Assembly (NCBI RefSeq): GCF_018141525.1
Contig: NZ_CP064655.1
Coordinates: 682,001-746,000 of the forward strand
Reading direction: 5' to 3'
Source: Miltoncostaea marina
GTDB taxonomy: Bacteria; Actinomycetota; Thermoleophilia; Miltoncostaeales; Miltoncostaeaceae
Length of the DNA: 64,000 nt
Below, piece by piece: positions 1-64,000 of this stretch (within the stretch, counting starts at the first letter, position 1; every line of letters begins with the position of its first letter). The position numbers and the translations under genes are program-made. The notes below the pieces were generated by a model. The model searched no databases. It saw only the letters and a list, made by a program, of their open reading frames with translations, and was not told the origin of the DNA.

Positions 1-11
1 CGCGGGGGCGC

Positions 12-329
12 GTGAGCCGGTGGCTGCGCGGCCGGCGGATCATGCTCGCGGGGATCCTCGCCCTGGTCGAGGTGGTCGCGTTCCTGATCTGGCGCCCGAG
101 CGCGCTGCTGCTGGCCACCCTGGCGGTCGTCCTGCTGGTGCTCTGCGTCATGGGGGCGAGCCGGGTGGGCCCGGGCGTGCTGCGCGACCTGCTGATCATC
201 GTCGCGATCGGGCAGGGCATCGTGGTCGTCGTGCCGCTCCTGGTCGGGGCGTCGGTGGTGATCGGCGTGCTGGTGGCCGTGGTGGTGATCATCGCGCTCG
301 TGGCCGTCGCGGCGCGCTGGCGGGTGTGA
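12..329 (+). CDS. small three-segment membrane protein
   Basis: A 105-residue protein made almost entirely of hydrophobic stretches: roughly residues 10-27, 31-48 and 57-100, the last long enough for two passes. A basic N-terminus (SRWLRGRR) suggests a cytoplasmic start. No family was recognised. Its stop codon overlaps the GTG start of the downstream S8 protease (GTGA), so the two are probably translated together. It might anchor or regulate that protease, which has no signal peptide of its own; this is inference from position only. GTG start at 12; the upstream context is cut by the window edge, so an earlier start cannot be excluded. Confidence 0.6.
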   Translation: MSRWLRGRRIMLAGILALVEVVAFLIWRPSALLLATLAVVLLVLCVMGASRVGPGVLRDLLIIVAIGQGIVVVVPLLVGASVVIGVLVAVVVIIALVAVAARWRV

Positions 330-1729
330 CCGCGGCCGACCTCCCCCCGCCGCCGCCCGCGCTCACCGCGGTCGCGCGGGTGGGCGACCAGGCGGCGGGC
401 GACCCGCTGCGCGACTCGCAGCGGCACCTCGGGCAGATCGGCTGGACGCCGCCGCGCCGGGGGGAGCGGATGCCGATCGTGGCGGTGCTCGATACGGGCG
501 TCGATCCCTCCGACCCGGACCTCGCGGGCGTCGTGATGACCCGCCAGGCGCGCTCCTTCGTGCCGGGGTCGCCCGACCCGCTGACCGATCCGGAGGGCCA
601 CGGGACGCACGTGGCGGGGATCATCGCGGCGCGGACGGGCAACGGCGCGGGCGGGAGCGGGGTGGCGGCGGCGCGCATCCTGCCGATCACGATCGCCGAC
701 GCCGGCGGCGCGACGACGACGTCCGCCCTCGTGCGCGGCATCCGCTACGCCGTGGCGCGCGGGGCGCGGGTCGTGAACATCTCGTTCGGCGGGCGGGGCC
801 GCTCGCGGCTGGAGCAGGAGGCGATCGACGCGGCCACCCGTCGGGGCGTGCTGGTGGTGGCGGCCGCCGGCAACGCCGGCGGGCGCGGCGGCGCGCCCGA
901 CTACCCGGGCGCCTACCGCCACGTGATGGCCGTCGGCGCGCTCGGTGCGTCGGGCCGGGCGCTGGCCATCTCGGCGCGGGGCGAGCAGGTGGCGATCGCG
1001 GCGCCGGGCGAGGAGGTCCGCTCGCTCGAGCCCGGGCAGCCCGGGCGGCTGGCGCCGCGCACCGGCACCTCCATGGCGGCGGCGGTGGCGAGCGGGGCCG
1101 CCGCGCGGCTGCTCGCGCGCCGCCCGGGGCTGTCGGCCCAGCAGGTGCGCGCGATCCTCGAGTGGACGGCCCGCGACGTGCCGCCGACCGGCCCGGACGT
1201 GGCGACCGGCGCCGGCGCGCTCGACCTGCGCGCGGCGCTGGCGGCGCGGCCGCCGGCGAAGGGCGACGCGGAGCCCAACGACGAGATCGCGCTCGCGGCG
1301 CGCACCCGGCCGCTGCTGCCCGCGACGGCCGCGCGGGCGCGTCTGCGCGGCCGCGCGGGCTCGTGGAGCGACCCGCGCGACCACCTGCGGCTGGTGCTGG
1401 CCGAGGGCCAGACGATCACCGCGACCCTCACCGCCCGCGGCGCGCGCGGGGCGCCGGCGCCCGACCTCGACCTGCTGCTGTGGCGGCCGGGCACGCCGAG
1501 CGGCCGGCGGGGCCCCGCGATCAGCCGCAACTGGCTCGTGGCCTCGTCGCTGGGGCCCACCGCGCGCGAGCGCCTCGTCGCCCGCGCTCCGTCGGCGGGC
1601 GTCTACAGCCTGGAGGTGCGCGGCGTGCGCGGCGCCGCCGAGTACGACCTGCGGGTGGAGCGCGCGGTCACGGTGGCGGGCGCGGGGGTGCGCGGTCCGG
1701 GCGCGCGGGGGAACATGGAGATGCGATGA
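326..1729 (+). CDS. subtilisin-like serine protease (S8 family)
   Basis: A 467-residue peptidase S8 with the full catalytic triad visible: Asp56 in AVLDTGVD, His92 in GHGTHVAGI and Ser249 in GTSMAAAVASG, all in the family's order and spacing. After about residue 300 the protein continues with a region starting near EPNDE that resembles the beta-rich PPC/pre-peptidase C-terminal domain. There is no signal peptide: the N-terminus (TAADLPPPPPAL) is proline-rich and soluble, which is odd for a family that is usually secreted. The GTG start is fixed by the GTGA overlap with the upstream membrane-protein gene. The stop overlaps the ppk start (ATGA), giving a three-gene operon. Confidence 0.88.
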   Translation: MTAADLPPPPPALTAVARVGDQAAGDPLRDSQRHLGQIGWTPPRRGERMPIVAVLDTGVDPSDPDLAGVVMTRQARSFVPGSPDPLTDPEGHGTHVAGIIAARTGNGAGGSGVAAARILPITIADAGGATTTSALVRGIRYAVARGARVVNISFGGRGRSRLEQEAIDAATRRGVLVVAAAGNAGGRGGAPDYPGAYRHVMAVGALGASGRALAISARGEQVAIAAPGEEVRSLEPGQPGRLAPRTGTSMAAAVASGAAARLLARRPGLSAQQVRAILEWTARDVPPTGPDVATGAGALDLRAALAARPPAKGDAEPNDEIALAARTRPLLPATAARARLRGRAGSWSDPRDHLRLVLAEGQTITATLTARGARGAPAPDLDLLLWRPGTPSGRRGPAISRNWLVASSLGPTARERLVARAPSAGVYSLEVRGVRGAAEYDLRVERAVTVAGAGVRGPGARGNMEMR

Positions 1730-3831
1730 CCACCGCCGAGACCCCCTCCACCAGGGCGAGCCCGACGGCCGCGCCGGACCTCGCCGACCCGCGCCTCTAC
1801 ATCAACCGCGAGCTCTCCTGGCTCGAGTTCAACGCGCGCGTGCTGGCGCTGGCGCGCGAGCCGGGGGTCCCGCTGCTCGAGCGCTGCAAGTTCCTCGCGA
1901 TCTTCTCGAGCAACCTCGACGAGTTCTTCATGGTCCGCGTGGCGACGGTGCAGGACGCGATGGCCGCCGGCCGCCGGTCGTCGACGCCCGACAAGCTGCC
2001 GCGCGACCAGGTGCTCGACCGGGTCGCCACCCGCGTGCGCGAGCTGACCGCCGAGCAGAGCCGGATCTGGACCGACGAGCTGCTGCCGGCGCTCGCCGCC
2101 GAGGGCATCGCGATCGTGCCGATGGCCGAGCTGACGGCCGAGGAGCGCGCCGAGGTGGTCCACCGCTTCGACCGCGAGGTCTACCCGGTGCTCACGCCGC
2201 TCGCGGTCGGGCCCGGCCTGCCGTTCCCCTACATCTCCGGCCTGTCGCTCAACATCGGCCTGCAGGTGCGCGACCCGGTAAACGGGGAGACCCGCTTCGC
2301 GCGCATCAAGGTGCCCCCGCGGCTGCCCCGCTTCCTGCAGGCGGGCGAGCGGCTGGTGCTGATGGAGGAGGTCATCGAGGCGCACCTCGAGCGGCTCTTC
2401 CCCGGCATGGAGATCGTGCGCTCGACCCGCTTCCGCGTGACCCGCGACGCGGACTTCTCGATCTCGGACGAGTCGGACGATCTGCTGGGCGCCGTGGAGG
2501 CCCAGTTGCGCCGGCGCCGGTTCGGCCACGTGGTGCGGCTGGAGGTGGAGGAGGGCACCCCGGACGACGTCGTCGCCGGCCTGATGGAGGCGCTCGAGGT
2601 CGAGGCGCGCGAGACCTTCCGGGTGCGCCGCCCGCTCGACCTGACCTCGCTCATGGAGATCGCCTCGCTGGACCGGCCGGCCCTGCGCGACACGCCGTGG
2701 GAGCCCCGCACGATGGCGCGGCTGCGCGGCGAGGAGGGCGACCCGATCGACCTCTTCGCGACGATCCGCGCCGGCGACGTCCTCGTGCACCACCCGTACG
2801 ACGACTTCCACACGAGCGTCGAGCGCTTCCTCGAGCAGGCGGTCGAGGACCCCAACGTGCTCGCCGTCAAGCAGACCGTGTACCGCACGAGCGGCGACTC
2901 GCCGATCGTGCCGGCCCTCATGCGGACCGCCGAGCAGGGCAAGCAGACCGTCTGCCTGGTCGAGGTGCAGGCCCGCTTCGACGAGGAGCGCAACATCCAG
3001 TGGGCGCGGGCGCTGGAGCGCGCGGGCGCGCACGTGGTCTACGGCCTGTCGGGGCTGAAGACGCACGCCAAGCTCTGCCTGGTGGTGCGCCGCGAGGGCG
3101 ACCGGGTGCGCCGCTACGTCCACATCGGCACCGGCAACTACAACCCGTCGACCGCCGACCTCTATACCGACCTCGGCCTGTTCACCTGCCGCGAGGACAT
3201 CGCCGAGGACGTCGCCGACCTCTTCAACCACCTCACCGGCTTCGCGCGCCCGCCCAGCTACCGGCGCGCGCTGGTGGCGCCCGCGCATCTGCGCGAGGGC
3301 GTCATCGCCGAGATCGAGCGGGTGGTCGCGGCGCACTCGCCCGAGTCGCCCTCGCGCGTGGTCATGAAGATGAACTCGATCATCGACGGCCCGGTGATCG
3401 AGGCGATCTACCGGGCGTCGCAGGCGGGCGTGCGGGTGGAGCTGATCGTGCGCGGCATCACCGGCCTGCGCACCGGGGTGCCGGGCGTGTCGGAGAACGT
3501 CCGCGCGATCTCGATCGTGGGTCGCTTCCTCGAGCACGCGCGCATCTTCGCGTTCACCGCCGGCGGCGAGACCACGTTCTGGATCGGCTCCGCCGACATG
3601 ATGGCCCGCAACCTCGACAACCGGGTGGAGCTCGTGACGCCGGTCGACGATCCGGCGGCGCGGGCGGAGCTGCAGGCCGTGCTCGACCTGCAGCTCGCCG
3701 ACACCGCGCTCGCCTGGGAGCTCGGGCCCGACGGCGGCTGGCGGCGGGTGCGCCCGGCCGCGGGGGAGGCGCCGCTGAACTCCCAGGAGGCCCTCATGCG
3801 CTACGCGAGCACGCAGGCGCGGTCGGCCTGA
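1726..3831 (+). CDS. ppk1: polyphosphate kinase 1
   Basis: A 701-residue polyphosphate kinase, about the usual length for PPK1. It makes inorganic polyphosphate reversibly from ATP. The N-terminal helical domain begins with the family hallmark YINRELSWLEFN near residue 25. The C-terminal phospholipase-D-like domains carry the phosphorylated histidine, His466 in YVHIGTGNYN, and the second conserved histidine, His604 in EHARIF. The ATG overlaps the stop of the S8 protease gene, so it is the last gene of that operon. A PiT phosphate transporter with a candidate PHO box lies about 11 kb away, but no direct regulatory link is visible here. Confidence 0.95.
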   Translation: MTTAETPSTRASPTAAPDLADPRLYINRELSWLEFNARVLALAREPGVPLLERCKFLAIFSSNLDEFFMVRVATVQDAMAAGRRSSTPDKLPRDQVLDRVATRVRELTAEQSRIWTDELLPALAAEGIAIVPMAELTAEERAEVVHRFDREVYPVLTPLAVGPGLPFPYISGLSLNIGLQVRDPVNGETRFARIKVPPRLPRFLQAGERLVLMEEVIEAHLERLFPGMEIVRSTRFRVTRDADFSISDESDDLLGAVEAQLRRRRFGHVVRLEVEEGTPDDVVAGLMEALEVEARETFRVRRPLDLTSLMEIASLDRPALRDTPWEPRTMARLRGEEGDPIDLFATIRAGDVLVHHPYDDFHTSVERFLEQAVEDPNVLAVKQTVYRTSGDSPIVPALMRTAEQGKQTVCLVEVQARFDEERNIQWARALERAGAHVVYGLSGLKTHAKLCLVVRREGDRVRRYVHIGTGNYNPSTADLYTDLGLFTCREDIAEDVADLFNHLTGFARPPSYRRALVAPAHLREGVIAEIERVVAAHSPESPSRVVMKMNSIIDGPVIEAIYRASQAGVRVELIVRGITGLRTGVPGVSENVRAISIVGRFLEHARIFAFTAGGETTFWIGSADMMARNLDNRVELVTPVDDPAARAELQAVLDLQLADTALAWELGPDGGWRRVRPAAGEAPLNSQEALMRYASTQARSA

Positions 3832-3857
3832 GGCGGGCCCGCCGGCCTCGGCCCGCC
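3832..3857 (+). terminator. possible terminator after ppk1
   Basis: Immediately after the ppk1 stop, GGCGGGC (3832-3838) pairs perfectly with GCCCGCC (3851-3857) around a 12-nt loop. There is no U tract, as is usual in genomes this GC-rich. Confidence 0.35.
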
Positions 3858-3872
3858 GCGCCGGAGGTGCGG

Positions 3873-3878
3873 TAACCT
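3873..3878 (+). promoter_or_regulatory. -10 box TAACCT, leaderless start
   Basis: TAACCT ends 6 nt before the GTG at 3885. It fits the TANNNT-N6/7-start pattern seen repeatedly in this window, so transcription probably starts at or next to the start codon. Confidence 0.45.
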
Positions 3879-3884
3879 GCGCTC

Positions 3885-4136
3885 GTGAGCAGCGACACCC
3901 CCACCTGGACCCCGGCGGCCAAGCCGAGCTTCAACTCGCCGGCCGCCGACCTCAACCAGCTCCGCAACGAGGCGAAGCGCATCGCGGAGGCCGCCCCCGG
4001 GCAGCCGGTCCACAAGGCGGTGCTCGAGCGCGCCCGCCAGCTCGCCCGCGCGATCGAGCACGACCTGGGCCTGCCCGACGCGCCCGACGGCCTCTCCTAC
4101 GCGGACCTGGCCGTCCTGCTGTCGCAGTCCAAGTAG
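3885..4136 (+). CDS. small hypothetical helical protein
   Basis: An 83-residue soluble protein of unknown function. Residues 20-60 look helical and charged (LNQLRNEAKRIAEAAPG, LERARQLARAIEHDLG). The C-terminus SYADLAVLLSQSK is conserved-looking, but I cannot assign it. It starts with GTG just after a -10-like TAACCT and so may be leaderless. It is convergent with the next gene, whose stop lies 5 nt downstream. Codon use matches the neighbours, so it is probably a real gene. Confidence 0.6.
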   Translation: MSSDTPTWTPAAKPSFNSPAADLNQLRNEAKRIAEAAPGQPVHKAVLERARQLARAIEHDLGLPDAPDGLSYADLAVLLSQSK

Positions 4137-4140
4137 CGCG

Positions 4141-4989
4141 CTAGCCGCCGTCCTCGCCGGGCAGCTCCATGGCGAGGCGCGCGACCGCGCCGTAGTCCAG
4201 GTCGGGCGGCACCCGCCGCAGCAGCGCCTCCGCGGCGGCCGCGAGCGGCGCCTCGGCGTCGTCCAGGTCCTGGAAGTGGCCGAGGTCCTTCAGCAGGTTG
4301 CGGGTCGTGAAGCCGGGCTGGTGGTCGCCGGCGAGCACCTTGGGGAAGAGGTTGCGCAGCTGCCACGAGTCGCCGGAGGAGCTCATCACCACCTCCCGCG
4401 CCAGGGCGGGGTCGAGGCCGGCGCGCTGGCCGCGGCCGAGCGCCTCGGCCGTCGCGGCGCTGATCGCGGCGACCAGCGCGTTGTTGACGAGCTTGGCCAC
4501 CAGGCCGAGGCCGACCGGGCCGCAGTGGAAGCGCTTGGCCGGGTCGCCCATCGCCTCCAGCGCCGGCAGGGCCCGCTCGAGGGCGTCCGCGTCGCCGCCG
4601 CACATGAAGGCCAGCGTGCCGGCGGCCGCCCCGGTGGGGCCGCCGCTCACCGGGCAGTCCAGGTAGGCGACGCCGCGGGCGGCGCAGTCGGCGGCGAGCT
4701 GGCGGGCGACCGCGGGCGCGATTGTGCTCATCTCCACCAGCACGGGCGGCGGCGTCTCGGCGGCCAGCACCCCGCCGACGACCTGGCGCACGTCCGGCGA
4801 GTCGGTGACGCACGAGCAGGCGATGTCCGCGCCGTCGACGGCCTCGGCGACCGAGCCGGCGAGCGTGGCGGGGAGGCCCTCGACGCGCGAGGGCGTGCGG
4901 GCGTGCACGCGCACCTCGTGACCCGCCGCGGCGAGGTTGCGGATCATGCCCGCGCCCATGAGCCCGGGACCGACGAAGCCGATCAGCAC
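4141..4989 (-). CDS. NAD(P)-dependent beta-hydroxyacid dehydrogenase family
   Basis: A 282-residue member of the 6-phosphogluconate dehydrogenase-like / 3-hydroxyisobutyrate dehydrogenase family. The Rossmann nucleotide-binding loop is at the N-terminus (IGFVGPGLMGAGMIRNL), followed by the substrate-binding signature DCPVSGGPTGAAAGTL. The catalytic lysine region is GLVAKLVNNAL, where Lys is the family's general acid. The C-terminal helical domain contains KDLGHFQDL. The exact substrate (3-hydroxyisobutyrate, tartronate semialdehyde or glyoxylate/succinic semialdehyde) cannot be told. The GTG start at 4989 is chosen because VLIGFVGPG is the normal family N-terminus and TATCGT lies 7 nt upstream. 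Confidence 0.85.
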   Translation of the reverse strand: MLIGFVGPGLMGAGMIRNLAAAGHEVRVHARTPSRVEGLPATLAGSVAEAVDGADIACSCVTDSPDVRQVVGGVLAAETPPPVLVEMSTIAPAVARQLAADCAARGVAYLDCPVSGGPTGAAAGTLAFMCGGDADALERALPALEAMGDPAKRFHCGPVGLGLVAKLVNNALVAAISAATAEALGRGQRAGLDPALAREVVMSSSGDSWQLRNLFPKVLAGDHQPGFTTRNLLKDLGHFQDLDDAEAPLAAAAEALLRRVPPDLDYGAVARLAMELPGEDGG

Positions 4990-5329
4990 CGAGGGGACGA
5001 TACCGTCCGCGGGGGGAAGCGGTGAGGGTCGCCCCGACGCTCGACCACGTGCCCGGTGGGAGCGATGCCCAGAAGACTCAAGGTGCTGTGCCCGAGCACG
5101 TCGAATCTCCGAACTGCTGCGCGGGGGCAGTACCAGGACGACCCTCGCCTCGAATAATGCCGACGCTCCGCGTTCTTTTCGCCCCCCGGGGGGATGGGTT
5201 TTCACACCGACGGCACGACTTAGGGGGAGGTTTGGCGTCCGAGGCACGCTGTGTGGGCCGTCCGCCGGGCCGGCGGCGCGGCCGGGCGCCCGCCTTGCGC
5301 GCCCTCCGGCGGGCCGGTATCCACCTCCG
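4990..5329. other. 340-bp divergent intergenic region
   Basis: No gene recognised between the divergent oxidoreductase and YihY genes. The middle part is less GC-rich than the surrounding genes and contains the self-complementary CCCCCCGGGGGG at 5182-5193. I looked for RNase P, tmRNA, SRP RNA and common riboswitch signatures and saw none. At the left edge is the -10 box of the oxidoreductase. At the right edge TATCCA (5318-5323) ends 6 nt before the YihY start. Confidence 0.4.
4997..5002 (-). promoter_or_regulatory. -10 box TATCGT, leaderless start
   Basis: On the minus strand TATCGT ends 7 nt before the GTG at 4989, the same geometry as several other genes in the window. No Shine-Dalgarno sequence fits in the gap. 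Confidence 0.5.
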
Positions 5330-6265
5330 GTGAGCACGGTCACGCGCGAGAGCCTGCGCCGTGGCGGCCTCGTCGCGCCCGTGCGGCGCGCCGGGCGCTG
5401 GCTGGTGGGCGTGGTGGCCGGGACCACCCGGCGCTCGGTGGCCGACGACATCACCGGCGTGGCCAGCCAGTTCGCCTACAACGCGTTCCTGGCCACCGTG
5501 CCGTTCCTGTTCGTGCTCGTCTCCATCGTGGGCCTGGTCGCCGAGCCCGACACCTTCGACGAGTTCCTCGACGACGAGGCCGACAACGCGATCCCGGTGG
5601 AGCTGCGCGACATCCTGCGCTCGGCGCTGGGCTCGGCGACCGCCAACACCGGCCAGGCGGCCCTGTTCCTGGCGCTCGGCCTGCTGGGCGCGCTCTACGT
5701 GTCGGCCAACGTGATGGGCAGCCTGGTGGGCGGGCTCGACCGGATCCGCGGCGTGCCGCACCGGCCGTGGGTGCGCGGCAAGCTGGTGGCGGCGGTCATC
5801 GCGGTGGCCACCAGCGTGCTGGTGGTGGCCACCACGCTCGCCCTGATCGGCGGCTCCCGCCTGGTCGAGGCCGTCGCCGAGGAGCTGTTCGGCAAGGGGG
5901 CGCCCAACGTCGCCGGGCGGGTCCTCTACATGATCGGCACCGTCGGCCTGCTGATCTTCACCGTCGCCGTGTACCACGTGGGCCCCAACGCGCCGCGGCG
6001 GCGGCTGCTGGCCTCGGTGCCGGGCGCGCTGGTGGGCGTGGGCATCTGGCTCGGCGTCACCCGCCTGTTCGCCCTCTACATCGAGAACTTCGACTCGTAC
6101 AAGACGGTGTACGGGGCGCTGGCCGGCGCGGCGATCTACCTGGTCTTCCTGTTCCTGTCGTGCGTCGCCCTGCTGATCGGGGCGGAGGTCAACGAGCAGA
6201 TCCACGCCATGCGGCGCAGCTCGCGCCGGGCGATCGCCGGCGAGGGCGACACACGGGTCATGTAG
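5330..6265 (+). CDS. YihY/BrkB family inner-membrane protein
   Basis: A 311-residue integral membrane protein of the YihY/BrkB (UPF0761) family, once called RNase BN by mistake. About six hydrophobic segments are visible, including residues near 45-65, 105-130, 145-175, 200-220, 230-250 and 265-290. The family motif around ITGVASQFAYNAFLATVPFLF (Ala-Tyr-N-A-F) and the late FDSYKTVYGALAGAA block are both present. The molecular role of the family is unsettled; transport or envelope functions have been suggested. Start GTG at 5330, 6 nt after TATCCA. The basic N-terminus and the C-terminal tail lie in the cytoplasm if positive-inside holds. Confidence 0.85.
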   Translation: MSTVTRESLRRGGLVAPVRRAGRWLVGVVAGTTRRSVADDITGVASQFAYNAFLATVPFLFVLVSIVGLVAEPDTFDEFLDDEADNAIPVELRDILRSALGSATANTGQAALFLALGLLGALYVSANVMGSLVGGLDRIRGVPHRPWVRGKLVAAVIAVATSVLVVATTLALIGGSRLVEAVAEELFGKGAPNVAGRVLYMIGTVGLLIFTVAVYHVGPNAPRRRLLASVPGALVGVGIWLGVTRLFALYIENFDSYKTVYGALAGAAIYLVFLFLSCVALLIGAEVNEQIHAMRRSSRRAIAGEGDTRVM

Positions 6266-6266
6266 C

Positions 6267-7076
6267 TCAGGTCTGGCAGGCGGGGCACCAGTAGGTGGTG
6301 CGGTTGGCGTCGCCCTGGCCGCGGGAGCGCACGCGGGTGCCGCAGCGCCGGCAGGGGCGGTCGCGCCGGCCGTAGACCCAGGTGCGCTCGCGGCTCCAGG
6401 GGGCGGCGTCGGGCGCGCGGTAGGTGCGGATGGCGCCGCGGTCGCGCACGCCGTCGGCCAGCAGGCGCGCGGCGGTGGCGCCGATGGCGGCGGCCTCATC
6501 CTCGGAGAGGCTGCCGACCTCGCGCCACGGGTCGATGCCGGTCAGGAAGAGGGTCTCGCTCTTGTAGACGTTGCCGATCCCGGCCACGACCCGCTGGTCC
6601 ATGATCGCCTCGCCCACCTGCCGGCTGGGCTCGAGCCGGGTCAGCGCCAGCGCGGTGGCGGCGGCGGGGTCGACCGCGGCGTCGAGCAGGTCCGGCCCCG
6701 TGGCGGCCACCGCCCGGGGCAGCGGCTCGCCCGGCTCGAGCAGCCGCACGGTGGGGCAGCGGTAGAGCGCGGCCACGTTGCGGTCGGTCCAGAGCGCCAG
6801 GAACAGGCCGCCCGGCCGCGGCCGTCGCGCCGCCGGCAGCAGGCGCCAGACCCCGCTCATCATGAGGTGCGAGTGCAGCACCCGGCCGCTCGCGAACCGC
6901 AGCAGGTGGTGCTTGCCGACGGCCTCTGCGCCGGTCACCCGGTCGCCGGCCAGCCGCTCGGGCAGCCGCAGGTGCGCCAGGCGCGGCTCGGGCGCCTCCA
7001 CCCGGACCAGCTCGCGACCCGTCAGCGCGGCGCCGAAGCGCTGCGCGTTGCGGTGGCTGATGTGGCCCTCGGGCAC
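6267..7076 (-). CDS. nei: Fpg/Nei family DNA glycosylase (endonuclease VIII-like)
   Basis: A 269-residue base-excision-repair glycosylase/AP lyase. The start matters: after the initiator is removed the chain begins PEGH, giving the N-terminal proline nucleophile and catalytic Glu of the family. The helix-two-turn-helix is near GIGNVYKSETLFLTGIDP. A C-terminal zinc finger of the form C-x2-C-x16-C-x2-C is complete (CRRCGT ... YWCPACQT). PEGH rather than PELPE points to Nei rather than Fpg. The GTG at 7076 has TATCGT 7 nt upstream. It is convergent with the YihY gene (1 nt apart) and divergent from a phosphatase. Confidence 0.92.
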   Translation of the reverse strand: MPEGHISHRNAQRFGAALTGRELVRVEAPEPRLAHLRLPERLAGDRVTGAEAVGKHHLLRFASGRVLHSHLMMSGVWRLLPAARRPRPGGLFLALWTDRNVAALYRCPTVRLLEPGEPLPRAVAATGPDLLDAAVDPAAATALALTRLEPSRQVGEAIMDQRVVAGIGNVYKSETLFLTGIDPWREVGSLSEDEAAAIGATAARLLADGVRDRGAIRTYRAPDAAPWSRERTWVYGRRDRPCRRCGTRVRSRGQGDANRTTYWCPACQT

Positions 7077-7083
7077 CCCGGGC

Positions 7084-7089
7084 ACGATA
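7084..7089 (-). promoter_or_regulatory. -10 box TATCGT, leaderless start of nei
   Basis: Minus-strand TATCGT ends 7 nt before the GTG start of the glycosylase gene, matching the leaderless pattern seen elsewhere in the window. Confidence 0.5.
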
Positions 7090-7133
7090 GCCGCGCGGGT
7101 CCCCGCGCCGCCGCCGCCTGCCATGATCGCGGG

Positions 7134-7634
7134 GTGGACCAGCCCCTGCGCCTGTGCTTCGTCTGCCTCGGCAACATCTGCCGCTCGCCCACGGCCGAGG
7201 CCATCATGCGGCACCGCCTGCGCGAGCGCGGGCTGGCGGACCGGGTGGTGGTGGAGAGCGCCGGCACCAGCGACTGGCACGTCGGCGACGCCGCCGACCG
7301 CCGCGCCGCCGAGGAGGCGCGCGGCCGCGGCATCACGATGGACGGCTGCGCCCGCCAGTTCACGCCGGCCGACTTCGCGCGCTACGACCTCGTGCTGGCC
7401 ATGGACCACAGCAACCGCGCCGACCTGCTCGCCATCGCGCCGGGCGAGGAGGCGGCCGCCCGCGTGCGCCTGCTGCGCGAGTTCGACCCGGCCGCCGCCG
7501 ACGCGGGCGACCTGGCCGTGCCCGACCCGTACTTCGGCGGGCCCGACGGCTTCGTCCACGTCTTCGACCTCGTCGACGCCGCCTGCCAGGGCCTGATCGA
7601 CCACCTGGAGGCCCGCCTCAGCCGGTCCGGGTGA
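7134..7634 (+). CDS. low-molecular-weight protein tyrosine phosphatase
   Basis: A 166-residue cytosolic LMW-PTP of normal family length. The P-loop CLGNICRS places the nucleophile at Cys11 and the phosphate-binding Arg at Arg17. The general-acid Asp sits in VPDPYFGG near residue 127. It dephosphorylates phosphotyrosine and may also act on arginine phosphate in related proteins. GTG start at 7134, 6 nt after CATGAT, a weak -10. Its stop overlaps the start of the fructosamine-kinase-like gene (GTGA), so the two are co-transcribed. Confidence 0.93.
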   Translation: MDQPLRLCFVCLGNICRSPTAEAIMRHRLRERGLADRVVVESAGTSDWHVGDAADRRAAEEARGRGITMDGCARQFTPADFARYDLVLAMDHSNRADLLAIAPGEEAAARVRLLREFDPAAADAGDLAVPDPYFGGPDGFVHVFDLVDAACQGLIDHLEARLSRSG

Positions 7635-8536
7635 GCCTGCCGCCCGAGCTCGCCGCGGCGGTCGCCGACGCGCTCGGCGCCCCGCCCGCCGACGTCCGCC
7701 CGGTGGGCGGCGGCAGCATCGCCTCGGCCGCCCGGGTCGTCCTGGCCGACGGCCGCGTCGTGTTCGTCAAGCGCGACCCGGGCGCCCCGCCCGGCGCCGC
7801 CGCCGCCGAGGCGGCCGACCTCGCCTGGCTCGCCGAGGCCGGCGCCCTCCGTACCCCCGCCGTGCTCGCCGTGGGCGAGGGGTTCCTGGTGCTCGAATGG
7901 CTGGAGCGCGGGGGCCGCGCGGCGGGCGATGTCCAATTGGACCCCCCGTCGTGGTCCGATCGGCCGCCTCCCCCCGGCGAGGCCTTCGGCCGCGCCCTGG
8001 CCGCCCTCCACCGCGCCGGCGCGCCCGCCTTCGGCCTCGACCGCGACAACTTCATCGCCGGGATCCCGCAGCCGAACGAGCCGGCGCGGACCTGGGGCGC
8101 GTTCTACGGCCAGCGCCGACTGCTGCCGTTGGCGCGCCGGTCGGCGTCGACCGGGCGGCTCGACGGCGCGCTGCTGCGCCGCATCGACGCGCTCGTGCCG
8201 CGGCTGGACGAGCTCTGCGGCCCCCCGGAGCCGCCCGCGCGCCTGCACGGCGACCTCTGGAGCGGCAACGCGCTGCTCGACGCGGCCGGCGGGCCGGCGG
8301 TCATCGACCCGGCGGCGTACGGCGGCCACCGCGAGATGGACCTCGCCATGATGCGGCTCTTCGGCGGCTTCCCGGCGGCCGCGTACGCGGCCTACGGGGA
8401 GGCGCATCCGCTCGCGCCGGGCCACGAGGAGCGGGTGGAGCTGTGCCAGCTGTGGCCGTTGCTGGTGCACGCGCACCTGTTCGGCGGCGGCTACGCCGCC
8501 TCGCTGGACGCGGCCCTGCGCCGCTACGGCGCCTGA
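7631..8536 (+). CDS. fructosamine/ketosamine-3-kinase family protein
   Basis: A 301-residue kinase of the fructosamine-3-kinase family, which phosphorylates ketosamine adducts on glycated amines so that they fall off. Visible parts are the ATP-site lysine region VVFVKRDPG, the hinge LVLEWLE, the catalytic loop HGDLWSGN near residue 210 and the metal-binding Asp in VIDPAAYGG. Bacterial versions often sit next to an LMW phosphatase, as here, which suggests a joint protein-repair role. Residues about 98-112 (starting VQLDPPSW) form a proline-rich insertion encoded by a palindromic repeat unit, described separately. The reading frame is intact. Confidence 0.88.
   Translation: MSLPPELAAAVADALGAPPADVRPVGGGSIASAARVVLADGRVVFVKRDPGAPPGAAAAEAADLAWLAEAGALRTPAVLAVGEGFLVLEWLERGGRAAGDVQLDPPSWSDRPPPPGEAFGRALAALHRAGAPAFGLDRDNFIAGIPQPNEPARTWGAFYGQRRLLPLARRSASTGRLDGALLRRIDALVPRLDELCGPPEPPARLHGDLWSGNALLDAAGGPAVIDPAAYGGHREMDLAMMRLFGGFPAAAYAAYGEAHPLAPGHEERVELCQLWPLLVHAHLFGGGYAASLDAALRRYGA
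7931..7963 (+). repeat. palindromic repeat copy inside the kinase gene
   Basis: This stretch has the same layout as the tandem repeat at 15872-16138: GTCC, a 9-bp middle ending GGACC, a 9-nt loop ending CGT, then GGTCC. By hand count about 25 of 33 positions match that repeat's core. The left arm is itself a perfect palindrome, GTCCAATTGGAC. It lies in frame within the fructosamine-kinase-like gene. Confidence 0.55.
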
Positions 8537-8597
8537 CGAGGGACGGCCGGCGGGCGGGTGGTGGCACGCGCGGCCCGGCCCGGCGTGCGCCGGCGCC

Positions 8598-8990
8598 GTG
8601 GAGGACGTCGCCGTGCGGTGCATCGTCGAGGACGTGGACGCCGCCGTCGCGTTCTCCGCGGAGCGCCTCGGCTTCACGGTCGCGGCGCGGCCGGCCCCCG
8701 GGTTCCCGATCGTGGCGCGGCGGCCGCTGCGGCTGCTGCCGAGTGCGCCGTCCGGCCCGGGGGGCGCCGCGCAGGCGATGCCCGACGGCCGCCGGCCCGA
8801 GCCCGCCGGCTGGAACCGGGTCCAGCTGACGACCGGCGACCTCGACGCCACGGTCGCCGCGCTGCCCGCGGCGGGCGCGACCTTCCGCAACAACATCGTG
8901 GAGGGGCGGGGCGGCCGGCGGGTGCTGGTCGACGACCCGTCCGGCAACCGGTGGAGCTGTTCGAGCCGTGCCCGACCCGAGCCCGGGCGC
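8598..8990 (+). pseudogene. VOC/glyoxalase-like protein, frameshifted at its 3' end
   Basis: The first about 117 residues (from MEDVAVRCIVEDVDAAVAF) form a plausible single VOC (vicinal oxygen chelate) domain, with paired beta-alpha units and the late DDPSGN motif. Family members then read PVELFEP and stop. Here those residues appear only in another frame: AACCGGTGGAG near 8949 would need one extra C to read N-P-V-E-L-F-E-P. Neither frame has a stop before the gene runs into the 3' end of the convergent lhr gene. It is either a sequencing error or a decayed gene; the end coordinate is approximate. The GTG start at 8598 is uncertain. Confidence 0.5.
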
Positions 8991-8993
8991 GGG

Positions 8994-11900
8994 TCAGGCC
9001 CGCAGCACGAGCCCCCGCAGGTCGGTGGCGAACCCCGCGCCCGCGAGGCGGGCCTCCATCGGCCCGCCGAACACCGGCTCGCCGTCCACGCGCTCGATCG
9101 ACAGCCGCCGGCGCCGGTCGGCGAGCACCCAGGCGGCGAGGGCCCGGACGGCGTGGTCGAGCTCCCGGTCGTCCGTGCCCGCGAAGGTCAGCAGCGCCCG
9201 CCCCCCGCGCTCGAGGTACAGCGCGGGCGCCCCGTCGACCAGGACGACCTGCGCGCCGAACACCCGCGCGGGCGAGCGGGCGCCCTCGCGCTTGGGCCAC
9301 GGCGCGGCGGCGCCGTAGGGCTGCGCGGGGTCGGCGGCCCCGATCACCAGCGTCGCGGGCTCGTCGCCGACGGGGGCCTCGCGCAGATCGCGCAGTCGCT
9401 CGACGGCGCCCGGCATCGCGAACTGGGCGCCGCCGAGGCCGGCGACGAAGTAGCCACGCCGGACGACGCCGAGCGTCTCGAGGTCGCTGAGCGCCGGGTA
9501 GACGGCCGCGTAGCCGCCCGGCACGCCCTCGGCGAGGGCCGCGGACCGGGTGAGGATGCCGTGGCGCTCCACCAGCAGCTCCGCCGTGGCCCGCCGGCGC
9601 TCGTCGTCCGGCACGGCGCCGTCGAACAGGCGCCCGGCGAGCGACCAGCGGCCCGCCACCGCGGACGGCGCGCCGCGGCGGGCGCCGAGGCGGCGGCGCC
9701 CCGCGGCGCTCGGGCGCTGCAGGGCGGGCAGCCGGCGCGGCGCCCGCAGTGGCAGCCAGAGGTCGTTGGTGACCTCGCCCGCCCAGACGAGCGCCCAGAG
9801 GGCGGTGAACACGTCCTCGCGCGAGGCGTCCACCGCCCTGACGAGGTCGTCCCAGAAGCTCGCGCCCGACGCGAGCGCCGCGCGCAAGGCGACCGCCGTG
9901 GGGTCGTCGGGCGACGGGTCGGCCGGCGGCGGCCCCAGCAGCGGGGCGTCGTCGCGGAAGAGCAGGGCGACGCGGCCGCCGCCCACGCCGCCCGCGCCCG
10001 CGCCCACCCAGACCACCTCGCCGCGGGCGGCGAGCTCGTCGAGCCAGGCGGTCGCGTAGCCGGGCACCCGGCGTGGGAGCACCTCGCCCTCCCACTGGGC
10101 GGGCGGCAGGGCGAGCCCCTGGAGCGTCGTCAGCGCGTCGCGCAGCGCCTCGACGCCGTGCGCGCCGCCGGCCCGGTCGACCCGCTGCCAGTCGGGCAGG
10201 AACCTGCCGAGCGCCCGCGGCTCGGCCGGCTCGATCTCGCGCCGCAGCGCGGCGAGGCTGGCCCGCCGCAGCCGCCGCACCACCTCGGCGTCGCACCACT
10301 CCCGCCCGGAGCCGCCCGGGCGCAGCTCGCCGCGCACCAGGACGCCCTCGGCCTCGAGGTCCGCGAGCGCGGGCTCGACCGCCCCCGCCGGCAGGCGGTA
10401 GCGGGCCGCGAGGTCGGCGCCGTGGAAGGGCCCCCGCGAGCGGGCGAAGCGGGCCACGATGCCCCGCAGCGCGTCCGGGACGGGCTCGAGGAACGCCTCG
10501 GGGATGCCCGAGGGCGGCATCGCGCCCAGGCCGTCGCGGTAGCGGCCGGCGTCCTCCGCGGCGATCACCCGCTCCTCGCCGCCCAGGTGGATGCGGCATG
10601 CGCGCCGCTCGGCCACGAGCTGGTCGACCAGCCCGCCGGCGCGGGACGGCTCGGCCACCCGGCGCCGCACCTCGTCGGCCGAGAGGTCGCCGATGCGGCG
10701 CAGCAGGTCGTGCAGGCCGTCGGCGCCGCGGGCGCGGGCCCGCTCGGACAGCCCCTGCAGGTCGGCCTCGAGCGTCTCGAGGGCGCCCGGGTCGATGAGG
10801 TCCCGCAGCTCCTCCTGGCCGAGCAGCTCGCGCAGCAGGTCGCGGTTGAGCGACAGCGCCTGGGCGCGCCGCTCGGCGACCGGCGTGTCGTCCTCGTACA
10901 TGTAGGAGGCGACGTACTCGAACAGCAGCGAGCCGGCGAACGGCGAGGCGGTCGCGGTCTCCACCTCGACCACCGCCAGCTCGCGCGAGTCGATCCGGGC
11001 CAGCACGCCGCGCAGCGCCGGCAGGTCGAACCAGTCGTTGAGGCACTCGCGGTAGGTCTCGAGGATGACGGGGAAGCTGCCGAAGTTGCGCGCCACCTGC
11101 AGTAGCGACGAGGCCTTGAGGCGCTGCTGCCACAGCGGCGTGCGCTGCCCCGGGCGCCGGCGGGGGATGAGCAGCGCGCGGGCGGCGTTCTCCCGGAAGC
11201 GGGCGCCGAACAGCGCGGTGCCGCCGAGCTCCGCCAGCACGAGATCCTCGAGCTCGTCGGGCGGCACGGTGACGATGTCGGGCGCCGGCGCCTCGTCGGC
11301 GTCCGGCAGGTGCACGGCGATGCCGTCGTCGCCCCAGATCGTGTGGGCCTCCTGGCCGGTGCGGGCGCGGATGCGGGCGCCCACCGCGAGCGCCCACGGG
11401 GCGTGGACGCGCGCGCCGAACGGGGTCAGCACGCACAGCCGCCAGTCGCCGATCTCGTCGCGGAAGCGCTCGACCACGACGGCGCGGTCGCTCGGCACGG
11501 TGCCGGTGGCCTGCGCCTGGTCCTCCAGGTACGCGACCAGGTTGCGTGCGGCGCGGCCGTCGAACGAGCTGTCGTCGCGCAGGCGCGCGGCCGCGCGCTC
11601 GGGCCCCGCCGCGATCAGCTCGCGGGCCAGCCGGCCGACCGCCTCGCCCAGCTCGTACGGCCGGCCGACGCCCTCGCCCTTCCAGAAGGGCAGCGCCCCC
11701 GGGGCGCCGGGGGCGGGCGTCACGATGACCCGGTCGCGCGTGATCTCCTCGATGCGCCAGGTGGACGCGCCCAGCATGAAGGTCTGGCCGCTGCGCGCCT
11801 CGTAGACCATCTCCTCGTCCAGCTCGCCCACGCGGGCGCCGTCGGGCAGCACCACCGCGTAGAGGCCCCGGTCGGGGATGGTGCCCGCGTTCTGCACCGC

Positions 11901-13454
11901 CAGCGCCCGCGCGCCCTCGCGGCCGCGCACCGTCCCCGCGGTGCGGTCCCAGACCACGCGCGGGCGCAGCTCGGCGAAGTCGTCCGACGGGTAGCGCCCC
12001 GCGAGCATGTCGAGCACGCCCTCGAGCTGCTCGCGCGAGAGGTCGGCGAACGGGTACGCCCCCCGCGCGAGCGCGTGCAGCTCGTCGACCGTCCAGGCGC
12101 CGTCCGAGCACACGGCGACGAGCTGCTGGGCGAGCACGTCGAGCGGCAGCCGGGGGACGTGGGTCTCCTCGATCGCCCCGCGGCCCATGCGCTCGACCAC
12201 CGCGGCGCACTCGAGCAGGTCGCCGCGGTACTTGGGGAAGATGCGGCCGCGGCTCGGCGCGCCCACCTGGTGGCCGGCGCGGCCGATCCGCTGCATGCCG
12301 CGGGCCACGCTGCGCGGGCTCTCGACCTGGATCACGAGGTCGACGGCGCCCATGTCGATCCCGAGCTCGAGGCTGCTCGTGGCGACCAGGCATGGGAGCC
12401 GCCCCGCCTTCAGGTCCTCCTCGATGATCGTGCGCTGCTCGCGCGCCAGGCTGCCGTGGTGGGCGCGCGCCACCTCCTCCTCGGCGAGCTCGTTGAGGCG
12501 CAGGGCCAGGCGCTCGGCCAGGCGGCGGTTGTTGACGAAGACGAGCGTCGAGCGGTGGGCGCGCACCAGCTCGAGGAGCTCCGGGTACATCGCCGGCCAG
12601 ATCGATCGGCGGCGGTTCTCCGCGCCCGCCACGTCGGCCGTCTCGCCGATCGGCGACTCGGCGGAGCCGAGCTCGCGCATGTCGTCGACCGGCACCACGA
12701 CCTGGATGTCGAGCTCCTTGGCCGAGCCGGCGTCGACGATCTCCACCGGACGCGGGGCGCCCTCGGCGTCCTGGCCGCCGAGGAAGCGCGCGATCTCCGA
12801 GAGCGGCCGCTGGGTGGCCGACAGGCCGATGCGCTGGAGGGCGCCGCCATCGCCCTCGACCGCGCGCTGCAGGCGCTCGAGGCTGAGGGCGAGGTGGGCG
12901 CCGCGCTTCGTGCCCGCGACGGCGTGGATCTCGTCCACGATCACCGACCGGATGCCGGCCAGCATGTCGACGCCCCGGCTGGTGAGCAGCAGGTAGAGGC
13001 TCTCGGGGGTGGTGATGAGGATGTCCGGCGGGGTGCGCAGCATGCGCTGGCGCTCGCGTTGCGGCGTGTCGCCGGTGCGCACCGCGACCGAGACGGACGG
13101 CGGCTCCAACCCGTGGCGCTCCGCCACCGCCGCGATGCCCGCGAGCGGCCCGCGCAGGTTGCGCTCGACGTCGTAGTTGAGCGCCTTGAGCGGCGACAGG
13201 TAGAGCAGCCGCTCCGACGCCCGGCCCTCGACCCGCGCCGCCACGATGCCGTTGAGCGCCCAGAGGAAGGCGGCCAGCGTCTTGCCGGATCCCGTGGGCG
13301 CCAGGATCAGCGAGTGCGAGCCCGCCGCGATCGGCGGCCAGCCGCCGCGCTGGGCGACGGTCGGCTCGGCGAAGGCGCCCTCGAACCACTCCCGCACCAG
13401 CGGGTGGAACGGGGCGAGCGCGCTCTCGCCCTCCCTCGGCGCGGCGATGGTCAC
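8994..13454 (-). CDS. lhr: Lhr-type ATP-dependent DNA helicase
   Basis: A 1,486-residue superfamily-2 helicase of full Lhr length (about 1,500 residues in actinobacteria). In order: Walker A APTGSGKT with Lys58, DEIH box at 174-177, SAT motif (LSATQRPL), the RecA-2 domain with motif VI QRIGRAGHQ, then winged-helix and large C-terminal domains. Lhr is a 3'-to-5' translocase that unwinds RNA:DNA hybrids and is tied to DNA repair in mycobacteria. The GTG start has TACCAT 6 nt upstream and no ribosome-binding site. The 3' end is convergent with the damaged VOC gene. No break is seen along the whole length. Confidence 0.95.
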   Translation of the reverse strand: MTIAAPREGESALAPFHPLVREWFEGAFAEPTVAQRGGWPPIAAGSHSLILAPTGSGKTLAAFLWALNGIVAARVEGRASERLLYLSPLKALNYDVERNLRGPLAGIAAVAERHGLEPPSVSVAVRTGDTPQRERQRMLRTPPDILITTPESLYLLLTSRGVDMLAGIRSVIVDEIHAVAGTKRGAHLALSLERLQRAVEGDGGALQRIGLSATQRPLSEIARFLGGQDAEGAPRPVEIVDAGSAKELDIQVVVPVDDMRELGSAESPIGETADVAGAENRRRSIWPAMYPELLELVRAHRSTLVFVNNRRLAERLALRLNELAEEEVARAHHGSLAREQRTIIEEDLKAGRLPCLVATSSLELGIDMGAVDLVIQVESPRSVARGMQRIGRAGHQVGAPSRGRIFPKYRGDLLECAAVVERMGRGAIEETHVPRLPLDVLAQQLVAVCSDGAWTVDELHALARGAYPFADLSREQLEGVLDMLAGRYPSDDFAELRPRVVWDRTAGTVRGREGARALAVQNAGTIPDRGLYAVVLPDGARVGELDEEMVYEARSGQTFMLGASTWRIEEITRDRVIVTPAPGAPGALPFWKGEGVGRPYELGEAVGRLARELIAAGPERAAARLRDDSSFDGRAARNLVAYLEDQAQATGTVPSDRAVVVERFRDEIGDWRLCVLTPFGARVHAPWALAVGARIRARTGQEAHTIWGDDGIAVHLPDADEAPAPDIVTVPPDELEDLVLAELGGTALFGARFRENAARALLIPRRRPGQRTPLWQQRLKASSLLQVARNFGSFPVILETYRECLNDWFDLPALRGVLARIDSRELAVVEVETATASPFAGSLLFEYVASYMYEDDTPVAERRAQALSLNRDLLRELLGQEELRDLIDPGALETLEADLQGLSERARARGADGLHDLLRRIGDLSADEVRRRVAEPSRAGGLVDQLVAERRACRIHLGGEERVIAAEDAGRYRDGLGAMPPSGIPEAFLEPVPDALRGIVARFARSRGPFHGADLAARYRLPAGAVEPALADLEAEGVLVRGELRPGGSGREWCDAEVVRRLRRASLAALRREIEPAEPRALGRFLPDWQRVDRAGGAHGVEALRDALTTLQGLALPPAQWEGEVLPRRVPGYATAWLDELAARGEVVWVGAGAGGVGGGRVALLFRDDAPLLGPPPADPSPDDPTAVALRAALASGASFWDDLVRAVDASREDVFTALWALVWAGEVTNDLWLPLRAPRRLPALQRPSAAGRRRLGARRGAPSAVAGRWSLAGRLFDGAVPDDERRRATAELLVERHGILTRSAALAEGVPGGYAAVYPALSDLETLGVVRRGYFVAGLGGAQFAMPGAVERLRDLREAPVGDEPATLVIGAADPAQPYGAAAPWPKREGARSPARVFGAQVVLVDGAPALYLERGGRALLTFAGTDDRELDHAVRALAAWVLADRRRRLSIERVDGEPVFGGPMEARLAGAGFATDLRGLVLRA

Positions 13455-13460
13455 CCGTGG

Positions 13461-13466
13461 ATGGTA
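13461..13466 (-). promoter_or_regulatory. -10 box TACCAT, leaderless start of lhr
   Basis: Minus-strand TACCAT ends 6 nt before the lhr GTG start. Only 42 bp separate lhr from the stop of the upstream small membrane gene, so lhr could also be read through from the phosphate transporter operon. Confidence 0.45.
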
Positions 13467-13496
13467 CTCCGGGGCCCGGGTGCCCCCGCCCGGCCG

Positions 13497-13721
13497 CTAC
13501 TTGTCCAGCATCACCGCGATGCCGAACACCACCAGGGCCAGGCACGCCGCGAAGCAGAGCGCGGAGAGGGCCCGGCGCAGCGGCCCCGGGGGGCGCTCGT
13601 CGTCGGCGCCGCCGGCGATGCCCGCGAGGCCGAGGGCGTAGAGGCCCACCATGCCGACGCCGAACGCCGCGCTCAGCGCGGCCACCCGCCAGAGCGAGTC
13701 GAAGTCGACGAAGTCGCTCAC
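13497..13721 (-). CDS. small two-TM membrane protein after PiT
   Basis: A 74-residue protein with two hydrophobic helices, roughly residues 11-35 and 49-71, joined by a short charged loop (GGADDERPPGPLRR). No family recognised. Its GTG start overlaps the stop of the PiT gene by 4 nt, so it is translated with the transporter. Small partner proteins next to PiT transporters are known in other bacteria, usually PhoU-like, but this one is not PhoU-like. A role in the transporter complex is inference from coupling only. Confidence 0.65.
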   Translation of the reverse strand: MSDFVDFDSLWRVAALSAAFGVGMVGLYALGLAGIAGGADDERPPGPLRRALSALCFAACLALVVFGIAVMLDK

Positions 13722-14962
13722 GCGCCGGCCCCGCTCATGGCGCGCCCCTCGGGCGGGGCGTCCGCGCGGGCGCGGGGGGCCGTCGCGGTGGGCGCGGGCG
13801 CCGGCTCGGCGGCGGGCTCGCCGCCCTCGGCCGCCACCACCTCGATCGTCAGCGGCGCGGCGGTCTCCGTGACGTTGCCCGCGTGCACGCGGTCGCGGCG
13901 CGAGACGATCCAGAAGCCGGTGGCCATCGCCGCGCCGAGCGCCGCCACCACGACGACCCCGGTGTTGCCGCCGATGCCCTCGGCGAGGCCGTACATCGCC
14001 GCGCCCACCAGCCCGGCCGCCGGCAGCGTGATGATCCAGGCGATCGCCATGCGGCCCGCCACCCGCCAGCGCACCTGCGCACCGCGGGCCCCGACGCCGG
14101 AGCCCATGATCGCGCCGGACGCGACGTGGGTCGTGGAGAGCGGGAAGCCGAAGTGCGACGAGGTGAGGATGACGGTCGCCGCGGCGCTGTCGGAGGAGAA
14201 GCCCTGAACCGGCGTGATCTCGGTGAGGCGCGTGCCCATCGTGCGGATGATCCGCCAGCCGCCCATGTAGGTGCCGGCGCCGATCGCGAGGGCCGCCGAC
14301 AGCACCACCCACGCCGGCACGCCGGCGTCCGCGCCGATCGTGCCGTGGGCGACCAGCGCCAGCGTGATGATGCCCATCGTCTTCTGCGCGTCGTTGGTGC
14401 CGTGAGCCAGGGAGATCATGCTCGCCGACGCGATCTGGCCGAGGCGGAAGCCGCGCTCGCTGCGCTCCCGCGACGCGCGGCGCGTCAGGCGGGCGGCCAG
14501 CCGCACGCCCAGGATCGCCACGCCGCCCGCGATCACCGGGGCGAGCACGGCGGGGATGAGCACCTTCTGGACGATCGCGGTGCCGTTGACCGCGCTCGTG
14601 CCGAGCGCCGCCAGGGTCGCGCCCACCACGCCGCCGATCAGGGCGTGCGAGGAGCTCGACGGCAACCCGAGCAGCCAGGTGAGCAGGTTCCAGGTGATGG
14701 CGCCCAGCAGGCCGGCGAAGACGACGGTCAGCGTGATCGTGCCCGCGTCCACGATGCCGCCGGCGATGGTCTTGGCGACCTCGAGCGACAGGAAGGCGCC
14801 CACCACGTTCAGGGCGGCCGACAGGCCGACCGCCACCCGGGGCCGCAGGGCCCCCGTGGCGATGGATGCGGCGGTGGCGTTGCCGGTGTCGTGGAACCCG
14901 TTGGTGAAGTCGAAGGCCAGCGCCGTCGCCACGACCACCAGGAGGATGAGGTCCTCGGCCAT
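13718..14962 (-). CDS. pit: PiT family inorganic phosphate transporter
   Basis: A 414-residue, roughly ten-helix low-affinity phosphate permease of the PiT family. Both copies of the internal-repeat signature are present: DFTNGFHDTGNATAA near residue 20 and LAHGTNDAQKTMG near residue 180. After the last membrane helix come about 60 residues of an alanine/proline-rich cytoplasmic tail that looks like a linker and not a domain. The family moves metal-phosphate by proton symport. ATG start at 14962. A candidate PHO box lies about 85-100 bp upstream. The tail's stop overlaps the start of a small membrane gene. Confidence 0.93.
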   Translation of the reverse strand: MAEDLILLVVVATALAFDFTNGFHDTGNATAASIATGALRPRVAVGLSAALNVVGAFLSLEVAKTIAGGIVDAGTITLTVVFAGLLGAITWNLLTWLLGLPSSSSHALIGGVVGATLAALGTSAVNGTAIVQKVLIPAVLAPVIAGGVAILGVRLAARLTRRASRERSERGFRLGQIASASMISLAHGTNDAQKTMGIITLALVAHGTIGADAGVPAWVVLSAALAIGAGTYMGGWRIIRTMGTRLTEITPVQGFSSDSAAATVILTSSHFGFPLSTTHVASGAIMGSGVGARGAQVRWRVAGRMAIAWIITLPAAGLVGAAMYGLAEGIGGNTGVVVVAALGAAMATGFWIVSRRDRVHAGNVTETAAPLTIEVVAAEGGEPAAEPAPAPTATAPRARADAPPEGRAMSGAGA

Positions 14963-15044
14963 CCGGCGTGAAGCCTTCCCCCGGACGGGGGCGGAATCAA
15001 GCGCCGCGAAACTGTTTCACGCCATGGTCACAACCGTCACCGAC

Positions 15045-15061
15045 GTGACGATCCTGTGAAC
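15045..15061 (-). promoter_or_regulatory. candidate PHO box upstream of pit
   Basis: On the minus strand GTTCAC and GTCAC units stand in direct repeat with exactly 11-nt spacing between their TCAC cores. PhoP boxes of actinobacteria are 11-nt direct repeats resembling GTTCACC. Further TGAC/GTGA half-sites follow, so the register is not unique. Position and orientation fit regulation of pit. Confidence 0.35.
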
Positions 15062-15129
15062 GGCGCCCCGGCGCGACGCCGGCGCTCAAGGCCGCCCCGC
15101 CGCGCGCCGATGCCGCCCCGGGAGCACGG

Positions 15130-15846
15130 ATGACCATCGACACCGCGACCACCGGCCTCGCGCAGACCATGGCGCGCGTCCGCGAGATCCAGACCACCGT
15201 CGGCGCCGCCGCGACGCCGCTCGCCGCGCCCGCCCCCGGCCCCGCGCCGGCCGCCGGCGACTTCGCCGGGCGCCTCGCGTCGGCCATGGGGCCCGGCGGC
15301 GCCGCCCCCGCCATCGCGCCGCCGGGGGCGTCCTTCGTCTCCGCCTCGGTCGGGCCCGTCCCCGGCGTCGGCGCAACCGGCCCCGGCGGCGTCGGCCAGA
15401 TGATCGCCGACATCGCCACCCGCGAGCTCGGCGTGGCCGAGCAGCCGCCCGGCTCGAACGACGCCCCGCGGATCGCCGAGTACCGGACCGCCACCGAGGG
15501 CTCCGGAGTGGGCCCGTGGTGCGCCTACTTCACCTCGTGGGTGGCCGCGCAGGCGGGCGTCCCGATCGGCCCCGAGGGCAAGGGCGAGGGCTACGTGCCG
15601 ACGCTCAGGAACTGGGCGGAGCAGACCGGCAGGTACATCCCGGCGGGCTCGGGCGCGCCGCAGGTCGGCGACCTGGTGGTCTTCGACCGCGGCGGCGACG
15701 GCGTCCTCGATCACATCGGCGTGGTCACGGGCGTCTCCGCGGACGGCGGCATCCAGACCGTCGAGGGCAACTCCAGCGACAAGGTGTCCGCCCGCAGCTA
15801 CGGCCCCGGCGGCTACACCGGCCTCGTCCGTCTGACCGGCGCCTGA
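15130..15846 (+). CDS. CHAP-domain peptidoglycan amidase-like protein
   Basis: A 238-residue protein with a C-terminal CHAP (cysteine, histidine-dependent amidohydrolase/peptidase) domain from about residue 90. The catalytic Cys131 is in GPWCAYFTSWV, His195 in DHIGVVTGV, followed by the usual VEGN block. The first 30 residues (ending ARVREIQTTVGAA) resemble the N-terminus of cell-wall hydrolases found in actinobacterial flagellar operons, followed by an Ala/Pro-rich linker. There is no signal peptide, so export would need another route such as the flagellar apparatus. No flagellar genes are seen nearby. ATG start at 15130. Confidence 0.75.
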   Translation: MTIDTATTGLAQTMARVREIQTTVGAAATPLAAPAPGPAPAAGDFAGRLASAMGPGGAAPAIAPPGASFVSASVGPVPGVGATGPGGVGQMIADIATRELGVAEQPPGSNDAPRIAEYRTATEGSGVGPWCAYFTSWVAAQAGVPIGPEGKGEGYVPTLRNWAEQTGRYIPAGSGAPQVGDLVVFDRGGDGVLDHIGVVTGVSADGGIQTVEGNSSDKVSARSYGPGGYTGLVRLTGA

Positions 15847-15871
15847 TCCGCCGCCCCCCTGGCCGGGGGAT

Positions 15872-16138
15872 GTCCGAATGGACCTCGCGCCGTGGTCCAC
15901 TTGGCATCCGCGTGGGGACCCCCGCGGCGGCGGGAATCCAGGGGCCTCGTCCGAATGGACCTCGCGCCGTGGTCCACTTGGCATCCGCGTGGGGACCCCC
16001 GCGGCGGCGGGGATCCAGGGGCTTCGTCCGAATGGACCTCGCGCCGTGGTCCATTCGGCATCCGCGCGGGAACCCCCTCGGGAGCGGAGCTCTCGGGCCT
16101 GCGTCCGAATGGACCTCGCGCCGTGGTCCATTAGGACG
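15872..16138 (+). repeat. tandem 77-bp palindromic repeat, four copies
   Basis: Copies begin at 15872, 15949, 16026 and 16103, an exact 77-bp period; the last is truncated. Each begins GTCCGAATGGACC, then the 9-nt loop TCGCGCCGT, then GGTCC. In copy 3 the arms CCGAATGGACC and GGTCCATTCGG form a perfect 11-bp inverted repeat. Copies 1 and 2 are nearly identical throughout; copies 3 and 4 diverge after the palindrome. The array fills the gap between the CHAP gene and the end of the UV endonuclease gene. Bases 15847-15871 hold nothing recognisable. Confidence 0.85.
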
Positions 16139-16147
16139 TACCCGTGC

Positions 16148-17194
16148 TTACGGCTCCACGGCGCCCTCCGGCCCGACGACGGCGGCGACCTCGTCCGCCG
16201 GGGGCGGGGCGGCGGTCCGCTCCTCGGCGGCGCTGTGCTCGGGCGAGACGCGGGCGACCTGGGCCCGCAGCCAGAGCAGCGCGAGGTCCTTCGCCTTGGC
16301 CTCCAGCATCACGTCGACGGGCGCGGGGGCGGCGTCGAGGAGCTCGATCAGGTCCCAGGGGGTGACGAAGTCCGCGTGCTGCTCGAGGAGGGGCGGGACG
16401 AGGACCTCGCGGGCGGCGCTCTCGCCGCGGCGGCGGCGGCGGCGGACGGTGCGCAGCTCGGTGCGGGGGCTCGACAGGTGCACCTTCGGCCGCACGCCGG
16501 CGGGCCAGGTGGCCATGGCGGCGGCGATCGCGTCGCGGGGGTCGGCGTGGAGGGGGCCGGGCCGGCAGCGGTGGTGGTGGTGGTCGTACACCACCTTCAC
16601 CCCGGTGCGGCGGTGCAGCTCCAGGACCTCGTCGATGTCGAAGGCGGTCTCGTCGTGCTCGAGCGCGATCCGGCGGCGGGCGCGCTCGGAGAGCGCCTCG
16701 TAGGCCCGCGCCCAGCGGTCGAGCGCGGCGGCGCGCTCATTGTAGACGCCGCCCACGTGCACCACGACGACGGCCTCGGGGCCGAGCCCGAGCGCGTCGA
16801 GCAGCAGGGCGTCCTGCTCCAGGTCGAGGCTCGACTTGGCGACGATGCCGGGGTCGGGGCCGTTGATGACCGTGTACTGGCCCGGGTGGGTCGAGAGGCG
16901 GACGCCCGCCTCGCGCACGCGCCGGCCGAGCGCCTCGAGGCCGTCGGCGCACTCCTCGATCTGGCGTCGGTAGTCGAGGTCCGGCATGTCCGGGTGGGTG
17001 CCGTAGGGGACGACCGAGCCCCCGAGCCGGTACATGCGGATGTCCTCGCGCTCGAGGTGGTCGATGACCGGGCCGAGCAGCTCGATGGAGCGCGAGAGGT
17101 GCGGGCCGCTCTGCCAGCGGCGCGAGTCGGAGGTCGGCATGCCGCCGCCGCCGAGCACCTTGACGGCGAACCCGAGGCGGTGGGGGACGACCAT
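16148..17194 (-). CDS. uvsE: UV damage endonuclease UvsE/UVDE
   Basis: A 348-residue TIM-barrel UV damage endonuclease, which nicks DNA 5' to pyrimidine dimers and starts an alternative excision repair. Conserved blocks are HRLGFAVKVLG at the N-terminus, STHPGQYTVINGP, VVVHVGGVYN, IALEHDE, KVVYDHHHHRCRPG and KVHLSSPR. These supply the His/Glu/Asp metal ligands of the three-metal site. The C-terminus extends about 30 residues past the barrel (DVMLEAKAKDLAL onward). ATG at 17194 chosen because MVVPHRLGFAVK fits the family start. It stands alone on this strand, with the 77-bp repeats just downstream. Confidence 0.92.
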   Translation of the reverse strand: MVVPHRLGFAVKVLGGGGMPTSDSRRWQSGPHLSRSIELLGPVIDHLEREDIRMYRLGGSVVPYGTHPDMPDLDYRRQIEECADGLEALGRRVREAGVRLSTHPGQYTVINGPDPGIVAKSSLDLEQDALLLDALGLGPEAVVVVHVGGVYNERAAALDRWARAYEALSERARRRIALEHDETAFDIDEVLELHRRTGVKVVYDHHHHRCRPGPLHADPRDAIAAAMATWPAGVRPKVHLSSPRTELRTVRRRRRRGESAAREVLVPPLLEQHADFVTPWDLIELLDAAPAPVDVMLEAKAKDLALLWLRAQVARVSPEHSAAEERTAAPPPADEVAAVVGPEGAVEP

Positions 17195-17257
17195 GCGGGA
17201 CAGGGTTCCCGTTCGGGCGCCGGGGGACGCGTCCTTCGGATGCGGGCCGGGCGGAGG

Positions 17258-17263
17258 TATCCT
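17258..17263 (+). promoter_or_regulatory. -10 box TATCCT, leaderless start of clpS
   Basis: TATCCT ends 7 nt before the GTG start of clpS at 17271. GGAGG at 17253-17257 lies before the box and is too far from the start to act as its ribosome-binding site. Confidence 0.5.
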
Positions 17264-17270
17264 GCCCCGC

Positions 17271-17561
17271 GTGGGCACCGAGACACCGGTCAAGCCGCGC
17301 GTCGACCTGCCGGGCTCCGGCGCGGGCCACGGCGAGCCGTGCCACGTGATCGTGCTCAACGACAGCCACAACACGTTCGAGCACGTGGCGCGCACGCTCG
17401 CCCGCTACATCCCGGGCGTGAGCTACGAGAAGGGCATGGCGCTCGCCACCACCATCCACAACGCCGGCGAGGCGAAGGTGTGGAGCGGCTCCCGCGAGCA
17501 GGCGGAGCTCTACTGGGAGCAGCTGAAGGGCGCCGGCCTCACGATGGCGCCGCTCGGCTGA
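17271..17561 (+). CDS. clpS: ClpS-type Clp protease adaptor
   Basis: A 96-residue protein with the ClpS core: HVIVLNDSHNTFEHVARTLA, the N-degron pocket strand, followed by the helix region IPGVSYEKGMALATTIHNAGEAKVWSG and the C-terminal AELYWEQLKGAGL. ClpS delivers N-end-rule substrates to ClpA/ClpC. The N-terminal about 20 residues are a flexible arm. Family members usually read LNDDDH(T/N)T; here it is LNDSHNTF, a small change at a binding-site acidic residue that could alter specificity. Only 1 nt separates its stop from the next gene's GTG, so the two are co-transcribed although functionally unrelated. Confidence 0.85.
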   Translation: MGTETPVKPRVDLPGSGAGHGEPCHVIVLNDSHNTFEHVARTLARYIPGVSYEKGMALATTIHNAGEAKVWSGSREQAELYWEQLKGAGLTMAPLG

Positions 17562-17562
17562 T

Positions 17563-19236
17563 GTGAACGGCGCCGACTGGCTCCTCGACGCGCTGCGCGC
17601 CGAGGGCGTCGGCGTGCTGTTCGGCAACCCGGGCTCCACCGAGCTGCCGATCACCGACGCGCTGGGGCGCCGGCCGGAGGTCCGCTACGTGCTGGGCCTC
17701 CACGAGGCGGTGGTGATGGGCATGGCCGACGGCCACGCCCAGGCGACGGGCCGGCCGTCCGTGGTCAACGTGCACGTGCAGCCCGGCCTGGCGAACGCGA
17801 TGTCGGGCATCCTCAACGCCGCGCGCGCCCGGGTGCCGGTCGTCGTGACGGTGGGCCAGCAGGTGCAGGAGATGCTGCCGGGCGACCCCTTCCTCGGGGG
17901 CGAGCTGGTGGCGATGGCGGCGCCGATCGCCAAGGGGGCGTGGGAGGTGGCGAGCGCCCGGGAGCTGCCGGAGGCGTTCGCCCGCGCGCTGGCCACGGCG
18001 GCCGCGCCGCCCGCCGGGCCGACGGTGCTGAGCCTGCCGCTCGACGTGCAGGTGGCGCCCGCGCCGGCGCCGCACGAGCCGCGGCCCGCGCCGCGGGCGG
18101 CCCCGCCGCCGGCGGAGGCGCTCGACGCCGCCGCCGCCGTGCTGGCCGCGGCGCGGTCGCCGGTGGTCGCCGCGGGGGACGAGGTGGTGGCCGCCGGCGC
18201 CTCGGCCGAGCTCGCCGCGCTGGCGGACCGCCTGGGGGCGCCGCTGTTCGGCGAGCCGATGGGCGCGCGCGTGCCGCTGCCCACCGACCACCCGCTGTGG
18301 CGGGGCCCGCTGCCGCCCTTCGCGGCCCAGATCGCCCCGCTGCTGGCGCACCACGACGCGCTCCTCGCGGTGGGGATGCCGGTCTTCCGCCTGTTCGGCA
18401 CGAGCCCGGGGCCGGCGATCGGGCCCGGCACCGCGCTGGTGCACGCGGACGTGGATGCGCGCGAGGTGGGAAAGGTGCACCCGCCGGCGGCCGGGGTGGT
18501 GGGCGACGTCCGCGCGAGCCTGGCCGGCCTGCTGGAGCGGCTCGGCCCGGCCGGGCCGAGCGACGCCGCGCGCCGCGGCCGCGCCGTGGCCGCCACGCTC
18601 GCCGCCCGCCGCGCAGCGCGCGCCCGCCAGGCCCGCGAGGCCGCCGGCGCGCGGGTGGGGCCCGCGGCGCTCGCCCGGGCGATCGCCAGCGCGGCCGGCC
18701 CGCGCGACCTGGTGGTGGACGAGGCGCTCACCGCCGGGCGCGGGCTGCGCACCGCGCTCTCGCGCCGCACGCCGGCCACCTGGCTCGCCCACCGCGGCAG
18801 CGCGCTCGGCTGGGGGCTGCCCGCCGCGGTGGGCGCCGGGCTCGCCGACCCCGGGCGGCGCGTGATGGCGGTGCAGGGCGACGGCGGCCTGCTGTTCGGC
18901 GTCTCCGCGCTCTGGACGGCGGCCGCGGAGGGCGTGGGCACCGCCCTGGTGGTCGCCGACAACGGCGGCTACGAGATCCTGCGCGCCGGCCTGGAGGGGC
19001 TGACCGGCCGCCCGGAGGGCGACTGGCCCGGCATCCGGCTGCGCCGGCCCCGCCTCGACATCGCGTCGATCTGCGCCGGCTTCGGCGCCTCGGCGGCCCG
19101 CGTCGACGCCCCTGGCGACCTGCGCGAGGCGCTGGCCGACCTCTGGCGGCGCACCGCCGACGGGCCGGCGGTGCTCGTCGTGGGCGTGGAGGGGCGGACG
19201 GCCCCCGTGGGTTACCCGGTCGCGCCGGCGGGCTGA
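17563..19236 (+). CDS. ThDP-dependent benzoylformate-decarboxylase-like enzyme
   Basis: A 557-residue thiamine diphosphate enzyme of the acetolactate synthase / benzoylformate decarboxylase superfamily. The N-terminal domain has FGNPGSTELPIT and the glutamate that activates ThDP in GLHEAVV, then NVHVQPGLANAMSG with the His matching His70 of Pseudomonas BFD. The C-terminal ThDP motif runs from QGDGGLLFG to ADNGGYEI. The second catalytic His of BFD, in VFRYHQY, is replaced here (VFRLFGT), so a benzoylformate substrate is doubtful. GTG start at 17563. Its 3' end overlaps the convergent lipoate-ligase gene by 25 bp. Confidence 0.8.
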   Translation: MNGADWLLDALRAEGVGVLFGNPGSTELPITDALGRRPEVRYVLGLHEAVVMGMADGHAQATGRPSVVNVHVQPGLANAMSGILNAARARVPVVVTVGQQVQEMLPGDPFLGGELVAMAAPIAKGAWEVASARELPEAFARALATAAAPPAGPTVLSLPLDVQVAPAPAPHEPRPAPRAAPPPAEALDAAAAVLAAARSPVVAAGDEVVAAGASAELAALADRLGAPLFGEPMGARVPLPTDHPLWRGPLPPFAAQIAPLLAHHDALLAVGMPVFRLFGTSPGPAIGPGTALVHADVDAREVGKVHPPAAGVVGDVRASLAGLLERLGPAGPSDAARRGRAVAATLAARRAARARQAREAAGARVGPAALARAIASAAGPRDLVVDEALTAGRGLRTALSRRTPATWLAHRGSALGWGLPAAVGAGLADPGRRVMAVQGDGGLLFGVSALWTAAAEGVGTALVVADNGGYEILRAGLEGLTGRPEGDWPGIRLRRPRLDIASICAGFGASAARVDAPGDLREALADLWRRTADGPAVLVVGVEGRTAPVGYPVAPAG

Positions 19237-19988
19237 GCGTCGCCGCCGGCCGCGGGGCGCAGCTCGTCCTCGGCGGCCGCGATGGCCGCGGCCTCCGCGG
19301 CGGTCGGCTCGTCCTGCGCGAAGCGCACCCGGTGGGCGTGGGCCACCTCGCCCTCGACGGCCCGCACGACGTCGTCCGGGTCGGCGTCGGGCACGAAGTC
19401 GGCCACGCCCGCGGCCGTCGCGGCGAGGCCCCGCGCGAAGGCCGGGCCGCGGCCCAGCAGGCGGGCCAGCCCGACCGGGTCGAGGCGCATCGGGATCCCG
19501 GCCTGCAGCAGCGCCCCGGGCGCCCGGCGGGCCTGGGAGAGCCCCACGACCTTCCGGCCCCGCGCCAGCACCTCGAAGGGGGAGATCCCGCCGAAGCAGG
19601 CGCCGGCGGCCGGCCCGGGGCGGCCCCGCACGGCGCGGGCCCGGGCGACGCTGACGACCTCGACGCCCGGGACCCCCAGCGCGCGCAGCGCGGAGGCGAT
19701 GGCCTCGCCGAGCCAGCGGTAGGCCAGCACGACGTCGGCCGCGGCGAGGCGGTGGCCCCGGGGGAGCACGACGTCGAGCGCCAGCAGGTCGGCGTCCCAG
19801 AGCACCGGTCCGCCGCCCGACGAGCGGCGCACGATGGCGACGCCCTCGCGGGCGGCCAGGGCCGCGTCGACCGGCTGGCGCACGCCCGAGCGGCCCAGCA
19901 CGAGCCCGGCCGAGGCCGTGCGCGACCACGAGGCGACCGGCGGCCCGCCGGGCGGCATGGCGCGCAGCAGCCCCACGGGGCGGGCCAC
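19212..19988 (-). CDS. lipoate-protein ligase family protein
   Basis: A 258-residue protein of the biotin/lipoate ligase fold. The lipoyl-AMP binding region VRRSSGGGPVLWDADLLALDVVLP matches the RRxSGGGxVxxD signature. Later ACFGGISPFEVLARGRKVVGLSQ matches the lysine-bearing motif of LplA-type enzymes. It would attach lipoate or octanoate to lipoyl domains. It lies directly downstream of lpdA and the lipoyl-bearing dehydrogenase fusion, whose two lipoyl domains are its obvious targets. The GTG at 19988 is the only usable start seen, but in-frame residues upstream (ETWRRLG) also look ligase-like, so a rarer start codon may be used. Confidence 0.8.
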   Translation of the reverse strand: MARPVGLLRAMPPGGPPVASWSRTASAGLVLGRSGVRQPVDAALAAREGVAIVRRSSGGGPVLWDADLLALDVVLPRGHRLAAADVVLAYRWLGEAIASALRALGVPGVEVVSVARARAVRGRPGPAAGACFGGISPFEVLARGRKVVGLSQARRAPGALLQAGIPMRLDPVGLARLLGRGPAFARGLAATAAGVADFVPDADPDDVVRAVEGEVAHAHRVRFAQDEPTAAEAAAIAAAEDELRPAAGGDAQPAGATG

Positions 19989-20049
19989 GGCGGCCGCGGG
20001 CGCCAGCTCGGCGGGGCCGAGCCGGCGCCAGGTCTCGGGGGCGGGCGGC

Positions 20050-21423
20050 CTAGGAGAGGTAGGGGGCGACGCCGACCGCCTGCTGGGCGGCGTCCATGAC
20101 CATCTCGCTGACGGTGGGGTGCGCGTGGATGATCTCGCCGAGCTCGCCCACGCTGAGGCCGTCGCTGATCGCGACGCCGATCTCGTGGATCAGCTCGACC
20201 GCGTGGACGCCCATGATCGTCGCGCCGAGCAGCAGGCCGGTGTCGGCGTCCATCACGAGCTGGGCGTAGCCGCCCGGCTCGCCCTCGCCGAGCGCCTTGC
20301 CGGAGCCCACGAAGCGGGCCTGGCCCAGCTTGACGTTGTGCCCCGCCTCCTTCGCGGCGTCGGCGTTGAGGCCGACGGTCGCGATCTCGGGGTGCGTGTA
20401 GATGCAGCTCGGCACCACCGTGCGGTCCATGGGGATCATCTGGCCGGTGAGCGCGTTCTCGACCGCCCGGCCGCCCTCCGCCGAGGCGAGGTGGGCGAGC
20501 TGGAGGCCGCCGATGCAGTCGCCGACCGCCCACACCTTCGGGTTGGCGGTGCGCAGGTACTCGTCGACCACCACGTGGCCGCGCTCGGTGACCTCGACGC
20601 CGATCTCCTCCAGGCCGATGCCGGCCGCCTGGGAGCGCCGGCCCACCGACACGAGCAGCTTCTCGGCCGACACCTCGGTGCCGTCGTCGAGGGTGACGGT
20701 CACGCCGTCGTCGCGGTAGCCGGTCACCTCGGCCTGGCGGCCCAGGTGGACCGTCACGCCCTCGCCCTCGAGCAGCTTCTGGAACTGGGTCGCGGTGCGG
20801 TTGTCGATGCCCGCCAGCAGGCGCGGGAGGATCTCGATGATCGTGATCCGCGTCCCGAGGGCCGCGAAGAGGCTCGCGAACTCGCAGCCGATCACGCCGC
20901 CGCCGACGACGATCATGCTCTCGGGCACCTGCTCGAGGCGCAGGATCTCGTTGGAGGTGAGGATCGCCGGGTGGTCCATGTCGTAGCCCGGCAGCCCCGA
21001 CGGCTCGGTGCCGACGCAGACCACGAGGTGGTCGTACGGGTACCGCTCGCCGTCGACCACGACCGCGTCGCCGTCGACCCGGCCCTCGCCGCGCACCACC
21101 TTCACGCCCTTGCGCTTGGCGGCGCCCTCGACGCCCTTGCGCATCTGGAGGACCACGCCCTCCTTGCGCTCCATCATCTTGGGGAAGTCGAACGAGACCT
21201 CCGGGACCACGAGCCCGTACTCGTCCGCGCGGCGCACCTTGCGCAGCAGGTCGGCCGTCGCCAGCAGCGCCTTCGTGGGGATGCACCCCCAGTTCAGGCA
21301 CGTGCCGCCGAGCTCGGCCCGCTCGATCATGGTGACGTCGGCCCCGAGTTGGGCCGCGCGCAGGGCGGCGACGTCGCCGGCCGGGCCACCGCCCAGCACG
21401 ACGACCCGCGAGGGCTCGCTCAT
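20050..21423 (-). CDS. lpdA: dihydrolipoamide dehydrogenase (E3)
   Basis: A 457-residue class I flavin disulfide oxidoreductase. FAD loop GGGPAGDVAALRAAQLG near residue 11; redox cysteines Cys42 and Cys47 in GGTCLNWGCIPTK; NAD loop VVGGGVIGCEFASLF; FAD motif VWAVGDCIGG; C-terminal catalytic pair in HAHPTVSE. It reoxidises dihydrolipoyl arms with NAD+. Its start lies 4 nt after the stop of the giant E1-E2 fusion gene, so E1, E2 and E3 share one operon. ATG at 21423 gives a standard N-terminus, MSEPSRVVVLGGGPAG. Confidence 0.95.
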   Translation of the reverse strand: MSEPSRVVVLGGGPAGDVAALRAAQLGADVTMIERAELGGTCLNWGCIPTKALLATADLLRKVRRADEYGLVVPEVSFDFPKMMERKEGVVLQMRKGVEGAAKRKGVKVVRGEGRVDGDAVVVDGERYPYDHLVVCVGTEPSGLPGYDMDHPAILTSNEILRLEQVPESMIVVGGGVIGCEFASLFAALGTRITIIEILPRLLAGIDNRTATQFQKLLEGEGVTVHLGRQAEVTGYRDDGVTVTLDDGTEVSAEKLLVSVGRRSQAAGIGLEEIGVEVTERGHVVVDEYLRTANPKVWAVGDCIGGLQLAHLASAEGGRAVENALTGQMIPMDRTVVPSCIYTHPEIATVGLNADAAKEAGHNVKLGQARFVGSGKALGEGEPGGYAQLVMDADTGLLLGATIMGVHAVELIHEIGVAISDGLSVGELGEIIHAHPTVSEMVMDAAQQAVGVAPYLS

Positions 21424-21427
21424 GTGG

Positions 21428-24400
21428 TTACTCCCCTTCCGGATTCAGCGCGGCCTTCAGCAGCCGCTCCTGCTCGGCCTGGTGGGCCTGCGGGTACCCC
21501 TCGCTGGTGCTGGCGCGACGGGCGCGGCCCACGTACTCCAGGCTGACGCCCTCGGGCAGGAGGCGCTCGAGCTGCAGGCGCGCGAACTCCCACGCGCCCA
21601 TGTTGCGCGGCTCCTCCTGGACCCAGGTGACGGTCTTCAGGTTCGGGTAGGCGGCGATCAGCGCCGAGATGCGCTCGTCCGGGAAGGGGTAGAGCAGCTC
21701 GACCCGGCCGATCGCGAGCTCCGTGCGGGCCTCGCGGTCGTCGTGGTTGTCGAGCTCGTGGAACACCTTGCCCGAGCAGAGGATGAGGCGCGTGACCTCG
21801 TCGCGGCGGCCCTCGGCCCGCGGGTCGTCGTAGACCGGCTGGAAGCGGCCCTCGGTGAGGTCCGAGAGGCTCGACGACGCGGCCTTGGCGCGCAGCAGGC
21901 TCTTCGGCGTGAAGATGATCAGCGGCCGCCCGTGGTGGGTGAGCGCCTGCTTGCGCAGCAGGTGGAAGTAGTTGGCGGCCGTCGAGCAGTTGGCGACGAC
22001 GATGTTGTCCTCGGCCGCCGCCTGCAGGAAGCGCTCGATGCGCGCCGAGGAGTGCTCGGGGCCGTTGCCCTCGTAGCCGTGCGGCAGCAGCATCGTGAGC
22101 CGCGAGGCCTCGCCCCACTTGGCGCGGCCCGAGACGATGAACTGGTCGATCATGATCTGCGCGCCGTTGGCGAAGTCGCCGTACTGGGCCTCCCAGATCA
22201 CGAGCGCCTCGAGCGCCTGGGTGCTGTAGCCGTACTCGAAGCCGACCGCGGCCGCCTCGGAGAGCGGGCTGTTGTGCAGCTCGAGCGACGCGGCCGCCCC
22301 GGGCAGGTTGGCGAGCGGCGTGTAGACCCGGCCGGTGTGCGGGGTCCAGGTCTCGCCCTCGCCCACGTCGTGCAGCTCGAGGTGGCGCTGGCTGAAGGTG
22401 CCGCGCGCCGAGTCCTGGCCGGTCAGGCGCACGGGGACGCCCTGCGTGAGCAGCGAGGCGAAGGCGAGCGACTCGGCGTGGGCCCAGGCGATGCCGCGCT
22501 CGACGTCGAGCGCCTCGCGACGCCGGTCGAGCTGGGGCCGCAGCTTGGGGTGGATCGTGAAGCCGTCCGGCACCCGCAGCAGCTGCTCGTTGAGCTCGCG
22601 CAGCGTCGGCTCGGGCACGGCGGTCTCGACCGGCGTGGCCGAGCGGCCCTCGCCGGAGCCCTCGCCGTTGCCCTCCGTGCCCAGCTCGCCGCGGCTCGTG
22701 ACCGCCTCGTGGGCGTCGCGCATCCGCTGCTCGGCGGTGGCGATCATCTCGTCCACCTGCTCGCGGGTCAGGAGGCCCTCGTCGATGAGCTTCTGGGCGT
22801 AGAGCTTGCTGACCGGCGGGTGCGCCTTGATCGTCCGCGACATCACCGGCTGCGTGTAGGCCGGCTCGTCGAGCTCGTTGTGGCCGAGGCGGCGGTAGCC
22901 GATCAGGTTGATGAGCACGTCGCGCTGGTAGCGCTCGCGGTACGCCACCGCGAGCTGCGCCGCGCTGATGCAGGCGTCCACGTCGTCGGCGTTGACGTGG
23001 ATCACCGGGATGTCGAAGCCCCGGGCCAGGTCGCTGCAGTGGTAGGTCGAGCGCGAGTCGAACGGGTCGGTGGTGAACCCGATCTGGTTGTTCGCGATGA
23101 TGTGCACCGTGCCGCCGGTGCTGTAGCCGCGCAGGTTGCTCAGGTTGAGCGTCTCCGCGACCACGCCCTGGCCGATGAACGCCGCGTCGCCGTGGATCAG
23201 CACGGGGACGGCCGACTCCGGGTCGTGGTGCAGCTCGCGCTTGGAGCGCACGGTCTGCACGGCGCGGGTGTAGCCCTCCGCGACGGCGTTGACCTGCTCC
23301 AGGTGGCTCGGGTTGGCGGCGAGCTTGACGGTGACGCTCCTGCCGGCCGGGCTCGTGACCTCGCCCTCGGCGCCGAGGTGGTACTTCACGTCGCCGGCGG
23401 TCTCGCGCATCTCCTCGTCGCCCGACTCGAACGCCATGTGGCCCTCGAACTCGGCGATGATCGACTCCGGCGGGCGGCCCACCACGTGGGTGATGAAGGC
23501 CAGGCGGCCGCGGTGGGCCATGCCCATGACGACCTCGGAGGCGCCCGCGTCGGCGACCTGCTGGATGACGTGGTCGGTGATCGACACCAGCGTGTCGACC
23601 CCCTCGATGGAGAACGTCTTCTGGCCGAGGTAGGTGCGGCGCAGGAAGCGCTCGAACGCGTCCACCTCGACGAGCCGCTGCAGGATCGCCACGCGGCGCT
23701 CAGCCGGCAGCGGCGCCCGCAGGCGGCCGGACTCGATGACCCCGCGCAGCCAGAGGCGCTTCTGGTGGTCCGAGAGGTGCTCGATCTCGTAGGCGATCGT
23801 GCCGCAGTAGGCCTCGCGCAGATGCGGCAGCGCGGCGGCGAAGCTCTCGCCGGGCACCTTGACGCGCAGCAGCTCGGCCGGGATGCGGGCCATCACCTCG
23901 GGCGTCAGGCCCACGTTCTCCGTGCTGAGGGCCGGGTCGCCGGGCGGCTCGGAGCCGAGCGGGTCGAGGCGCGCGGCCAGGTGGCCGTGGCTGCGGTGGG
24001 CCTTCACGACCGACATCGCCGCCGCGATGCCCTCCAGCAGCTGCGGGTCCGGCGCGGCCGAGACGGCCCCGGGGGCGGCGGCCAGGGGCGCGGCGGGCGC
24101 CGGCGCCGGCGCGGCCTCCTCGGCCGGCGCGGGGGCGAGGCCCAGGCTCGAGCGGACGTCCTCGTAGAAGCCGTCGGCGCCGGAGAGCAGCGCGTCGACC
24201 CGGGCCAGGAACTCGCCGCTCTCGGCGCCCTGGATCACCCGGTGGTCGTAGGTGCTCGACATCGTCATGACTTTCGAGACGCCGAGCTCCTTCAGCGTGT
24301 CGGCGGGCACGGAGGCGAGCCCCGGCGGGTAGCCGATCGCGCCGGTGGCGACGATCGTGCCCTGGCCGGCCATCAGGCGGGGGGCGGAGGCGACCGTGCC

Positions 24401-25759
24401 GATGCCGCCGGGGTTGGTGAGGCTGACCGTGGCGCCGCGCAGCTCGTCGGGCTTGATCTGGCCCGCGCGCGTGCGGCCCACCAGGTCGTCGAACGCGGTG
24501 CGGAAGGCGTCGAAGCCGCCCGAGGCCGCGTCGCGGACGACCGGCACCATGAGCGAGCGGCTGCCGTCCTTGCGCTCCACGTCGACGGCCAGGCCCAGGT
24601 TGACGGCGTCGCGCACCAGCTTGTGCGGCTTGCCCTCGACCGTCGCGAAGCCGGTGCCCATGACCGGGATCTCGTCGACCGCCCGGATCACGGCCCAGGC
24701 GATGAGGTGGGTGAACGAGAGCTTGCCCGCGATGCCGGCGGACTTCATGTCGGCGTTGATCCGCCGCCGCTGGGCGTCGAGCGCCGCGACGCTGATCGTG
24801 CGGTAGCTGGTCGCCGTGGGGACGCTGAGGCTCTCGTCCATGTAGCCCGCGAGCGCGGCGGCCGGCCCGCGCAGCGGGACGGTCTCCTCGCCCGGCACGG
24901 GGGCCGGCGCGGCGGCCGCGGGCGCGGCGGTGGGCGCCGGGGCGGCGAGGGCGGCCTGGACGTCGCCGGAGCGGATGATGCCGCCGGGGCCGGTGCCCTT
25001 CAGGGCGGACGGGTCGAGGCCCTTCTCGATGGCGATGCGGCGGGCGATGGGGGAGATGGCGGGCCACTCGAGCCCGGCCGCCGCGGCGGGCCCGCTCGGC
25101 GCGGGGCCGGCCTGCACCGCGGGCGCGGGCGCGGGGGCGGCGGGCGACGGGGCCGGTGCGGCGCCGCCGGCGCCGGGGGCGATCTCGCCCAGCGGCTGGC
25201 CGACGGTGAACGTCTCGCCCGCGGGGACCGCGATCGACAGCAGCCGGCCGGCGACCGGCGCGGGCACCTCGAGATCGACCTTGTCGGTCGAGACCTCGAG
25301 CACCACCTGATCGGCCTCGACGGCGTCGCCGACGGCGACGCGCCACTCCACCACGGTGCCCTCGGTCACCGACTCCATGTCGGGCAGGACGATCGGCACG
25401 GGCGGCCCGTCCGCGGCCGGCGCGGCGGACGCGCCGTCGCCAGAGGGCGCCGCCGGCGCGGGCGCGGATCCGCCGCCGCCGTTCGCGGCGCCGCCGGCGG
25501 TGTCGCCGGCGGCGAGCTCGGCCAGCAGCGCGCCGACCTCGATGGTGTCGCCCGGCGCCACGACGATGCGCGAGACGCGCCCGGCGGCGGGGGCGGGGAC
25601 CTCCACGTCGACCTTGTCCGTCGTCACGTCGAGGAGGGTCTGGCCGGCCTCGACGACGTCGCCCTCGGCGACCCTCCACTCGACGACGGTGCCCTCCGTG
25701 ACCGACTCGCCGAGCTCGGGCAGGAGGACTTGGATGGTCTGGGGAGAGGTCGTCGACAC
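21428..25759 (-). CDS. kgd: fused 2-oxoglutarate dehydrogenase: two lipoyl domains, PSBD, E2 and E1
   Basis: A single 1,443-residue chain carries most of a 2-oxoglutarate dehydrogenase complex. Lipoyl domain 1 is at 8-82 (Lys49 in TTDKVD) and lipoyl domain 2 at about 121-193 (Lys160 in STDKVD). A peripheral-subunit-binding domain is at about 233-270 (SPIARRIAIEKGLDP). The E2 succinyltransferase core is at about 290-530, ending TYDHRVIQGAESG, with His506. The SucA-type ThDP E1 runs from about 572 to the end (TPP block GDAAFIGQG to NNQIGF). Mycobacterial Kgd and corynebacterial OdhA have the E2-E1 fusion but no lipoyl or subunit-binding domains, so this version is more complete. Linkers are Ala/Pro-rich. 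Confidence 0.93.
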   Translation of the reverse strand: MSTTSPQTIQVLLPELGESVTEGTVVEWRVAEGDVVEAGQTLLDVTTDKVDVEVPAPAAGRVSRIVVAPGDTIEVGALLAELAAGDTAGGAANGGGGSAPAPAAPSGDGASAAPAADGPPVPIVLPDMESVTEGTVVEWRVAVGDAVEADQVVLEVSTDKVDLEVPAPVAGRLLSIAVPAGETFTVGQPLGEIAPGAGGAAPAPSPAAPAPAPAVQAGPAPSGPAAAAGLEWPAISPIARRIAIEKGLDPSALKGTGPGGIIRSGDVQAALAAPAPTAAPAAAAPAPVPGEETVPLRGPAAALAGYMDESLSVPTATSYRTISVAALDAQRRRINADMKSAGIAGKLSFTHLIAWAVIRAVDEIPVMGTGFATVEGKPHKLVRDAVNLGLAVDVERKDGSRSLMVPVVRDAASGGFDAFRTAFDDLVGRTRAGQIKPDELRGATVSLTNPGGIGTVASAPRLMAGQGTIVATGAIGYPPGLASVPADTLKELGVSKVMTMSSTYDHRVIQGAESGEFLARVDALLSGADGFYEDVRSSLGLAPAPAEEAAPAPAPAAPLAAAPGAVSAAPDPQLLEGIAAAMSVVKAHRSHGHLAARLDPLGSEPPGDPALSTENVGLTPEVMARIPAELLRVKVPGESFAAALPHLREAYCGTIAYEIEHLSDHQKRLWLRGVIESGRLRAPLPAERRVAILQRLVEVDAFERFLRRTYLGQKTFSIEGVDTLVSITDHVIQQVADAGASEVVMGMAHRGRLAFITHVVGRPPESIIAEFEGHMAFESGDEEMRETAGDVKYHLGAEGEVTSPAGRSVTVKLAANPSHLEQVNAVAEGYTRAVQTVRSKRELHHDPESAVPVLIHGDAAFIGQGVVAETLNLSNLRGYSTGGTVHIIANNQIGFTTDPFDSRSTYHCSDLARGFDIPVIHVNADDVDACISAAQLAVAYRERYQRDVLINLIGYRRLGHNELDEPAYTQPVMSRTIKAHPPVSKLYAQKLIDEGLLTREQVDEMIATAEQRMRDAHEAVTSRGELGTEGNGEGSGEGRSATPVETAVPEPTLRELNEQLLRVPDGFTIHPKLRPQLDRRREALDVERGIAWAHAESLAFASLLTQGVPVRLTGQDSARGTFSQRHLELHDVGEGETWTPHTGRVYTPLANLPGAAASLELHNSPLSEAAAVGFEYGYSTQALEALVIWEAQYGDFANGAQIMIDQFIVSGRAKWGEASRLTMLLPHGYEGNGPEHSSARIERFLQAAAEDNIVVANCSTAANYFHLLRKQALTHHGRPLIIFTPKSLLRAKAASSSLSDLTEGRFQPVYDDPRAEGRRDEVTRLILCSGKVFHELDNHDDREARTELAIGRVELLYPFPDERISALIAAYPNLKTVTWVQEEPRNMGAWEFARLQLERLLPEGVSLEYVGRARRASTSEGYPQAHQAEQERLLKAALNPEGE

Positions 25760-25887
25760 GCGGAGAGTCCTAGGCTATCGAGATACGCGCCGTGAGGTCC
25801 TGGCGGAGCGGGGCCGTTCGTCCGCCCCCGGGCGGAAGGGCCCTCGCCGATGCGGCGCCCCGCGCGAGCGCGCGGGCACCGGGGATC

Positions 25888-26109
25888 TTACGCGCCCATC
25901 TCCAGGATGCGTTCCATGGCCTCGGCCACGGCCTGGCGCTGACCGGCGGTGAGGCGGCCGAGGCGCGCGACGACGGCGTCGTGGTGCTCGAGCTGCAGGT
26001 CGCGCGCCACCCGGGTGAGCTCGCGCAGCGCGCCCTGGCGCTCCCAGTCGTCGACCGGCGGGTCGGTGGTGGGGACGGGCGTCGTGCGCGGGTTCAGCTC
26101 CTCGTTCAC
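25888..26109 (-). CDS. small hypothetical protein
   Basis: A 73-residue soluble protein of unknown function. The N-terminal 20 residues are Pro/Thr-rich and probably disordered. The rest looks like two or three amphipathic helices (GALRELTRVARDLQLEHHDAVVARLG and RQAVAEAMERILEMG). It starts with GTG at 26109 and lies 128 bp upstream of the dehydrogenase fusion on the same strand, so it could be the first gene of that transcript. No motif ties it to the complex. Confidence 0.55.
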   Translation of the reverse strand: MNEELNPRTTPVPTTDPPVDDWERQGALRELTRVARDLQLEHHDAVVARLGRLTAGQRQAVAEAMERILEMGA

Positions 26110-26154
26110 GTGAGGGATCCTAGGTCGTTCCCCCTGCGCGTTACCCCCCCGTAG

Positions 26155-26190
26155 GTCCAGTCATTGGCGCGTTCAGGAAGCCGACTGGAC
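26155..26190. promoter_or_regulatory. inverted repeat in a divergent intergenic region
   Basis: GTCCAGTC (26155-26162) and GACTGGAC (26183-26190) form a perfect 8-bp inverted repeat separated by 20 bp, followed directly by another TGGAC. It lies between the divergent small hypothetical gene and the VOC gene and could be a regulator site. A palindromic TTGACTCCTCAA sits close to the VOC start. Confidence 0.3.
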
Positions 26191-26229
26191 TGGACGGATC
26201 GGCGAAGGTGTGCTTGACTCCTCAACCAT

Positions 26230-27081
26230 ATGAGCCTCCCAGACGCCACCACCATGGGCCCCGTCCGCCTCGTCGCCGCGGACCTGGACGCGATGGCCGC
26301 CTTCTACCGCCGCGCCGTCGGCCTCGCCGACCGCCCCTCGCCCGCCGGCGAGGTGCATCTCGGCGTGGGCGGGCGGACGCTCGTCGAGCTGGCGGGCGAC
26401 CCGGCCGCCACGCCGCGCCCGCATCGCACCACCGGCCTCTTCCACCTCGCGCTACTCGTGCCCTCGCGGGCCGACCTCGCGCAGGCGCTGCACCGGGTCT
26501 CGGGCGCGGGGTGGCGCTTCAGCGGCGCCTCCGACCACCTCGTGAGCGAGGCCCTCTACCTCGACGACCCCGAGGGGAACGGCATCGAGATCTATCGCGA
26601 CCGCCCGCGCGAGGAGTGGCCGCGCCGCGACGGCGAGCTGCTGATGGACACCCTCCCGATGGACGTCGAGGGGGTGCTCGCCGAGCTGCCGCCCGGGACG
26701 CCCGACGAGGGCATGCCCGAGGGCACGACGATGGGCCACGTGCACCTGCAGGTGCGCGACCTCGACGAGGCGGAGACCTTCTACGCCGGGCTGCTGGGCT
26801 TCGACGTGACGGTGCGCGGCTACCCCGGGGCGCTGTTCGTCTCGGCGGGCGGCTACCACCACCACCTCGGCCTCAACACCTGGGGCACGCGCGACGCGCC
26901 GGCGCCGCCCCCCGGCAGCCGGGGCCTCAACAGGGTGCGGATCGACCTGCCGTCGGCGGCCGACGTCGCGGCAGCCGGCGAGCGGCTGCGGGCCGCGGGG
27001 CGCGAGGGCGACGAGCTCGCGGAGGGCCTTGCGGTGGCCGACCCGTCCGGCAACCGCCTGCTGCTCGTCGCCGCCGCCTAG
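26230..27081 (+). CDS. two-domain VOC dioxygenase/glyoxalase family protein
   Basis: A 283-residue protein with two VOC domains, about residues 8-125 and 168-283, the architecture of CatE-like extradiol dioxygenases. Likely metal ligands are visible: GLFHLALLV and GNGIEIYRDRP in the first domain, MGHVHLQVRD and the GGYHHHLGLNTW motif in the second. CatE-type proteins act on catechols, but the substrate cannot be told. ATG at 26230 lacks a ribosome-binding site at normal spacing. An inverted repeat and a palindromic TTGA-TCAA lie just upstream and may be a control region. Confidence 0.82.
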   Translation: MSLPDATTMGPVRLVAADLDAMAAFYRRAVGLADRPSPAGEVHLGVGGRTLVELAGDPAATPRPHRTTGLFHLALLVPSRADLAQALHRVSGAGWRFSGASDHLVSEALYLDDPEGNGIEIYRDRPREEWPRRDGELLMDTLPMDVEGVLAELPPGTPDEGMPEGTTMGHVHLQVRDLDEAETFYAGLLGFDVTVRGYPGALFVSAGGYHHHLGLNTWGTRDAPAPPPGSRGLNRVRIDLPSAADVAAAGERLRAAGREGDELAEGLAVADPSGNRLLLVAAA

Positions 27082-27096
27082 CGCGGCGGCCGGGCC

Positions 27097-28098
27097 TCAG
27101 CGGCCGGGCCGCAGGGCGGGCGTGGGCCCGCCGGCGCCGTCGGCGACGCCCTCCAGGAGCTCGCGCAGCGCCTCGCCGCTCGAGCGCGCCGGCCGCCAGC
27201 CCAGCAGGTCGCGGGCGCGCGAGCAGTCCATCAGCGGCACGGCGAGGGCCATGTCGAGCCAGCCCGGGGGCGTCGGCTGCAGGCGGGCGCGCCAGGACGC
27301 GTCCACGACGGCGCGGACCAGGCGGGCCGGCACGGGCACGCGGCGCGCGCCCAGGATCCCCGCGACGCTCGCGGGGTCGAGGGGCGGCTCGGCCGCCACG
27401 TTGAAGGCGCCGCGCGCGTCGTCGCGCACGATCGCCAGCCGGTAGGCGTCGGCGACGTCGTCGGAGTGCACGGCCTGCACCCGCAGGCCCGGGATGTCCG
27501 GCACGACGGGCAGGCGCGACGGGCGCGCCGCCGCGCGCGGCGCCAGCGGGCCCAGGAACAGGCGCGCCACCCGCGACGATGCCCGCCGGGAGAAGATCAG
27601 CCCGGGCCGCATGCGCACGACGCGCATGCCGGGCGCCTCGCGCTCGAGGATGTCCAGCCGCCGCTCGCACTCGGCCTTGTGGACGGCGTAGAAGCTGCTC
27701 GCGAGGCCGCGCGCGGGCCAGGACTCGTCGACCCGGCGGTCCTTCGGGCCGGGCGAGTAGGCGCCCACCGACGACGCGTGCACGAGCGCCGGCACGCCGG
27801 CCGCGCGGGCCGCGGCGAACACCCGGGCGCTGCCGAGGACGTTCGTCCGCCACAGGCGCGCCATGTCGTGCGAGGGCCGGATGGCCCAGGCCAGGTGCAC
27901 GACCGCGTCGGCGCCGGCGAAGGCGGGCTCCAGCTCGGCGTCGGCGACGTCGGCGGCCATCCACTCCGTGCCGGGCGGCGGCTCGGCGGGCGGCCGGCGC
28001 GCGACGCCGAGCACCGAGGCGACGCGCGGCTCGACGGCCAGCGCGCGCAGCAGCGCCGTGCCCACGTTGCCGGTCGCGCCGGTGACCACGACTCGCAC
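27097..28098 (-). CDS. NAD-dependent epimerase/dehydratase family protein
   Basis: A 333-residue extended short-chain dehydrogenase/reductase. The nucleotide loop VVTGATGNVG is at the N-terminus. The catalytic serine region HASSVGAYSPG and the YAVHK dyad (Tyr and Lys) follow at about residues 110-145. The middle region has VVRMRPGLIF and a C-terminal substrate domain. It most resembles the sugar-nucleotide epimerase or atypical SDR group; the substrate is unknown. The N-terminal Rossmann loop fixes the GTG start at 28098. It is convergent with the VOC gene, 15 bp apart. Confidence 0.82.
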   Translation of the reverse strand: MRVVVTGATGNVGTALLRALAVEPRVASVLGVARRPPAEPPPGTEWMAADVADAELEPAFAGADAVVHLAWAIRPSHDMARLWRTNVLGSARVFAAARAAGVPALVHASSVGAYSPGPKDRRVDESWPARGLASSFYAVHKAECERRLDILEREAPGMRVVRMRPGLIFSRRASSRVARLFLGPLAPRAAARPSRLPVVPDIPGLRVQAVHSDDVADAYRLAIVRDDARGAFNVAAEPPLDPASVAGILGARRVPVPARLVRAVVDASWRARLQPTPPGWLDMALAVPLMDCSRARDLLGWRPARSSGEALRELLEGVADGAGGPTPALRPGR

Positions 28099-28166
28099 GC
28101 CCGGCGGGTTCCCGCGCCCCGCGGCGGGGAAACACCCGTCCCGCCCGCCCCCGACCGGAGGACACG

Positions 28167-28856
28167 ATGGGCTCAGAGGGCCACACCGCGGTCATCGTCG
28201 ACATCGACGGCACGCTCGTCGACACCAACTACCACCACGCGCTCGCCTGGTCCCGGGCGCTGCGGCGCTTCGGCGTGACCGTGGAGCTGTGGCGCCTGCA
28301 CCGCCTGATGGGCATGGGCGGCGACCAGATCGTCGCCCGCGTCGCGGGCGACGAGGTCGAGCGCGAGCACGGCGATGACATCCGCGCGGCCGAGAAGGAG
28401 CTGTACGGGGCCATGATCGACGAGGTCGTGCCCCTGCCGGACGCCCGCGGGCTGCTCCAGGCGCTGGCGTCGCGCATGCGGCGGGTGGTGCTCGCCAGCT
28501 CCGCCAAGCCGGAGGAGGTCGAGCACTACCTCGACCTGCTCGACGCGCGCGACCTGGTCGACGCCTGGACCACCGCGGGGGACGTCGAGGCGACCAAGCC
28601 GTCGCCCGACGTCATCGCGGCCGCGCTCGAGAAGGCGGGCGGCGGCCCGGCGATCGTGATCGGCGACACGGTGTGGGACTGCGAGGCCGCCGAGCGGGCG
28701 GGGCTGCCCTGCGTCGGCGTGCTGACCGGCGGCGTGTCGGCGGGCGAGCTCGTCGGCGCCGGGGCCGCGGCGGTCTACGGGTCGCTGGCCGAGCTGATCG
28801 AGCGCCTCGGCGACCCGCCCTTCCAGGGCGACGGCAGGCGGGTCGACCCCGCCTGA
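28167..28856 (+). CDS. HAD superfamily phosphatase
   Basis: A 229-residue HAD-superfamily hydrolase resembling phosphoglycolate phosphatase or beta-phosphoglucomutase. Motif I VDIDGTLVDTN contains the nucleophile and general-acid aspartates. A helical cap follows (residues 20-85). Motif II is VVLASSAK, motif III KPSPDV and motif IV VIGDTVWDCEAAERAG. It would hydrolyse a small phosphorylated metabolite; which one cannot be read from the sequence. ATG at 28167 follows GGAGG about 6 nt upstream, a normal ribosome-binding site. Confidence 0.88.
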   Translation: MGSEGHTAVIVDIDGTLVDTNYHHALAWSRALRRFGVTVELWRLHRLMGMGGDQIVARVAGDEVEREHGDDIRAAEKELYGAMIDEVVPLPDARGLLQALASRMRRVVLASSAKPEEVEHYLDLLDARDLVDAWTTAGDVEATKPSPDVIAAALEKAGGGPAIVIGDTVWDCEAAERAGLPCVGVLTGGVSAGELVGAGAAAVYGSLAELIERLGDPPFQGDGRRVDPA

Positions 28857-28864
28857 GGACGGGG

Positions 28865-28892
28865 GCCGGGGGCGGCGCCCGCCGCCCCCGGC
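28865..28892. terminator. bidirectional hairpin terminator
   Basis: GCCGGGGGCGG (28865-28875) pairs perfectly with CCGCCCCCGGC (28882-28892) around a 6-nt loop. It lies between the convergent HAD and hypothetical genes, so it can end transcription from both sides. Confidence 0.7.
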
Positions 28893-28900
28893 TCGACCCG

Positions 28901-29140
28901 TCAGCCGGCGTCGTCCCCGGTCACCTCGTTCCCGGAGGGGCCCGAGCCGCCGATGCCCTTCATCGCCGGCCCGCCCGGGCCCTGGTCGGGGTCGGGCCGG
29001 TCGTCGGCGCCGCGCCGCCCGTGCCCGCGCGGCTCCACGGTCTCGGGAGCCCCGGGCCCGGCGCTCTCGCCCTCCTCCATGCGCCTGGTGAACTCGGCCG
29101 GGCTGATCTCGCCCTCGCGCCGCTCGTCGTCGCCCACCAT
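28901..29140 (-). CDS. small acidic, glycine-rich hypothetical protein
   Basis: A 79-residue protein of unknown function. The first 30 residues (VGDDERREGEISPAEFTRRMEEG) are charged and probably helical. The remainder is rich in Gly, Pro and Asp and probably disordered. Its ATG overlaps the stop of the PfpI gene by one base (GTGATG on the minus strand), so it is translationally coupled. An in-frame GTG one codon upstream is an alternative start. The link to a DJ-1/PfpI stress protein suggests a minor stress role, but this rests on position alone. Confidence 0.6.
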   Translation of the reverse strand: MVGDDERREGEISPAEFTRRMEEGESAGPGAPETVEPRGHGRRGADDRPDPDQGPGGPAMKGIGGSGPSGNEVTGDDAG

Positions 29141-29703
29141 CACGCGGCCTGCCGCGAGTGGCGGCCCTCGGCGAACTCCTCGACGATCTTCGCGCAGAAG
29201 GCCGGGAGGTCGTCGGGCTTGCGGCTCGAGACGAGGCCCGCGTCGACCACCACCTCCTCGTCCACCCAGTTCGCGCCGGCGTTCTCGAGGTCCGTGCGCA
29301 GGCTCGGCCACGAGGTGAGCGTGCGGCCGCGGACGACGCCGGCCTCGATGAGCGTCCACGGCCCGTGGCAGATCACGCCGACGGGCTTCTCGAGCGCGAA
29401 GAAGTCGCGCACGAAGCGGGTGGCCCGCTCGTCCGTGCGGAGGAAGTCTGGGTTCGCCACGCCGCCCGGCAGCACGAGGGCGTCGAAGTCCTCGGCCTTC
29501 CCCTCGTCGAGGGTGAGGTCGACCGGGCGCTCGTCGCCCCGGTCGAGGTGGTTGAACGCCTGGATCGCGCCCCCCTCGGGGGCGACCAGCGCCACCGTCG
29601 CGCCGGCCTCCTCGAGCGCGCGCCGCGGCTCGTCCAGCTCGACCTGCTCGACGCCGTGGGTGGCGAGGATCGCGACCCTGCGGTTCTCGATGTGTCCAGC
29701 CAA
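29140..29703 (-). CDS. DJ-1/PfpI family protein (deglycase/protease-like)
   Basis: A 187-residue DJ-1/PfpI superfamily protein close to the PfpI/YhbO group. The nucleophile elbow is VICHGPWTL near residue 112, with Cys followed by His as in PfpI. The upstream Glu region is EVELDEPRRALE-like (VEQVELDEPRRAL). PGGVANPDFLR forms the oxyanion loop. Members have been described as proteases, chaperones or deglycases of glyoxal adducts. The start is TTG at 29703, supported by a strong GGAGGTG about 5 nt upstream. Its stop overlaps the next small gene. Confidence 0.9.
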   Translation of the reverse strand: MAGHIENRRVAILATHGVEQVELDEPRRALEEAGATVALVAPEGGAIQAFNHLDRGDERPVDLTLDEGKAEDFDALVLPGGVANPDFLRTDERATRFVRDFFALEKPVGVICHGPWTLIEAGVVRGRTLTSWPSLRTDLENAGANWVDEEVVVDAGLVSSRKPDDLPAFCAKIVEEFAEGRHSRQAA

Positions 29704-29882
29704 AGGTGCACCTCCGGTGTGCGGGGCCGGACCCGGCGACTACCCGGCCCCCCCCGGGCGGAAACGCCGGGCGGCCGCCCGTCACGTGCCCCGGCGCCGT
29801 GGCAACGGGCTCCCGGCCACCTCACGACCACGGAGGAGGCCGCCGGTGGCGACCACGCGCTCCACGGGTCGTGGCGGGCGGC

Positions 29883-30155
29883 TCAGCCGGCGGGCGGCGC
29901 GTGCCCGGTCGGCTTGTAGCCGCCGAGCTTGCCGATGGCGTCGCTCACCGCCTCGTCGGCGGTGGCGCCGAAGCCCTCGATGAGGGTGCTGCCCTGCACG
30001 ATCTGCACGTGCATGCCCGGCATGGGCACCCGCGTGTCGGCCGTGGGCGGCGTCTCGCCGGGCGTCATCGGGCCGGGGCCGACGATGCGGCAGCCCTGGG
30101 CGCGGAGCGTCTCGAGCTCCGACGCCATCTGCGGGCTCAGGCTGGTCTCGGGCAT
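29883..30155 (-). CDS. small hypothetical protein
   Basis: A 90-residue soluble protein, not recognised. It has a short helical start (ASELETLRAQGCRIVGPGP), a Pro/Thr-rich middle and a C-terminal GSTLIEGFGATADEAVSDAIGKLGGY, which looks like a small alpha/beta unit reminiscent of proteins that read 'xGxTxxEAxxxAI'. ATG at 30155. It is divergent from the topoisomerase gene. The 29,704-29,882 stretch downstream of it carries no recognisable gene. Confidence 0.55.
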   Translation of the reverse strand: MPETSLSPQMASELETLRAQGCRIVGPGPMTPGETPPTADTRVPMPGMHVQIVQGSTLIEGFGATADEAVSDAIGKLGGYKPTGHAPPAG

Positions 30156-30248
30156 GTGCGGGGCCTCCGTCCGTCGCGTGACTCGCCCCAATGGGTGCCC
30201 GCCCGGGCCCGCCGGAAACCGGGTGTGCCGCGGGCGCCGCGGGGGAAC

Positions 30249-31283
30249 ATGCCCGGCGCCGCGATGCCGAGCCTCCGCCACAGCTCCGACCGGGAGCCCG
30301 GGTACACCCGCCGCCGGCGCGGCCGCGGCTGGAGCTACCACGCGCCCGACGGCTCCGTCGTGACCGACCCGCGGCTGCGCGCCCGCTTCGAGGCGCTGGC
30401 GATCCCGCCCGCCTGGCGCGACGTCTGGATCTGCCGCTCGTCGCGCGGCCACCTGCAGGCCACCGGCACCGACGCTGCCGGGCGGCGCCAGTACCTGTAC
30501 CACCCCGCCTGGCACGAGCAGCGGCAGGTCGAGAAGTACGAACGCATCCTGCGCTTCGCCGAGGGGCTCCCGGCGCTGCGGCGCGCCACCGAGAACCAGC
30601 TCCGGCGCCGGCGGCTCGACCGCGAGAAGGCGCTCGCGGCGGCGGTCCAGATCCTGGACCGCACCAGGATCCGGGTGGGCGGGGAGGAGTACGCGACGCG
30701 CCACAAGACGTACGGCCTCGCCACACTGCGCTCGAAGCACGTCACGGTCGAGGGCGACACCCTCACCCTCGACTTCACGGGCAAGGGTGGGGTCGACCAC
30801 CACGCCGAGATCACCCACGCGCGCCTCGCGAGGGTCGTCGCCGAGATGGACGAGCTGCCGGGCTACGAGGTGTTCGCCTACCTCGACGAGGACGGCACCC
30901 CGGTCGACGTGAGGTCGTCCGACGTCAACGCCTACATCAAGGAGCTGATGGGGGAGGACTTCTCGGCCAAGGACTTCCGCACCTGGGCCGGCACCGTCGC
31001 GGCCGCGGTGGCGCTCGACGAGGTCGGGCCGATCGAGGGCGCCCGGGAGCGCCAGCGCGCGGTGGCACGCGTGTGCCGCATCGCGGCGGAGCTGCTGGGC
31101 AACACGCCGGCGGTGTGCAGATCGAGCTACATCGACCCGCGGGTCATCGACCACTTCCTCGATGGCCGCACCATCTCCTCGCTCGTCGGCGAGATCGACC
31201 GCAGGATGGAGAACGGCCACAGCGCGGAGGAGCTCGCCGTGCTCGCCCTGCTGCGCCGCGGCCTGGCGGAGCGCGCCGCGTAG
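30249..31283 (+). CDS. DNA topoisomerase IB
   Basis: A 344-residue poxvirus-like type IB topoisomerase, which relaxes DNA by a 3'-phosphotyrosine intermediate. The N-terminal clamp domain includes DPRLRARFEALAIPPAWRDVWI and GTDAAGRRQYLYHPAW. The catalytic core follows, with DRTRIRVGGEEYA, FTGKGG, KDFRTWAGT and the nucleophile Tyr294 in SSYIDPRVI. Bacterial members of about 340 residues are usual. ATG at 30249 has GGGGG close upstream; an in-frame ATG 15 nt later is an alternative. It is convergent with the LPG-synthase-like gene. Confidence 0.93.
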   Translation: MPGAAMPSLRHSSDREPGYTRRRRGRGWSYHAPDGSVVTDPRLRARFEALAIPPAWRDVWICRSSRGHLQATGTDAAGRRQYLYHPAWHEQRQVEKYERILRFAEGLPALRRATENQLRRRRLDREKALAAAVQILDRTRIRVGGEEYATRHKTYGLATLRSKHVTVEGDTLTLDFTGKGGVDHHAEITHARLARVVAEMDELPGYEVFAYLDEDGTPVDVRSSDVNAYIKELMGEDFSAKDFRTWAGTVAAAVALDEVGPIEGARERQRAVARVCRIAAELLGNTPAVCRSSYIDPRVIDHFLDGRTISSLVGEIDRRMENGHSAEELAVLALLRRGLAERAA

Positions 31284-31303
31284 CGGCCGGCGGTCGCTAC
31301 GCG
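31277..31303. terminator. bidirectional hairpin containing both stop codons
   Basis: CGCGTAGCG (31277-31285) pairs perfectly with CGCTACGCG (31295-31303) around a 9-nt loop. The topoisomerase stop lies in the left arm and the membrane-protein stop in the right arm. Confidence 0.55.
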
Positions 31304-32307
31304 GAGGCCGGCGCGGGCGCCGGCCGCTCCGCGCCCCACGAGCCGATGCTGCGCCCCAGCCAGGCGAGGGCCAGCAGCGCCGCGCCCAGCGAGGCGACGA
31401 GCGCGGTGGCCTGCACGGCCAGGCTCAGGGCGAGCGCGGTGGACGCCGGCGTGCCGTAGGCGAGGGCCAGCGCCGGCACCAGCAGCAGCTCCCGCGCGCC
31501 CCCGCCGCCCGGCATGGCCGGGACGGCGCCGGCCAGCACCACCACGCTGAACACCAGGCCCGCCGCGGTGGCCGGGACGCCGAACGCCGCCAGCAGCGCG
31601 GCGAGGCTCACCAGCCGGGCGGCGACCGCCCCGGCGCCGACGAGCGCCGCGCTGCGCGCCGCGCGCGCGTCGCCGAGCACGCCGGCGCCCTCGCGCATGC
31701 GCCGGGCGGCACGACGCGGCCCGCGCGGCAGCCGGCGCACCAGCCGGCGACCGGCGCCGCGCCGCCACGCGAGCGCGAGGACGGCCACGACGACGATCGC
31801 GCCGAGCGCCGTCCAGCGCAGGTTGCCGGCCGGCCCGGGCAGCGGTGCGGCCATCGTGATGGCGAGCACGGCGAGGGCCGTGACCGCCGCGTCGATGCCC
31901 TTGTAGCCCGCGAGCCCCCCGGCGATGCGCCACGCGCCGGCCGACGCGCCGTTCGGGTGGCGCCGCACCAGGCCCACGCGCACGACCTCGCCGAGCGAGG
32001 CCGGCAGCAGCTCGCAGGCGCCGCGCGAGATCCAGTGCAGGCCGAGCGTGGTGCCGAGCCCGATCCGCACGCCGCCGGCGCGCTGGCAGATGGCCCACAT
32101 GACCCCCGAGAGCGTCTGGCCCGCCGCGTAGGCGATCACCGAGAGCGCGAGGGCGTCCGGGTGCGCGCCCGCGAGCGCCGCCCCCACCGAGCCCGGGTGG
32201 ACGGTCAGGGCGGCGAGCACGACCAGCCCGGCCGCGACGCCGAGCAGCGCGAGCGACGCAACTCGCCGCCCGCCGGCGGGCCACGACGGGGTCCGGTGGG
32301 GGATCAT
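31297..32307 (-). CDS. lysylphosphatidylglycerol-synthase-TM-like membrane protein
   Basis: A 336-residue integral membrane protein of the LPG_synthase_TM/UPF0104 (AglD-related) family with about eight hydrophobic segments. Family marks are SLGEVVRVGLVRR and the late PAMPGGGGARELLL block. In MprF this region flips lipids; stand-alone versions are often linked to glycosyltransferases or lipid phosphatases. A PAP2 and a glycerophosphodiesterase gene start divergently 7 bp away, which fits a lipid-related role. ATG at 32307; the short N-terminal tail before the first helix is basic. Confidence 0.82.
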   Translation of the reverse strand: MIPHRTPSWPAGGRRVASLALLGVAAGLVVLAALTVHPGSVGAALAGAHPDALALSVIAYAAGQTLSGVMWAICQRAGGVRIGLGTTLGLHWISRGACELLPASLGEVVRVGLVRRHPNGASAGAWRIAGGLAGYKGIDAAVTALAVLAITMAAPLPGPAGNLRWTALGAIVVVAVLALAWRRGAGRRLVRRLPRGPRRAARRMREGAGVLGDARAARSAALVGAGAVAARLVSLAALLAAFGVPATAAGLVFSVVVLAGAVPAMPGGGGARELLLVPALALAYGTPASTALALSLAVQATALVASLGAALLALAWLGRSIGSWGAERPAPAPASA

Positions 32308-32313
32308 CGCTGC

Positions 32314-33096
32314 GTGACCTGGCAGATGGATCGCGGTGCTCCCTCGCTCGCACGGCGGCTGCGTGCCCGCGCCGCGCGCCGCCCCGGCCTCGGCGTGTTC
32401 CTCGTGCAGATCCTGCTCGTCGGCGGCGCCGCGCTGGCGTACTTCGGTGTTCGGGGCCTGACGGAGGGTTCCCTCCCGGAGGCGACCGGGAACGCCGAGG
32501 CCCTCGTGCGCCTGGAGCGGGCGCTCGGCCTCGGCTGGGAGGAATGGGTCCAGTCGCTCGTCATCGGCTCCGACGCGCTCGTCACGCTCGCCAACTGGGT
32601 CTACATCTACGGCCACTGGCCCGTGGTCGGCGTCGCGCTGGCGACGCTCTTCGTGCTGGCCCCGGACCGCTACTACCTGCTGCGCAACGCGATGTTCGCC
32701 TCCGGCGCGATCGGCCTGGTGATCTTCGCCCTCGTGCCGGTGGTGCCGCCGCGGCTCGGCATCCTCGAGATCGTCGACACGGTCTCCGAGCGCTCGACCT
32801 CGTACCGCACCCTGCAGCCGCCGGGCCTCGTCAACCAGTACGCGGCCCTGCCGAGCCTGCACTTCGGGTGGAACCTGCTCGTGGGGATCGTGGTCTGGCG
32901 CTCGACCCGGGTGGGGATCGTCCGGGTCGCCGCGGTGGCGATGGTGGCGGCGATGGGGGTGGCCGTGGTGGCGACCGCCAACCACTACGTCGTCGACGTG
33001 CTCGCCGGCGGCGCGGTCGCCCTCGTCGGCCTCCTCGTGGCCCGGGAGCTGCCGCGCGTCCGCCGCACGCCCGACTGGGCCCGGCCCACGCGATGA
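32314..33096 (+). CDS. PAP2-superfamily membrane phosphatase
   Basis: A 260-residue membrane protein with about six helices. It is of the PAP2 type found in inositolphosphotransferase-like proteins. The phosphatase motifs PSLHFGWNLL (motif 2, catalytic His) and NHYVVDVLAGG (motif 3) are intact; motif 1 is less clear around PDRYYLLRN. It probably acts on a lipid phosphate at the membrane surface. Start is GTG at 32314 or, with a slightly shorter tail, ATG at 32326. The stop overlaps the next gene's ATG (ATGA), so the two are one operon. Confidence 0.82.
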   Translation: MTWQMDRGAPSLARRLRARAARRPGLGVFLVQILLVGGAALAYFGVRGLTEGSLPEATGNAEALVRLERALGLGWEEWVQSLVIGSDALVTLANWVYIYGHWPVVGVALATLFVLAPDRYYLLRNAMFASGAIGLVIFALVPVVPPRLGILEIVDTVSERSTSYRTLQPPGLVNQYAALPSLHFGWNLLVGIVVWRSTRVGIVRVAAVAMVAAMGVAVVATANHYVVDVLAGGAVALVGLLVARELPRVRRTPDWARPTR

Positions 33097-33737
33097 GCGT
33101 GCCCGGCACGGTGATCGCCCACCGGGCCGGCGACGACCTCGCCGGGCTGGCCCGGGCGGCGGCCCACGCCGACGTGCTGGAGGCCGACGTGCGCCTCTTC
33201 CGCGGCCGGCTGGAGGTGCGTCACGCGAAGGGCCTCGGGCCCCTTCCGGTGCGGTGGGAGCGCTGGTACCTGCTCGACCGGGCGACGCCGCGCGTCGGCC
33301 TGGGCGCGCTGCTCGAGGCCGCGGCACCGCTCGGGGCGACGCTGATGCTCGACGTGAAGGGCTACGACCCCCGCATGCCCGCCCTCGTGCTGGCGGCGAC
33401 GCGCGGCTGGCGTGCCCGCCGCCCCCTGGTCGTCTCCGCCCGCTCGTGGCGCGTCGCCGACCGGCTGCGCGGCGAGCCGGGCGTCAGGACCCTGCACTCG
33501 GTCGGCCGGCGCCGGCAGGTCGCCCACCTGCTGCGCCGCTACCGCCCCGGGTCGCTCGAGGGCGTGTCGGTCGACCGGCGCATCCTCACCCCGGCGATCG
33601 TGGCGGCGCTGCGCGAGCGCGCCGCGGAGGTCTGGAGCTGGCCGGTCGACGACCCCGGCCTCGCCCGCGAGCTGGCCGGCTGGGGCGTCACCGGCTTCAT
33701 CAGCGACGATCCGGCCGCCCTGCGACCCCGTCCGTAG
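33093..33737 (+). CDS. glycerophosphodiester phosphodiesterase-like protein
   Basis: A 214-residue short GDPD-family TIM barrel. The N-terminal IAHRAGDD gives the first catalytic His. LEADVRLF supplies the metal-binding ExD and the following RHAKG the second His. LMLDVKGYD carries the later acidic ligand. The C-terminus WSWPVDDPGLARELAGWGVTGFISDDP is typical of the family. It would cleave glycerophosphodiesters to glycerol-3-phosphate and an alcohol. There is no signal peptide, so it acts in the cytosol. It is coupled to the PAP2 gene, which fits membrane-lipid turnover. Confidence 0.87.
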   Translation: MSVPGTVIAHRAGDDLAGLARAAAHADVLEADVRLFRGRLEVRHAKGLGPLPVRWERWYLLDRATPRVGLGALLEAAAPLGATLMLDVKGYDPRMPALVLAATRGWRARRPLVVSARSWRVADRLRGEPGVRTLHSVGRRRQVAHLLRRYRPGSLEGVSVDRRILTPAIVAALRERAAEVWSWPVDDPGLARELAGWGVTGFISDDPAALRPRP

Positions 33738-33813
33738 CCTGCCGGGCGACGTTCGGCATCCCCGGGCAGCGGGGACCACCGGGGCACGTACCCGCGGGAG
33801 GAGGAACGACGCG

Positions 33814-34200
33814 ATGCCCGGACGCGAGGAGCTTCCGTCCACGCTGAAGCGCTCGTCGAAGAAGGCGCAGCGCACGTGGATCGCGACCCACGACAGCGCG
33901 GTGGAGCAGTACGGGGAGGGCGAGCGCGCCCACCGCACGGCGTTCGCCGCCCTCAAGCACACCCACGAGAAGGTCGGCGACCACTGGGAGGAGAAGGACG
34001 AGAAGGGCCCGTCCGACCCGCGCGCGAAGCGGGGCGGCGCGGCGGCCCGGCGCGGCGAGGGCGAGACCTACGGCGGCGTGGACGTCGAGGGCAACACGAA
34101 GGACGAGCTCATGCAGCGCGCCCGCAAGCTGGACGTGCGCGGCCGCTCGAAGATGACGAAGCACGAGCTGGCGAAGGCGATCGCCAGGAAGCAGGGGTGA
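33814..34200 (+). CDS. ChaB family protein with a C-terminal Rho-N/SAP-like helix pair
   Basis: A 128-residue protein. Residues 1-65 match ChaB (PGREELPSTLKRSSKKAQRTW, then HDSAVEQYGEGERAHRTAFAALKHTHEKVGDHW), a small cation-transport-associated or stress protein family of uncertain role. A charged linker follows. The last 35 residues (TKDELMQRARKLDVRGRSKMTKHELAKAI) look like the Rho N-terminal/SAP-like nucleic-acid-binding motif that is often fused to ChaB in actinobacteria. ATG at 33814 has GGAGGA about 8 nt upstream, a good ribosome-binding site. Confidence 0.87.
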   Translation: MPGREELPSTLKRSSKKAQRTWIATHDSAVEQYGEGERAHRTAFAALKHTHEKVGDHWEEKDEKGPSDPRAKRGGAAARRGEGETYGGVDVEGNTKDELMQRARKLDVRGRSKMTKHELAKAIARKQG

Positions 34201-34214
34201 GGTCCGGCGCCGGA

Positions 34215-34220
34215 TAGGCT
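34215..34220 (+). promoter_or_regulatory. -10 box TAGGCT, leaderless start
   Basis: TAGGCT ends 6 nt before the ATG at 34227, in the same geometry as the other leaderless candidates in this window. Confidence 0.4.
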
Positions 34221-34226
34221 CCGCCC

Positions 34227-34457
34227 ATGGCGGGTGAGCCGGCACCGACGCGCGCCGCCGCGGGCGCGGCGTCCGGAGGGGCGTTCATGGGCCTCGGCGT
34301 CGCGGCGGTCCAGGACCCCGGCGACCCCACCCGCACCATCGTCTCCCGCGGCGAGAACTACCGGCACATCCGCCACGCCGAGATCCTGGCGCGCTGGCCG
34401 GTGCTGGCCGAGCCCTGGGCGCGCAGCGTGGAGGCCGCGCGGCTGCGCCCCGGCTGA
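34227..34457 (+). CDS. small hypothetical protein
   Basis: A 76-residue soluble protein, not recognised. A low-complexity Ala/Gly N-terminus is followed by DPGDPTRTIVSRGENYRHIRHAEILARWPVLAEPWARS, which reads like a conserved compact C-terminal domain. It begins with ATG 6 nt after a TAGGCT box and is followed by a strong hairpin, so it appears to be its own transcription unit. Confidence 0.55.
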   Translation: MAGEPAPTRAAAGAASGGAFMGLGVAAVQDPGDPTRTIVSRGENYRHIRHAEILARWPVLAEPWARSVEAARLRPG

Positions 34458-34474
34458 GGGCGGCGTCAGCCGCC

Positions 34475-34506
34475 CGGCGCGCCGTGGTCGGGCGAACGGC
34501 GCGCCG
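34475..34506. terminator. hairpin terminator
   Basis: CGGCGCGCCGT (34475-34485) and ACGGCGCGCCG (34496-34506) form a perfect 11-bp stem with a 10-nt loop, 17 bp after the preceding stop codon. Confidence 0.6.
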
Positions 34507-34554
34507 AGGCCGGACCGGGCGTGCCGGGAGGCGCGTGACGCGGACCCCGGGCGA

Positions 34555-34926
34555 TCACGGACGGGCTCGCCGCGGGCGTCCCCGCCGGCCCCGGCGATGG
34601 GACGACGAGCCCCTCGGCGGGCGCGGCCGGGACGCCCGCCGGCTCCGATCCCGCGCCTGGCCGGAGTGCAGGCGCGGCCGTCGCCGGTCCACCGGCTGGG
34701 TGATCGTGATCCCATGCGCCCGCGCGAGCTGGATCAGCGCCCCCGCCTCGTGGAGGCCGTCGCCCGCCGCGAGCGCGGCGGCTGCCGGGGCGCGGCGCTC
34801 CATCTCGGCGCCGGGGGCGAGCGTGACGAGCGCCCTCGCGCGCGCCGGTCCATCCGCCGACGGCGACGGCCCCGCGCCCCGCCCCGACCATCTGGCGCTG
34901 CTGCTGCCGCGGGAGCCGGTCCGCAT
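34555..34926 (-). pseudogene. possible gene remnant in a gene-poor 574-bp gap
   Basis: Between 34,458 and 35,031 I see no intact gene. One minus-strand stretch reads like a coding fragment: RALVTLAPGAEMERRAP followed by AAGDGLHEAGALIQLARAHGITITQP, with GC-rich third positions. The spacing is faintly reminiscent of the cytoplasmic domain of FlhB-like proteins (AP..VAxGxGxxAxxIxxLAREHGIPIxxxP), but the NPTH autocleavage motif is absent and the sequence breaks down after this block. It could equally be chance coding potential in GC-rich DNA. Confidence 0.2.
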
Positions 34927-35031
34927 CGCGTCCGCCCGCCTGCACGAGCACGTCGCGGCGGCGCCGTCACGATGCGCCGCCTGCGCGAGCAGCTCGTGGC
35001 GCTCACCGGGGCGCTGTGCCCCCGGCGCCGC

Positions 35032-37679
35032 TCAGGCGGTCACGGGTCGGCGCTCCGCCGCGACCGGGCCGCCGGGCGGGACGAGCAGCGGCCGGGGGAG
35101 CCGGCCGAGCGCGGCGACGATGCGCGGCTCGAACTGGGCGCCGGCGGTCGCCCGGCACTCCTCGAGCGCCGCCTCCCATGAGATCGCCGAGCGGTAGCTG
35201 CGCGAGGCCGTCATCACGTCGAGCGCGTCGGCGAGAGCGAGGATGCGGGCGCCCTCCGGGATGGCCGCGCCGGCGAGCGCGTCCGGGTAGCCGCGGCCGT
35301 CCCAGCGCTCGTGGTGGCCGCGCACCCATGCCGTCTGCTCGGCGGACAGGATCTCGCCCGCGATGTCGGCGCCGAGGGCGGCGTGCTGCTTGACCTGCTC
35401 GTACTCGGCGGCCGTCAGGGCGGCGGGCTTGGCGAGGACGGCGTCCGGCACGCCGATCTTGCCGACGTCGTGGACCAGGCCGGCCTCGTGGAGCAGCGCG
35501 GTGCGCTCCGGCGGCCAGCCGATCACCTCGGCGATGCCGGCGGCCAGCGCGGCGACGCGCTCGGAGTGGCGCTGCGTGTGGGGGTCCTTCGCGTCGACCG
35601 CGCGGGCGAGCGCCCGCAGCGCGGCGAGCGCCTGGGAGCGCTCCAGCCGGCGCGCCCGCTCCTCGGCGGACAGCACCTCGACGACCGCGGGCGAGTAGCG
35701 GCACGAGGCGTCGCGGCCGTGCGCCTTGGCCCAGTAGAGGGCCCCGTCGGCGAGCGCGTACAGCTCGGCGGCGCCCGAGGCGTGCTCCGTGTCGCAGACG
35801 CCCGCGGAGACCGTGAGGCCCCCGCCGCCCGGCCCGCGGAGCCGGGCGATCGCGGCCCGCGCCCGCTCGGCGCCGGCGAAGGCGCTCGCGGCGTCGGTCT
35901 CGGGCATGAGCCAGGCGAACTCCTCGCCGCCCACGCGGGCGACCACGTCGCCCGCGCGCACGAGCGTCCGCAGGGCGTCGGCGACGTCGATCAGCACCCG
36001 GTCGCCGGCCTGGTGGCCGTGGACGTCGTTGATGCGCTTGAAGTGGTCGAGGTCGAGCAGCACCAGCGACAGCGGGCGGCCGTGGCGCCGGGCGCGCTCC
36101 CACTCGTCGGCCAGCCGCTCGTGGAAGGTGCGGTGGTTGGCGATGCCCGTCAGCGGGTCGGTGGCCGCGCGATCGGCGAGCTGGCGCCGCGCGTCGGCGT
36201 TGGCGATGGCGAGGCCGACGAGCTCGGCGAACCCGGCCAGGCGGCGTCGGCGTCGGCGTCCGCGTCGGCCGCCGCGCCGGTGTCGCCGGAGCGGTCGACC
36301 ACGCTGATCGCGCCCCACAGTCGCCCGCCGGCCAGCACCGGGGCCGCCACGCCGCGGCGCATGCCCTGGTCGCGCAGCTGCGCGGTGATGTGGTCGTCGC
36401 CCGCCCCCGAGTAGCGGACGCTCGCGGAGCGGCCGGTCCGCGCGACCTCGGACAGCGCCGTCGAGCCGTCGAGGGGGATGCGCCGCGCGAAGGGGACGTC
36501 CGCCGCGCCCCAGTACCCCACCACGGCGGCCTCGCCGCCCTCGATGCGGCAGACCGCCGCGGCCTGGCCGCCGAGCAGCCCGGCGGCCTCCTCGGCGACG
36601 AGGTCGAAGAGCACCTCGGGATCGCGCCCCTGCGCCACGGCGGTGGCCACGCGGCGCAGCACGGTCTGCTCGCCGGCGAGCGCCCGGTTGCGGGCCTCGC
36701 TGGCCCGCAGGCGCTCCTCGGCGCGCTGACGGTCGGTGACGTCGATCATGGCGCCCGAGTAGCGCAGCGGCCGGCCCGCGGGGTCCCAGACGTCCGGCTC
36801 GGCGTGGCCGTCGAGGATCAGCTCGCGTCCGTCGGGGTGCCGCCAGCGGAAGCGGATGTCCATCGGCCCGCCGCCGGCGGCGGCGCGACGGCCCTCGGCC
36901 GCCAGCCGGGCGCGGTCGGCCGGCGGGATGTGGGCGCGCTTCACCTCCTGCGTGATCCGGTCGGCCGGGATCCCCAGCACGTGGAGCGTGCCGCTCGAGT
37001 AGTGCGACTCGCCGGTGACCGTGTTCCAGCTCCAGGTGTAGATGCGCGCCACGCGCTGCCCGCGCGCCATGGCCTCCTCGGCGGCCTGGGCCCGGGCGAG
37101 GGCCTCGCGCGCGGCGATGAGGGCGGCGCGCGTCTCGGCCTGGCGCCCGGCCGCGGCCACGGCGGGGGCGGCGAGCGCGGCCAGCGCCAGGGCGGTGGAG
37201 CGCTCGCGCCCGCCGACCGCCCGGGGCGACGCCCACGAGACGAACAGGTGGCCGATGTCGGGCGCGCCGGGGGGCGCGGCGGGGTCGTGCAGCCGCACGC
37301 AGAGCAGCGCGCCCACCCCGAGCGCGGCCGCCACGCCGGGCGGGATGAGGGGTGATCGGGCGACATCCTCCACGGCGATCAGCGCGGCCGGGTCGGCGCG
37401 CACGGCGCGCCACACGGGCAGGTCCTCGGCGAGGGCGCCGACCGCGCCGAGCACGAGCGCTCGCCGCCGCGGGTCCTCCTCCGTCGTGTGCACCGAGACC
37501 ACCCGCTGGTCCGGGGAGCTCGTGTAGCAGGTGGCTCGGTCCGCGCCCAGCGCGCGGCGCGCCGCGGCGGCCACCGCGTCGAGGGCCGCGTCGCGTCCGG
37601 GCCGCTCCGAGAAGAGGGCCGCCGCGAGGTCGGCCACGACCCGCTCGGGGCCCGCGGCGGTCTGGTCGCTCGCGCGCAT
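35032..37679 (-). pseudogene. GAF-PAS-GAF-GGDEF-HD-GYP signalling protein, frameshifted
   Basis: One gene split between two frames. The 5' part (ATG at 37679) encodes a GAF domain, a PAS domain at about residues 205-320 and a second GAF, then runs into an (Asp-Ala)n tract and stops in that frame at 36150. The 3' part continues in another frame from LAGFAELVGLAIANADARRQL into GGDEF (RVGGEEFAWL, active-type motif) and HD-GYP (HDVGKIGVP, HHERWDGRGYP). The shift lies in or beside a GACGCC-type repeat at about 36,241-36,275, where one base is missing or extra. If intact it would both make and degrade cyclic di-GMP. Sequencing error and true inactivation are both possible. Confidence 0.75.
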
Positions 37680-37792
37680 GGATTTCGTATCGGCAGGCCG
37701 TCCGGAAAGTGCAGCGCCGCGCAGGACGCGGGTATCGTCGCCCCGGGCGGCCCGTCCGCCCGGCGTCCCGGACCCGTCCCGGAGGGCAGCCC

Positions 37793-39177
37793 GTGATCTT
37801 CCGCCAGCTCACCCACGACGACCTCGGCTGCGCGAGCTACCTGATCGGGGACGACGACGCGGGCGTCGCAGCGGTCGTCGACCCGCGGCTCGACATCGAC
37901 GAGTACCTGCGCCTGGCCCGCTACCTCGGGGTGCGCATCGAGCACGTCATCGAGACCCACACCCACGCCGACCACGTCTCCGGCCACGGCCGGCTGGTGG
38001 CCGCGACGGGGGCGACCATCCACATCCACCGCGACGCGGCGCCCGCGTACGACCACGAGCCGATCGACGAGGGCTGGGAGCTGCGCCTGGGGGCGCTGGC
38101 CGTGCGCGCGCTGCACACCCCGGGCCACCGGCCGGAGCACACGGCGTTCACGCTGACCGACACCGGCCGCAGCGACGAGCCCTGGGCGGTGCTCACCGGC
38201 GACTCGCTCTTCGTCGGCGACATCGCCCGCCCGGACCTCGCGGTCGACCGCGAGGAGGGCGCGCGCGGCATCTTCCGGTCGCTCCGCGGGGCGCTGCTGC
38301 CGCTGCCCGACACGGTGGAGGTGTGGCCGGGCCATCTCGGCGGCTCGATGTGCGGCGGCCCCGGCATGGACCTCAAGATCTGCTCGACGATCGGCTTCGA
38401 GCGGGCCACCCAGGACCTGCTCGGCATCGCCGACGAGGACGCGTTCGTGGAGCGGGCGCTGGCCGGCCTCGGGCCGCAGCCGCCCAACTTCCGCGCCATC
38501 GTGGAGCTCAACCGCGGCCCGCTGCTGCGCGAGCCGCTCGACGCCCACCCCCTCACCCCGCGCCAGGTGCGGGCGGCCGCCGCCGACGGCGCGCTGGTCG
38601 TGGACGTGCGCACCGGCTTCCAGTTCGACGAGGCGCACGTGCCGGGCGCGGTCAACATCACGATCCGCCGGGCGGGGTTCGGCTCGAAGCTCGCCTGGAT
38701 CGCCCAGCCGGGGCAGCCGCTGGTCTTCGCGGGGCGCGACGACGAGACGGCGCTGCAGGCCGCCGGGCTCGCCGCGGCGGTCGGCGTGCGCGAGGTCGCG
38801 GGCTACCTGTCCGGCGGCATGACCGCGTGGCGCGACGAGCGGCTGCCCGTGGAACGCGTCGCCCGCATCGACGTGCCGGGCCTGCACGAGCGCTGGCGCG
38901 CCGGCGACGGCGTGCAGGTGCTCGACGTGCGGGAGCGCGCCGAGTGGGAGGCGGGACACATCCCCGGCTCGGTGCACATGCCGTACCACGACGTGCGCGG
39001 GGTGCCGGCGGGCATCGACCCGGCCCGCCCCGTGGCGGTCGTCTGCGGCTCGGGTCAGCGCTCCGCCGTGGCCACGGGCCTGCTGCGGCGCGGCGGCGTG
39101 CGCGAGCCGCTCCACGTGGTGGACGGCGGGGTGCCGGCCTGGGCCCGCGCGGGCTGGCCGATCGCGACCGGCGGGGC

Positions 39178-39181
<4 letters not shown>
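37793..39181 (+). CDS. MBL-fold persulfide dioxygenase-like protein with two rhodanese domains
   Basis: A 462-residue protein. The N-terminal metallo-beta-lactamase fold of the ETHE1/persulfide-dioxygenase type has the metal motif THTHADHVSGH, GHRPEHTAF, LTGDSLFVGDIARPDL and WPGHLGGSMCG. Two rhodanese domains follow. The first lacks the catalytic cysteine (VFAGRDDETAL) and is probably structural; the second has it in VVCGSGQRSA. Such proteins oxidise glutathione or other thiol persulfides to sulfite. A close paralogue sits in the sulfur operon at 47,282. GTG start at 37793 with GGAGGG about 8 nt upstream. The stop overlaps the convergent ABC gene by 4 nt. Confidence 0.9.
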
Positions 39182-39867
<686 letters not shown>

Positions 39868-39911
39868 CTGCGCTCCGTGTCGGGGGGAGGAGGGGGTCGG
39901 GCCACGGCCGC

Positions 39912-41024
39912 TCACTGCTCGCCCCCGATCGCGCGCGCGGGGTCGATGCGCAGCACGCGGCGCAGCGAGAAGGCGCAGCCGACGGCGGCGGCCAGCACGA
40001 GGTAGCCCACGTTGGCGGCAAGGCGGACGGGGCTGGCGAGGAACGGCAGCGAGCCCGCGGGCAGCGCGGCGTCGATCGCCAGCGAGGCGGCCACGCCGAT
40101 CGCCGAGGCGATCAGCGTCACCACGAGCGCCTGCAGCAGCACCCCGGCGAACAGGGTGCCGGACCCGGCGCCGATCGCCTTCAGCACGCCGTAGAGGGCG
40201 GTCCGCTCCACGGTGATCAGCGCGAAGAAGAGCGCCACCACGACCAGCGCGATGATGACCGTCACGCCGATGATCTGGGTGAAGACGGTGCGCTGTTGCG
40301 ACACGCCGGGCAGCGCGTCGATGGCGCCGTCGATCGTCAGCGTCGAGGTGGCCCCGCCGGTCGCGCGGTCGATCGCCTCGGGCGCGGGCGCCGCCCCCGA
40401 GCCGTCGCCCACCACGAGGGCCTGCACGACGCCGTCGCCCACCCGCTCGCCGGGCCGGTTGGCGCCCACCACCTCGCGCCAGGTGGCGAGCGAGCCCCAC
40501 AGCGTGCCCTGGCCGGCGTAGCGGCTGTCCTCGACGAAGCCCACCACCTCGACCGGGGTGCGGGCGGCGCCCAGCCGGATGACGTCGCCCTCGTCCACGC
40601 CCTCGGCGCGCAGGGTGTCGTCGGCGTAGACCCGGCCGTCCGGCGGCGGGCCGCCGTCGATGCCCTCCGGCGCGGCCTCGAAGCCGAACAGCACCACGGG
40701 CACCAGGTCGCGCGGGCCGCGGCCCTCCAGGCGCGCGCCGAGCTGCACGCTGCCGAGGCCGGCCACCCGCGCGCCGTCCGCCGCCTGCTCCACCCGCGCG
40801 CGCTCCTCCGGGGTCAGGCGGCTGCGCACCAGCGACTCCTCGGCGGCGTCCGAGTACACGATCAGGTCCGCCTGCTGGGCGCGCAGCGCGCCGGTGCTGC
40901 CGGCGATCAGCCCGTCGAGCAGGCCGCCGAGGAACATCAGCAGCAGCGCGATGAGGGTGAGGATCGCGGTGGTCACGCCGAAGCGCCCCGGCCGCCGGCG
41001 CATCTCGCGCAGAGCGAGCCTCAT
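39912..41024 (-). CDS. FtsX-like ABC permease
   Basis: A 370-residue MacB/FtsX-type permease. One N-terminal membrane helix (about residues 14-36) is followed by a large extracytoplasmic domain (about 40-230) and three C-terminal helices around residues 245-360, the usual 1+3 layout. The short ALREMRRRPGRFG start is typical. It pairs with the second permease, whose stop overlaps this ATG by 4 nt, and with the ATPase downstream. Substrate unknown; the two distinct permeases suggest a heterodimeric, DevBCA-like exporter without the membrane-fusion protein. Confidence 0.87.
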   Translation of the reverse strand: MRLALREMRRRPGRFGVTTAILTLIALLLMFLGGLLDGLIAGSTGALRAQQADLIVYSDAAEESLVRSRLTPEERARVEQAADGARVAGLGSVQLGARLEGRGPRDLVPVVLFGFEAAPEGIDGGPPPDGRVYADDTLRAEGVDEGDVIRLGAARTPVEVVGFVEDSRYAGQGTLWGSLATWREVVGANRPGERVGDGVVQALVVGDGSGAAPAPEAIDRATGGATSTLTIDGAIDALPGVSQQRTVFTQIIGVTVIIALVVVALFFALITVERTALYGVLKAIGAGSGTLFAGVLLQALVVTLIASAIGVAASLAIDAALPAGSLPFLASPVRLAANVGYLVLAAAVGCAFSLRRVLRIDPARAIGGEQ

Positions 41025-42139
41025 CGCGCGCCCCCGCCGGTCGTCGCCTCGACCGGGTCGATGGCCAGCACGCGGCGGGCGGCGACCAGCGCGCTCAGCA
41101 GCCCCAGCACCAGCAGCAGCGCGACCCACGCCGCCACGGCGCGGGCGTCGAAGCTCAGCGCCACCGAGCCGAGCGAGCGCTGCGACAGCGGCGCGTAGAG
41201 CAGCACCCCGATCAGCGAGCCGCCGCCGATCACGATCAGCACCTGGACGAGCAGCGCGCGCACGAGCGCTCCGGCCGGCGCGCCGACCGCCCGCAGCAGG
41301 GTCAGCGCCCGCGACTTCTGGAAGGTGATGATGAGGAAGAAGAGGCCGGTGACGAGCGGCACCACCAGCGCGAACAGCAGCAAGATCATGTCGAAGGAGC
41401 GGCGCACCTCGGCCACGCCGGGCGCCTCGCCGGCCGCCCGGGCGCGCGTCAGCGCGTCGGCCTCGGGCGAGGCCGCGTTGATCCGCCGCGTCAGCTCCTC
41501 GTCGGTGACGCCGGCGGCGGGGCGGACGCCGATCGCGCTCGGGGGCACGACCGTCGCGTCGGGGTTGGCGGCCCGGGTCGCGGCGACGTAGTCCGGCCAG
41601 GCGACGAACAGGGTGGGGGTCACCTGGATCTGCGCGTCCTCCGTGAGGCCGACCACCCGGATGTCCGGCCCCTCGCCCGGCGTCACAAGCCGCACCCGGT
41701 CGCCGACCGCGAAGTCGCCGGCGCTGCCCACCGCCTCGCCCGGGGCGCGCGGCATGCGGCCCTCGCTCAGCTCGTCCGGGCCCCCGAGCGACGGCCGGTC
41801 GAACCCGATCAGCGCGGCGTCCGACCGCCCGGCCTCGTCGCCCACCACGGCCGTGAACGTGCCCTGGCCGATGCGGCCCGCCTCCGCCACGCCGTCGACC
41901 GCGCGCACGGCGCGCTCCAGCCGCGGCGGCACCACGCTGCCCTGCAGGGTGCGCTGCCCGTCGACCGAGTACACCAGCACGGGCGCCGACTGGCGCTCGA
42001 TCGCGCCCACGAACGCGCGCACCAGCCCGCTCTGCAGCGCCTGCTGGACCAGGATCAGGAACATGAGCAGCGCGACGGCGGCCACGAGCAGGCCGAAGCG
42101 GGCCTTGGCGCGCCGGATCTCGCGGAGGGCCAGGAACAC
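41021..42139 (-). CDS. FtsX-like ABC permease
   Basis: A 372-residue permease with the same layout as its neighbour: helix near residues 15-35, a periplasmic-type domain, then helices around 245-275, 290-320 and 330-355. The N-terminus FLALREIRRAKARFGLL mirrors the start of the downstream permease, so they are paralogues. The C-terminal RRVLAIDPVEATTGG is a family mark. GTG start at 42139. It is probably the first gene of the three-gene exporter operon. Confidence 0.87.
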   Translation of the reverse strand: MFLALREIRRAKARFGLLVAAVALLMFLILVQQALQSGLVRAFVGAIERQSAPVLVYSVDGQRTLQGSVVPPRLERAVRAVDGVAEAGRIGQGTFTAVVGDEAGRSDAALIGFDRPSLGGPDELSEGRMPRAPGEAVGSAGDFAVGDRVRLVTPGEGPDIRVVGLTEDAQIQVTPTLFVAWPDYVAATRAANPDATVVPPSAIGVRPAAGVTDEELTRRINAASPEADALTRARAAGEAPGVAEVRRSFDMILLLFALVVPLVTGLFFLIITFQKSRALTLLRAVGAPAGALVRALLVQVLIVIGGGSLIGVLLYAPLSQRSLGSVALSFDARAVAAWVALLLVLGLLSALVAARRVLAIDPVEATTGGGAR

Positions 42140-42177
42140 GGCTCAGCCGTCCCGGCCGGGGCGGCGCGGGTGCGCGG

Positions 42178-43116
42178 TCAGTTCCAGCGCAGGCCCGACC
42201 GCCGCGCCCAGTACGCGGCGCTGTCCTCGCGCAGCGGCGCGAGCCGCCGCTCGAGCTCGTCCGACCAGGCCACCGCCTCGGCGCCGAGGTTGCTGCGCAG
42301 CGTCGGCACGCTCGCGGCGCCGCTCAGCACCACGCCGGCCCAGGGCCGGGCCAGGGCCGCCGCCAGGGCGAGCGCGTCCGGCGTCGTGCCCGCGTCGGCC
42401 GCGGCCTCCCCGAGCAGGGGCGACGGCTCGCGTCCCGCGAGGCGCCCGTTGGCGAGCGCCTCCTTCACGTACACCCGCAGGCCGGCCGCGTGCGCCCGCT
42501 CCAAGGCGCCCTCGGCGGCGCGCTCGTGCAGGTTCCACGTCGCCTGCACGCTGTCGAAGGCCTCCAGCTCCAGCGCCCGCCCGATCGTCTCGGCCTGGCT
42601 CGTGCCGCTCACGGTGACGCCGACCGCCACGCCCGACGCGCGCAGCGCGGCGAGCTCGGCCAGCACCGCGTCGTCCTCCAGCACGCCGCTCTCGGGCGTC
42701 GCGGAGTGGATCTGGTAGAGCGCCAGCCAGTCGCCCAGCAGCCCGCGCGTCTCGCCGATCTGCCGCCGCAGCGTGTCGACGTCGTGGTGCTTCACCTCGG
42801 GCGGATCGGCGTCCACCCGCCAGCCCGCCGTGTAGACGTAGCCCCACTTGGAGCTCACGACCACGTCCTGCGGCCGGCGCAGGCGCAGCCACTCCCCGAG
42901 GAACTCCTCGGCCCGCCCGTAGGAGCGCGCCGCGTCGAAGGCGCGCACGCCGGCCTCGTAGGCCGCGTCGAGCACCTCGTGGGCCCGGCGCCGCATGCCC
43001 TCGACGGAGCGGTCCTCCCCCAGGTCGGCGCCGTGGCCGAGGTTGAGGTACCCGGGCCGCCCCAGCGCGGCGAGGCCAAGCCCGATCCGCGCCGGTGCCG
43101 CCTGGGACCCGCTCAC
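42178..43116 (-). CDS. aldo/keto reductase
   Basis: A 312-residue NADPH-dependent aldo/keto reductase TIM barrel. The catalytic tetrad is visible as Asp and Tyr in FDAARSYG, Lys in VSSKWGYV and His in YQIHSAT. SGVAVGVTVSGT and the late LSGAASVPTLRSN match the cofactor-binding end. Substrate unknown. It lies 39 bp upstream of the exporter operon on the same strand, so it may be co-transcribed. GTG start at 43116. Confidence 0.9.
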   Translation of the reverse strand: MSGSQAAPARIGLGLAALGRPGYLNLGHGADLGEDRSVEGMRRRAHEVLDAAYEAGVRAFDAARSYGRAEEFLGEWLRLRRPQDVVVSSKWGYVYTAGWRVDADPPEVKHHDVDTLRRQIGETRGLLGDWLALYQIHSATPESGVLEDDAVLAELAALRASGVAVGVTVSGTSQAETIGRALELEAFDSVQATWNLHERAAEGALERAHAAGLRVYVKEALANGRLAGREPSPLLGEAAADAGTTPDALALAAALARPWAGVVLSGAASVPTLRSNLGAEAVAWSDELERRLAPLREDSAAYWARRSGLRWN

Positions 43117-43239
43117 GGGGCCGTGGGTGGAGCGCTCGTCATCGTCGCGTCAGGTTCCCCCCCCGCCCGCATCCTGCACACGCCGGGGACGATGACAGAT
43201 GGAGGGCCGGCGCTCCCCCGGTGGCCCGGCCCGGGGGCG

Positions 43240-43245
43240 TAGGAT
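43240..43245 (+). promoter_or_regulatory. -10 box TAGGAT, leaderless start of ytoQ-like gene
   Basis: TAGGAT ends 6 nt before the GTG at 43252, matching the leaderless pattern. Confidence 0.5.
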
Positions 43246-43251
43246 GCCGCG

Positions 43252-43704
43252 GTGCCCTGGCAGGTCCACCTCTCAGGCGAGATCCACTCGGACTGGCGCG
43301 AGCGCATCGAGCAGGGCGCGGCGGCAGCCGGCCTGGACGTCGTGTTCACCGCCCCGGTGACCGACCACGCGGCATCCGACGCGGCCGGCACGGCGGTCTT
43401 CGGCGACCAGGGGCGCCCCTTCTGGGACGACCACGTCGGGGCCGGCGTCAACGCGATCCGCACGCGGATCCTCATCGAGCGGGCGGACGTGGTCGTGGTG
43501 CGGTTCGGCGAGCGCTACCGGCAGTGGAACGCCGCCTTCGACGCCGGCTACGCGGCCGCGCTCGGCACGCCGCTGATCACCCTGCACCCGCCCGAGCACG
43601 ACCACGCGCTGAAGGAGGTCGACCGCGCGGCGCTGGCCGTCGCGCGCGAGCCCGAGCAGGTGGTCGAGGTGCTGCGCTACGCGCTGGGGGACGCGCCGGC
43701 GTAG
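43252..43704 (+). CDS. YtoQ family protein
   Basis: A 150-residue protein matching the YtoQ family: WQVHLSGEIHSDWRERIEQG at the start, TAPVTDHAASDAAG, IRTRILIERADVVVVRFGERYRQWNAAFDAGYAAALG and ITLHPPEHDHALKEVDRAA. The fold resembles nucleoside deoxyribosyltransferases, and the family function is not established. GTG start at 43252 with a -10-like TAGGAT 6 nt upstream. A hairpin terminator follows. Confidence 0.87.
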   Translation: MPWQVHLSGEIHSDWRERIEQGAAAAGLDVVFTAPVTDHAASDAAGTAVFGDQGRPFWDDHVGAGVNAIRTRILIERADVVVVRFGERYRQWNAAFDAGYAAALGTPLITLHPPEHDHALKEVDRAALAVAREPEQVVEVLRYALGDAPA

Positions 43705-43731
43705 CCGCCGCGGCACCGGGTCGTCCGGTCG

Positions 43732-43757
43732 CCCCGGCCGGCCGCGGGCGGCCGGGG
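43732..43757 (+). terminator. hairpin terminator after ytoQ-like gene
   Basis: CCCCGGCCG (43732-43740) pairs with CGGCCGGGG (43749-43757) around an 8-nt loop, 27 bp after the stop codon. Confidence 0.6.
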
Positions 43758-44184
43758 TGGGGAGAGGTTCGCCCTGCCGATCCCGCCCCGCTCGCGAGGG
43801 GGGTGGCCGGTGGTCAACCGCGGGCGGCCGGCCCGCGCGCCGGCGCCGCGTGACCGCGACCGCCACCGTCGCGGACCCGGCCGGCGGCCGAGGCGGTGGG
43901 CGACGCCGGGGCGGGGGCTGGAGCCGGCCCGGCGGCGCGGCTCCGCCGTCTCCGCCGCGGCTGGGGGAGGTCCTCCCCGGCTGGGCGCCCCTGTGCGCGA
44001 CGAGGCGCGACGTCGTCGTCGCGGCCCTCCGTGCGGCCCGGCGGCAGGGCGCGCCGGCCCTCGCGCGGCGCGCGGCCGCGACCCTGCGCCCGCGACCCTG
44101 CGGCCTCGTTGGCGCAGGGTCGCCCCGGGCGGGCCCGCGGCCTGACCGACGCCCGGGCCGGGCGGCGCGGCGGGCAGCGCGCTG
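43758..44184. other. gene-poor intergenic stretch
   Basis: About 430 bp of extreme GC content between the terminator and the arsR promoter. Open frames exist on both strands but have arginine/glycine/proline-rich low-complexity translations and no recognisable domain. I do not call a gene here. Confidence 0.5.
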
Positions 44185-44217
44185 TTGCAGCACAACCACA
44201 CGGTGGTACAGTTGTGC
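44185..44217 (+). promoter_or_regulatory. arsR promoter with overlapping operator
   Basis: TTGCAG (44185-44190), a 16-bp spacer and TACAGT (44207-44212) form a promoter ending 7 nt before the ATG, so the transcript is probably leaderless. A perfect inverted repeat, GCACAAC (44190-44196) and GTTGTGC (44211-44217), spans it. A smaller dyad, ACCAC-ACG-GTGGT (44195-44207), lies nested inside. A dimeric ArsR repressor bound here would block the promoter. Confidence 0.6.
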
Positions 44218-44219
44218 GC

Positions 44220-44573
44220 ATGACCGAACCAGTCGCGATCCCACACCCCCTCCCGGAGCCGCTCGTCGAGCTCATCGCGCAGCGCTTCCGGGTGATCGGC
44301 GAGCCCATGCGCATCCGCCTGCTCGACGCGCTGCGCGACGGGCCGCGCACCGTCAACGAGCTCACCGAGGCGCTCGGCGCCACCCAGCAGAACGTCTCCA
44401 AGCACGTCGGCGTGCTGGCGCAGGCCGGCATCGTCGCCCGTCGGCGGGACGGCAACCGCGTCCGCTGCTCGATCGCCGACGACACCATCTTCGAGCTCTG
44501 CGAGCTGGTCTGCGGCGGCCTGCGCCGGCAGGTCGCCGAGCTCGACGAGCTGCTCGCCGGGGGTGCCGCATGA
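44220..44573 (+). CDS. ArsR/SmtB-family repressor of the sulfur operon
   Basis: A 117-residue winged-helix regulator. The recognition region is TVNELTEALGATQQNVSKHVGVLAQAGIVARRRDGNRVRCSI at residues 44-85. The genes it heads (rhodanese, persulfide dioxygenase, sulfite-type exporter, OsmC) are those controlled by persulfide-sensing BigR/SqrR-type ArsR proteins. The cysteines differ, though: only Cys83, Cys94 and Cys98, all in the C-terminal half, with no early Cys corresponding to the usual pair. It may sense by Cys94/Cys98 or by another ligand. The operator over its own promoter implies autoregulation. The stop overlaps the next ATG. Confidence 0.87.
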   Translation: MTEPVAIPHPLPEPLVELIAQRFRVIGEPMRIRLLDALRDGPRTVNELTEALGATQQNVSKHVGVLAQAGIVARRRDGNRVRCSIADDTIFELCELVCGGLRRQVAELDELLAGGAA

Positions 44574-44824
44574 GCGCCCCCTGCGCCCCGTCCGGCGGCC
44601 CGCGCATCGAGCGCCTGCTGTTCGCGCTGGCCGGCACGGTCACGCTGGCGAGCGTGGCCCTCGCCGTCCTCGTGACGCCGTGGTTCCTGCTGCTGACCGT
44701 GTTCGTCGGCCTCAACCAGTGGCTGTACGCCGCGGTCGGCGCCTGCCCCGCCTCCCTCATCCTCACGCGGCTCCTCGGTGCGGGGGCCGCCCCCCGCACT
44801 CCGCCCACCTCCCAGCCCAGGTGA
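44570..44824 (+). CDS. DUF2892 (YgaP-like) membrane protein
   Basis: An 84-residue protein with two membrane helices around residues 14-35 and 38-58. The following ACPASLILTRLLG matches the conserved C-P segment of DUF2892. This domain is fused to or found beside rhodaneses, as in YgaP, and is thought to anchor sulfur-transfer proteins at the membrane. Here it lies in the same operon as two rhodanese proteins. The ATG overlaps the arsR stop (ATGA), and its own stop overlaps the start region of the transporter gene (GTGATG). Confidence 0.82.
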   Translation: MSAPCAPSGGPRIERLLFALAGTVTLASVALAVLVTPWFLLLTVFVGLNQWLYAAVGACPASLILTRLLGAGAAPRTPPTSQPR

Positions 44825-46947
44825 TGCCGATGTCGTCCTCCGCCTCCTACGGTCCGATCGGCCGCCTCGGCCGATGGACCGCGAGCCACTTCCGCCTCGT
44901 CGCCATCGCCTGGGCGGTGATCGCCGTCGGCCTCGGCGTGGTCGCGCCGAGGGCCGAGCACGCCCTGTCCGGCGCCGGCTGGGAGGCCGCCGGGTCCGAG
45001 TCGCTCAGCGTGCGCGAGACCGTCGACCGCGAGTTCGGCGGCCTGTCGTCGTCGGCGCTGATGGTCGTCGTGCACTCCGACGAGGCGACCGTCGCCGACC
45101 CCGCCTTCCGGTCGGTCGTCGCCGAGGCCCAGCGGACGCTGGCCGCCGACCCCCGGGTGACCGAGGTCGTGCCGCCGCGGCCGGGGCAGTCGATCTCGCG
45201 CGACGGGCACACCGCCGTCATCCAGGCGGGCGCCGGCACCGACTCCAACGAGATGGTGCGCGCCGCGGACGACCTCAAGGGGCCGCTCGCCGCGCTGCCG
45301 GCCGACGGCGTGCAGGTCTCCCTGACCGGCGCGTCCGGCATGTGGTCGGACTTCAACGAGGCCAACAAGGCCGCGATGATGACGTCCGAGCTGATCTCCT
45401 GGCCGGTGACCCTCGGCATCCTCCTGCTGGCCTTCGGCTCGCTCGTGGCCGCCGGCCTGCCGCTGATGCTCACCATCCTCGGCCTGGTCGCGTCGGCCGG
45501 CTCGCTGTACCTGGGCACCCAGCTCATGGACATCTCGATCTGGGCGATGAACTTCGCGCTGATGTTCGCGCTCGCGCTGGGCATCGACTACGCGCTGTTC
45601 ATCGTCTACCGCTTCCGCGGGGCGTTCTTCGGCTCGGAGGAGCCCGTCGAGGACGCCGTGGCCGAGACCATGGACACGGCCGGCAAGGCGGTCCTGTTCT
45701 CCGGGCTCACCGTGCTGATCTCGCTGAGCGCGGTGCTGCTCGTGCCGTCGCCCGCCTTCCGCTCGATGGCGCTCGGCATCATGCTCTCGGTCATCTTCAT
45801 CCTGGCGGCGACGCTGACGCTGCTGCCGGCGGTGCTCGCGAAGCTGGGCTCGCGGGTGGACAAGCTCTCGCTGCCGTGGGTGCACTCGGGCGAGCACCGC
45901 TCGCCCAGGTTCGCCGCCTGGGGCGAGCGGCTGTGGCGCCGTCCGGTCGCCTACGGCGCGGCGGCGGTCGTCGCCCTGGTCGCGCTGAGCATCCCGGTGT
46001 TCGGGCTGCAGACCGGCATGCCGTCCATCAAGGTCGTGCCCGAGGGCGACGGCTCCCGGGTCGCCTACGCCCAGGTGCAGGACGCCTTCGGCCCCGGCGC
46101 GCCCGGCTCCCTGCAGATCGTCGCGCCGGCGGCCGACGCGCAGCGGGTCGCCGCGGTCGCCCGGTCCGACGAGGGCGTGGCCCAGGTGATGCCCGCCATG
46201 TCCGGGCGCGGCGGCAGCGTGATGGTCCAGGTCGTGCCGCGGCACGACCCGTCGGACCCGGCGGTCGGCGCGACCATCGACCGCCTCCGCGACCAGCTGC
46301 CCGAGGGCGCGCTCGTCGGCGGCGCGGTGGCCGAGAACCACGACCTCGAGGGGGCGCTCGCCGCGAAGACGCCGCTCGTGATCGGCGTCGTGCTCGCGCT
46401 CGGCTTCCTGCTGCTGCTGGTCGCGTTGCAGGCGCCGATCCTCGCCGCGGTCGGCGTGGTGACGAACCTGCTGGCGGTCGGCGCGGCGTTCGGCGTCGCC
46501 CGGCTGATCTTCCAGGAGGGGCACCTGGCCGGCCTGCTCGGCCTGGAGCCGCAGGGCTTCCTCAACGCCTGGGCGCCGGTGTTCTTCTTCGCGATGGTCT
46601 TCGCCATCTCGATGGACTACACGGTGTTCCTGCTCTCCTCGGCCAAGGAGCACTGGGACCGCAGCAAGGACCCGCGCGAGGCCATGGTCGGCGGCGTCGC
46701 CCACTCCGGGCGCGTCGTCTTCGCCGCCGCCGCCGTGATGGTCGCCGTGTTCTTCACCTTCGCGCTGAGCGGCCCGCTGCCGCCGAAGGAGATGGGCGTC
46801 ATCCTCGGCATCGCGGTCCTGCTCGACGCCCTGCTGGTGCGCCTGCTGCTCGTGCCGGTCGCCCTGCGGCTGCTGGGCCGGTGGGCGTGGTGGATGCCCA
46901 GGTCGCTCAGCCGCGTCCTGCCCGACGTCCGCTTCGGGCACGCGTGA
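44824..46947 (+). CDS. MMPL/RND-family transporter
   Basis: A 707-residue MMPL-type transporter with the usual duplicated plan. A first helix (about 25-45) is followed by an extracytoplasmic domain and helices clustered around 190-365 including the GIDYALFIVYRFR motif. The second half repeats this, with its cluster around 520-695 and the matching SMDYTVFLLSSAKEH motif. The Asp-Tyr pairs are the proton-relay positions. Such proteins usually export lipids or small molecules; its presence inside a persulfide operon is unusual. Start is ATG at 44824 or the GTG one codon earlier, both overlapping the upstream stop. The stop overlaps the rhodanese ATG. Confidence 0.9.
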   Translation: MPMSSSASYGPIGRLGRWTASHFRLVAIAWAVIAVGLGVVAPRAEHALSGAGWEAAGSESLSVRETVDREFGGLSSSALMVVVHSDEATVADPAFRSVVAEAQRTLAADPRVTEVVPPRPGQSISRDGHTAVIQAGAGTDSNEMVRAADDLKGPLAALPADGVQVSLTGASGMWSDFNEANKAAMMTSELISWPVTLGILLLAFGSLVAAGLPLMLTILGLVASAGSLYLGTQLMDISIWAMNFALMFALALGIDYALFIVYRFRGAFFGSEEPVEDAVAETMDTAGKAVLFSGLTVLISLSAVLLVPSPAFRSMALGIMLSVIFILAATLTLLPAVLAKLGSRVDKLSLPWVHSGEHRSPRFAAWGERLWRRPVAYGAAAVVALVALSIPVFGLQTGMPSIKVVPEGDGSRVAYAQVQDAFGPGAPGSLQIVAPAADAQRVAAVARSDEGVAQVMPAMSGRGGSVMVQVVPRHDPSDPAVGATIDRLRDQLPEGALVGGAVAENHDLEGALAAKTPLVIGVVLALGFLLLLVALQAPILAAVGVVTNLLAVGAAFGVARLIFQEGHLAGLLGLEPQGFLNAWAPVFFFAMVFAISMDYTVFLLSSAKEHWDRSKDPREAMVGGVAHSGRVVFAAAAVMVAVFFTFALSGPLPPKEMGVILGIAVLLDALLVRLLLVPVALRLLGRWAWWMPRSLSRVLPDVRFGHA

Positions 46948-47285
46948 TGGGGCTGTTCACGCGCGGCCACTCGATCGACGTCGTCGAGGCCTCGGCCGGG
47001 CAGCGGTCCGGCCGGCTGGTCCTGGTCGACGTCCGCGAGCCCTCCGAGCGGGCGCGGGGCGCGGCGCCCGGATCGCGGCATCTGCCGCTCGGCCGGCTCG
47101 AGGAGGGCCTCGGCCGGCTGCCGGCCGACCGCCCCGTCGCGTTCATCTGCCAGAGCGGCCGCCGCTCGGCGATGGCCGCGGCGCTCGCGCGGCGCGTCGG
47201 TCTGGACGCCCGCAACGTGTCCGGCGGCATGCGGGCCTGGGAGCGCCACGGCCTGGACACGACCGTCCCCGGGGAGGCCCGATGA
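46947..47285 (+). CDS. single-domain rhodanese
   Basis: A 112-residue rhodanese (sulfurtransferase). LVLVDVREPSERARG is the start of the fold. The active loop FICQSGRRSAMAA has the persulfide-carrying Cys near residue 71, and NVSGGMRAWERHG is the typical C-terminal block. It would pass sulfane sulfur between thiols, probably to or from the persulfide dioxygenase encoded next. Both ends overlap neighbouring genes by 1-4 nt, so it is tightly co-translated. There is no membrane anchor; DUF2892 may supply one. Confidence 0.92.
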   Translation: MGLFTRGHSIDVVEASAGQRSGRLVLVDVREPSERARGAAPGSRHLPLGRLEEGLGRLPADRPVAFICQSGRRSAMAAALARRVGLDARNVSGGMRAWERHGLDTTVPGEAR

Positions 47286-48676
47286 TCTTCCGCCAGCTCA
47301 CGCACGACGACCTCGGCTGCGCCAGCTACCTCATCGGCGACGAGGAGGCCGGCGTCGCCGCGGTCGTCGACCCCAGGCTCGACATCGACGAGTACCTGCG
47401 CCTGGCCCGCTACCTCGGCGTGCGCATCGAGCACGTCCTCGAGACCCACAACCACGCGGACCACGTCTCGGGGCACGGGCGGCTGGTCGCCGCGACCGGC
47501 GCGACCATCCACATCCACCGCGACGCGGCGCCCGACTACGACCACGAGCCGTTCGACGACGGCTGGGAGCTGCGCATCGGCGCGCTGACCGTCCGCGCGC
47601 TGCACACGCCCGGGCACCGCCCCGAGCACACCGCGTTCGCGCTCATCGACAGGGCGCGCTCGGACGAGCCGTGGGCGGTGCTGACCGGCGACACGCTGTT
47701 CGTCGGCGACATCGCCCGCCCCGACCTCGCCGTCGACACGGAGGAGGGCGCGCGCGGCATCTTCCACTCCCTCCACGACACGCTCATGCGCCTGCCCGAC
47801 ACCGCCGAGGTCTGGCCGGGGCACCTCGGCGGGTCGCTCTGCGGCGGACCGGGCATGGACCTCAAGGTGGCCTCGACGATCGGCTTCGAGCGCGCCAACC
47901 AGGAGCTGCTGCGCATCGCCGACGAGGACGAGTTCGTCGAGCGGACGACCTCGGCGCTCGGCCCGCAGCCGCCGAACTTCCGCAACATCGTCGCGCTCAA
48001 CCGCGGCCCGCTGGTGAAGGAGTCCGTCGAGGCGCACCCGCTCACGCCGCGGCAGGTGCGGCAGGCGCGGGCGGACGGGGCCCTGGTGGTCGACGTGCGC
48101 ACCGAGCGGCAGTTCGACGAGGCCCACATCCCGGGGGCGGTGTCCATCACCGCCCGCCGCGCCGGGTTCGGCTCGAAGCTGGCGTGGCTGGCGCGGCCCG
48201 AGCAGCCGCTCGTGCTGGTCGGCCGCGACGACGGCGACGCCGTCGCGGCCGCCCACCTCGCCGGCGCCGTCGGCCTGCGGAACGTCGCGGGCTACCTGGC
48301 CGGCGGCATGACCTCGTGGCGCGAGGAGACGCTCGACGTGGAGCGGACGGAGCGGATGACCGTGCCGGAGCTGCACGAGCGCTGGGAGCGCGACCGCGAC
48401 GGGCTGCAGATCCTGGACGTCCGGGAGCGCAGCGAGTGGGACGACGGGCACATCCCCGGCTCCGTCCACCGGCCCTACCACGACATCCGCGGCGTGCCGG
48501 AGGGCATCGACCCCGCCGGGCCGGTCGCGGTCGTCTGCGGCTCGGGCCAGCGCTCCGCCGTGGCCGCGAGCCTGCTGCAGGCCCTCGGCGCAGGGCGGGT
48601 CATCCACGTCGTCGACGGCGGCGTTCCGCTGTGGGAGCGCGAGGGCTGGCCGACCGAGCGGTCCGTGACGAGCTGA
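47282..48676 (+). CDS. MBL-fold persulfide dioxygenase-like protein with two rhodanese domains
   Basis: A 464-residue paralogue of the protein at 37,793, very close along its whole length by eye. The metal motif is THNHADHVSGH (Asn replaces the paralogue's second Thr, but the three His and Asp remain). GDTLFVGDIARPDL and WPGHLGGSLCG follow. Of the two rhodanese domains, the first lacks Cys (VLVGRDDGDAV) and the second has it (VVCGSGQRSA). It would oxidise a low-molecular-weight thiol persulfide to sulfite plus thiol, the central step of the operon. ATG at 47282 overlaps the rhodanese stop (ATGA). Confidence 0.92.
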   Translation: MIFRQLTHDDLGCASYLIGDEEAGVAAVVDPRLDIDEYLRLARYLGVRIEHVLETHNHADHVSGHGRLVAATGATIHIHRDAAPDYDHEPFDDGWELRIGALTVRALHTPGHRPEHTAFALIDRARSDEPWAVLTGDTLFVGDIARPDLAVDTEEGARGIFHSLHDTLMRLPDTAEVWPGHLGGSLCGGPGMDLKVASTIGFERANQELLRIADEDEFVERTTSALGPQPPNFRNIVALNRGPLVKESVEAHPLTPRQVRQARADGALVVDVRTERQFDEAHIPGAVSITARRAGFGSKLAWLARPEQPLVLVGRDDGDAVAAAHLAGAVGLRNVAGYLAGGMTSWREETLDVERTERMTVPELHERWERDRDGLQILDVRERSEWDDGHIPGSVHRPYHDIRGVPEGIDPAGPVAVVCGSGQRSAVAASLLQALGAGRVIHVVDGGVPLWEREGWPTERSVTS

Positions 48677-48681
48677 CCGGC

Positions 48682-49476
48682 GTGCTGCTGGCCATCCCGT
48701 TCGGGCTCGCGATGGGGTTGGCCGTCGGCACGCTCGGGGGCGGCGGGTCCGTGCTCGCCGTCCCCATCCTGGTCTACGTCCTCGACCAGAGCGTCCCCGA
48801 GGCGACCACCGCCTCGCTCCTGGTGGTCGCCGTCGGCGCGGTCGCCGGCGGGCTGAGCCACGCGCGCGCCGGCCGCGTCTGCTGGCGCCACGCCGGCTCG
48901 TTCACCGCCGCGGCGGTGCCGGGCATCGCGCTCGGGACGCTCGCCGGCGAGGCCGTCGGCGGATCGCTGCTGCTCGGCGGCTTCGCCCTGGTGATGCTGG
49001 CCGCCGCGCACGCCACCTGGCGCAAGAGCGACGACCGGGGGCCGGAGCCCGACGGTCCCTGGGAGCGCACGGGCGCCTGCCCGCCGCTGCGCCTGCCGCG
49101 CGACATCGTCGCGGGGGCCGCGGTCGGGTTCCTCACCGGCCTGTTCGGCGTCGGCGGCGGGTTCCTGATCGTGCCGACGCTCGCGATCGCCCTCGCGTTC
49201 ACCATGCGCACCGCGGTCGGCACCTCGCTGGCGATCATCACCGCCACGTCGCTGCTCGGCCTCGGCGCCCACCTGATCGCCGGGCGCTCGGCCGACGCCG
49301 ACGTCACGACCGTCCTGGCGATCGCCTGCGCGGCCGGGGCCGTGGCCGGCGCCTCGATCGCCGGCCGCATCCCGCAGCGGCTGCTCGGCCGCGGCTTCGC
49401 GCTGCTCGTGGTCGCCGTGGCCGCGTACCTGCTCGTCTCCGTGGCGTTCCTCGGCGGCCCGCCGGGCGCGTCCTGA
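48682..49476 (+). CDS. TauE/SafE family sulfite/anion exporter
   Basis: A 264-residue membrane protein with about eight helices in two repeats. Each repeat contains a glycine-rich signature: GLAVGTLGGGGSVLAVPILV near residue 10 and GFLTGLFGVGGGFLIVPTLA near residue 150. TauE/SafE proteins export sulfite, sulfoacetate or related anions, so it probably removes the sulfite made by the upstream persulfide dioxygenase. GTG at 48682 is the first good start, 5 bp after the previous stop. Confidence 0.88.
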   Translation: MLLAIPFGLAMGLAVGTLGGGGSVLAVPILVYVLDQSVPEATTASLLVVAVGAVAGGLSHARAGRVCWRHAGSFTAAAVPGIALGTLAGEAVGGSLLLGGFALVMLAAAHATWRKSDDRGPEPDGPWERTGACPPLRLPRDIVAGAAVGFLTGLFGVGGGFLIVPTLAIALAFTMRTAVGTSLAIITATSLLGLGAHLIAGRSADADVTTVLAIACAAGAVAGASIAGRIPQRLLGRGFALLVVAVAAYLLVSVAFLGGPPGAS

Positions 49477-49502
49477 ACTCCGACCACCCACCTGGAGGCA
49501 CC

Positions 49503-50021
49503 ATGCACAACGTCGACGTCGACGCCCTCAACGCGACCATCGCCAGGGCCACCGGCGATCCCGCCGCAGTCCGGCAGCCGGTGCGCTTCGAGGGCGAGTG
49601 GCAGACCGGCGGCGGCCCGCAGTTCACGGCGTCGATCCCCGTCCCGGGCGGCGACCCCGTCAGGTTCGAGGCCGACTTCCCGCCGCCCATGGGCGGCACC
49701 GGCTCGGCGCCCAACCCGCTCGCCTACTGCTTCTGGGGCGGCATGGCGTGCTACGCCATGACCTTCGCGCAGGAGGCCGCCCGCCAGGGCGTCGAGCTGC
49801 GGGGCCTGCGGGCGCGCGCGGAGGCCGAGGTCGACCAGTCGCGCGCGCTCGGCGTGACCGGCAACCCGCCGGTCGAGCGCATCGACTGGTACCTCGAGGT
49901 CGACGCCGACGCCCCCGCCGAGCGGCTGGAGGAGCTCAAGCGCCTGGCCGACGAGCGCTGCCCCGGCGCCTACTGCGTCCGCAACCCCGTCGAGCTCGCC
50001 ACCCACCTCGAGCGCGCCTGA
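49503..50021 (+). CDS. OsmC/Ohr-like protein
   Basis: A 172-residue OsmC-family protein, normally a thiol-dependent peroxidase homodimer. The first reactive-Cys region is GGMACYAMTFAQEAARQG near residue 84. The second conserved region, LADERCPGAYCVRNP, contains Cys in the usual C-terminal position plus one extra. OsmC-like proteins commonly end sulfur-oxidation operons such as this one. A clear GGAGG lies about 6 nt before the ATG, unlike the overlapping genes before it. It is the last gene of the operon. Confidence 0.87.
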   Translation: MHNVDVDALNATIARATGDPAAVRQPVRFEGEWQTGGGPQFTASIPVPGGDPVRFEADFPPPMGGTGSAPNPLAYCFWGGMACYAMTFAQEAARQGVELRGLRARAEAEVDQSRALGVTGNPPVERIDWYLEVDADAPAERLEELKRLADERCPGAYCVRNPVELATHLERA

Positions 50022-50050
50022 CGACGGGCCGCCCGCCGGGCGCGGCGCCG

Positions 50051-50494
50051 CTACATCGCCACGCCCGGCAGGCGGCTCGCCTGCTCGATCCAGCCCACGA
50101 GGAGCCCCTCGTCGATCTCGTCGTCCTCGTGGATGTCGAGGTAGCGCACCTCCTCGTGCCTCGACCGCTTCGGCGGCAGGGGGTCGAGCGAGGCGCCGCG
50201 CAGGAACTGCACCTGGACGTACCTCGTGTAGCAGCGGACGGCGAGGAACCACCCGTCCGCGTCCTCCGCGCCGTAGAAGGGCTGGTTCCACTTGACCGCC
50301 TTGCGGACCCCGGGCACCGCGCCGGCGATCAGCCCGTCGAGCCGCTCGCCGACCGCCCGCTTCCAGCCGGGCATCGCCGCGATGTAGGTCTGCACCGGCC
50401 CGTCGCCCTCGCCCTTCGGCACCTGGGGGTTGCCGCCGGAGAGCAGCTTCGGCCCGTCGGTGGACCGCTCGGCGGCGTCGTCGCGCTTCGGCAT
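50051..50494 (-). CDS. DUF1801 family protein
   Basis: A 147-residue protein of the DUF1801 (YdhG/YjbR-like) fold. PVQTYIAAMPGWKRAVGERLDGLIAGAVPGVRKAVKWNQPFYG is the family signature, followed by GWFLAVRCYTRYVQVQFLRGASLDP and a C-terminal RYLDIHEDDEIDEGLLVGWIEQA. The function is unknown. ATG at 50494. It is convergent with the OsmC gene. Confidence 0.87.
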   Translation of the reverse strand: MPKRDDAAERSTDGPKLLSGGNPQVPKGEGDGPVQTYIAAMPGWKRAVGERLDGLIAGAVPGVRKAVKWNQPFYGAEDADGWFLAVRCYTRYVQVQFLRGASLDPLPPKRSRHEEVRYLDIHEDDEIDEGLLVGWIEQASRLPGVAM

Positions 50495-50633
50495 GGCCTC
50501 CTCCGTCAGTCGCCGTGGCCGTCGCCCGGCGCCAGGGTGCCCTGGGGGCTCGACCCGGCGGCCCGGCCGTCACACCGTGGTGGTACCCGCGACTCCTCCG
50601 TCCCCGTGCGTGCCGCGGGACCGCCGCCGGCGG

Positions 50634-50903
50634 TCAGGGCCGGGGCATGCTCCGCATCGGCGCCGTCATCGGCAGGCCGCCCGGCATCCCGCCCGGCGGC
50701 CGGGCGCCCGGCGGGGCCGGGATCGGCGTCATCCCGCCCGGCCCGCTCCTGTCGAGCGTGATGGGGGTCGTCAGCGGCGCCGCGAAGACGCGCGGGGCGT
50801 CCTCGCCGCACTCCGGGCACGGGGCGCTGGAGGGCGCGGTGCCGAGCGGCAGGGTCAGCTCGAACACGCCGTCGCGCTCGCATCGGTAGTCGTAGCTCGC
50901 CAT
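50634..50903 (-). CDS. FmdB-type zinc-ribbon protein with an incomplete ribbon
   Basis: An 89-residue protein. The N-terminal 45 residues match the FmdB/CxxC_CXXC_SSSS family: ASYDYRCERDGVFELTLPLGTAPSSAPCPECGEDAPRVF. The first knuckle should be C-x2-C but reads C-E-R-D, so only three zinc-binding cysteines remain; an Asp may substitute as ligand. The rest is a Pro/Gly/Met-rich tail, probably disordered. ATG at 50903 chosen from the conserved start. Bases 50,904-51,032 hold no gene I recognise. Confidence 0.78.
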   Translation of the reverse strand: MASYDYRCERDGVFELTLPLGTAPSSAPCPECGEDAPRVFAAPLTTPITLDRSGPGGMTPIPAPPGARPPGGMPGGLPMTAPMRSMPRP

Positions 50904-51032
50904 GGGCGCCACCCTACCCGTCCGGCGGGCCGCCCGCAGGCGGGCCGCCGGACGCCCCGGTCCCGCCGGCCCGGCCGGGACGCGGCCGGCGCCCACCCGG
51001 GCCGGCCGCGCACCGGTCGCCGGCAGCGGGCT

Positions 51033-52391
51033 TCAGGCGTGCTCCGCGGGCGGGATGTGGTGGTTGCCCCGGAAGAGGTCGTGCGGGTCGTAGAGCGCCT
51101 TGACCTCGCGCAGGCGCGCCCAGGTGGCCGGGTCGAAGAACGCGCTCGCGTCGGCCGGCTCCTCGACGAAGTTCGGGTAGTCGCCCACGTGGTGCGGCGC
51201 GACGGCGGCCGCGACCTGCGTCAGCTCGGCGGCCACCGGCTCCTCGGCGCCGGGGTGGGGGACGATCCCGAGGCCGAACAGCGCGATGCGTCCGGGCAGG
51301 GTCGCGCGCGCGCCGGCGCCGGGCTCGCGGCGGGCGAGCGCGCCGCCCATGTGCCGCAGCTGGAGCAGCGTGAGCGCCGAGCCGGGGCCGGCGATCCGGG
51401 TGAGCTCCTCGATCGCGGCCGGCGGCAGGTCGTCGAGCAGCGCGGTGGTCGTGCGATAGGGCAGCGGGTCGGGCGGGTCCATCGCCAGCTCGGCGAGCGC
51501 GATCGGCGGCTGGGTCGCGAAGCTGTCCATCTCGGGGCCCATGGCGCGCAGCGGCCGCAGCATCTCGCGCCCGTCGGCCTCCGTGCCGAGGAACGCCGCC
51601 ATGACGGTCACGAACGACCGCCCGCGGACCGGCTCGGGCACCTCGGGCAGCGGCGGGAAGTGCATGACGCTCGCCCACGAGGTGATCTCCTCGGGGAGCC
51701 CCGGCAGCAGCCCGGTCCACGCCTGCAGCACCTCGGAGGCCCGCTCGACCGGGAAGAACATCGTGCCGGCGTAGAGCTCGCGCACGGGGTGGACCTCGAA
51801 CTCGATCGCGGTGACGACGCCGAAGTTGCCGCCCCCGCCGCGCAGCGCCCAGAACAGGTCGGGCTCGTGCGCCGCGTCGGCCCGCACCAGGTGACCCTCG
51901 GCGGTGACCAGCTCGACGGCGGTGACCGCGTTCGCCTGCATGCCGTGCCTGCGGGCGAGCCAGCCGATGCCGCCGCCCAGCGAGTAGCCGACGATCCCGA
52001 CGTCGGGCGAGGAGCCGTGCAGCGCGGCGAGCCCCAGCTCGGACAGCCGCGGCGTGACCGCCTCCCACTTCGTGGCCGCGCCGACGCGCATCCGGCGTGC
52101 CGCCGCGTTGATCGACACGCCGGTCAGCGCGGAGGTGTGCAGGATCAGCGTCCCCTCCAGCGACCCGAGCGGCCCGGGGTTGTGGCCCGTGGCCTGGGGC
52201 GCGACGCGCAGGCCGCGCCCGTGGGCGTACGCGATCACGGCGGCGACCTCGCGCTCGTCGGCCGGGAAGGCGATGGCCTCGGGCCGCTGGTCGATCAGCA
52301 CGTTGAACGTCGCGCGGGCGGCGTTCCAGTCGGGGTCGCCGGGGCGGACGACGCGCCCGAGGCCCGCCGCGCTGTGGGTGGTGGTGCCCAT
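51033..52391 (-). CDS. BBE-type FAD-linked oxidase
   Basis: A 452-residue berberine-bridge-enzyme-like oxidase. The PCMH FAD domain is at about residues 30-200 (VAPQATGHNPGPLG, with the His that can form the 8-alpha-histidyl FAD bond; VGIVGYSLGGGIGWLARRHG). The BBE C-terminal motif is near the end (YPNFVEEP ... PHDLFRGNHHI). The cysteine used for a second flavin bond in bicovalent members is not seen at the usual place (SSPDVGIVG). The substrate is unknown; relatives oxidise sugars or secondary metabolites. ATG at 52391 with GGAG upstream. A large LuxR-family regulator gene lies just upstream on the same strand. Confidence 0.88.
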   Translation of the reverse strand: MGTTTHSAAGLGRVVRPGDPDWNAARATFNVLIDQRPEAIAFPADEREVAAVIAYAHGRGLRVAPQATGHNPGPLGSLEGTLILHTSALTGVSINAAARRMRVGAATKWEAVTPRLSELGLAALHGSSPDVGIVGYSLGGGIGWLARRHGMQANAVTAVELVTAEGHLVRADAAHEPDLFWALRGGGGNFGVVTAIEFEVHPVRELYAGTMFFPVERASEVLQAWTGLLPGLPEEITSWASVMHFPPLPEVPEPVRGRSFVTVMAAFLGTEADGREMLRPLRAMGPEMDSFATQPPIALAELAMDPPDPLPYRTTTALLDDLPPAAIEELTRIAGPGSALTLLQLRHMGGALARREPGAGARATLPGRIALFGLGIVPHPGAEEPVAAELTQVAAAVAPHHVGDYPNFVEEPADASAFFDPATWARLREVKALYDPHDLFRGNHHIPPAEHA

Positions 52392-52497
52392 CGGGGGCTC
52401 CTTTCGCTCGATGCCGGGGCCAGCATCCGCGCGGGGCGGGCGGGCGGGCATCGAGGGCGTCCCGGAGCGGCGACCCGAAGGTTTCGGCCGGGTCCCC

Positions 52498-55293
52498 CTA
52501 GGGGATCGCGAGCGCGCGCCCCAGCTCGCGGCGCGAGCCGATGCGCAGCTTGCGGTAGGCGTTGGAGAGGTGGACCTCGACGGTCTTCGGGGTCACGTAG
52601 AGCTCCTGGGCGATGTCGCGATTGCTGTGCCCGGCCGCCGCAAGATCGACCACACGACGCTCGCCGGGCGTCAGCGACGCGACCCCGCTCAGGGCGTCGC
52701 GCCGGGGGCGGACGCCGGCGGCGCGCAGCTCCGAGCGCACCCGCTCGGCGAGCCCGTCCGCGCCGCAGGCGCCCGCCAGCTCGAGCGCGCGGCGCAGCGG
52801 CTCGCGCGCCCCGGCGGGGTCGCGCGCCCGCCGCAGCGCGGAGCCGAGCGCGGCCAGCGCGCGGGCGTGCTCCAGCCGGGCCGTCGAGCCCTCGAGCACC
52901 GCCACCGCCTCGCGCAGCCGGTCGAGCCCCTCCTCGCGCTCGAGCGTGCCCAGGGTGCGCAGCGTCCGCCCCAGCGACCAGGGGGCGCCGAAGGCCCGCG
53001 TCGCCTCGAGCTCCTCCCGCACCAGATCGATCGCCTCCTCGCGCCGTCCGAGGCGGTCGAGCGCCTCGGCCTTCAGCGATCGCCACCAGAGCCGCGCCGG
53101 GTCGGGCATCTGCGCGCAGTGCGCCGCCAGCTCGTCGGCCGCCGCCGCGCCCTCCTCCGCCCGGCCCGTGGCGGTGAGCAGCGCCGCGCGGGCACCGAGC
53201 CAGATGCCCGCCGCGTGCGAGCGGGGCCGCACCGGCCCGACCCGCTCCAGCCACCCGGCGGCCTCCTCCAGGCGGCCGCGCTCGCGCAGGACGTCGGCCA
53301 TGAACGAGCGGCTGTTGGCGCTCGCGTAGCTGTCGTGGCCCCACCGGCCGAACTCGTCCTCGGCGGCCCGCAGCGACTCCTCGGCGGCCACCAGGTCGCC
53401 GCGGCGCAGGTGGCTGAGCCCCAGCCAGAGGTGCAGCGACGAGACGGACAGCAGCGATCCGCGCCGGTGCGCGTCGGCCAGGGCGTCGCTCCAGATGGCG
53501 ACCACCTCCGGGCGGTCGGTCGCGACCAGCGCCACGATGGCGGCGAGCGGGATCAGCGCCGGGTCGGCGTCCCGCAGCTCCCCGCCCTCGAGCGCCGCGA
53601 GGGCCAGCTCCGCGCAGTCGGCCGCGGCGCCGTCGGTGCAGACGGCCTCCCAGGCGGCCATGGCGGCCAGCGCCTTCGCGCCGGCGCCGCCCCGCGGACG
53701 CCGCCGGTGCTCGCGCAGGGCCGCCAGCGACCGCGGGTCGCCGGCGCCGAAGAAGATCGTCATGTGCTGGAGGGCCTCGAGCTGCATCCGCAGGTCGGCC
53801 AGCTCGTCGGGCAGCTCCGCCGCGGCCCGCCGGGCGACGGCGGCGGCCTCGTCCGGGGAGCCCGTGAAGGTGAGCGTCCGGCCCAGCAGGCCCGCCGCCG
53901 CCGCCCGCTCCACCGGGTCGGGCAGCTCCTCGTAGGCGCGGGCCAGGTGCCCGGCGGCGGCGGGGCCGCTGGTCATCGCCTCCGCAGCGCCCAGCTCCAG
54001 CAGCAGGCGCCCGCGGTCGGCCTCGGCGGGCGCGTCGTCCAGCGCGCGCCGCAGGTAGGCCACCGCGCTGTCGGTCGCCCCGGCGCGCATGGCGGCGCGG
54101 CCCGCCTCCCACAGCAACCCTGCCGCCCATGGCTCGGCGCCCGGCGGGGCGTGGAGCAGCTGGGCGGCCACCTGCTCGGTGGGCGCGCCCCCCTCGCGCA
54201 GGATGGCGGCCGCGCGGGCGTGCTGCAGCTCGCGCTCCCCCGGCGGCAGCTCGTGGTAGACGGCGTCGCGCACCAGCGGGTGCACGAAGCCCAGCGACCG
54301 CTCGGCGCGAAGGATCTCGGCGCGGGCGAGGCTGCGCGTCGCCTCGCCCACCTGCGCCGGGTCGACGCCCGCCAGCGCCGCCACAGCGGAGAGCGGGGCA
54401 CCGTCGCCCAGCACGGCGACCGCGCGCGCCACCGAGCGGGCCCCGGCCGGCGCGCGCGCCAGTCGCAGCAGCACCGTGCGCGACACGGCGCGCGGCCCGA
54501 TCTCCGCCACCCGCCCGACCTCGTCCGCCCGCGGGTGCACGCCGTCCGCGCGCAGCGCGGTGACGAGCTGGCTCAGCAGCAGCGGGTTGCCGCCCGTCGA
54601 GGCGTGGCACGCCGCCACGAAGGCGCCGTCGGGCGCCGCGCCCAGCCGCTCCCCGATCAGCGCCGCCGCCCCGTCCGCGCTCAGCGGGCCCGGCCGGACG
54701 GCCGCCGCCGCCGGGTCGTTGGCGATCTCGCCGAGCAGCGCCGGGTCGGTGCCGGGCTCGGCCTCCCGCAGCCCCGCCAGCAGCAGGACCGGCTGGCTCT
54801 CCAGGCGGCGCGCCAGGTAGGCGAGGAACAGCAGCGACGGCCGGTCGCACCACTGCAGGTCGTCGACCACCAGGAGCAGCGGCCCCTCCTCCGCCAGGTT
54901 GAGCACGAGCCAGTAGAGCCCGTGCAGCGAGGCGAACGAGGCGCCCCCGCCGTCCCCGCCCTCGCCCGCGCCGGCGTCCGGGTCGCCGAACACCGCCGCC
55001 GCCGGCGCCGCCGCCCCGGCGAGCAGCGCCCGCCGCCGCTCCGGCGCCGCCAGCTCGCCCTCCAGCAGCTGCCGGACCACGCCGAAGGCGAACTCGCCCT
55101 CCAGCACGCTGCCGCGGGCGGCGAGCACCCGCATCGATCCCTCGCCGCGGCGCCGCGCCTCGGCGAGCAGCCGGCTCTTGCCGATGCCGGCGGGGCCTTC
55201 CACGACGACGACGCGCCCCAGGCCCGCGGCGGCCCGCTCGAGGTGGGCATCGATCTCGTCGAGCTCGCGACCGCGCTCCAGCAGTGCGTCCAC
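52498..55293 (-). CDS. large LuxR-family transcriptional regulator with AAA ATPase (LAL/MalT type)
   Basis: A 931-residue STAND-type regulator. N-terminal ATPase: Walker A VEGPAGIGKSRLL near residue 30 and Walker B LLLVVDDLQWCD near 150. A long helical TPR-like sensor region follows, then a C-terminal LuxR helix-turn-helix (LTPGERRVVDLAAAGHSNRDIAQELYVTPKTVEVHLSNAYRKL). The target is unknown; the adjacent flavin oxidase is a candidate. An in-frame GTG at 55332 would add 13 residues, but TACGAT 7 nt before GTG 55293 and the typical DALLERGRELDEID beginning favour the shorter form. Confidence 0.9.
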   Translation of the reverse strand: MDALLERGRELDEIDAHLERAAAGLGRVVVVEGPAGIGKSRLLAEARRRGEGSMRVLAARGSVLEGEFAFGVVRQLLEGELAAPERRRALLAGAAAPAAAVFGDPDAGAGEGGDGGGASFASLHGLYWLVLNLAEEGPLLLVVDDLQWCDRPSLLFLAYLARRLESQPVLLLAGLREAEPGTDPALLGEIANDPAAAAVRPGPLSADGAAALIGERLGAAPDGAFVAACHASTGGNPLLLSQLVTALRADGVHPRADEVGRVAEIGPRAVSRTVLLRLARAPAGARSVARAVAVLGDGAPLSAVAALAGVDPAQVGEATRSLARAEILRAERSLGFVHPLVRDAVYHELPPGERELQHARAAAILREGGAPTEQVAAQLLHAPPGAEPWAAGLLWEAGRAAMRAGATDSAVAYLRRALDDAPAEADRGRLLLELGAAEAMTSGPAAAGHLARAYEELPDPVERAAAAGLLGRTLTFTGSPDEAAAVARRAAAELPDELADLRMQLEALQHMTIFFGAGDPRSLAALREHRRRPRGGAGAKALAAMAAWEAVCTDGAAADCAELALAALEGGELRDADPALIPLAAIVALVATDRPEVVAIWSDALADAHRRGSLLSVSSLHLWLGLSHLRRGDLVAAEESLRAAEDEFGRWGHDSYASANSRSFMADVLRERGRLEEAAGWLERVGPVRPRSHAAGIWLGARAALLTATGRAEEGAAAADELAAHCAQMPDPARLWWRSLKAEALDRLGRREEAIDLVREELEATRAFGAPWSLGRTLRTLGTLEREEGLDRLREAVAVLEGSTARLEHARALAALGSALRRARDPAGAREPLRRALELAGACGADGLAERVRSELRAAGVRPRRDALSGVASLTPGERRVVDLAAAGHSNRDIAQELYVTPKTVEVHLSNAYRKLRIGSRRELGRALAIP

Positions 55294-55300
55294 GACGGCG

Positions 55301-55306
55301 ATCGTA
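55301..55306 (-). promoter_or_regulatory. -10 box TACGAT, leaderless start of the LuxR gene
   Basis: Minus-strand TACGAT ends 7 nt before GTG 55293. This supports that start over the GTG at 55332, which lies upstream of the box. Confidence 0.5.
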
Positions 55307-55438
55307 TGCCGAGTCGGCCCCGGCGCGGTCACCCGTATCGCAGGCGACGCGCGCGGTTCCGCACGAATCCGCCCCTGACCCGACCGACGGCCCGCCCTCC
55401 GTGCTGGCCGCGCGTCACGGGCGGAGGACCCGGACCCC

Positions 55439-55464
55439 GCGACCTTCGGGTTATGAGCCCGACG
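55439..55464. repeat. left attachment site (attL core)
   Basis: This 26-bp sequence is identical to 62761-62786 inside the initiator tRNA gene (anticodon arm into T-arm). The stop codon of the integrase gene lies within it. The flank to its left does not clearly resemble the tRNA 3' half, so the displaced tRNA end has decayed or the identity was limited to the core. Confidence 0.8.
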
Positions 55465-56776
55465 GCTCCTCGTCCGTGATCCCGCTTACCATGCGGTTCT
55501 CCGCGCCCGGCGCGGTTTCCCGCACCGTCTCCCGCACCGTCCGCGTCGTTTCCGGCGCGTCGAACACCGCCGCCGCGGCGTCGAGCTGCGAGTCGGACAG
55601 CAGGTGCGCGTACACCTGCGCGGTGATGTTCGGGTTGGCGTGTCCCAGCTGCCGCGAGACCACGATCAGGGGCACGCCGGCGGCGAGCATCAGCGAGCCG
55701 GCCGTGTGCCGGAGGCCGTGGAGCGTCACCAGCGGGCGGCCCTCCGCGTCCACGAGGCCCGCGCGCCGCTGCGTCCGCTCGACGACCTGGGTGGGCGTGT
55801 CGGCCGCCATCGGCTCGCCGGCCCGGCCTGGCCAGACGAACCCGCGCGCGTCGGCGCCGCCCTCAACGACCGAGGCGGCGTACAGGTCGGCCAGGCCGCG
55901 CGCGTGGTCCTCGGAGATCGCGACCGCCCGCTGCCGGCGCCCCTTCGTCGGCTTCTCGATCCGCCAGCCACGCTCGAGGCCGGTGCGCTCCTGCCAGACC
56001 GAGCGGCGCACGTTCAGGCGCCGGGCCGGCAAGTCCACGTCGGGCCAGCGGAGGCCGATCAGCTCGCCCCGGCGGAGGCCCGCCTCGCCGGCCGCCCGGA
56101 TGAGCGTCCGGTGGGCGAGCGTGGTCGCCCCCTCTGCGACCAGCAGGCGCAGCTGCTCGAGCGTCAGTACCCGCTCGACTGCCTGGTCCTTGTGCGTCTC
56201 GCGGGCCGGCAGTCGGATGCGGGTCGCCGGGTTGGCGGGGATGCGGCCCCACTCGACCGCCATCGCCAGGATCACGCGCAGCGCCTCCACGGTCTTGGTG
56301 ACCATCCGGCGGCTCGAGGACGACGCGATCAGCTCTCCGACAAAGAGCTCGACGCGCTCGCGGGTGATCTCCGCCAATGGCAGGTGGCCGAGGGCGGGGG
56401 AGACGCGTAGCCGGTACGACTCCTCGGTCGAGTAGATCGCCGCCGGCGTCAGCACCGCCGAGCGCGCCCGCAGGTACGCCGCGGCGAACTCGTCGAGCGT
56501 GCCGGGCTCCAGGGCGACGGGCGGCGGCTCCGGCCGGCCGGCGGCCAGCAGCCGGCGGCGCTCGGCCCGCGCCTCGGCGAGCGTGCCGTGCAGGGTGACC
56601 ATCCGCGTGGTGCCCAACGAGTGCCCGGGCACCTTCGCCTGCAGCGGGCAGTCGCAACGGCCCTTCGGCCTGCGGTCGGTCGAACGCGGGCAGCCGACGC
56701 GGTGCGCGCGGTACAGCCCGGGCTCGAGCGGCTCGCGCCAGCCGCGACGCGCGCGGCCGGCGGGGGGATCGGACAT
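55451..56776 (-). CDS. int: tyrosine recombinase / phage-type integrase
   Basis: A 441-residue site-specific recombinase. A short Cys-containing N-terminal region (GCPRSTDRRPKGRCDCP) is followed by an arm-binding-like segment, a SAM-like core-binding domain (about 90-180) and the catalytic domain. Catalytic residues: Arg235 in AGLRRGEL, Lys in the KPTKGRRQR hairpin, His353-Arg356 in LHGLRHT, His379 in LGHA and Tyr389 in QVYAHLL. ATG at 56776 has GGAGG about 7 nt upstream. The C-terminal codons for TVRETVRET are made by two CCCGCACCGT repeats, and its stop codon lies in the att core. Confidence 0.95.
   Translation of the reverse strand: MSDPPAGRARRGWREPLEPGLYRAHRVGCPRSTDRRPKGRCDCPLQAKVPGHSLGTTRMVTLHGTLAEARAERRRLLAAGRPEPPPVALEPGTLDEFAAAYLRARSAVLTPAAIYSTEESYRLRVSPALGHLPLAEITRERVELFVGELIASSSSRRMVTKTVEALRVILAMAVEWGRIPANPATRIRLPARETHKDQAVERVLTLEQLRLLVAEGATTLAHRTLIRAAGEAGLRRGELIGLRWPDVDLPARRLNVRRSVWQERTGLERGWRIEKPTKGRRQRAVAISEDHARGLADLYAASVVEGGADARGFVWPGRAGEPMAADTPTQVVERTQRRAGLVDAEGRPLVTLHGLRHTAGSLMLAAGVPLIVVSRQLGHANPNITAQVYAHLLSDSQLDAAAAVFDAPETTRTVRETVRETAPGAENRMVSGITDEEPSGS
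55519..55540 (+). promoter_or_regulatory. left-end CCCGCACCGT repeats (possible integrase arm sites)
   Basis: Two direct copies at 55519-55528 and 55531-55540, 12 bp apart, inside the 3' end of int and about 55 bp from the att core. A 23-bp stretch covering both recurs identically at the right end of the element. Confidence 0.5.
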
Positions 56777-56846
56777 GGCGACACCTCCGGGGTCCGGGCC
56801 CGGGCGCCGGGCGGCACCCGGGCGCTCTGGTTGGTGGGCCACGACG

Positions 56847-57155
56847 TTAGGCCGCGGGGCGGTCGTCGCGCCACCAGCCGGGCGCCAGAGGCGCGCGCGG
56901 GCCAGTGGAGGTAGCGGCGGCCTTCCCGTGGGTTCGTCGGCCGTTCCGCGCCGCCTGAGCGGCCTGCACGGGCGCTCGGCGCGCCGCCGCCTGGGCGCGC
57001 TCCCAGGCGGCGAGGTCATCGACGCGCACCACCAGGTGCCCGGCGACGAGGAAGCCACCTGCGGCGTCCATCAGCCGGCGCGCGGCGCGCCGGTCGCGCA
57101 ATCCGTAGCGCGCCATCACCTCGGGCACGCCGATCACCGGAGGCAGCTCGCTCAT
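56847..57155 (-). CDS. excisionase-like helix-turn-helix protein
   Basis: A 102-residue protein. Residues 1-55 (PPVIGVPEVMARYGLRDRRAARRLMDAAGGFLVAGHLVVRVDDLAAWERA) look like the MerR/excisionase-type winged helix found upstream of integrases in actinobacterial integrative elements. The tail is rich in Ala, Arg and Gly and probably contacts DNA non-specifically. It lies 70 bp upstream of int on the same strand, so the two are probably transcribed together from the region to the right. It may direct excision or regulate int. Confidence 0.7.
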   Translation of the reverse strand: MSELPPVIGVPEVMARYGLRDRRAARRLMDAAGGFLVAGHLVVRVDDLAAWERAQAAARRAPVQAAQAARNGRRTHGKAAATSTGPRAPLAPGWWRDDRPAA

Positions 57156-57687
57156 GGGCCGGCGCCATGAGCGCACACCGATGCGGGCGAGGGGAACCCT
57201 CTGACCGGCCACAGTCCGAACGGCGCCCCGAGCGTTTGCAGGCGGGGTGTGGGGGCGATGACGACGCAGGTGATGGGAACGGCCACGAACACCCCTCCGG
57301 TGAACGGTATGCGGTCCCATCACCTCGTAGATGCAGGAGCCGGCCGGTTTCCACCCCCCCGGCGACGACATCGGCGACGACGCACCACGCGACGAGGTCC
57401 ATCGCGAGTGCGAGGACGCCCGGCCGGCCTCTTGGGGGCCGTCCGGGCTGCTCACGCTGGACGCCCGCCCCCGCTGTCCTGTCACCCCACCCGGACGCCG
57501 AACGGACACGATCTTGAACGGACCACACACTGGCATCCGTGATGCGGCGGCCCCGTGTCCGGACGTCCGGCCGACAGAACTCGCTCGCGGACACCATCAC
57601 AGGTAAGCCAGGTCTGACGACGAGATCCGCCCTTAAGAGGCAGGAGCCGTTGCCTCGACGATCCCCGAGCCGACCATAGGCCTTGGC
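57156..57687. promoter_or_regulatory. 532-bp control region of int/xis with inverted repeats
   Basis: No gene recognised. AGGTGATGGGA (57267-57277) and TCCCATCACCT (57314-57324) form a perfect 11-bp inverted repeat around 36 nt. CCGGACGTCCGG (57559-57570) is a 12-bp palindrome. Related CGGACAC-type motifs recur near 57,495, 57,513 and 57,587. At the right end GAGGCA/TGCCTC (57637-57656) could form a weak terminator for the OLD gene. The region lies upstream of xis-int, so operators are likely. Confidence 0.4.
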
Positions 57688-59352
57688 TCAGTCTGTCGTC
57701 GCTGGCGCTTCACGGTCGCGCATACTCAGTTCCGCAACGTTCCGGAGGACGGTCAGAACGGAAGGCGGAAGCCGACCCTCGCTTGCCAGTATTGAGGCGC
57801 AGCGGGCCGAGGCCGCCGGCGACTTCGAAGAGGTGCCAAGTTCGCTGGCAACGTCGCGGACCAGCTCGCGGTATCTCGGAACCTCTTCCGCGAGCATCGT
57901 TTCAAAATCGTTCTCCCAGAGCGCGACGGATTCGCTGACGGTGGTGGGGGGGAACGGGTCGAACTGAGCGCCAGCCTGTCGAATGAGCACGCTGTTCAGC
58001 TCCAGGTTTCTCTGGACCTGGTCCGGCCGGCAGCGTCCGTCCGCATCGGCCACTACAAAGCACGGAATCTCGAACGAGGCGAGAACGTCGCGCACGCTGG
58101 CAAGCGCGGCCTTACCGCCAACCGGCACGACGGCGACGTTCATTTCGTCCAAGTCGATGCCCGCGGCGCGCCCAAAAATCGGGAAGCAAAGGGCCTCGGT
58201 CGGCCCCTCGACAAGCAGGGCTGCGGAGGCAAACAGAGCCTCGGAACGACGGTCATCGAGCCAACTGCCAAGGTGAGCGCGCAGGGCCGCCTCCGATGAA
58301 TCCCTTCGCCTGCTCTTCTGCGCCTCGATCACGCTCTCGACGCTCACTTGGAGCGCGTCGGTGCCCCATCCAGCCGGCCCTATGCGCTTTCTAACGCGTA
58401 CTATCTCATCGAAATGCGCCAGATCGAGCATCGACGCTGAATGTGTGGTGTAAAAGACCTGCAGGGGTTCGCGCCCGTCTGTTGGATAAGCTAGTTCTCT
58501 GAGTAAGCGATAGAGCCTTCGCACCCCCTGAGGGTGAAGGAAGAGTTCGGGTTCTTCGATCGCGATGACCGCTCGGTCGCCACGCGCCAAGGCGGCGTAC
58601 GTCCGCACGATGCCAATCACGAGGAGAGACTGTAGACCCGCGCCCCCTTGGTCGCCACGCATCCGCATCCCGCACTCCACGAAAATTAGATGCAGCAGGC
58701 GGTAGAAGCTCCACGGGTCTTTCAGGGCAAGATCTACGTCGATATCGTCGATACCGTGCCCAAGCTGCTCCGCCATGTTGCGCTTGAGCGCTGTGCGCAG
58801 GACGTCGAAGCTCGGTGTAGCTTGGAGCACGTCGTGCTGCAGTCGCTCTAGAGCGTCCTCAAAGTCCTGAAGGCGCTCGCTTGAGGCGTTTAACTCCTCG
58901 TCAACATCCTGCAGGAGGCGCCCTAGCAGGGACCAGCGGTTCGTCGGCGCCTGCTGAGAGACACGACGATCCGTGCCAATTCGTAATAGCGAGAAGCGCC
59001 GCCACTCTTCGCGCGACACGCCTCTACTCCAACCGCCGCTCGCGTTGCCCTTATGCAGCGTGAGCGCCGGATCATCGAAGCCTTTATGGAAGGAGAAATC
59101 AACGGGCGTGGGCGTCTCGGCCGTCGTCCATCTCACGCAGATCTCCGGCTGCAGCGCACGGTCGCCGAAGCAGCGGTCTTCGTCGTTGAACGAGGCTTCG
59201 CTCGGGTATCGACTGCCGAAAACCAAGTCGAGAGCGGAAAGAATGTTCGACTTCCCCGCGTTGTTGGGGCCCACCAACGCGCACAGGGGGCGGGGGGTGA
59301 TCCTCAAGCGGCGGATGGACCGCCAGTTGAGAATGTCGATGTGCTCGATCAT
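57688..59352 (-). CDS. OLD-family ATPase with TOPRIM nuclease domain
   Basis: A 554-residue protein of the overcoming-lysogenization-defect family. The N-terminal ABC-type ATPase begins with IDILNWRSIRRLRI and Walker A GPNNAGKS (Lys34), with Walker B AVIAIEEPELFLHPQG (Glu266-Glu267) and the switch His in YTTHSAS near 304. The C-terminal TOPRIM domain has Glu382 in LLVEGPTEALCF and the metal-binding DxD at Asp436/Asp438 in VVADADG. OLD proteins are ATP-controlled nickases and nucleases, used in Gabija, PARIS-like and some retron defence systems. ATG at 59352 has GGAG about 7 nt upstream. Lower GC content than the host genes indicates transfer. Confidence 0.92.
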   Translation of the reverse strand: MIEHIDILNWRSIRRLRITPRPLCALVGPNNAGKSNILSALDLVFGSRYPSEASFNDEDRCFGDRALQPEICVRWTTAETPTPVDFSFHKGFDDPALTLHKGNASGGWSRGVSREEWRRFSLLRIGTDRRVSQQAPTNRWSLLGRLLQDVDEELNASSERLQDFEDALERLQHDVLQATPSFDVLRTALKRNMAEQLGHGIDDIDVDLALKDPWSFYRLLHLIFVECGMRMRGDQGGAGLQSLLVIGIVRTYAALARGDRAVIAIEEPELFLHPQGVRRLYRLLRELAYPTDGREPLQVFYTTHSASMLDLAHFDEIVRVRKRIGPAGWGTDALQVSVESVIEAQKSRRRDSSEAALRAHLGSWLDDRRSEALFASAALLVEGPTEALCFPIFGRAAGIDLDEMNVAVVPVGGKAALASVRDVLASFEIPCFVVADADGRCRPDQVQRNLELNSVLIRQAGAQFDPFPPTTVSESVALWENDFETMLAEEVPRYRELVRDVASELGTSSKSPAASARCASILASEGRLPPSVLTVLRNVAELSMRDREAPATTD

Positions 59353-59452
59353 GGGCACTCCGAGACTGTCGCATACGCGCAGGACGGCGACAGGCTGGGC
59401 GATGGATCCGCCGCCGAGCAGCGCCAAGGAGCCCCCTCGGAGAGACCCCAGA

Positions 59453-59479
59453 TCGACAGCGCCGTCTGGGCGGTAAAGT
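59453..59479 (+). promoter_or_regulatory. promoter of the RT operon, leaderless
   Basis: TCGACA (59453-59458) and TAAAGT (59474-59479) are spaced 15 bp apart, and TAAAGT ends 7 nt before the ATG at 59487. It lies in the 134-bp gap between the divergent OLD and 171-aa genes, so both halves of the cargo start here. Confidence 0.45.
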
Positions 59480-59486
59480 CGCCTGC

Positions 59487-60002
59487 ATGGGCACAACCCC
59501 CGCCCCAACACCGCCGCGGTCCATCGATGCGCTGTGGGCTGCGATCACGCGAGCGCCCGCCTCGCCCGAAAGGCGACTGCAGCGTCATCGGCCAGCACTC
59601 GCGCTTGCCCAGTCGCGCGGCGCTGAGGAGGCGGGCGAAATTCTCTTCAGAGCGATGGCGGACGACGGGGAGCAGCCCATCATCGGAGACGAAGACCTAG
59701 GCGTTCGGGAGGGCATCGATGTCAGGCCGGATTCGGCCGGCGTGGTCGGCCCCGGGCGAGGCATGAGCGTTGCGCCACGGACGCCGAGAAACCTGCACAT
59801 CAACCACCGCCCAGCGTCGCTCGATGGCACGGGTACGAAGCCCGTCTGGCGAATCGAAAGAGAGCGAATCGACGACCCGCTCGCCTACCGTCAGACTTCG
59901 ACCAAGCACGGTCAGATCGAGCCGGTGACCGCAGTCGCGCTTTCAAAGTACCGCTGCGATCTCGCGGCCACCCGCGACGACTGGACACTGCATGCCCGGT
60001 GA
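59487..60002 (+). CDS. 171-aa protein of unknown function, first gene of the RT operon
   Basis: A soluble 171-residue protein. An N-terminal helical part (SIDALWAAITRAPASPERRLQRHR ... EEAGEILFRAMADD) is followed by a proline-rich linker. The C-terminal unit reads GMSVAPRTPRNLHINHRP, PVWRIERERI, HGQIEPV and YRCDLAATRDDW. That last unit looks like a conserved compact fold I have seen in small unannotated proteins, but I cannot name it. Codon use is coding-like and matches the island. Its stop overlaps the RT start by 11 nt, so it is translated with the RT. It could be an accessory, effector or regulator. Confidence 0.6.
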   Translation: MGTTPAPTPPRSIDALWAAITRAPASPERRLQRHRPALALAQSRGAEEAGEILFRAMADDGEQPIIGDEDLGVREGIDVRPDSAGVVGPGRGMSVAPRTPRNLHINHRPASLDGTGTKPVWRIERERIDDPLAYRQTSTKHGQIEPVTAVALSKYRCDLAATRDDWTLHAR

Positions 60003-61860
60003 CCTGGAGCGGCGGCACGCTGACCGGGCAACCGTCGAAAGCGTGCAGGATCTCCGTGAGCTATTGGCGGGCGGCGCTTCCCTTGAGGCGATCGCGGCCG
60101 GCCTTTCCGCGCTGCAAACGAGAGGTCTCGAGCGCTCGGAGCTCCAGGTCCACGTAGAGCGTATGCGCGCCGAGAACGCCAGCGGCAGGCAGGATCCCGC
60201 CCTGGAGCGTAACGCCCAGCTTGCGCTCGACCTGATTCTGGGCTCTTCTCTCCCCGAGTCTCTTTCGTGGGATGCGCCCCGCATGGCCGCCGTCCATGCG
60301 GCCCATGTCCTCACCGAAGACGTTGTCCATTTTTCGGCGGAGTTTGCTCAAAGGCCTAGTGACCTTCTGCCGCCGCGGCCGATCGCCCGTGTCTCCGCGG
60401 AGCTACTGAGTGAGTTAGCGCACCGAGCCGCGGCAACAATCAGAGCAGGCACGGCGGAGCCCACACCTGCTGACTTCTTTCGAGTTCCAAAGGACCCCTT
60501 TACGACCCGTCCAGCGGCGCTCCTTGCGTGGAATGACCGCCTTCTCTTCGAGAGCCTCGCCTCCGTCTATGAAGATGCGCTCGTAGAGCGCTTGCCGAAG
60601 GCGGCGCGGTGGCCGCGCGGCCGGCGATGGGGCCGCTTCACCCCGATCAATGAGACCGTAGCAACGTGGGCCGCGCCTTACGTTGTGCGCGCGGACGTCG
60701 AGGCCTTCTACGAGTCAGTCGACCATGCCCTCCTGGCGGAACTCCTCGATTACCACTTTCCAAGCACTGACCAAGACGCGCCCAGGGCCGTTCGGACGTT
60801 CCTCGATGCAATAATGGCGAGCGGGGTTGGGTTGCCGCAAGGCGTTGCTGCGAGCGATGTCTTCGCTGGCGTGTATGTCGCACCGCTAGACCTGAGACTC
60901 GAACTGGACCGGTGGGACTGGACTCGGGTGGGCGACGACTACTGGTTTCCCGCGACGTCTATCGACGACGCTCGGCGACGACTTGCCACGCTGGAGGAAT
61001 GGCTACAAACACTCGGCCTCCGCCTCAATGGAGATAAGACGCTCGTGCTGAAGGCTGAAACCTTCAGGCGCCTTGAGCGGCCCAGGAAGAACCGAATCGA
61101 GCGACATCTGGAGCGGCTCAGGCAAGCGGCCGGCCATGCCATCCTCGAAGGCGATACCAATGAGATCATTGAACGACTCCGGCAGCAGGGTGTACCGGAG
61201 GAGCAGCTATGGTCGGTCTTCTATCATGGCCAGACCCCCCTTCCGGACCTGATCGAGGACCTTAGAGCGCAACTTGCTCCTCAGCTTGTCGATCTGTACG
61301 ACGCGCGGCTAAGCGAAATCGTTGAGAGAGTCAGGCGACGTGATGTCCCAGGCGAGCGACGAGCGGAAATGGAGACGGAACTCCGTGACGCGCTCAGTGC
61401 CTTTTCGGGGTCAGACATACAAATTGAAGGCGACGACGTGGCGGTAGTCCTCAGCTGGTTCCCACGTTTGGCGCCTGCATTCAGCGGTTACCTGCGCCAT
61501 GCCGAAGGTGAATATCTTGAGCGCGTCTTGCCGCCATTGATTGACGCTTCTACGAGCGACTGGATAAGTGCCTGGCTCGTCGCCGCCGTGGAGGAGCGAC
61601 CGAGCGTTGTTGTGGGGAGTCTCGCCGATGCGCTTGAGCGGGTTGTCGTGCATCGGGCAGACAAGCCGCTGAGCCGTGTCGCCGCCATGCGTTCCATCGC
61701 GAGAGTGGGCACGCTATCCGGCGAGACCCTGGCGCGTGTATGGGAGGAAGCGACTCCGGCCGTGCGGTCGGAGATCGCGCTCTCTGTGTTTGCTGAGCCG
61801 CATCACTACGACGTCGGTGAAGGGCGTGACGTGACGCGAAGGTACGGTGCGCTCCGCTAG
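59992..61860 (+). CDS. reverse transcriptase with large N- and C-terminal extensions
   Basis: A 622-residue protein with an RVT_1-type core at about residues 160-360. RVPKDPFTTRP resembles the early RT motif. The first catalytic Asp is Asp235 in RADVEAFYESVDH, motif B is GLPQGVAASDV (280-290), the catalytic pair is Asp315-Asp316 in RVGDDYW, and LNGDKT is at 345-350. Most RTs read YxDD; here it is VGDD. Residues 1-155 are helical and unassigned. Residues 370-622 are helical and HEAT-like. The retron marks NAxxH and VTG are not seen. All catalytic residues are kept, so it should be active. The closest functional class is probably the defence-associated RTs. Confidence 0.85.
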   Translation: MPGDLERRHADRATVESVQDLRELLAGGASLEAIAAGLSALQTRGLERSELQVHVERMRAENASGRQDPALERNAQLALDLILGSSLPESLSWDAPRMAAVHAAHVLTEDVVHFSAEFAQRPSDLLPPRPIARVSAELLSELAHRAAATIRAGTAEPTPADFFRVPKDPFTTRPAALLAWNDRLLFESLASVYEDALVERLPKAARWPRGRRWGRFTPINETVATWAAPYVVRADVEAFYESVDHALLAELLDYHFPSTDQDAPRAVRTFLDAIMASGVGLPQGVAASDVFAGVYVAPLDLRLELDRWDWTRVGDDYWFPATSIDDARRRLATLEEWLQTLGLRLNGDKTLVLKAETFRRLERPRKNRIERHLERLRQAAGHAILEGDTNEIIERLRQQGVPEEQLWSVFYHGQTPLPDLIEDLRAQLAPQLVDLYDARLSEIVERVRRRDVPGERRAEMETELRDALSAFSGSDIQIEGDDVAVVLSWFPRLAPAFSGYLRHAEGEYLERVLPPLIDASTSDWISAWLVAAVEERPSVVVGSLADALERVVVHRADKPLSRVAAMRSIARVGTLSGETLARVWEEATPAVRSEIALSVFAEPHHYDVGEGRDVTRRYGALR

Positions 61861-62590
61861 AAACCGTCAAGGACCGAGCCGTGGCGGTTTGACCCGCGCT
61901 CGAGCGCGTGCAACCACAGTATCTGCTTGCCGACGCGCGGCCAGTCCGCTTGCCTGCGGGATCGACCACGCCGGCGCCGGGACCCGCAACACCACGTTCC
62001 CGGGCTCACCGTCTGGGGGGACGCGAGAGGGCGTACGTCTACCGGCCGTCATCGAACCCGTCCGCTTGCTCGTAGCCCTTGAGGCGATCTACCGGGAAGA
62101 GCTCCGCGCCGTCGTGAGCCGCCGCGGCGATCGCCGCGGTGGCGGGGAATCGTTGCCGATGCGCCGCATGGCGGCCAGGTGGGCGACGAGGGGGTGCAGC
62201 TAGGCGCGGCCGATCAGCCCCCTGCGGCGCTAGGTGGGCGAACCGCTTCTGGTGCTCTCATGCTCGCTTCCGCTCAGGCCCGGGAGGGTGGCCGCTGCCC
62301 CAGGGCCGAGCGGGTTGAGAACCCCGGCCCGGCGCACGCTGCGCCAGCCGGGGATCGACGTAGTTGACCCACGGCCAGCCCCTCGGCGCGCCCGCAGCTT
62401 CTCCGTATCGGCGAGCGCGTCCTCGGCCGGACGCCGCGAGCCGGGTCGAGGACGACCACCCCGGGCCGCTGCCGACCGGCGAGGCGACCCCGCTAGACTC
62501 GGTTGCTCGGGCAACGCTGACGCCGATGCGATGGCGCACCACTGGCTCCGTTAGCGGAACAAGAGTGGCACGCGGGCAGGCTGACGTCAC
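61861..62590. other. gene-poor stretch downstream of the reverse transcriptase
   Basis: No convincing gene in this part of the 877-bp gap (61,861-62,737). AAACCG and CGGTTT (61,861-61,890) flank an 18-nt loop just after the RT stop and may be a weak terminator. One plus-strand frame around 62,040-62,110 (VIEPVRLLVALEAIYREELRAVV) looks mildly coding but has no start or context and could be a gene remnant. The stretch could hold a non-coding RNA used by the RT. Confidence 0.35.
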
Positions 62591-62660
62591 GACGGTGCGG
62601 GGCGATTCCCCGCACCGTCTCCCGCACCGTCGACGACGTTCCCGCACCGTCCCGCACCGT
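62591..62660. promoter_or_regulatory. right-end CCCGCACCGT array (possible integrase arm sites)
   Basis: Direct copies at 62609-62618, 62621-62630, 62641-62650 and 62651-62660, plus one inverted copy at 62592-62601. The inverted and first direct copies make a perfect 12-bp hairpin, GACGGTGCGGGG and CCCCGCACCGTC, with a 5-nt loop (62591-62619). The array lies about 100 bp from the right att core and repeats a 23-bp block found at the left end. Confidence 0.55.
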
Positions 62661-62707
62661 ATTCGGACGCTTTCGGGGCTCTGGGGTAAATCGGCCCCGG
62701 ACAGACG

Positions 62708-62731
62708 AAAGGCCCGGAAATCCGGGCCTTT
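62708..62731. terminator. strong hairpin terminator
   Basis: AAAGGCCCGGA pairs with TCCGGGCCTTT almost without a loop. It lies 7 bp past the 3' end of the tRNA gene on the minus strand and can stop both tRNA transcription and rightward transcription from the element. Confidence 0.8.
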
Positions 62732-62737
62732 CTGAGG

Positions 62738-62811
<74 letters not shown>

Positions 62812-62846
62812 GCGGTCCAAGAAGTGTAGCGCCTGCCTCCCGAGGG

Positions 62847-63626
62847 TCAAGCGCCGCCCGTCACGCGCACGGGGTCGCCCACCCGCACCCGGCCGGGACG
62901 GGTCACCTGCGCGTAGACGCCGAACAGGTTCTCGCGGTCGCGGGCCAGGCCGGCGAGGACGCGGTTGTCGCGCTCGAGCGTGTCGGGGTCGAAGGTGGTG
63001 ACGGCGCAGCGCTCGGTCTCGACCACGATCCGCAGCTCGGGGCCGTCGTCGCCGATCGCGACGGTGCGGCCGACCCAGGCGGCCTCGGCGAAGGGTTCGT
63101 CGTCGTCGGTCTCGAGGACGAGGTTGGCGCGGAAGCGGCGGCGGTCGAGCGGCTCGCCGGCGGTCCAGCCGGCGGCGGCGGCGAGGGAGGCGAGGGTGAC
63201 GAGGTGGATGGGGGCGGCGTCGTGGACGCCCAGCGGGCTGCGCACCAGGCGGACGCCACGGCCGAGGGTGCGGCCGAGCTCGTCGGCGACCGCGGGGTCG
63301 TCCCAGGGGACGGTGAGGCCGGCAGGGGTGGTGACCTCGACGCCCTCGCCGACCTCGACGCGGGCCGCGGCGTCGGCCTCGGCCTCGGCCGCGGCCAGAG
63401 CCTCGACGCCGGCCCCGGCGCCGGCCCGGGCACCGACGCAGCGCGCGGCGAACCCGAGCATGTGGCGCGCGCGGCGGGCGGTGAGGGTCTCGCCGTCGTC
63501 GGCGACGGCCACGTGGCAGCGGTCGCCGAGGATGCCGAACGGCCCGACGAACGCCGTGCGGAGCCGCTCGCCCCCGAACGACTTCACGGGGAAGCGCCAG
63601 AGGTCCGAGACGATCCCGGCGGTCAC
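62847..63626 (-). CDS. MOSC domain protein
   Basis: A 259-residue protein with the MOSC beta-barrel N-terminal domain (WRFPVKSFGGERLR ... GILGDRCHVAVAD) and the MOSC core. The core has FRANLVLETDDDEPFAEAAWVG and the conserved Cys block ERCAVTTFDPDTLERD, which holds the molybdenum-cofactor sulfur-carrying cysteine in related proteins such as mARC/YcbX. A role in molybdenum-dependent reduction of N-hydroxylated compounds, or in sulfur transfer to the cofactor, is likely. GTG start at 63626. It lies just outside the integrative element. Confidence 0.88.
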   Translation of the reverse strand: MTAGIVSDLWRFPVKSFGGERLRTAFVGPFGILGDRCHVAVADDGETLTARRARHMLGFAARCVGARAGAGAGVEALAAAEAEADAAARVEVGEGVEVTTPAGLTVPWDDPAVADELGRTLGRGVRLVRSPLGVHDAAPIHLVTLASLAAAAGWTAGEPLDRRRFRANLVLETDDDEPFAEAAWVGRTVAIGDDGPELRIVVETERCAVTTFDPDTLERDNRVLAGLARDRENLFGVYAQVTRPGRVRVGDPVRVTGGA

Positions 63627-63636
63627 GGCGGGGGCG

Positions 63637-63813
63637 TCAGCGGGTGAGGGCGAGGACGACGATGACGATCACGAGGACCGCGAGGCCGGCGTAGACCCAC
63701 CGCAGCACCGTGCGTCGCACCTCGTAGAGCTCGCGGATGCGGGCCTGGGACTGCTCGAGCTTCTCCGGGTCGCGCAGCGGCTCGGGCTCGGGTTCCTCGT
63801 CGTCGTACGCCAT
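63637..63813 (-). CDS. 58-aa single-pass membrane protein
   Basis: A very short gene. The protein starts AYDDEEPEPEPLRDPEKLEQ, has a charged helix (QARIRELYEVRRTVLRW) and ends with one membrane helix (VYAGLAVLVIVIVVLAL) and TR. This is a tail-anchored layout with the acidic N-terminus in the cytoplasm. No family recognised. ATG at 63813. Its stop is 10 bp upstream of the MOSC gene, so they are likely co-transcribed. Confidence 0.65.
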   Translation of the reverse strand: MAYDDEEPEPEPLRDPEKLEQSQARIRELYEVRRTVLRWVYAGLAVLVIVIVVLALTR

Positions 63814-63838
63814 GGCGCGATGCTACCCCCGCAACGAG

Positions 63839-63864
63839 CGAGGGGCCCGTCGCCGGGCCCCTCG
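63839..63864. terminator. terminator after the sigma factor gene
   Basis: CGAGGGGCCCG (63839-63849) and CGGGCCCCTCG (63854-63864) form a perfect 11-bp stem with a 4-nt loop, 30 bp past the sigma factor stop codon. Confidence 0.8.
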
Positions 63865-63894
63865 TCGTTCACCTCGTCCGCTGCGCGCGGGGCG

Positions 63895-64000
63895 CTACGC
63901 GACGTCGCGCAGGCGCTGCGCCTCGGCGAGGCTAGCCAGCTTCTGCAGCGACTGGTTCTCGATCTGGCGGATGCGCTCCCGCGTGACGTTGAACGTCCGC
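63895..64000 (-). CDS. primary-type sigma-70 factor, C-terminal end (partial)
   Basis: Only the last 34 residues are in the window; the 5' part lies beyond the right edge. They read RTFNVTRERIRQIENQSLQKL followed by ASLAEAQRLRDVA, which is sigma region 4.2, the -35-binding helix-turn-helix, in the form typical of RpoD/SigA-like factors. A strong hairpin terminator follows. Principal and closely related group 2 sigma factors share this tail, so the exact type cannot be fixed. Confidence 0.88.
   Translation of the reverse strand, partial: RTFNVTRERIRQIENQSLQKLASLAEAQRLRDVA

Follow-up and report, generated by a model that had tools for sequence, protein, structure and literature searches.

A predicted persulfide-detoxification operon of Miltoncostaea marina that includes a transporter from a distinct actinobacterial MMPL clade

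The window analysed here is a stretch of 64,000 nucleotides of the Miltoncostaea marina genome (contig NZ_CP064655.1, positions 682,001 to 746,000). Seven genes fill positions 44220-50021 and encode, in this order, an ArsR-family repressor, a DUF2892 protein, an MMPL transporter, a rhodanese, a CstB-like persulfide dioxygenase-rhodanese (PDO), a TauE/SafE protein and an OsmC protein (Table 1). Pfam backs all seven assignments, with the DUF2892 match (YgaP-like_TM) lying just below its threshold and additionally supported by an alignment with 77 conserved neighbours of related MMPL genes, and the same genes were obtained from a codon-usage gene call that was initially trained on these very genes. 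The extent and content of the operon given in a preliminary description of this DNA were thereby reproduced. The ArsR/DUF2892 and rhodanese/PDO junctions are ATGA overlaps and the MMPL/rhodanese junction is a TGATG overlap, while the DUF2892/MMPL junction is a TGATG overlap if MMPL starts with the ATG at 44824 and a 5-nt gap if it starts at 44830. A 5-nt gap separates PDO from TauE, and OsmC follows TauE after 26 nt that include a GGAGG ribosome-binding site. As start and stop codons overlap at four junctions and 5 nt lie between the genes at a fifth, the earlier count of five overlaps or near-overlaps was right.

Table 1. Features of the M. marina operon and its upstream region (positions in the window)
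Feature	Position	Strand	Basis or remark
Operator-like inverted repeat ACAAC-N14-GTTGT	44192-44215		Ends 4 nt before ArsR start codon
ArsR-family repressor	44220-44573	+	Pfam; Cys pair C94-x3-C98
DUF2892 / YgaP-like transmembrane protein, 84 aa	44570-44824	+	Pfam 24.0 bits, below 25.3 cut-off
MMPL (RND superfamily) transporter, 705-707 aa	start 44824 or 44830, end 46947	+	Pfam, fold
Single-domain rhodanese, active-site loop CQSGRRS	46947-47285	+	Pfam
CstB-like persulfide dioxygenase (MBL + two rhodanese domains)	47282-48676	+	Pfam, PDB matches
TauE/SafE sulfite exporter family, GTG start	48682-49476	+	Pfam 145.8 bits
OsmC-family thiol protein	49503-50021	+	Pfam

The dioxygenase shows the CstB-type architecture of an MBL fold, a first rhodanese domain without cysteine at the active-site loop position and a second, active rhodanese domain with CGSGQRS, and is matched over its full length by PDB entries 3tp9 and 3r2u. 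As judged from the gene families, the CstB-like enzyme and TauE fit the previously proposed oxidation of persulfide to sulfite followed by export. In the bacterial systems known for sulfane sulfur, the sulfur is oxidised and leaves the cell as sulfite. The cst operon of Staphylococcus aureus (CstR, CstA, CstB, TauE) shares the CstB architecture and TauE with the M. marina operon, but has a CsoR-family sensor and is not known to include MMPL or DUF2892. In Streptomyces coelicolor a circuit of CsoR, PDO, rhodanese and a sulfite transporter has been described, which likewise places a repressor, a rhodanese-domain PDO, a rhodanese and a sulfite exporter under one regulator in an actinobacterium; it differs in its CsoR-type repressor and its four genes, and the available part of that report mentions no MMPL, DUF2892 or OsmC (PMC7533328). 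Mycothiol was considered as carrier thiol with MshC as the sole marker: the model scored 243.5 bits in the M. marina genome against a cut-off of 485.1, and it also gave low-scoring matches in all 14 control genomes, exceeding the cut-off in one. Since the M. marina match was read as a cysteinyl-tRNA synthetase, this marker gave no sign of mycothiol.

The C-x3-C pair in the last helix of ArsR is invariant in all 73 ArsRs compared, the M. marina protein included, and C94 and C98 both lie within helix 89-116 of the structure model. Helix 29-38 holds no cysteine, which means that the cysteine that known persulfide sensors of the ArsR family have in alpha2 is missing and that the one-protomer pair of alpha2 and alpha5 cysteines typical of the SqrR/BigR/YgaV/HlyU cluster is not found; the BigR model NF040642 reached 36.5 of 155 bits. 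Given that no Shine-Dalgarno sequence precedes it, the ArsR gene is probably transcribed as a leaderless mRNA. In relatives the putative operator has the conserved form ACAACT-N12-AGTTGT, which scored at least 10 of 12 in 54 of 78 non-redundant regions ahead of ArsR genes, compared with 0.15 expected from shuffled sequences. The 64-kb window holds a single exact match, which is also the only one in the genome (3.37 Mb), and the window scan found no site near a second PDO gene at 37793. A wider ArsR regulon was rejected, as the exact site is single and the 18 further genome sites with one mismatch look like chance occurrences because a backwards control pattern gives 41.

Membership of the transporter in the MMPL/RND superfamily is backed by a Pfam score of 243.4 bits. 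The top structural match of its predicted fold is MmpL3 (Z 51.3, rmsd 3.0, 676 aligned residues), and among solved structures the transporter comes closest to those of the lipid exporter MmpL3 and the siderophore exporters MmpL4/5, with which it shares the fold and the Asp-Tyr pairs; it differs from them in its low identity (~21-26%), the lack of a C-terminal extension and its sulfur-type gene context. The NCBIfam equivalog model for the trehalose monomycolate exporter MmpL3 gave 199.2 bits where 1400 are required. Both Asp-Tyr proton-relay pairs (D253-Y254 and D596-Y597) are present; the four residues are invariant across 40 aligned sequences, and the pairs are kept in 104/104 sequences longer than 650 aa. 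The M. marina protein has no cysteine at all, as is the case for 102 of the 105 clade sequences above 600 aa versus 9/20 in an outgroup, and no cysteine or special site pointing to sulfur binding was seen.

The neighbourhood analysis that the preliminary description had called for was run, and MMPL was found to belong to a distinct actinobacterial clade and not to be a local oddity. At 54/80, 10/20 and 6/6 clade loci in three sets, a thiol-type regulator and DUF2892 are both encoded no further than 6 kb away, compared with none of 20 other MMPL loci, two of them in the M. marina genome, that served as outgroup. Sulfur-type neighbours (RHD, PDO, TauE, SQR-like, DUF302, OsmC) occur at 34/80, 14/20 and 6/6 clade loci versus 2/20 in the outgroup, and PDO, rhodanese or TauE at 16/80, 2/20 and 3/6 versus 0/20; in these counts related loci are non-independent, and the SQR, DUF302, CsoR and thioredoxin families were picked after inspection of clade loci, for which reasons P values carry no weight here. 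L107 and L021, where the MMPL anchor had been missed, were left out of the first neighbour clustering and counted in the later tblastn counts, L107 as its longer version L144. The association thus recurs beyond M. marina, against the refuting condition of the preliminary description that it be confined to this genome, and the reading of MMPL as a chance passenger of this single operon is hardly credible: no PDO was found adjoining in 72 of 80 clade loci, as a passenger would suggest, but the partnership is recurrent, the reading frames overlap and PDO has become attached in separate branches.

The conserved unit is the regulator, DUF2892 and MMPL, whereas genes for sulfur oxidation accompany it at some loci and not at others. 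PDO adjoins MMPL in 8/80 clade loci, and loci with a PDO are dispersed over the MMPL tree (14 of the 88 rows having both flanks, 12 changes; 33 of 121 rows with less than 2.5 kb on one side were omitted), with the order MMPL-RHD-PDO-TauE or MMPL-PDO-TauE recurring in L189, L009 and L088. In an even sample of 200 genomes of the class, matched by hand, a close PDO homologue is present in 35 and missing in 29 of the 64 genomes with a clade MMPL, and it is nearly as common (59/136) in those without; only 3 of the 35 genomes holding both genes, M. marina included, have PDO adjoining MMPL or one gene away. MMPL is therefore independent of the oxidation pathway, as most copies have no adjoining PDO and 29/64 genomes lack a close PDO homologue. 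Of the earlier placement of MMPL within a persulfide operon, the partnership with regulator and DUF2892 holds across the clade, but the link to PDO does not extend to most copies. All 77 clade DUF2892 neighbours share a conserved cysteine. The idea that fused genes might prove MMPL and DUF2892 to be physically linked was dropped: of 88 neighbouring pairs from partly redundant loci, those on one strand included no in-frame fusion. In the outer clade (L142-L144, 40-42% MMPL identity), L144 has PDO, rhodanese, TauE and DUF2892 near MMPL, L142 a CsoR-type gene only and L143 a weak ArsR match (28%) only; with so few loci, no claim is made that the sulfur link predates the main clade.

The transporter may also carry an ordinary envelope lipid, the pump replacing or remodelling lipid when sulfur or thiol stress harms the envelope, with no sulfur cargo. 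The resemblance to MmpL3 and MmpL4/5 and the lack of any sulfur-binding feature are in keeping with this, but we regard it as unlikely, since sulfur-type regulators and DUF2892 accompany the clade and are absent at the compared outgroup MMPLs, and no lipid-synthesis gene was found among the ten scanned proteins that recur in the neighbourhoods.

A further reading has the module protect against soft metals or hydrophobic agents that react with thiols (organomercury, organotin, arsenic), with sulfur genes joining through common thiol chemistry. A P-type ATPase lies near the MMPL locus of a Tsukamurella plasmid, a cadmium transporter near that of pBD2 and an alkylmercury lyase near that of pNF2. 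YgaP combines a rhodanese and a DUF2892 membrane part in one protein, whereas in M. marina these are separate genes with MMPL between them. The E. coli ygaVP pair resembles the M. marina operon in joining an ArsR-type repressor (YgaV, using Cys31 and Cys98) to a rhodanese membrane protein, but has no MMPL; its inducers include both tributyltin and sulfide (PMC9774250). The alpha5 cysteine pair resembles As(III) sensors with alpha5 ligands (PMC10509353). However, a trigonal As(III) site needs three alpha5 cysteines, of which ArsR has two that are invariant, a third column being present in 5/73 ArsRs; no metal-transport gene occurs among the ten neighbour proteins, and CsoR-type partners lack the His of copper sensors. 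A metal-resistance role therefore appears quite improbable.

We favour, at a probability of about 0.5, a self-regulated reactive-sulfur stress operon in which MMPL, driven by protons, removes from the membrane a hydrophobic compound that probably carries sulfane sulfur. In its favour are the clade-wide partnership, the conserved operator and sensor cysteines, and the predicted fold and Asp-Tyr pairs of the transporter; the loose genomic tie between MMPL and PDO and the missing alpha2 cysteine of ArsR speak against it. ArsR would occupy the putative operator and release the operon once sulfane sulfur modifies C94/C98. The rhodanese would load a small thiol with sulfane sulfur, giving a persulfide that the CstB-like enzyme would turn into sulfite, TauE would pump the sulfite out and OsmC may deal with thiol peroxides or mixed sulfur species. 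MMPL, usually partnered by the small membrane protein DUF2892, would be the proton-driven pump that expels the hydrophobic sulfur-stress compound, the most economical candidate substrate being sulfane sulfur as such, in the form of S8 or organic polysulfanes, or else a lipid bearing a persulfide. That the clade and DUF2892 are a dedicated exporter of such hydrophobic sulfane sulfur, widespread in actinobacteria and Rhodococcus plasmids and in Thermoleophilia under a new ArsR sensor class with two alpha5 cysteines one helix turn apart, is proposed only tentatively and is itself doubtful.

A literature search for MMPL or RND with persulfide, rhodanese or sulfane sulfur, which covered subscription journals thinly, found no link to such operons, in agreement with the earlier remark that the export suggested there, of a sulfur-bearing lipid or thiol, is not described for them. 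Two systems come near: Arthrobacter plasmid SUL modules share a CsoR regulator, sulfur dioxygenase, rhodaneses, TauE and DUF302, but have an MFS transporter instead of MMPL (PMC6305408), and Azospira suillum Dsui_3440-3443 combines an RND pump with sulfide:quinone reductase in an operon highly expressed under H2S oxidation, for which its authors propose metal-sulfide export and whose deletion left H2S oxidation unchanged; that pump is of the Gram-negative efflux type with an MFP subunit and is no MMPL (PMC5358917).

The clade, the predicted operator and the sensor cysteines make the handling of membrane-dissolved sulfane sulfur directly testable in Rhodococcus laboratory strains, and a likely context is supplied for a clade labelled merely 'MMPL family transporter' in plasmid records. 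On the Rhodococcus plasmids pREL1, pBD2 and pRHL3, MMPL lies near genes for a CsoR-type regulator, DUF2892, TauE and MBL proteins. All 15 full-length CsoR-type neighbours keep two cysteines and have no His at the copper-ligand position, residues that are as expected for CstR-like sulfur sensors.

The operon (Table) comprises seven genes on one strand, encoding ArsR, DUF2892, MMPL, rhodanese, a persulfide dioxygenase-rhodanese (PDO), TauE and OsmC, with four start/stop overlaps in the window sequence and gaps of 5 nt upstream of TauE and 26 nt upstream of OsmC. Pfam and NCBIfam gave the same seven names as the preliminary description, DUF2892 scoring slightly under the Pfam cut-off (24.0 versus 25.3 bits), and the operon described there is real, with its genes and overlaps present. 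The PDO has the CstB layout, i.e. a metallo-beta-lactamase domain, a rhodanese domain without catalytic cysteine and a rhodanese domain with CGSGQRS, and its best PDB matches span almost the full protein length. The operon enzymes are of an already known kind. A second CstB-like gene stands alone about 8 kb upstream of the operon copy (79% protein identity, about 82% DNA identity over 1.4 kb) and was without the operator in a scan of the window.

Table. Positions of the features discussed
Feature	Sequence	Position	Strand	Score
Second CstB-like dioxygenase-rhodanese gene	window	37793-39181	+	
Operator (inverted repeat)	window	44192-44215		
Seven-gene operon	window	44220-50021	+	
ArsR gene	window	44220-44573	+	
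Region of low GC content	window	57688-61860		
OLD/GajA-like nuclease gene	window	57688-59511	-	
Reverse transcriptase, DRT class RT_UG22	window	59992-61860	+	252 bits
tRNA-Met	window	62736-62811		
DsrC/TusE-like gene	L027	11452-11754		Pfam DsrC, 117 bits

Export of a sulfur-bearing lipid or thiol had been called not described for such operons. Literature searches found no paper on MMPL in persulfide or sulfane-sulfur type operons. As far as the consulted parts of the publications extend, the Streptomyces circuit has no MMPL among its components (PMC7533328), the transporter of the Arthrobacter module is an MFS protein instead (PMC6305408), and in Azospira suillum RND pump genes share an operon with SQR, which is expressed while H2S is being oxidised (PMC5358917).

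Relatives of the MMPL were collected from GTDB contigs (80 kept out of 163 found, 66-88% identity); by record title these were nearly all actinobacterial and mostly Thermoleophilia, with one labelled Chloroflexota, and some of the MAG labels seem to be mistaken. Across a phylum sample of 296 genomes the match list broke sharply in identity, with 55-76% in 15 genomes and the window's own, 40-42% in three, and at most 38% thereafter. Matches at 1e-120 were found in 64 genomes of a class sample of 200, and 44 plasmid records, 41 of them from Rhodococcus, matched at 1e-60. The outgroup consisted of 20 MMPL loci from the same phylum search (31-36% identical, two from the window's genome).

A regulator of ArsR or CsoR type and DUF2892 both lay within 6 kb of the clade MMPL in 54/80 contigs, 10/20 loci of the phylum sample and 6/6 plasmids, which were hand-picked out of 40 listed, versus 0/20 outgroup loci; at least one of rhodanese, PDO and TauE was found in 16/80, 2/20, 3/6 and 0/20, respectively. 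A wider set including SQR-like, DUF302 and OsmC genes gave 34/80, 14/20, 6/6 and 2/20, the seeds for SQR, DUF302, CsoR and thioredoxin having been picked after the clade loci had been seen and some neighbour seeds matching their own source locus. The loci are related to each other and unequal in flank length. Among loci having 2.5 kb or more of sequence on each side, the regulator with DUF2892 occurred in 39/49 and 15/25 clade loci versus 0/17 outgroup loci, and the wider set in 23/49 and 19/25 versus 1/17. A further 20 class loci, compiled later and sharing some species with the earlier sets, gave 12/20 for regulator with DUF2892 and 5/20 for rhodanese, PDO or TauE. From these counts it follows that ArsR-DUF2892-MMPL is the core unit and that some lineages have sulfur enzymes attached to it. 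Gene orders in Rhodococcus differ from that of the window (pBD2, MMPL-DUF2892-DUF302-TauE-CsoR type-MBL; pRHL3, rhodanese-MMPL-CsoR type-DUF2892-DUF302-TauE-MBL; MBL, metallo-beta-lactamase fold). Near the clade MMPL, L027 has a DsrC/TusE-like gene whose protein cluster is represented in four loci, and the Tsukamurella and Rhodococcus plasmids L119 and L122 carry the envelope thiol-redox genes CcdA and TlpA, with DsbA too on L119, hinting at a tie to extracytoplasmic thiol chemistry. Four Miltoncostaeales-type loci (L083, L086, L057, L067) have a second MMPL gene, about 32-34% identical, that starts 2-3 kb past the clade MMPL on its downstream side and is encoded by the other strand.

The new element is this conserved regulator-DUF2892-MMPL module with its predicted operator and putative sensor cysteines. 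ACAACT-N12-AGTTGT, a pattern derived from the same sequences on which it was scored, was matched against 86 upstream regions, reduced to 78 by removal of 8 that were near-identical. The best match scored 10-12/12 in 54 of the 78, versus 0.15 for dinucleotide shuffles, and none of the 20 outgroup MMPL upstream regions exceeded a score of 8. Scores of at least 10 were also reached by 16/24 minus-strand ArsR genes. In five loci (L027, L046, L050, L076, L077) ArsR is divergent from DUF2892-MMPL, and the site therefore falls between them. The sequence upstream of the window ArsR is ACAACCACACGGTGGTACAGTTGT. The 3.37 Mb genome contains a single exact copy of the element, so this ArsR looks dedicated to the operon. 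The operator ends 4 nt before the ArsR start codon with no ribosome-binding site within 44190-44220, so that the transcript is probably leaderless.

A C-x3-C pair at the position of C94 and C98 was present in all 73 clade-neighbour ArsRs examined, the window's included. In the model of the window ArsR, which is confident (pLDDT 91.3), both cysteines belong to the last helix. Known ArsR persulfide sensors, in the part of the survey consulted, pair an alpha2 with an alpha5 cysteine (PMC10509353); this pairing was not found in the window ArsR. The nearest solved ArsR, Rv0081 (E 3e-16), lacks the C-x3-C pair in the alignment with the window ArsR and is placed by the same part of that survey in a largely uncharacterised network cluster (PMC10509353). 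In Mycobacteriales plasmids and genomes the regulator partner is a CsoR-family protein. The ligand set of CsoR includes a copper-binding His; all 15 full-length partners have two cysteines, and Gly in place of this His. Soft-metal or organometal resistance is a live rival as the role of the module.

Judged from its list of helices, the MMPL model (pLDDT 87.6) has 12 membrane helices; a C-terminal extension is absent. Its best structural match is MmpL3 (Z 51.3, rmsd 3.0, 676 residues, 26% identity), and envelope-lipid traffic is a live rival to sulfane-sulfur export by MMPL, the boldest of the possible readings. Both Asp-Tyr pairs were found in 104/104 clade sequences above 650 aa, and proton drive would therefore be expected. 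The window MMPL contains zero cysteines, as do 102/105 clade proteins above 600 aa versus 9/20 in the outgroup; this would suit exposure to reactive sulfur, but it may instead reflect shared descent.

In a tree of 121 rows calculated by a quick method, the window MMPL clusters with L009 (Solirubrobacteraceae), L041 and L173 (SH-aLRT 98) and not with that of the same-genus genome G382 (L176, 70% identical). A tree constrained to unite the window and G382 proteins was rejected (AU p 1.3e-5, using 34/121 rows and a group chosen once the tree had been seen). Horizontal transfer is likely, either of the whole operon or of its core. PDO-bearing rows were scattered (14 of 88 rows with both flanks; 12 state changes, gain and loss not told apart), and sulfur detoxification genes adjoin the module in several separate branches. 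L189 repeats the window's order from ArsR through TauE, and L009, L088 and L176 show shorter forms.

By hand comparison of two class-genome match lists, a PDO homologue (1e-40) was present in 35/64 genomes with the clade MMPL and 59/136 without, so that their presence is at most weakly linked; only 3 of the 35 (window's genome, G382, G351) have PDO adjoining MMPL or one gene off. It is the repeated occurrence of this arrangement on which the local link between MMPL and PDO rests.

Elsewhere in the window, the region beside tRNA-Met, which has a GC content of 0.64 versus about 0.76 and carries the OLD/GajA-like nuclease and DRT-class reverse transcriptase genes, looks like an anti-phage defence island.
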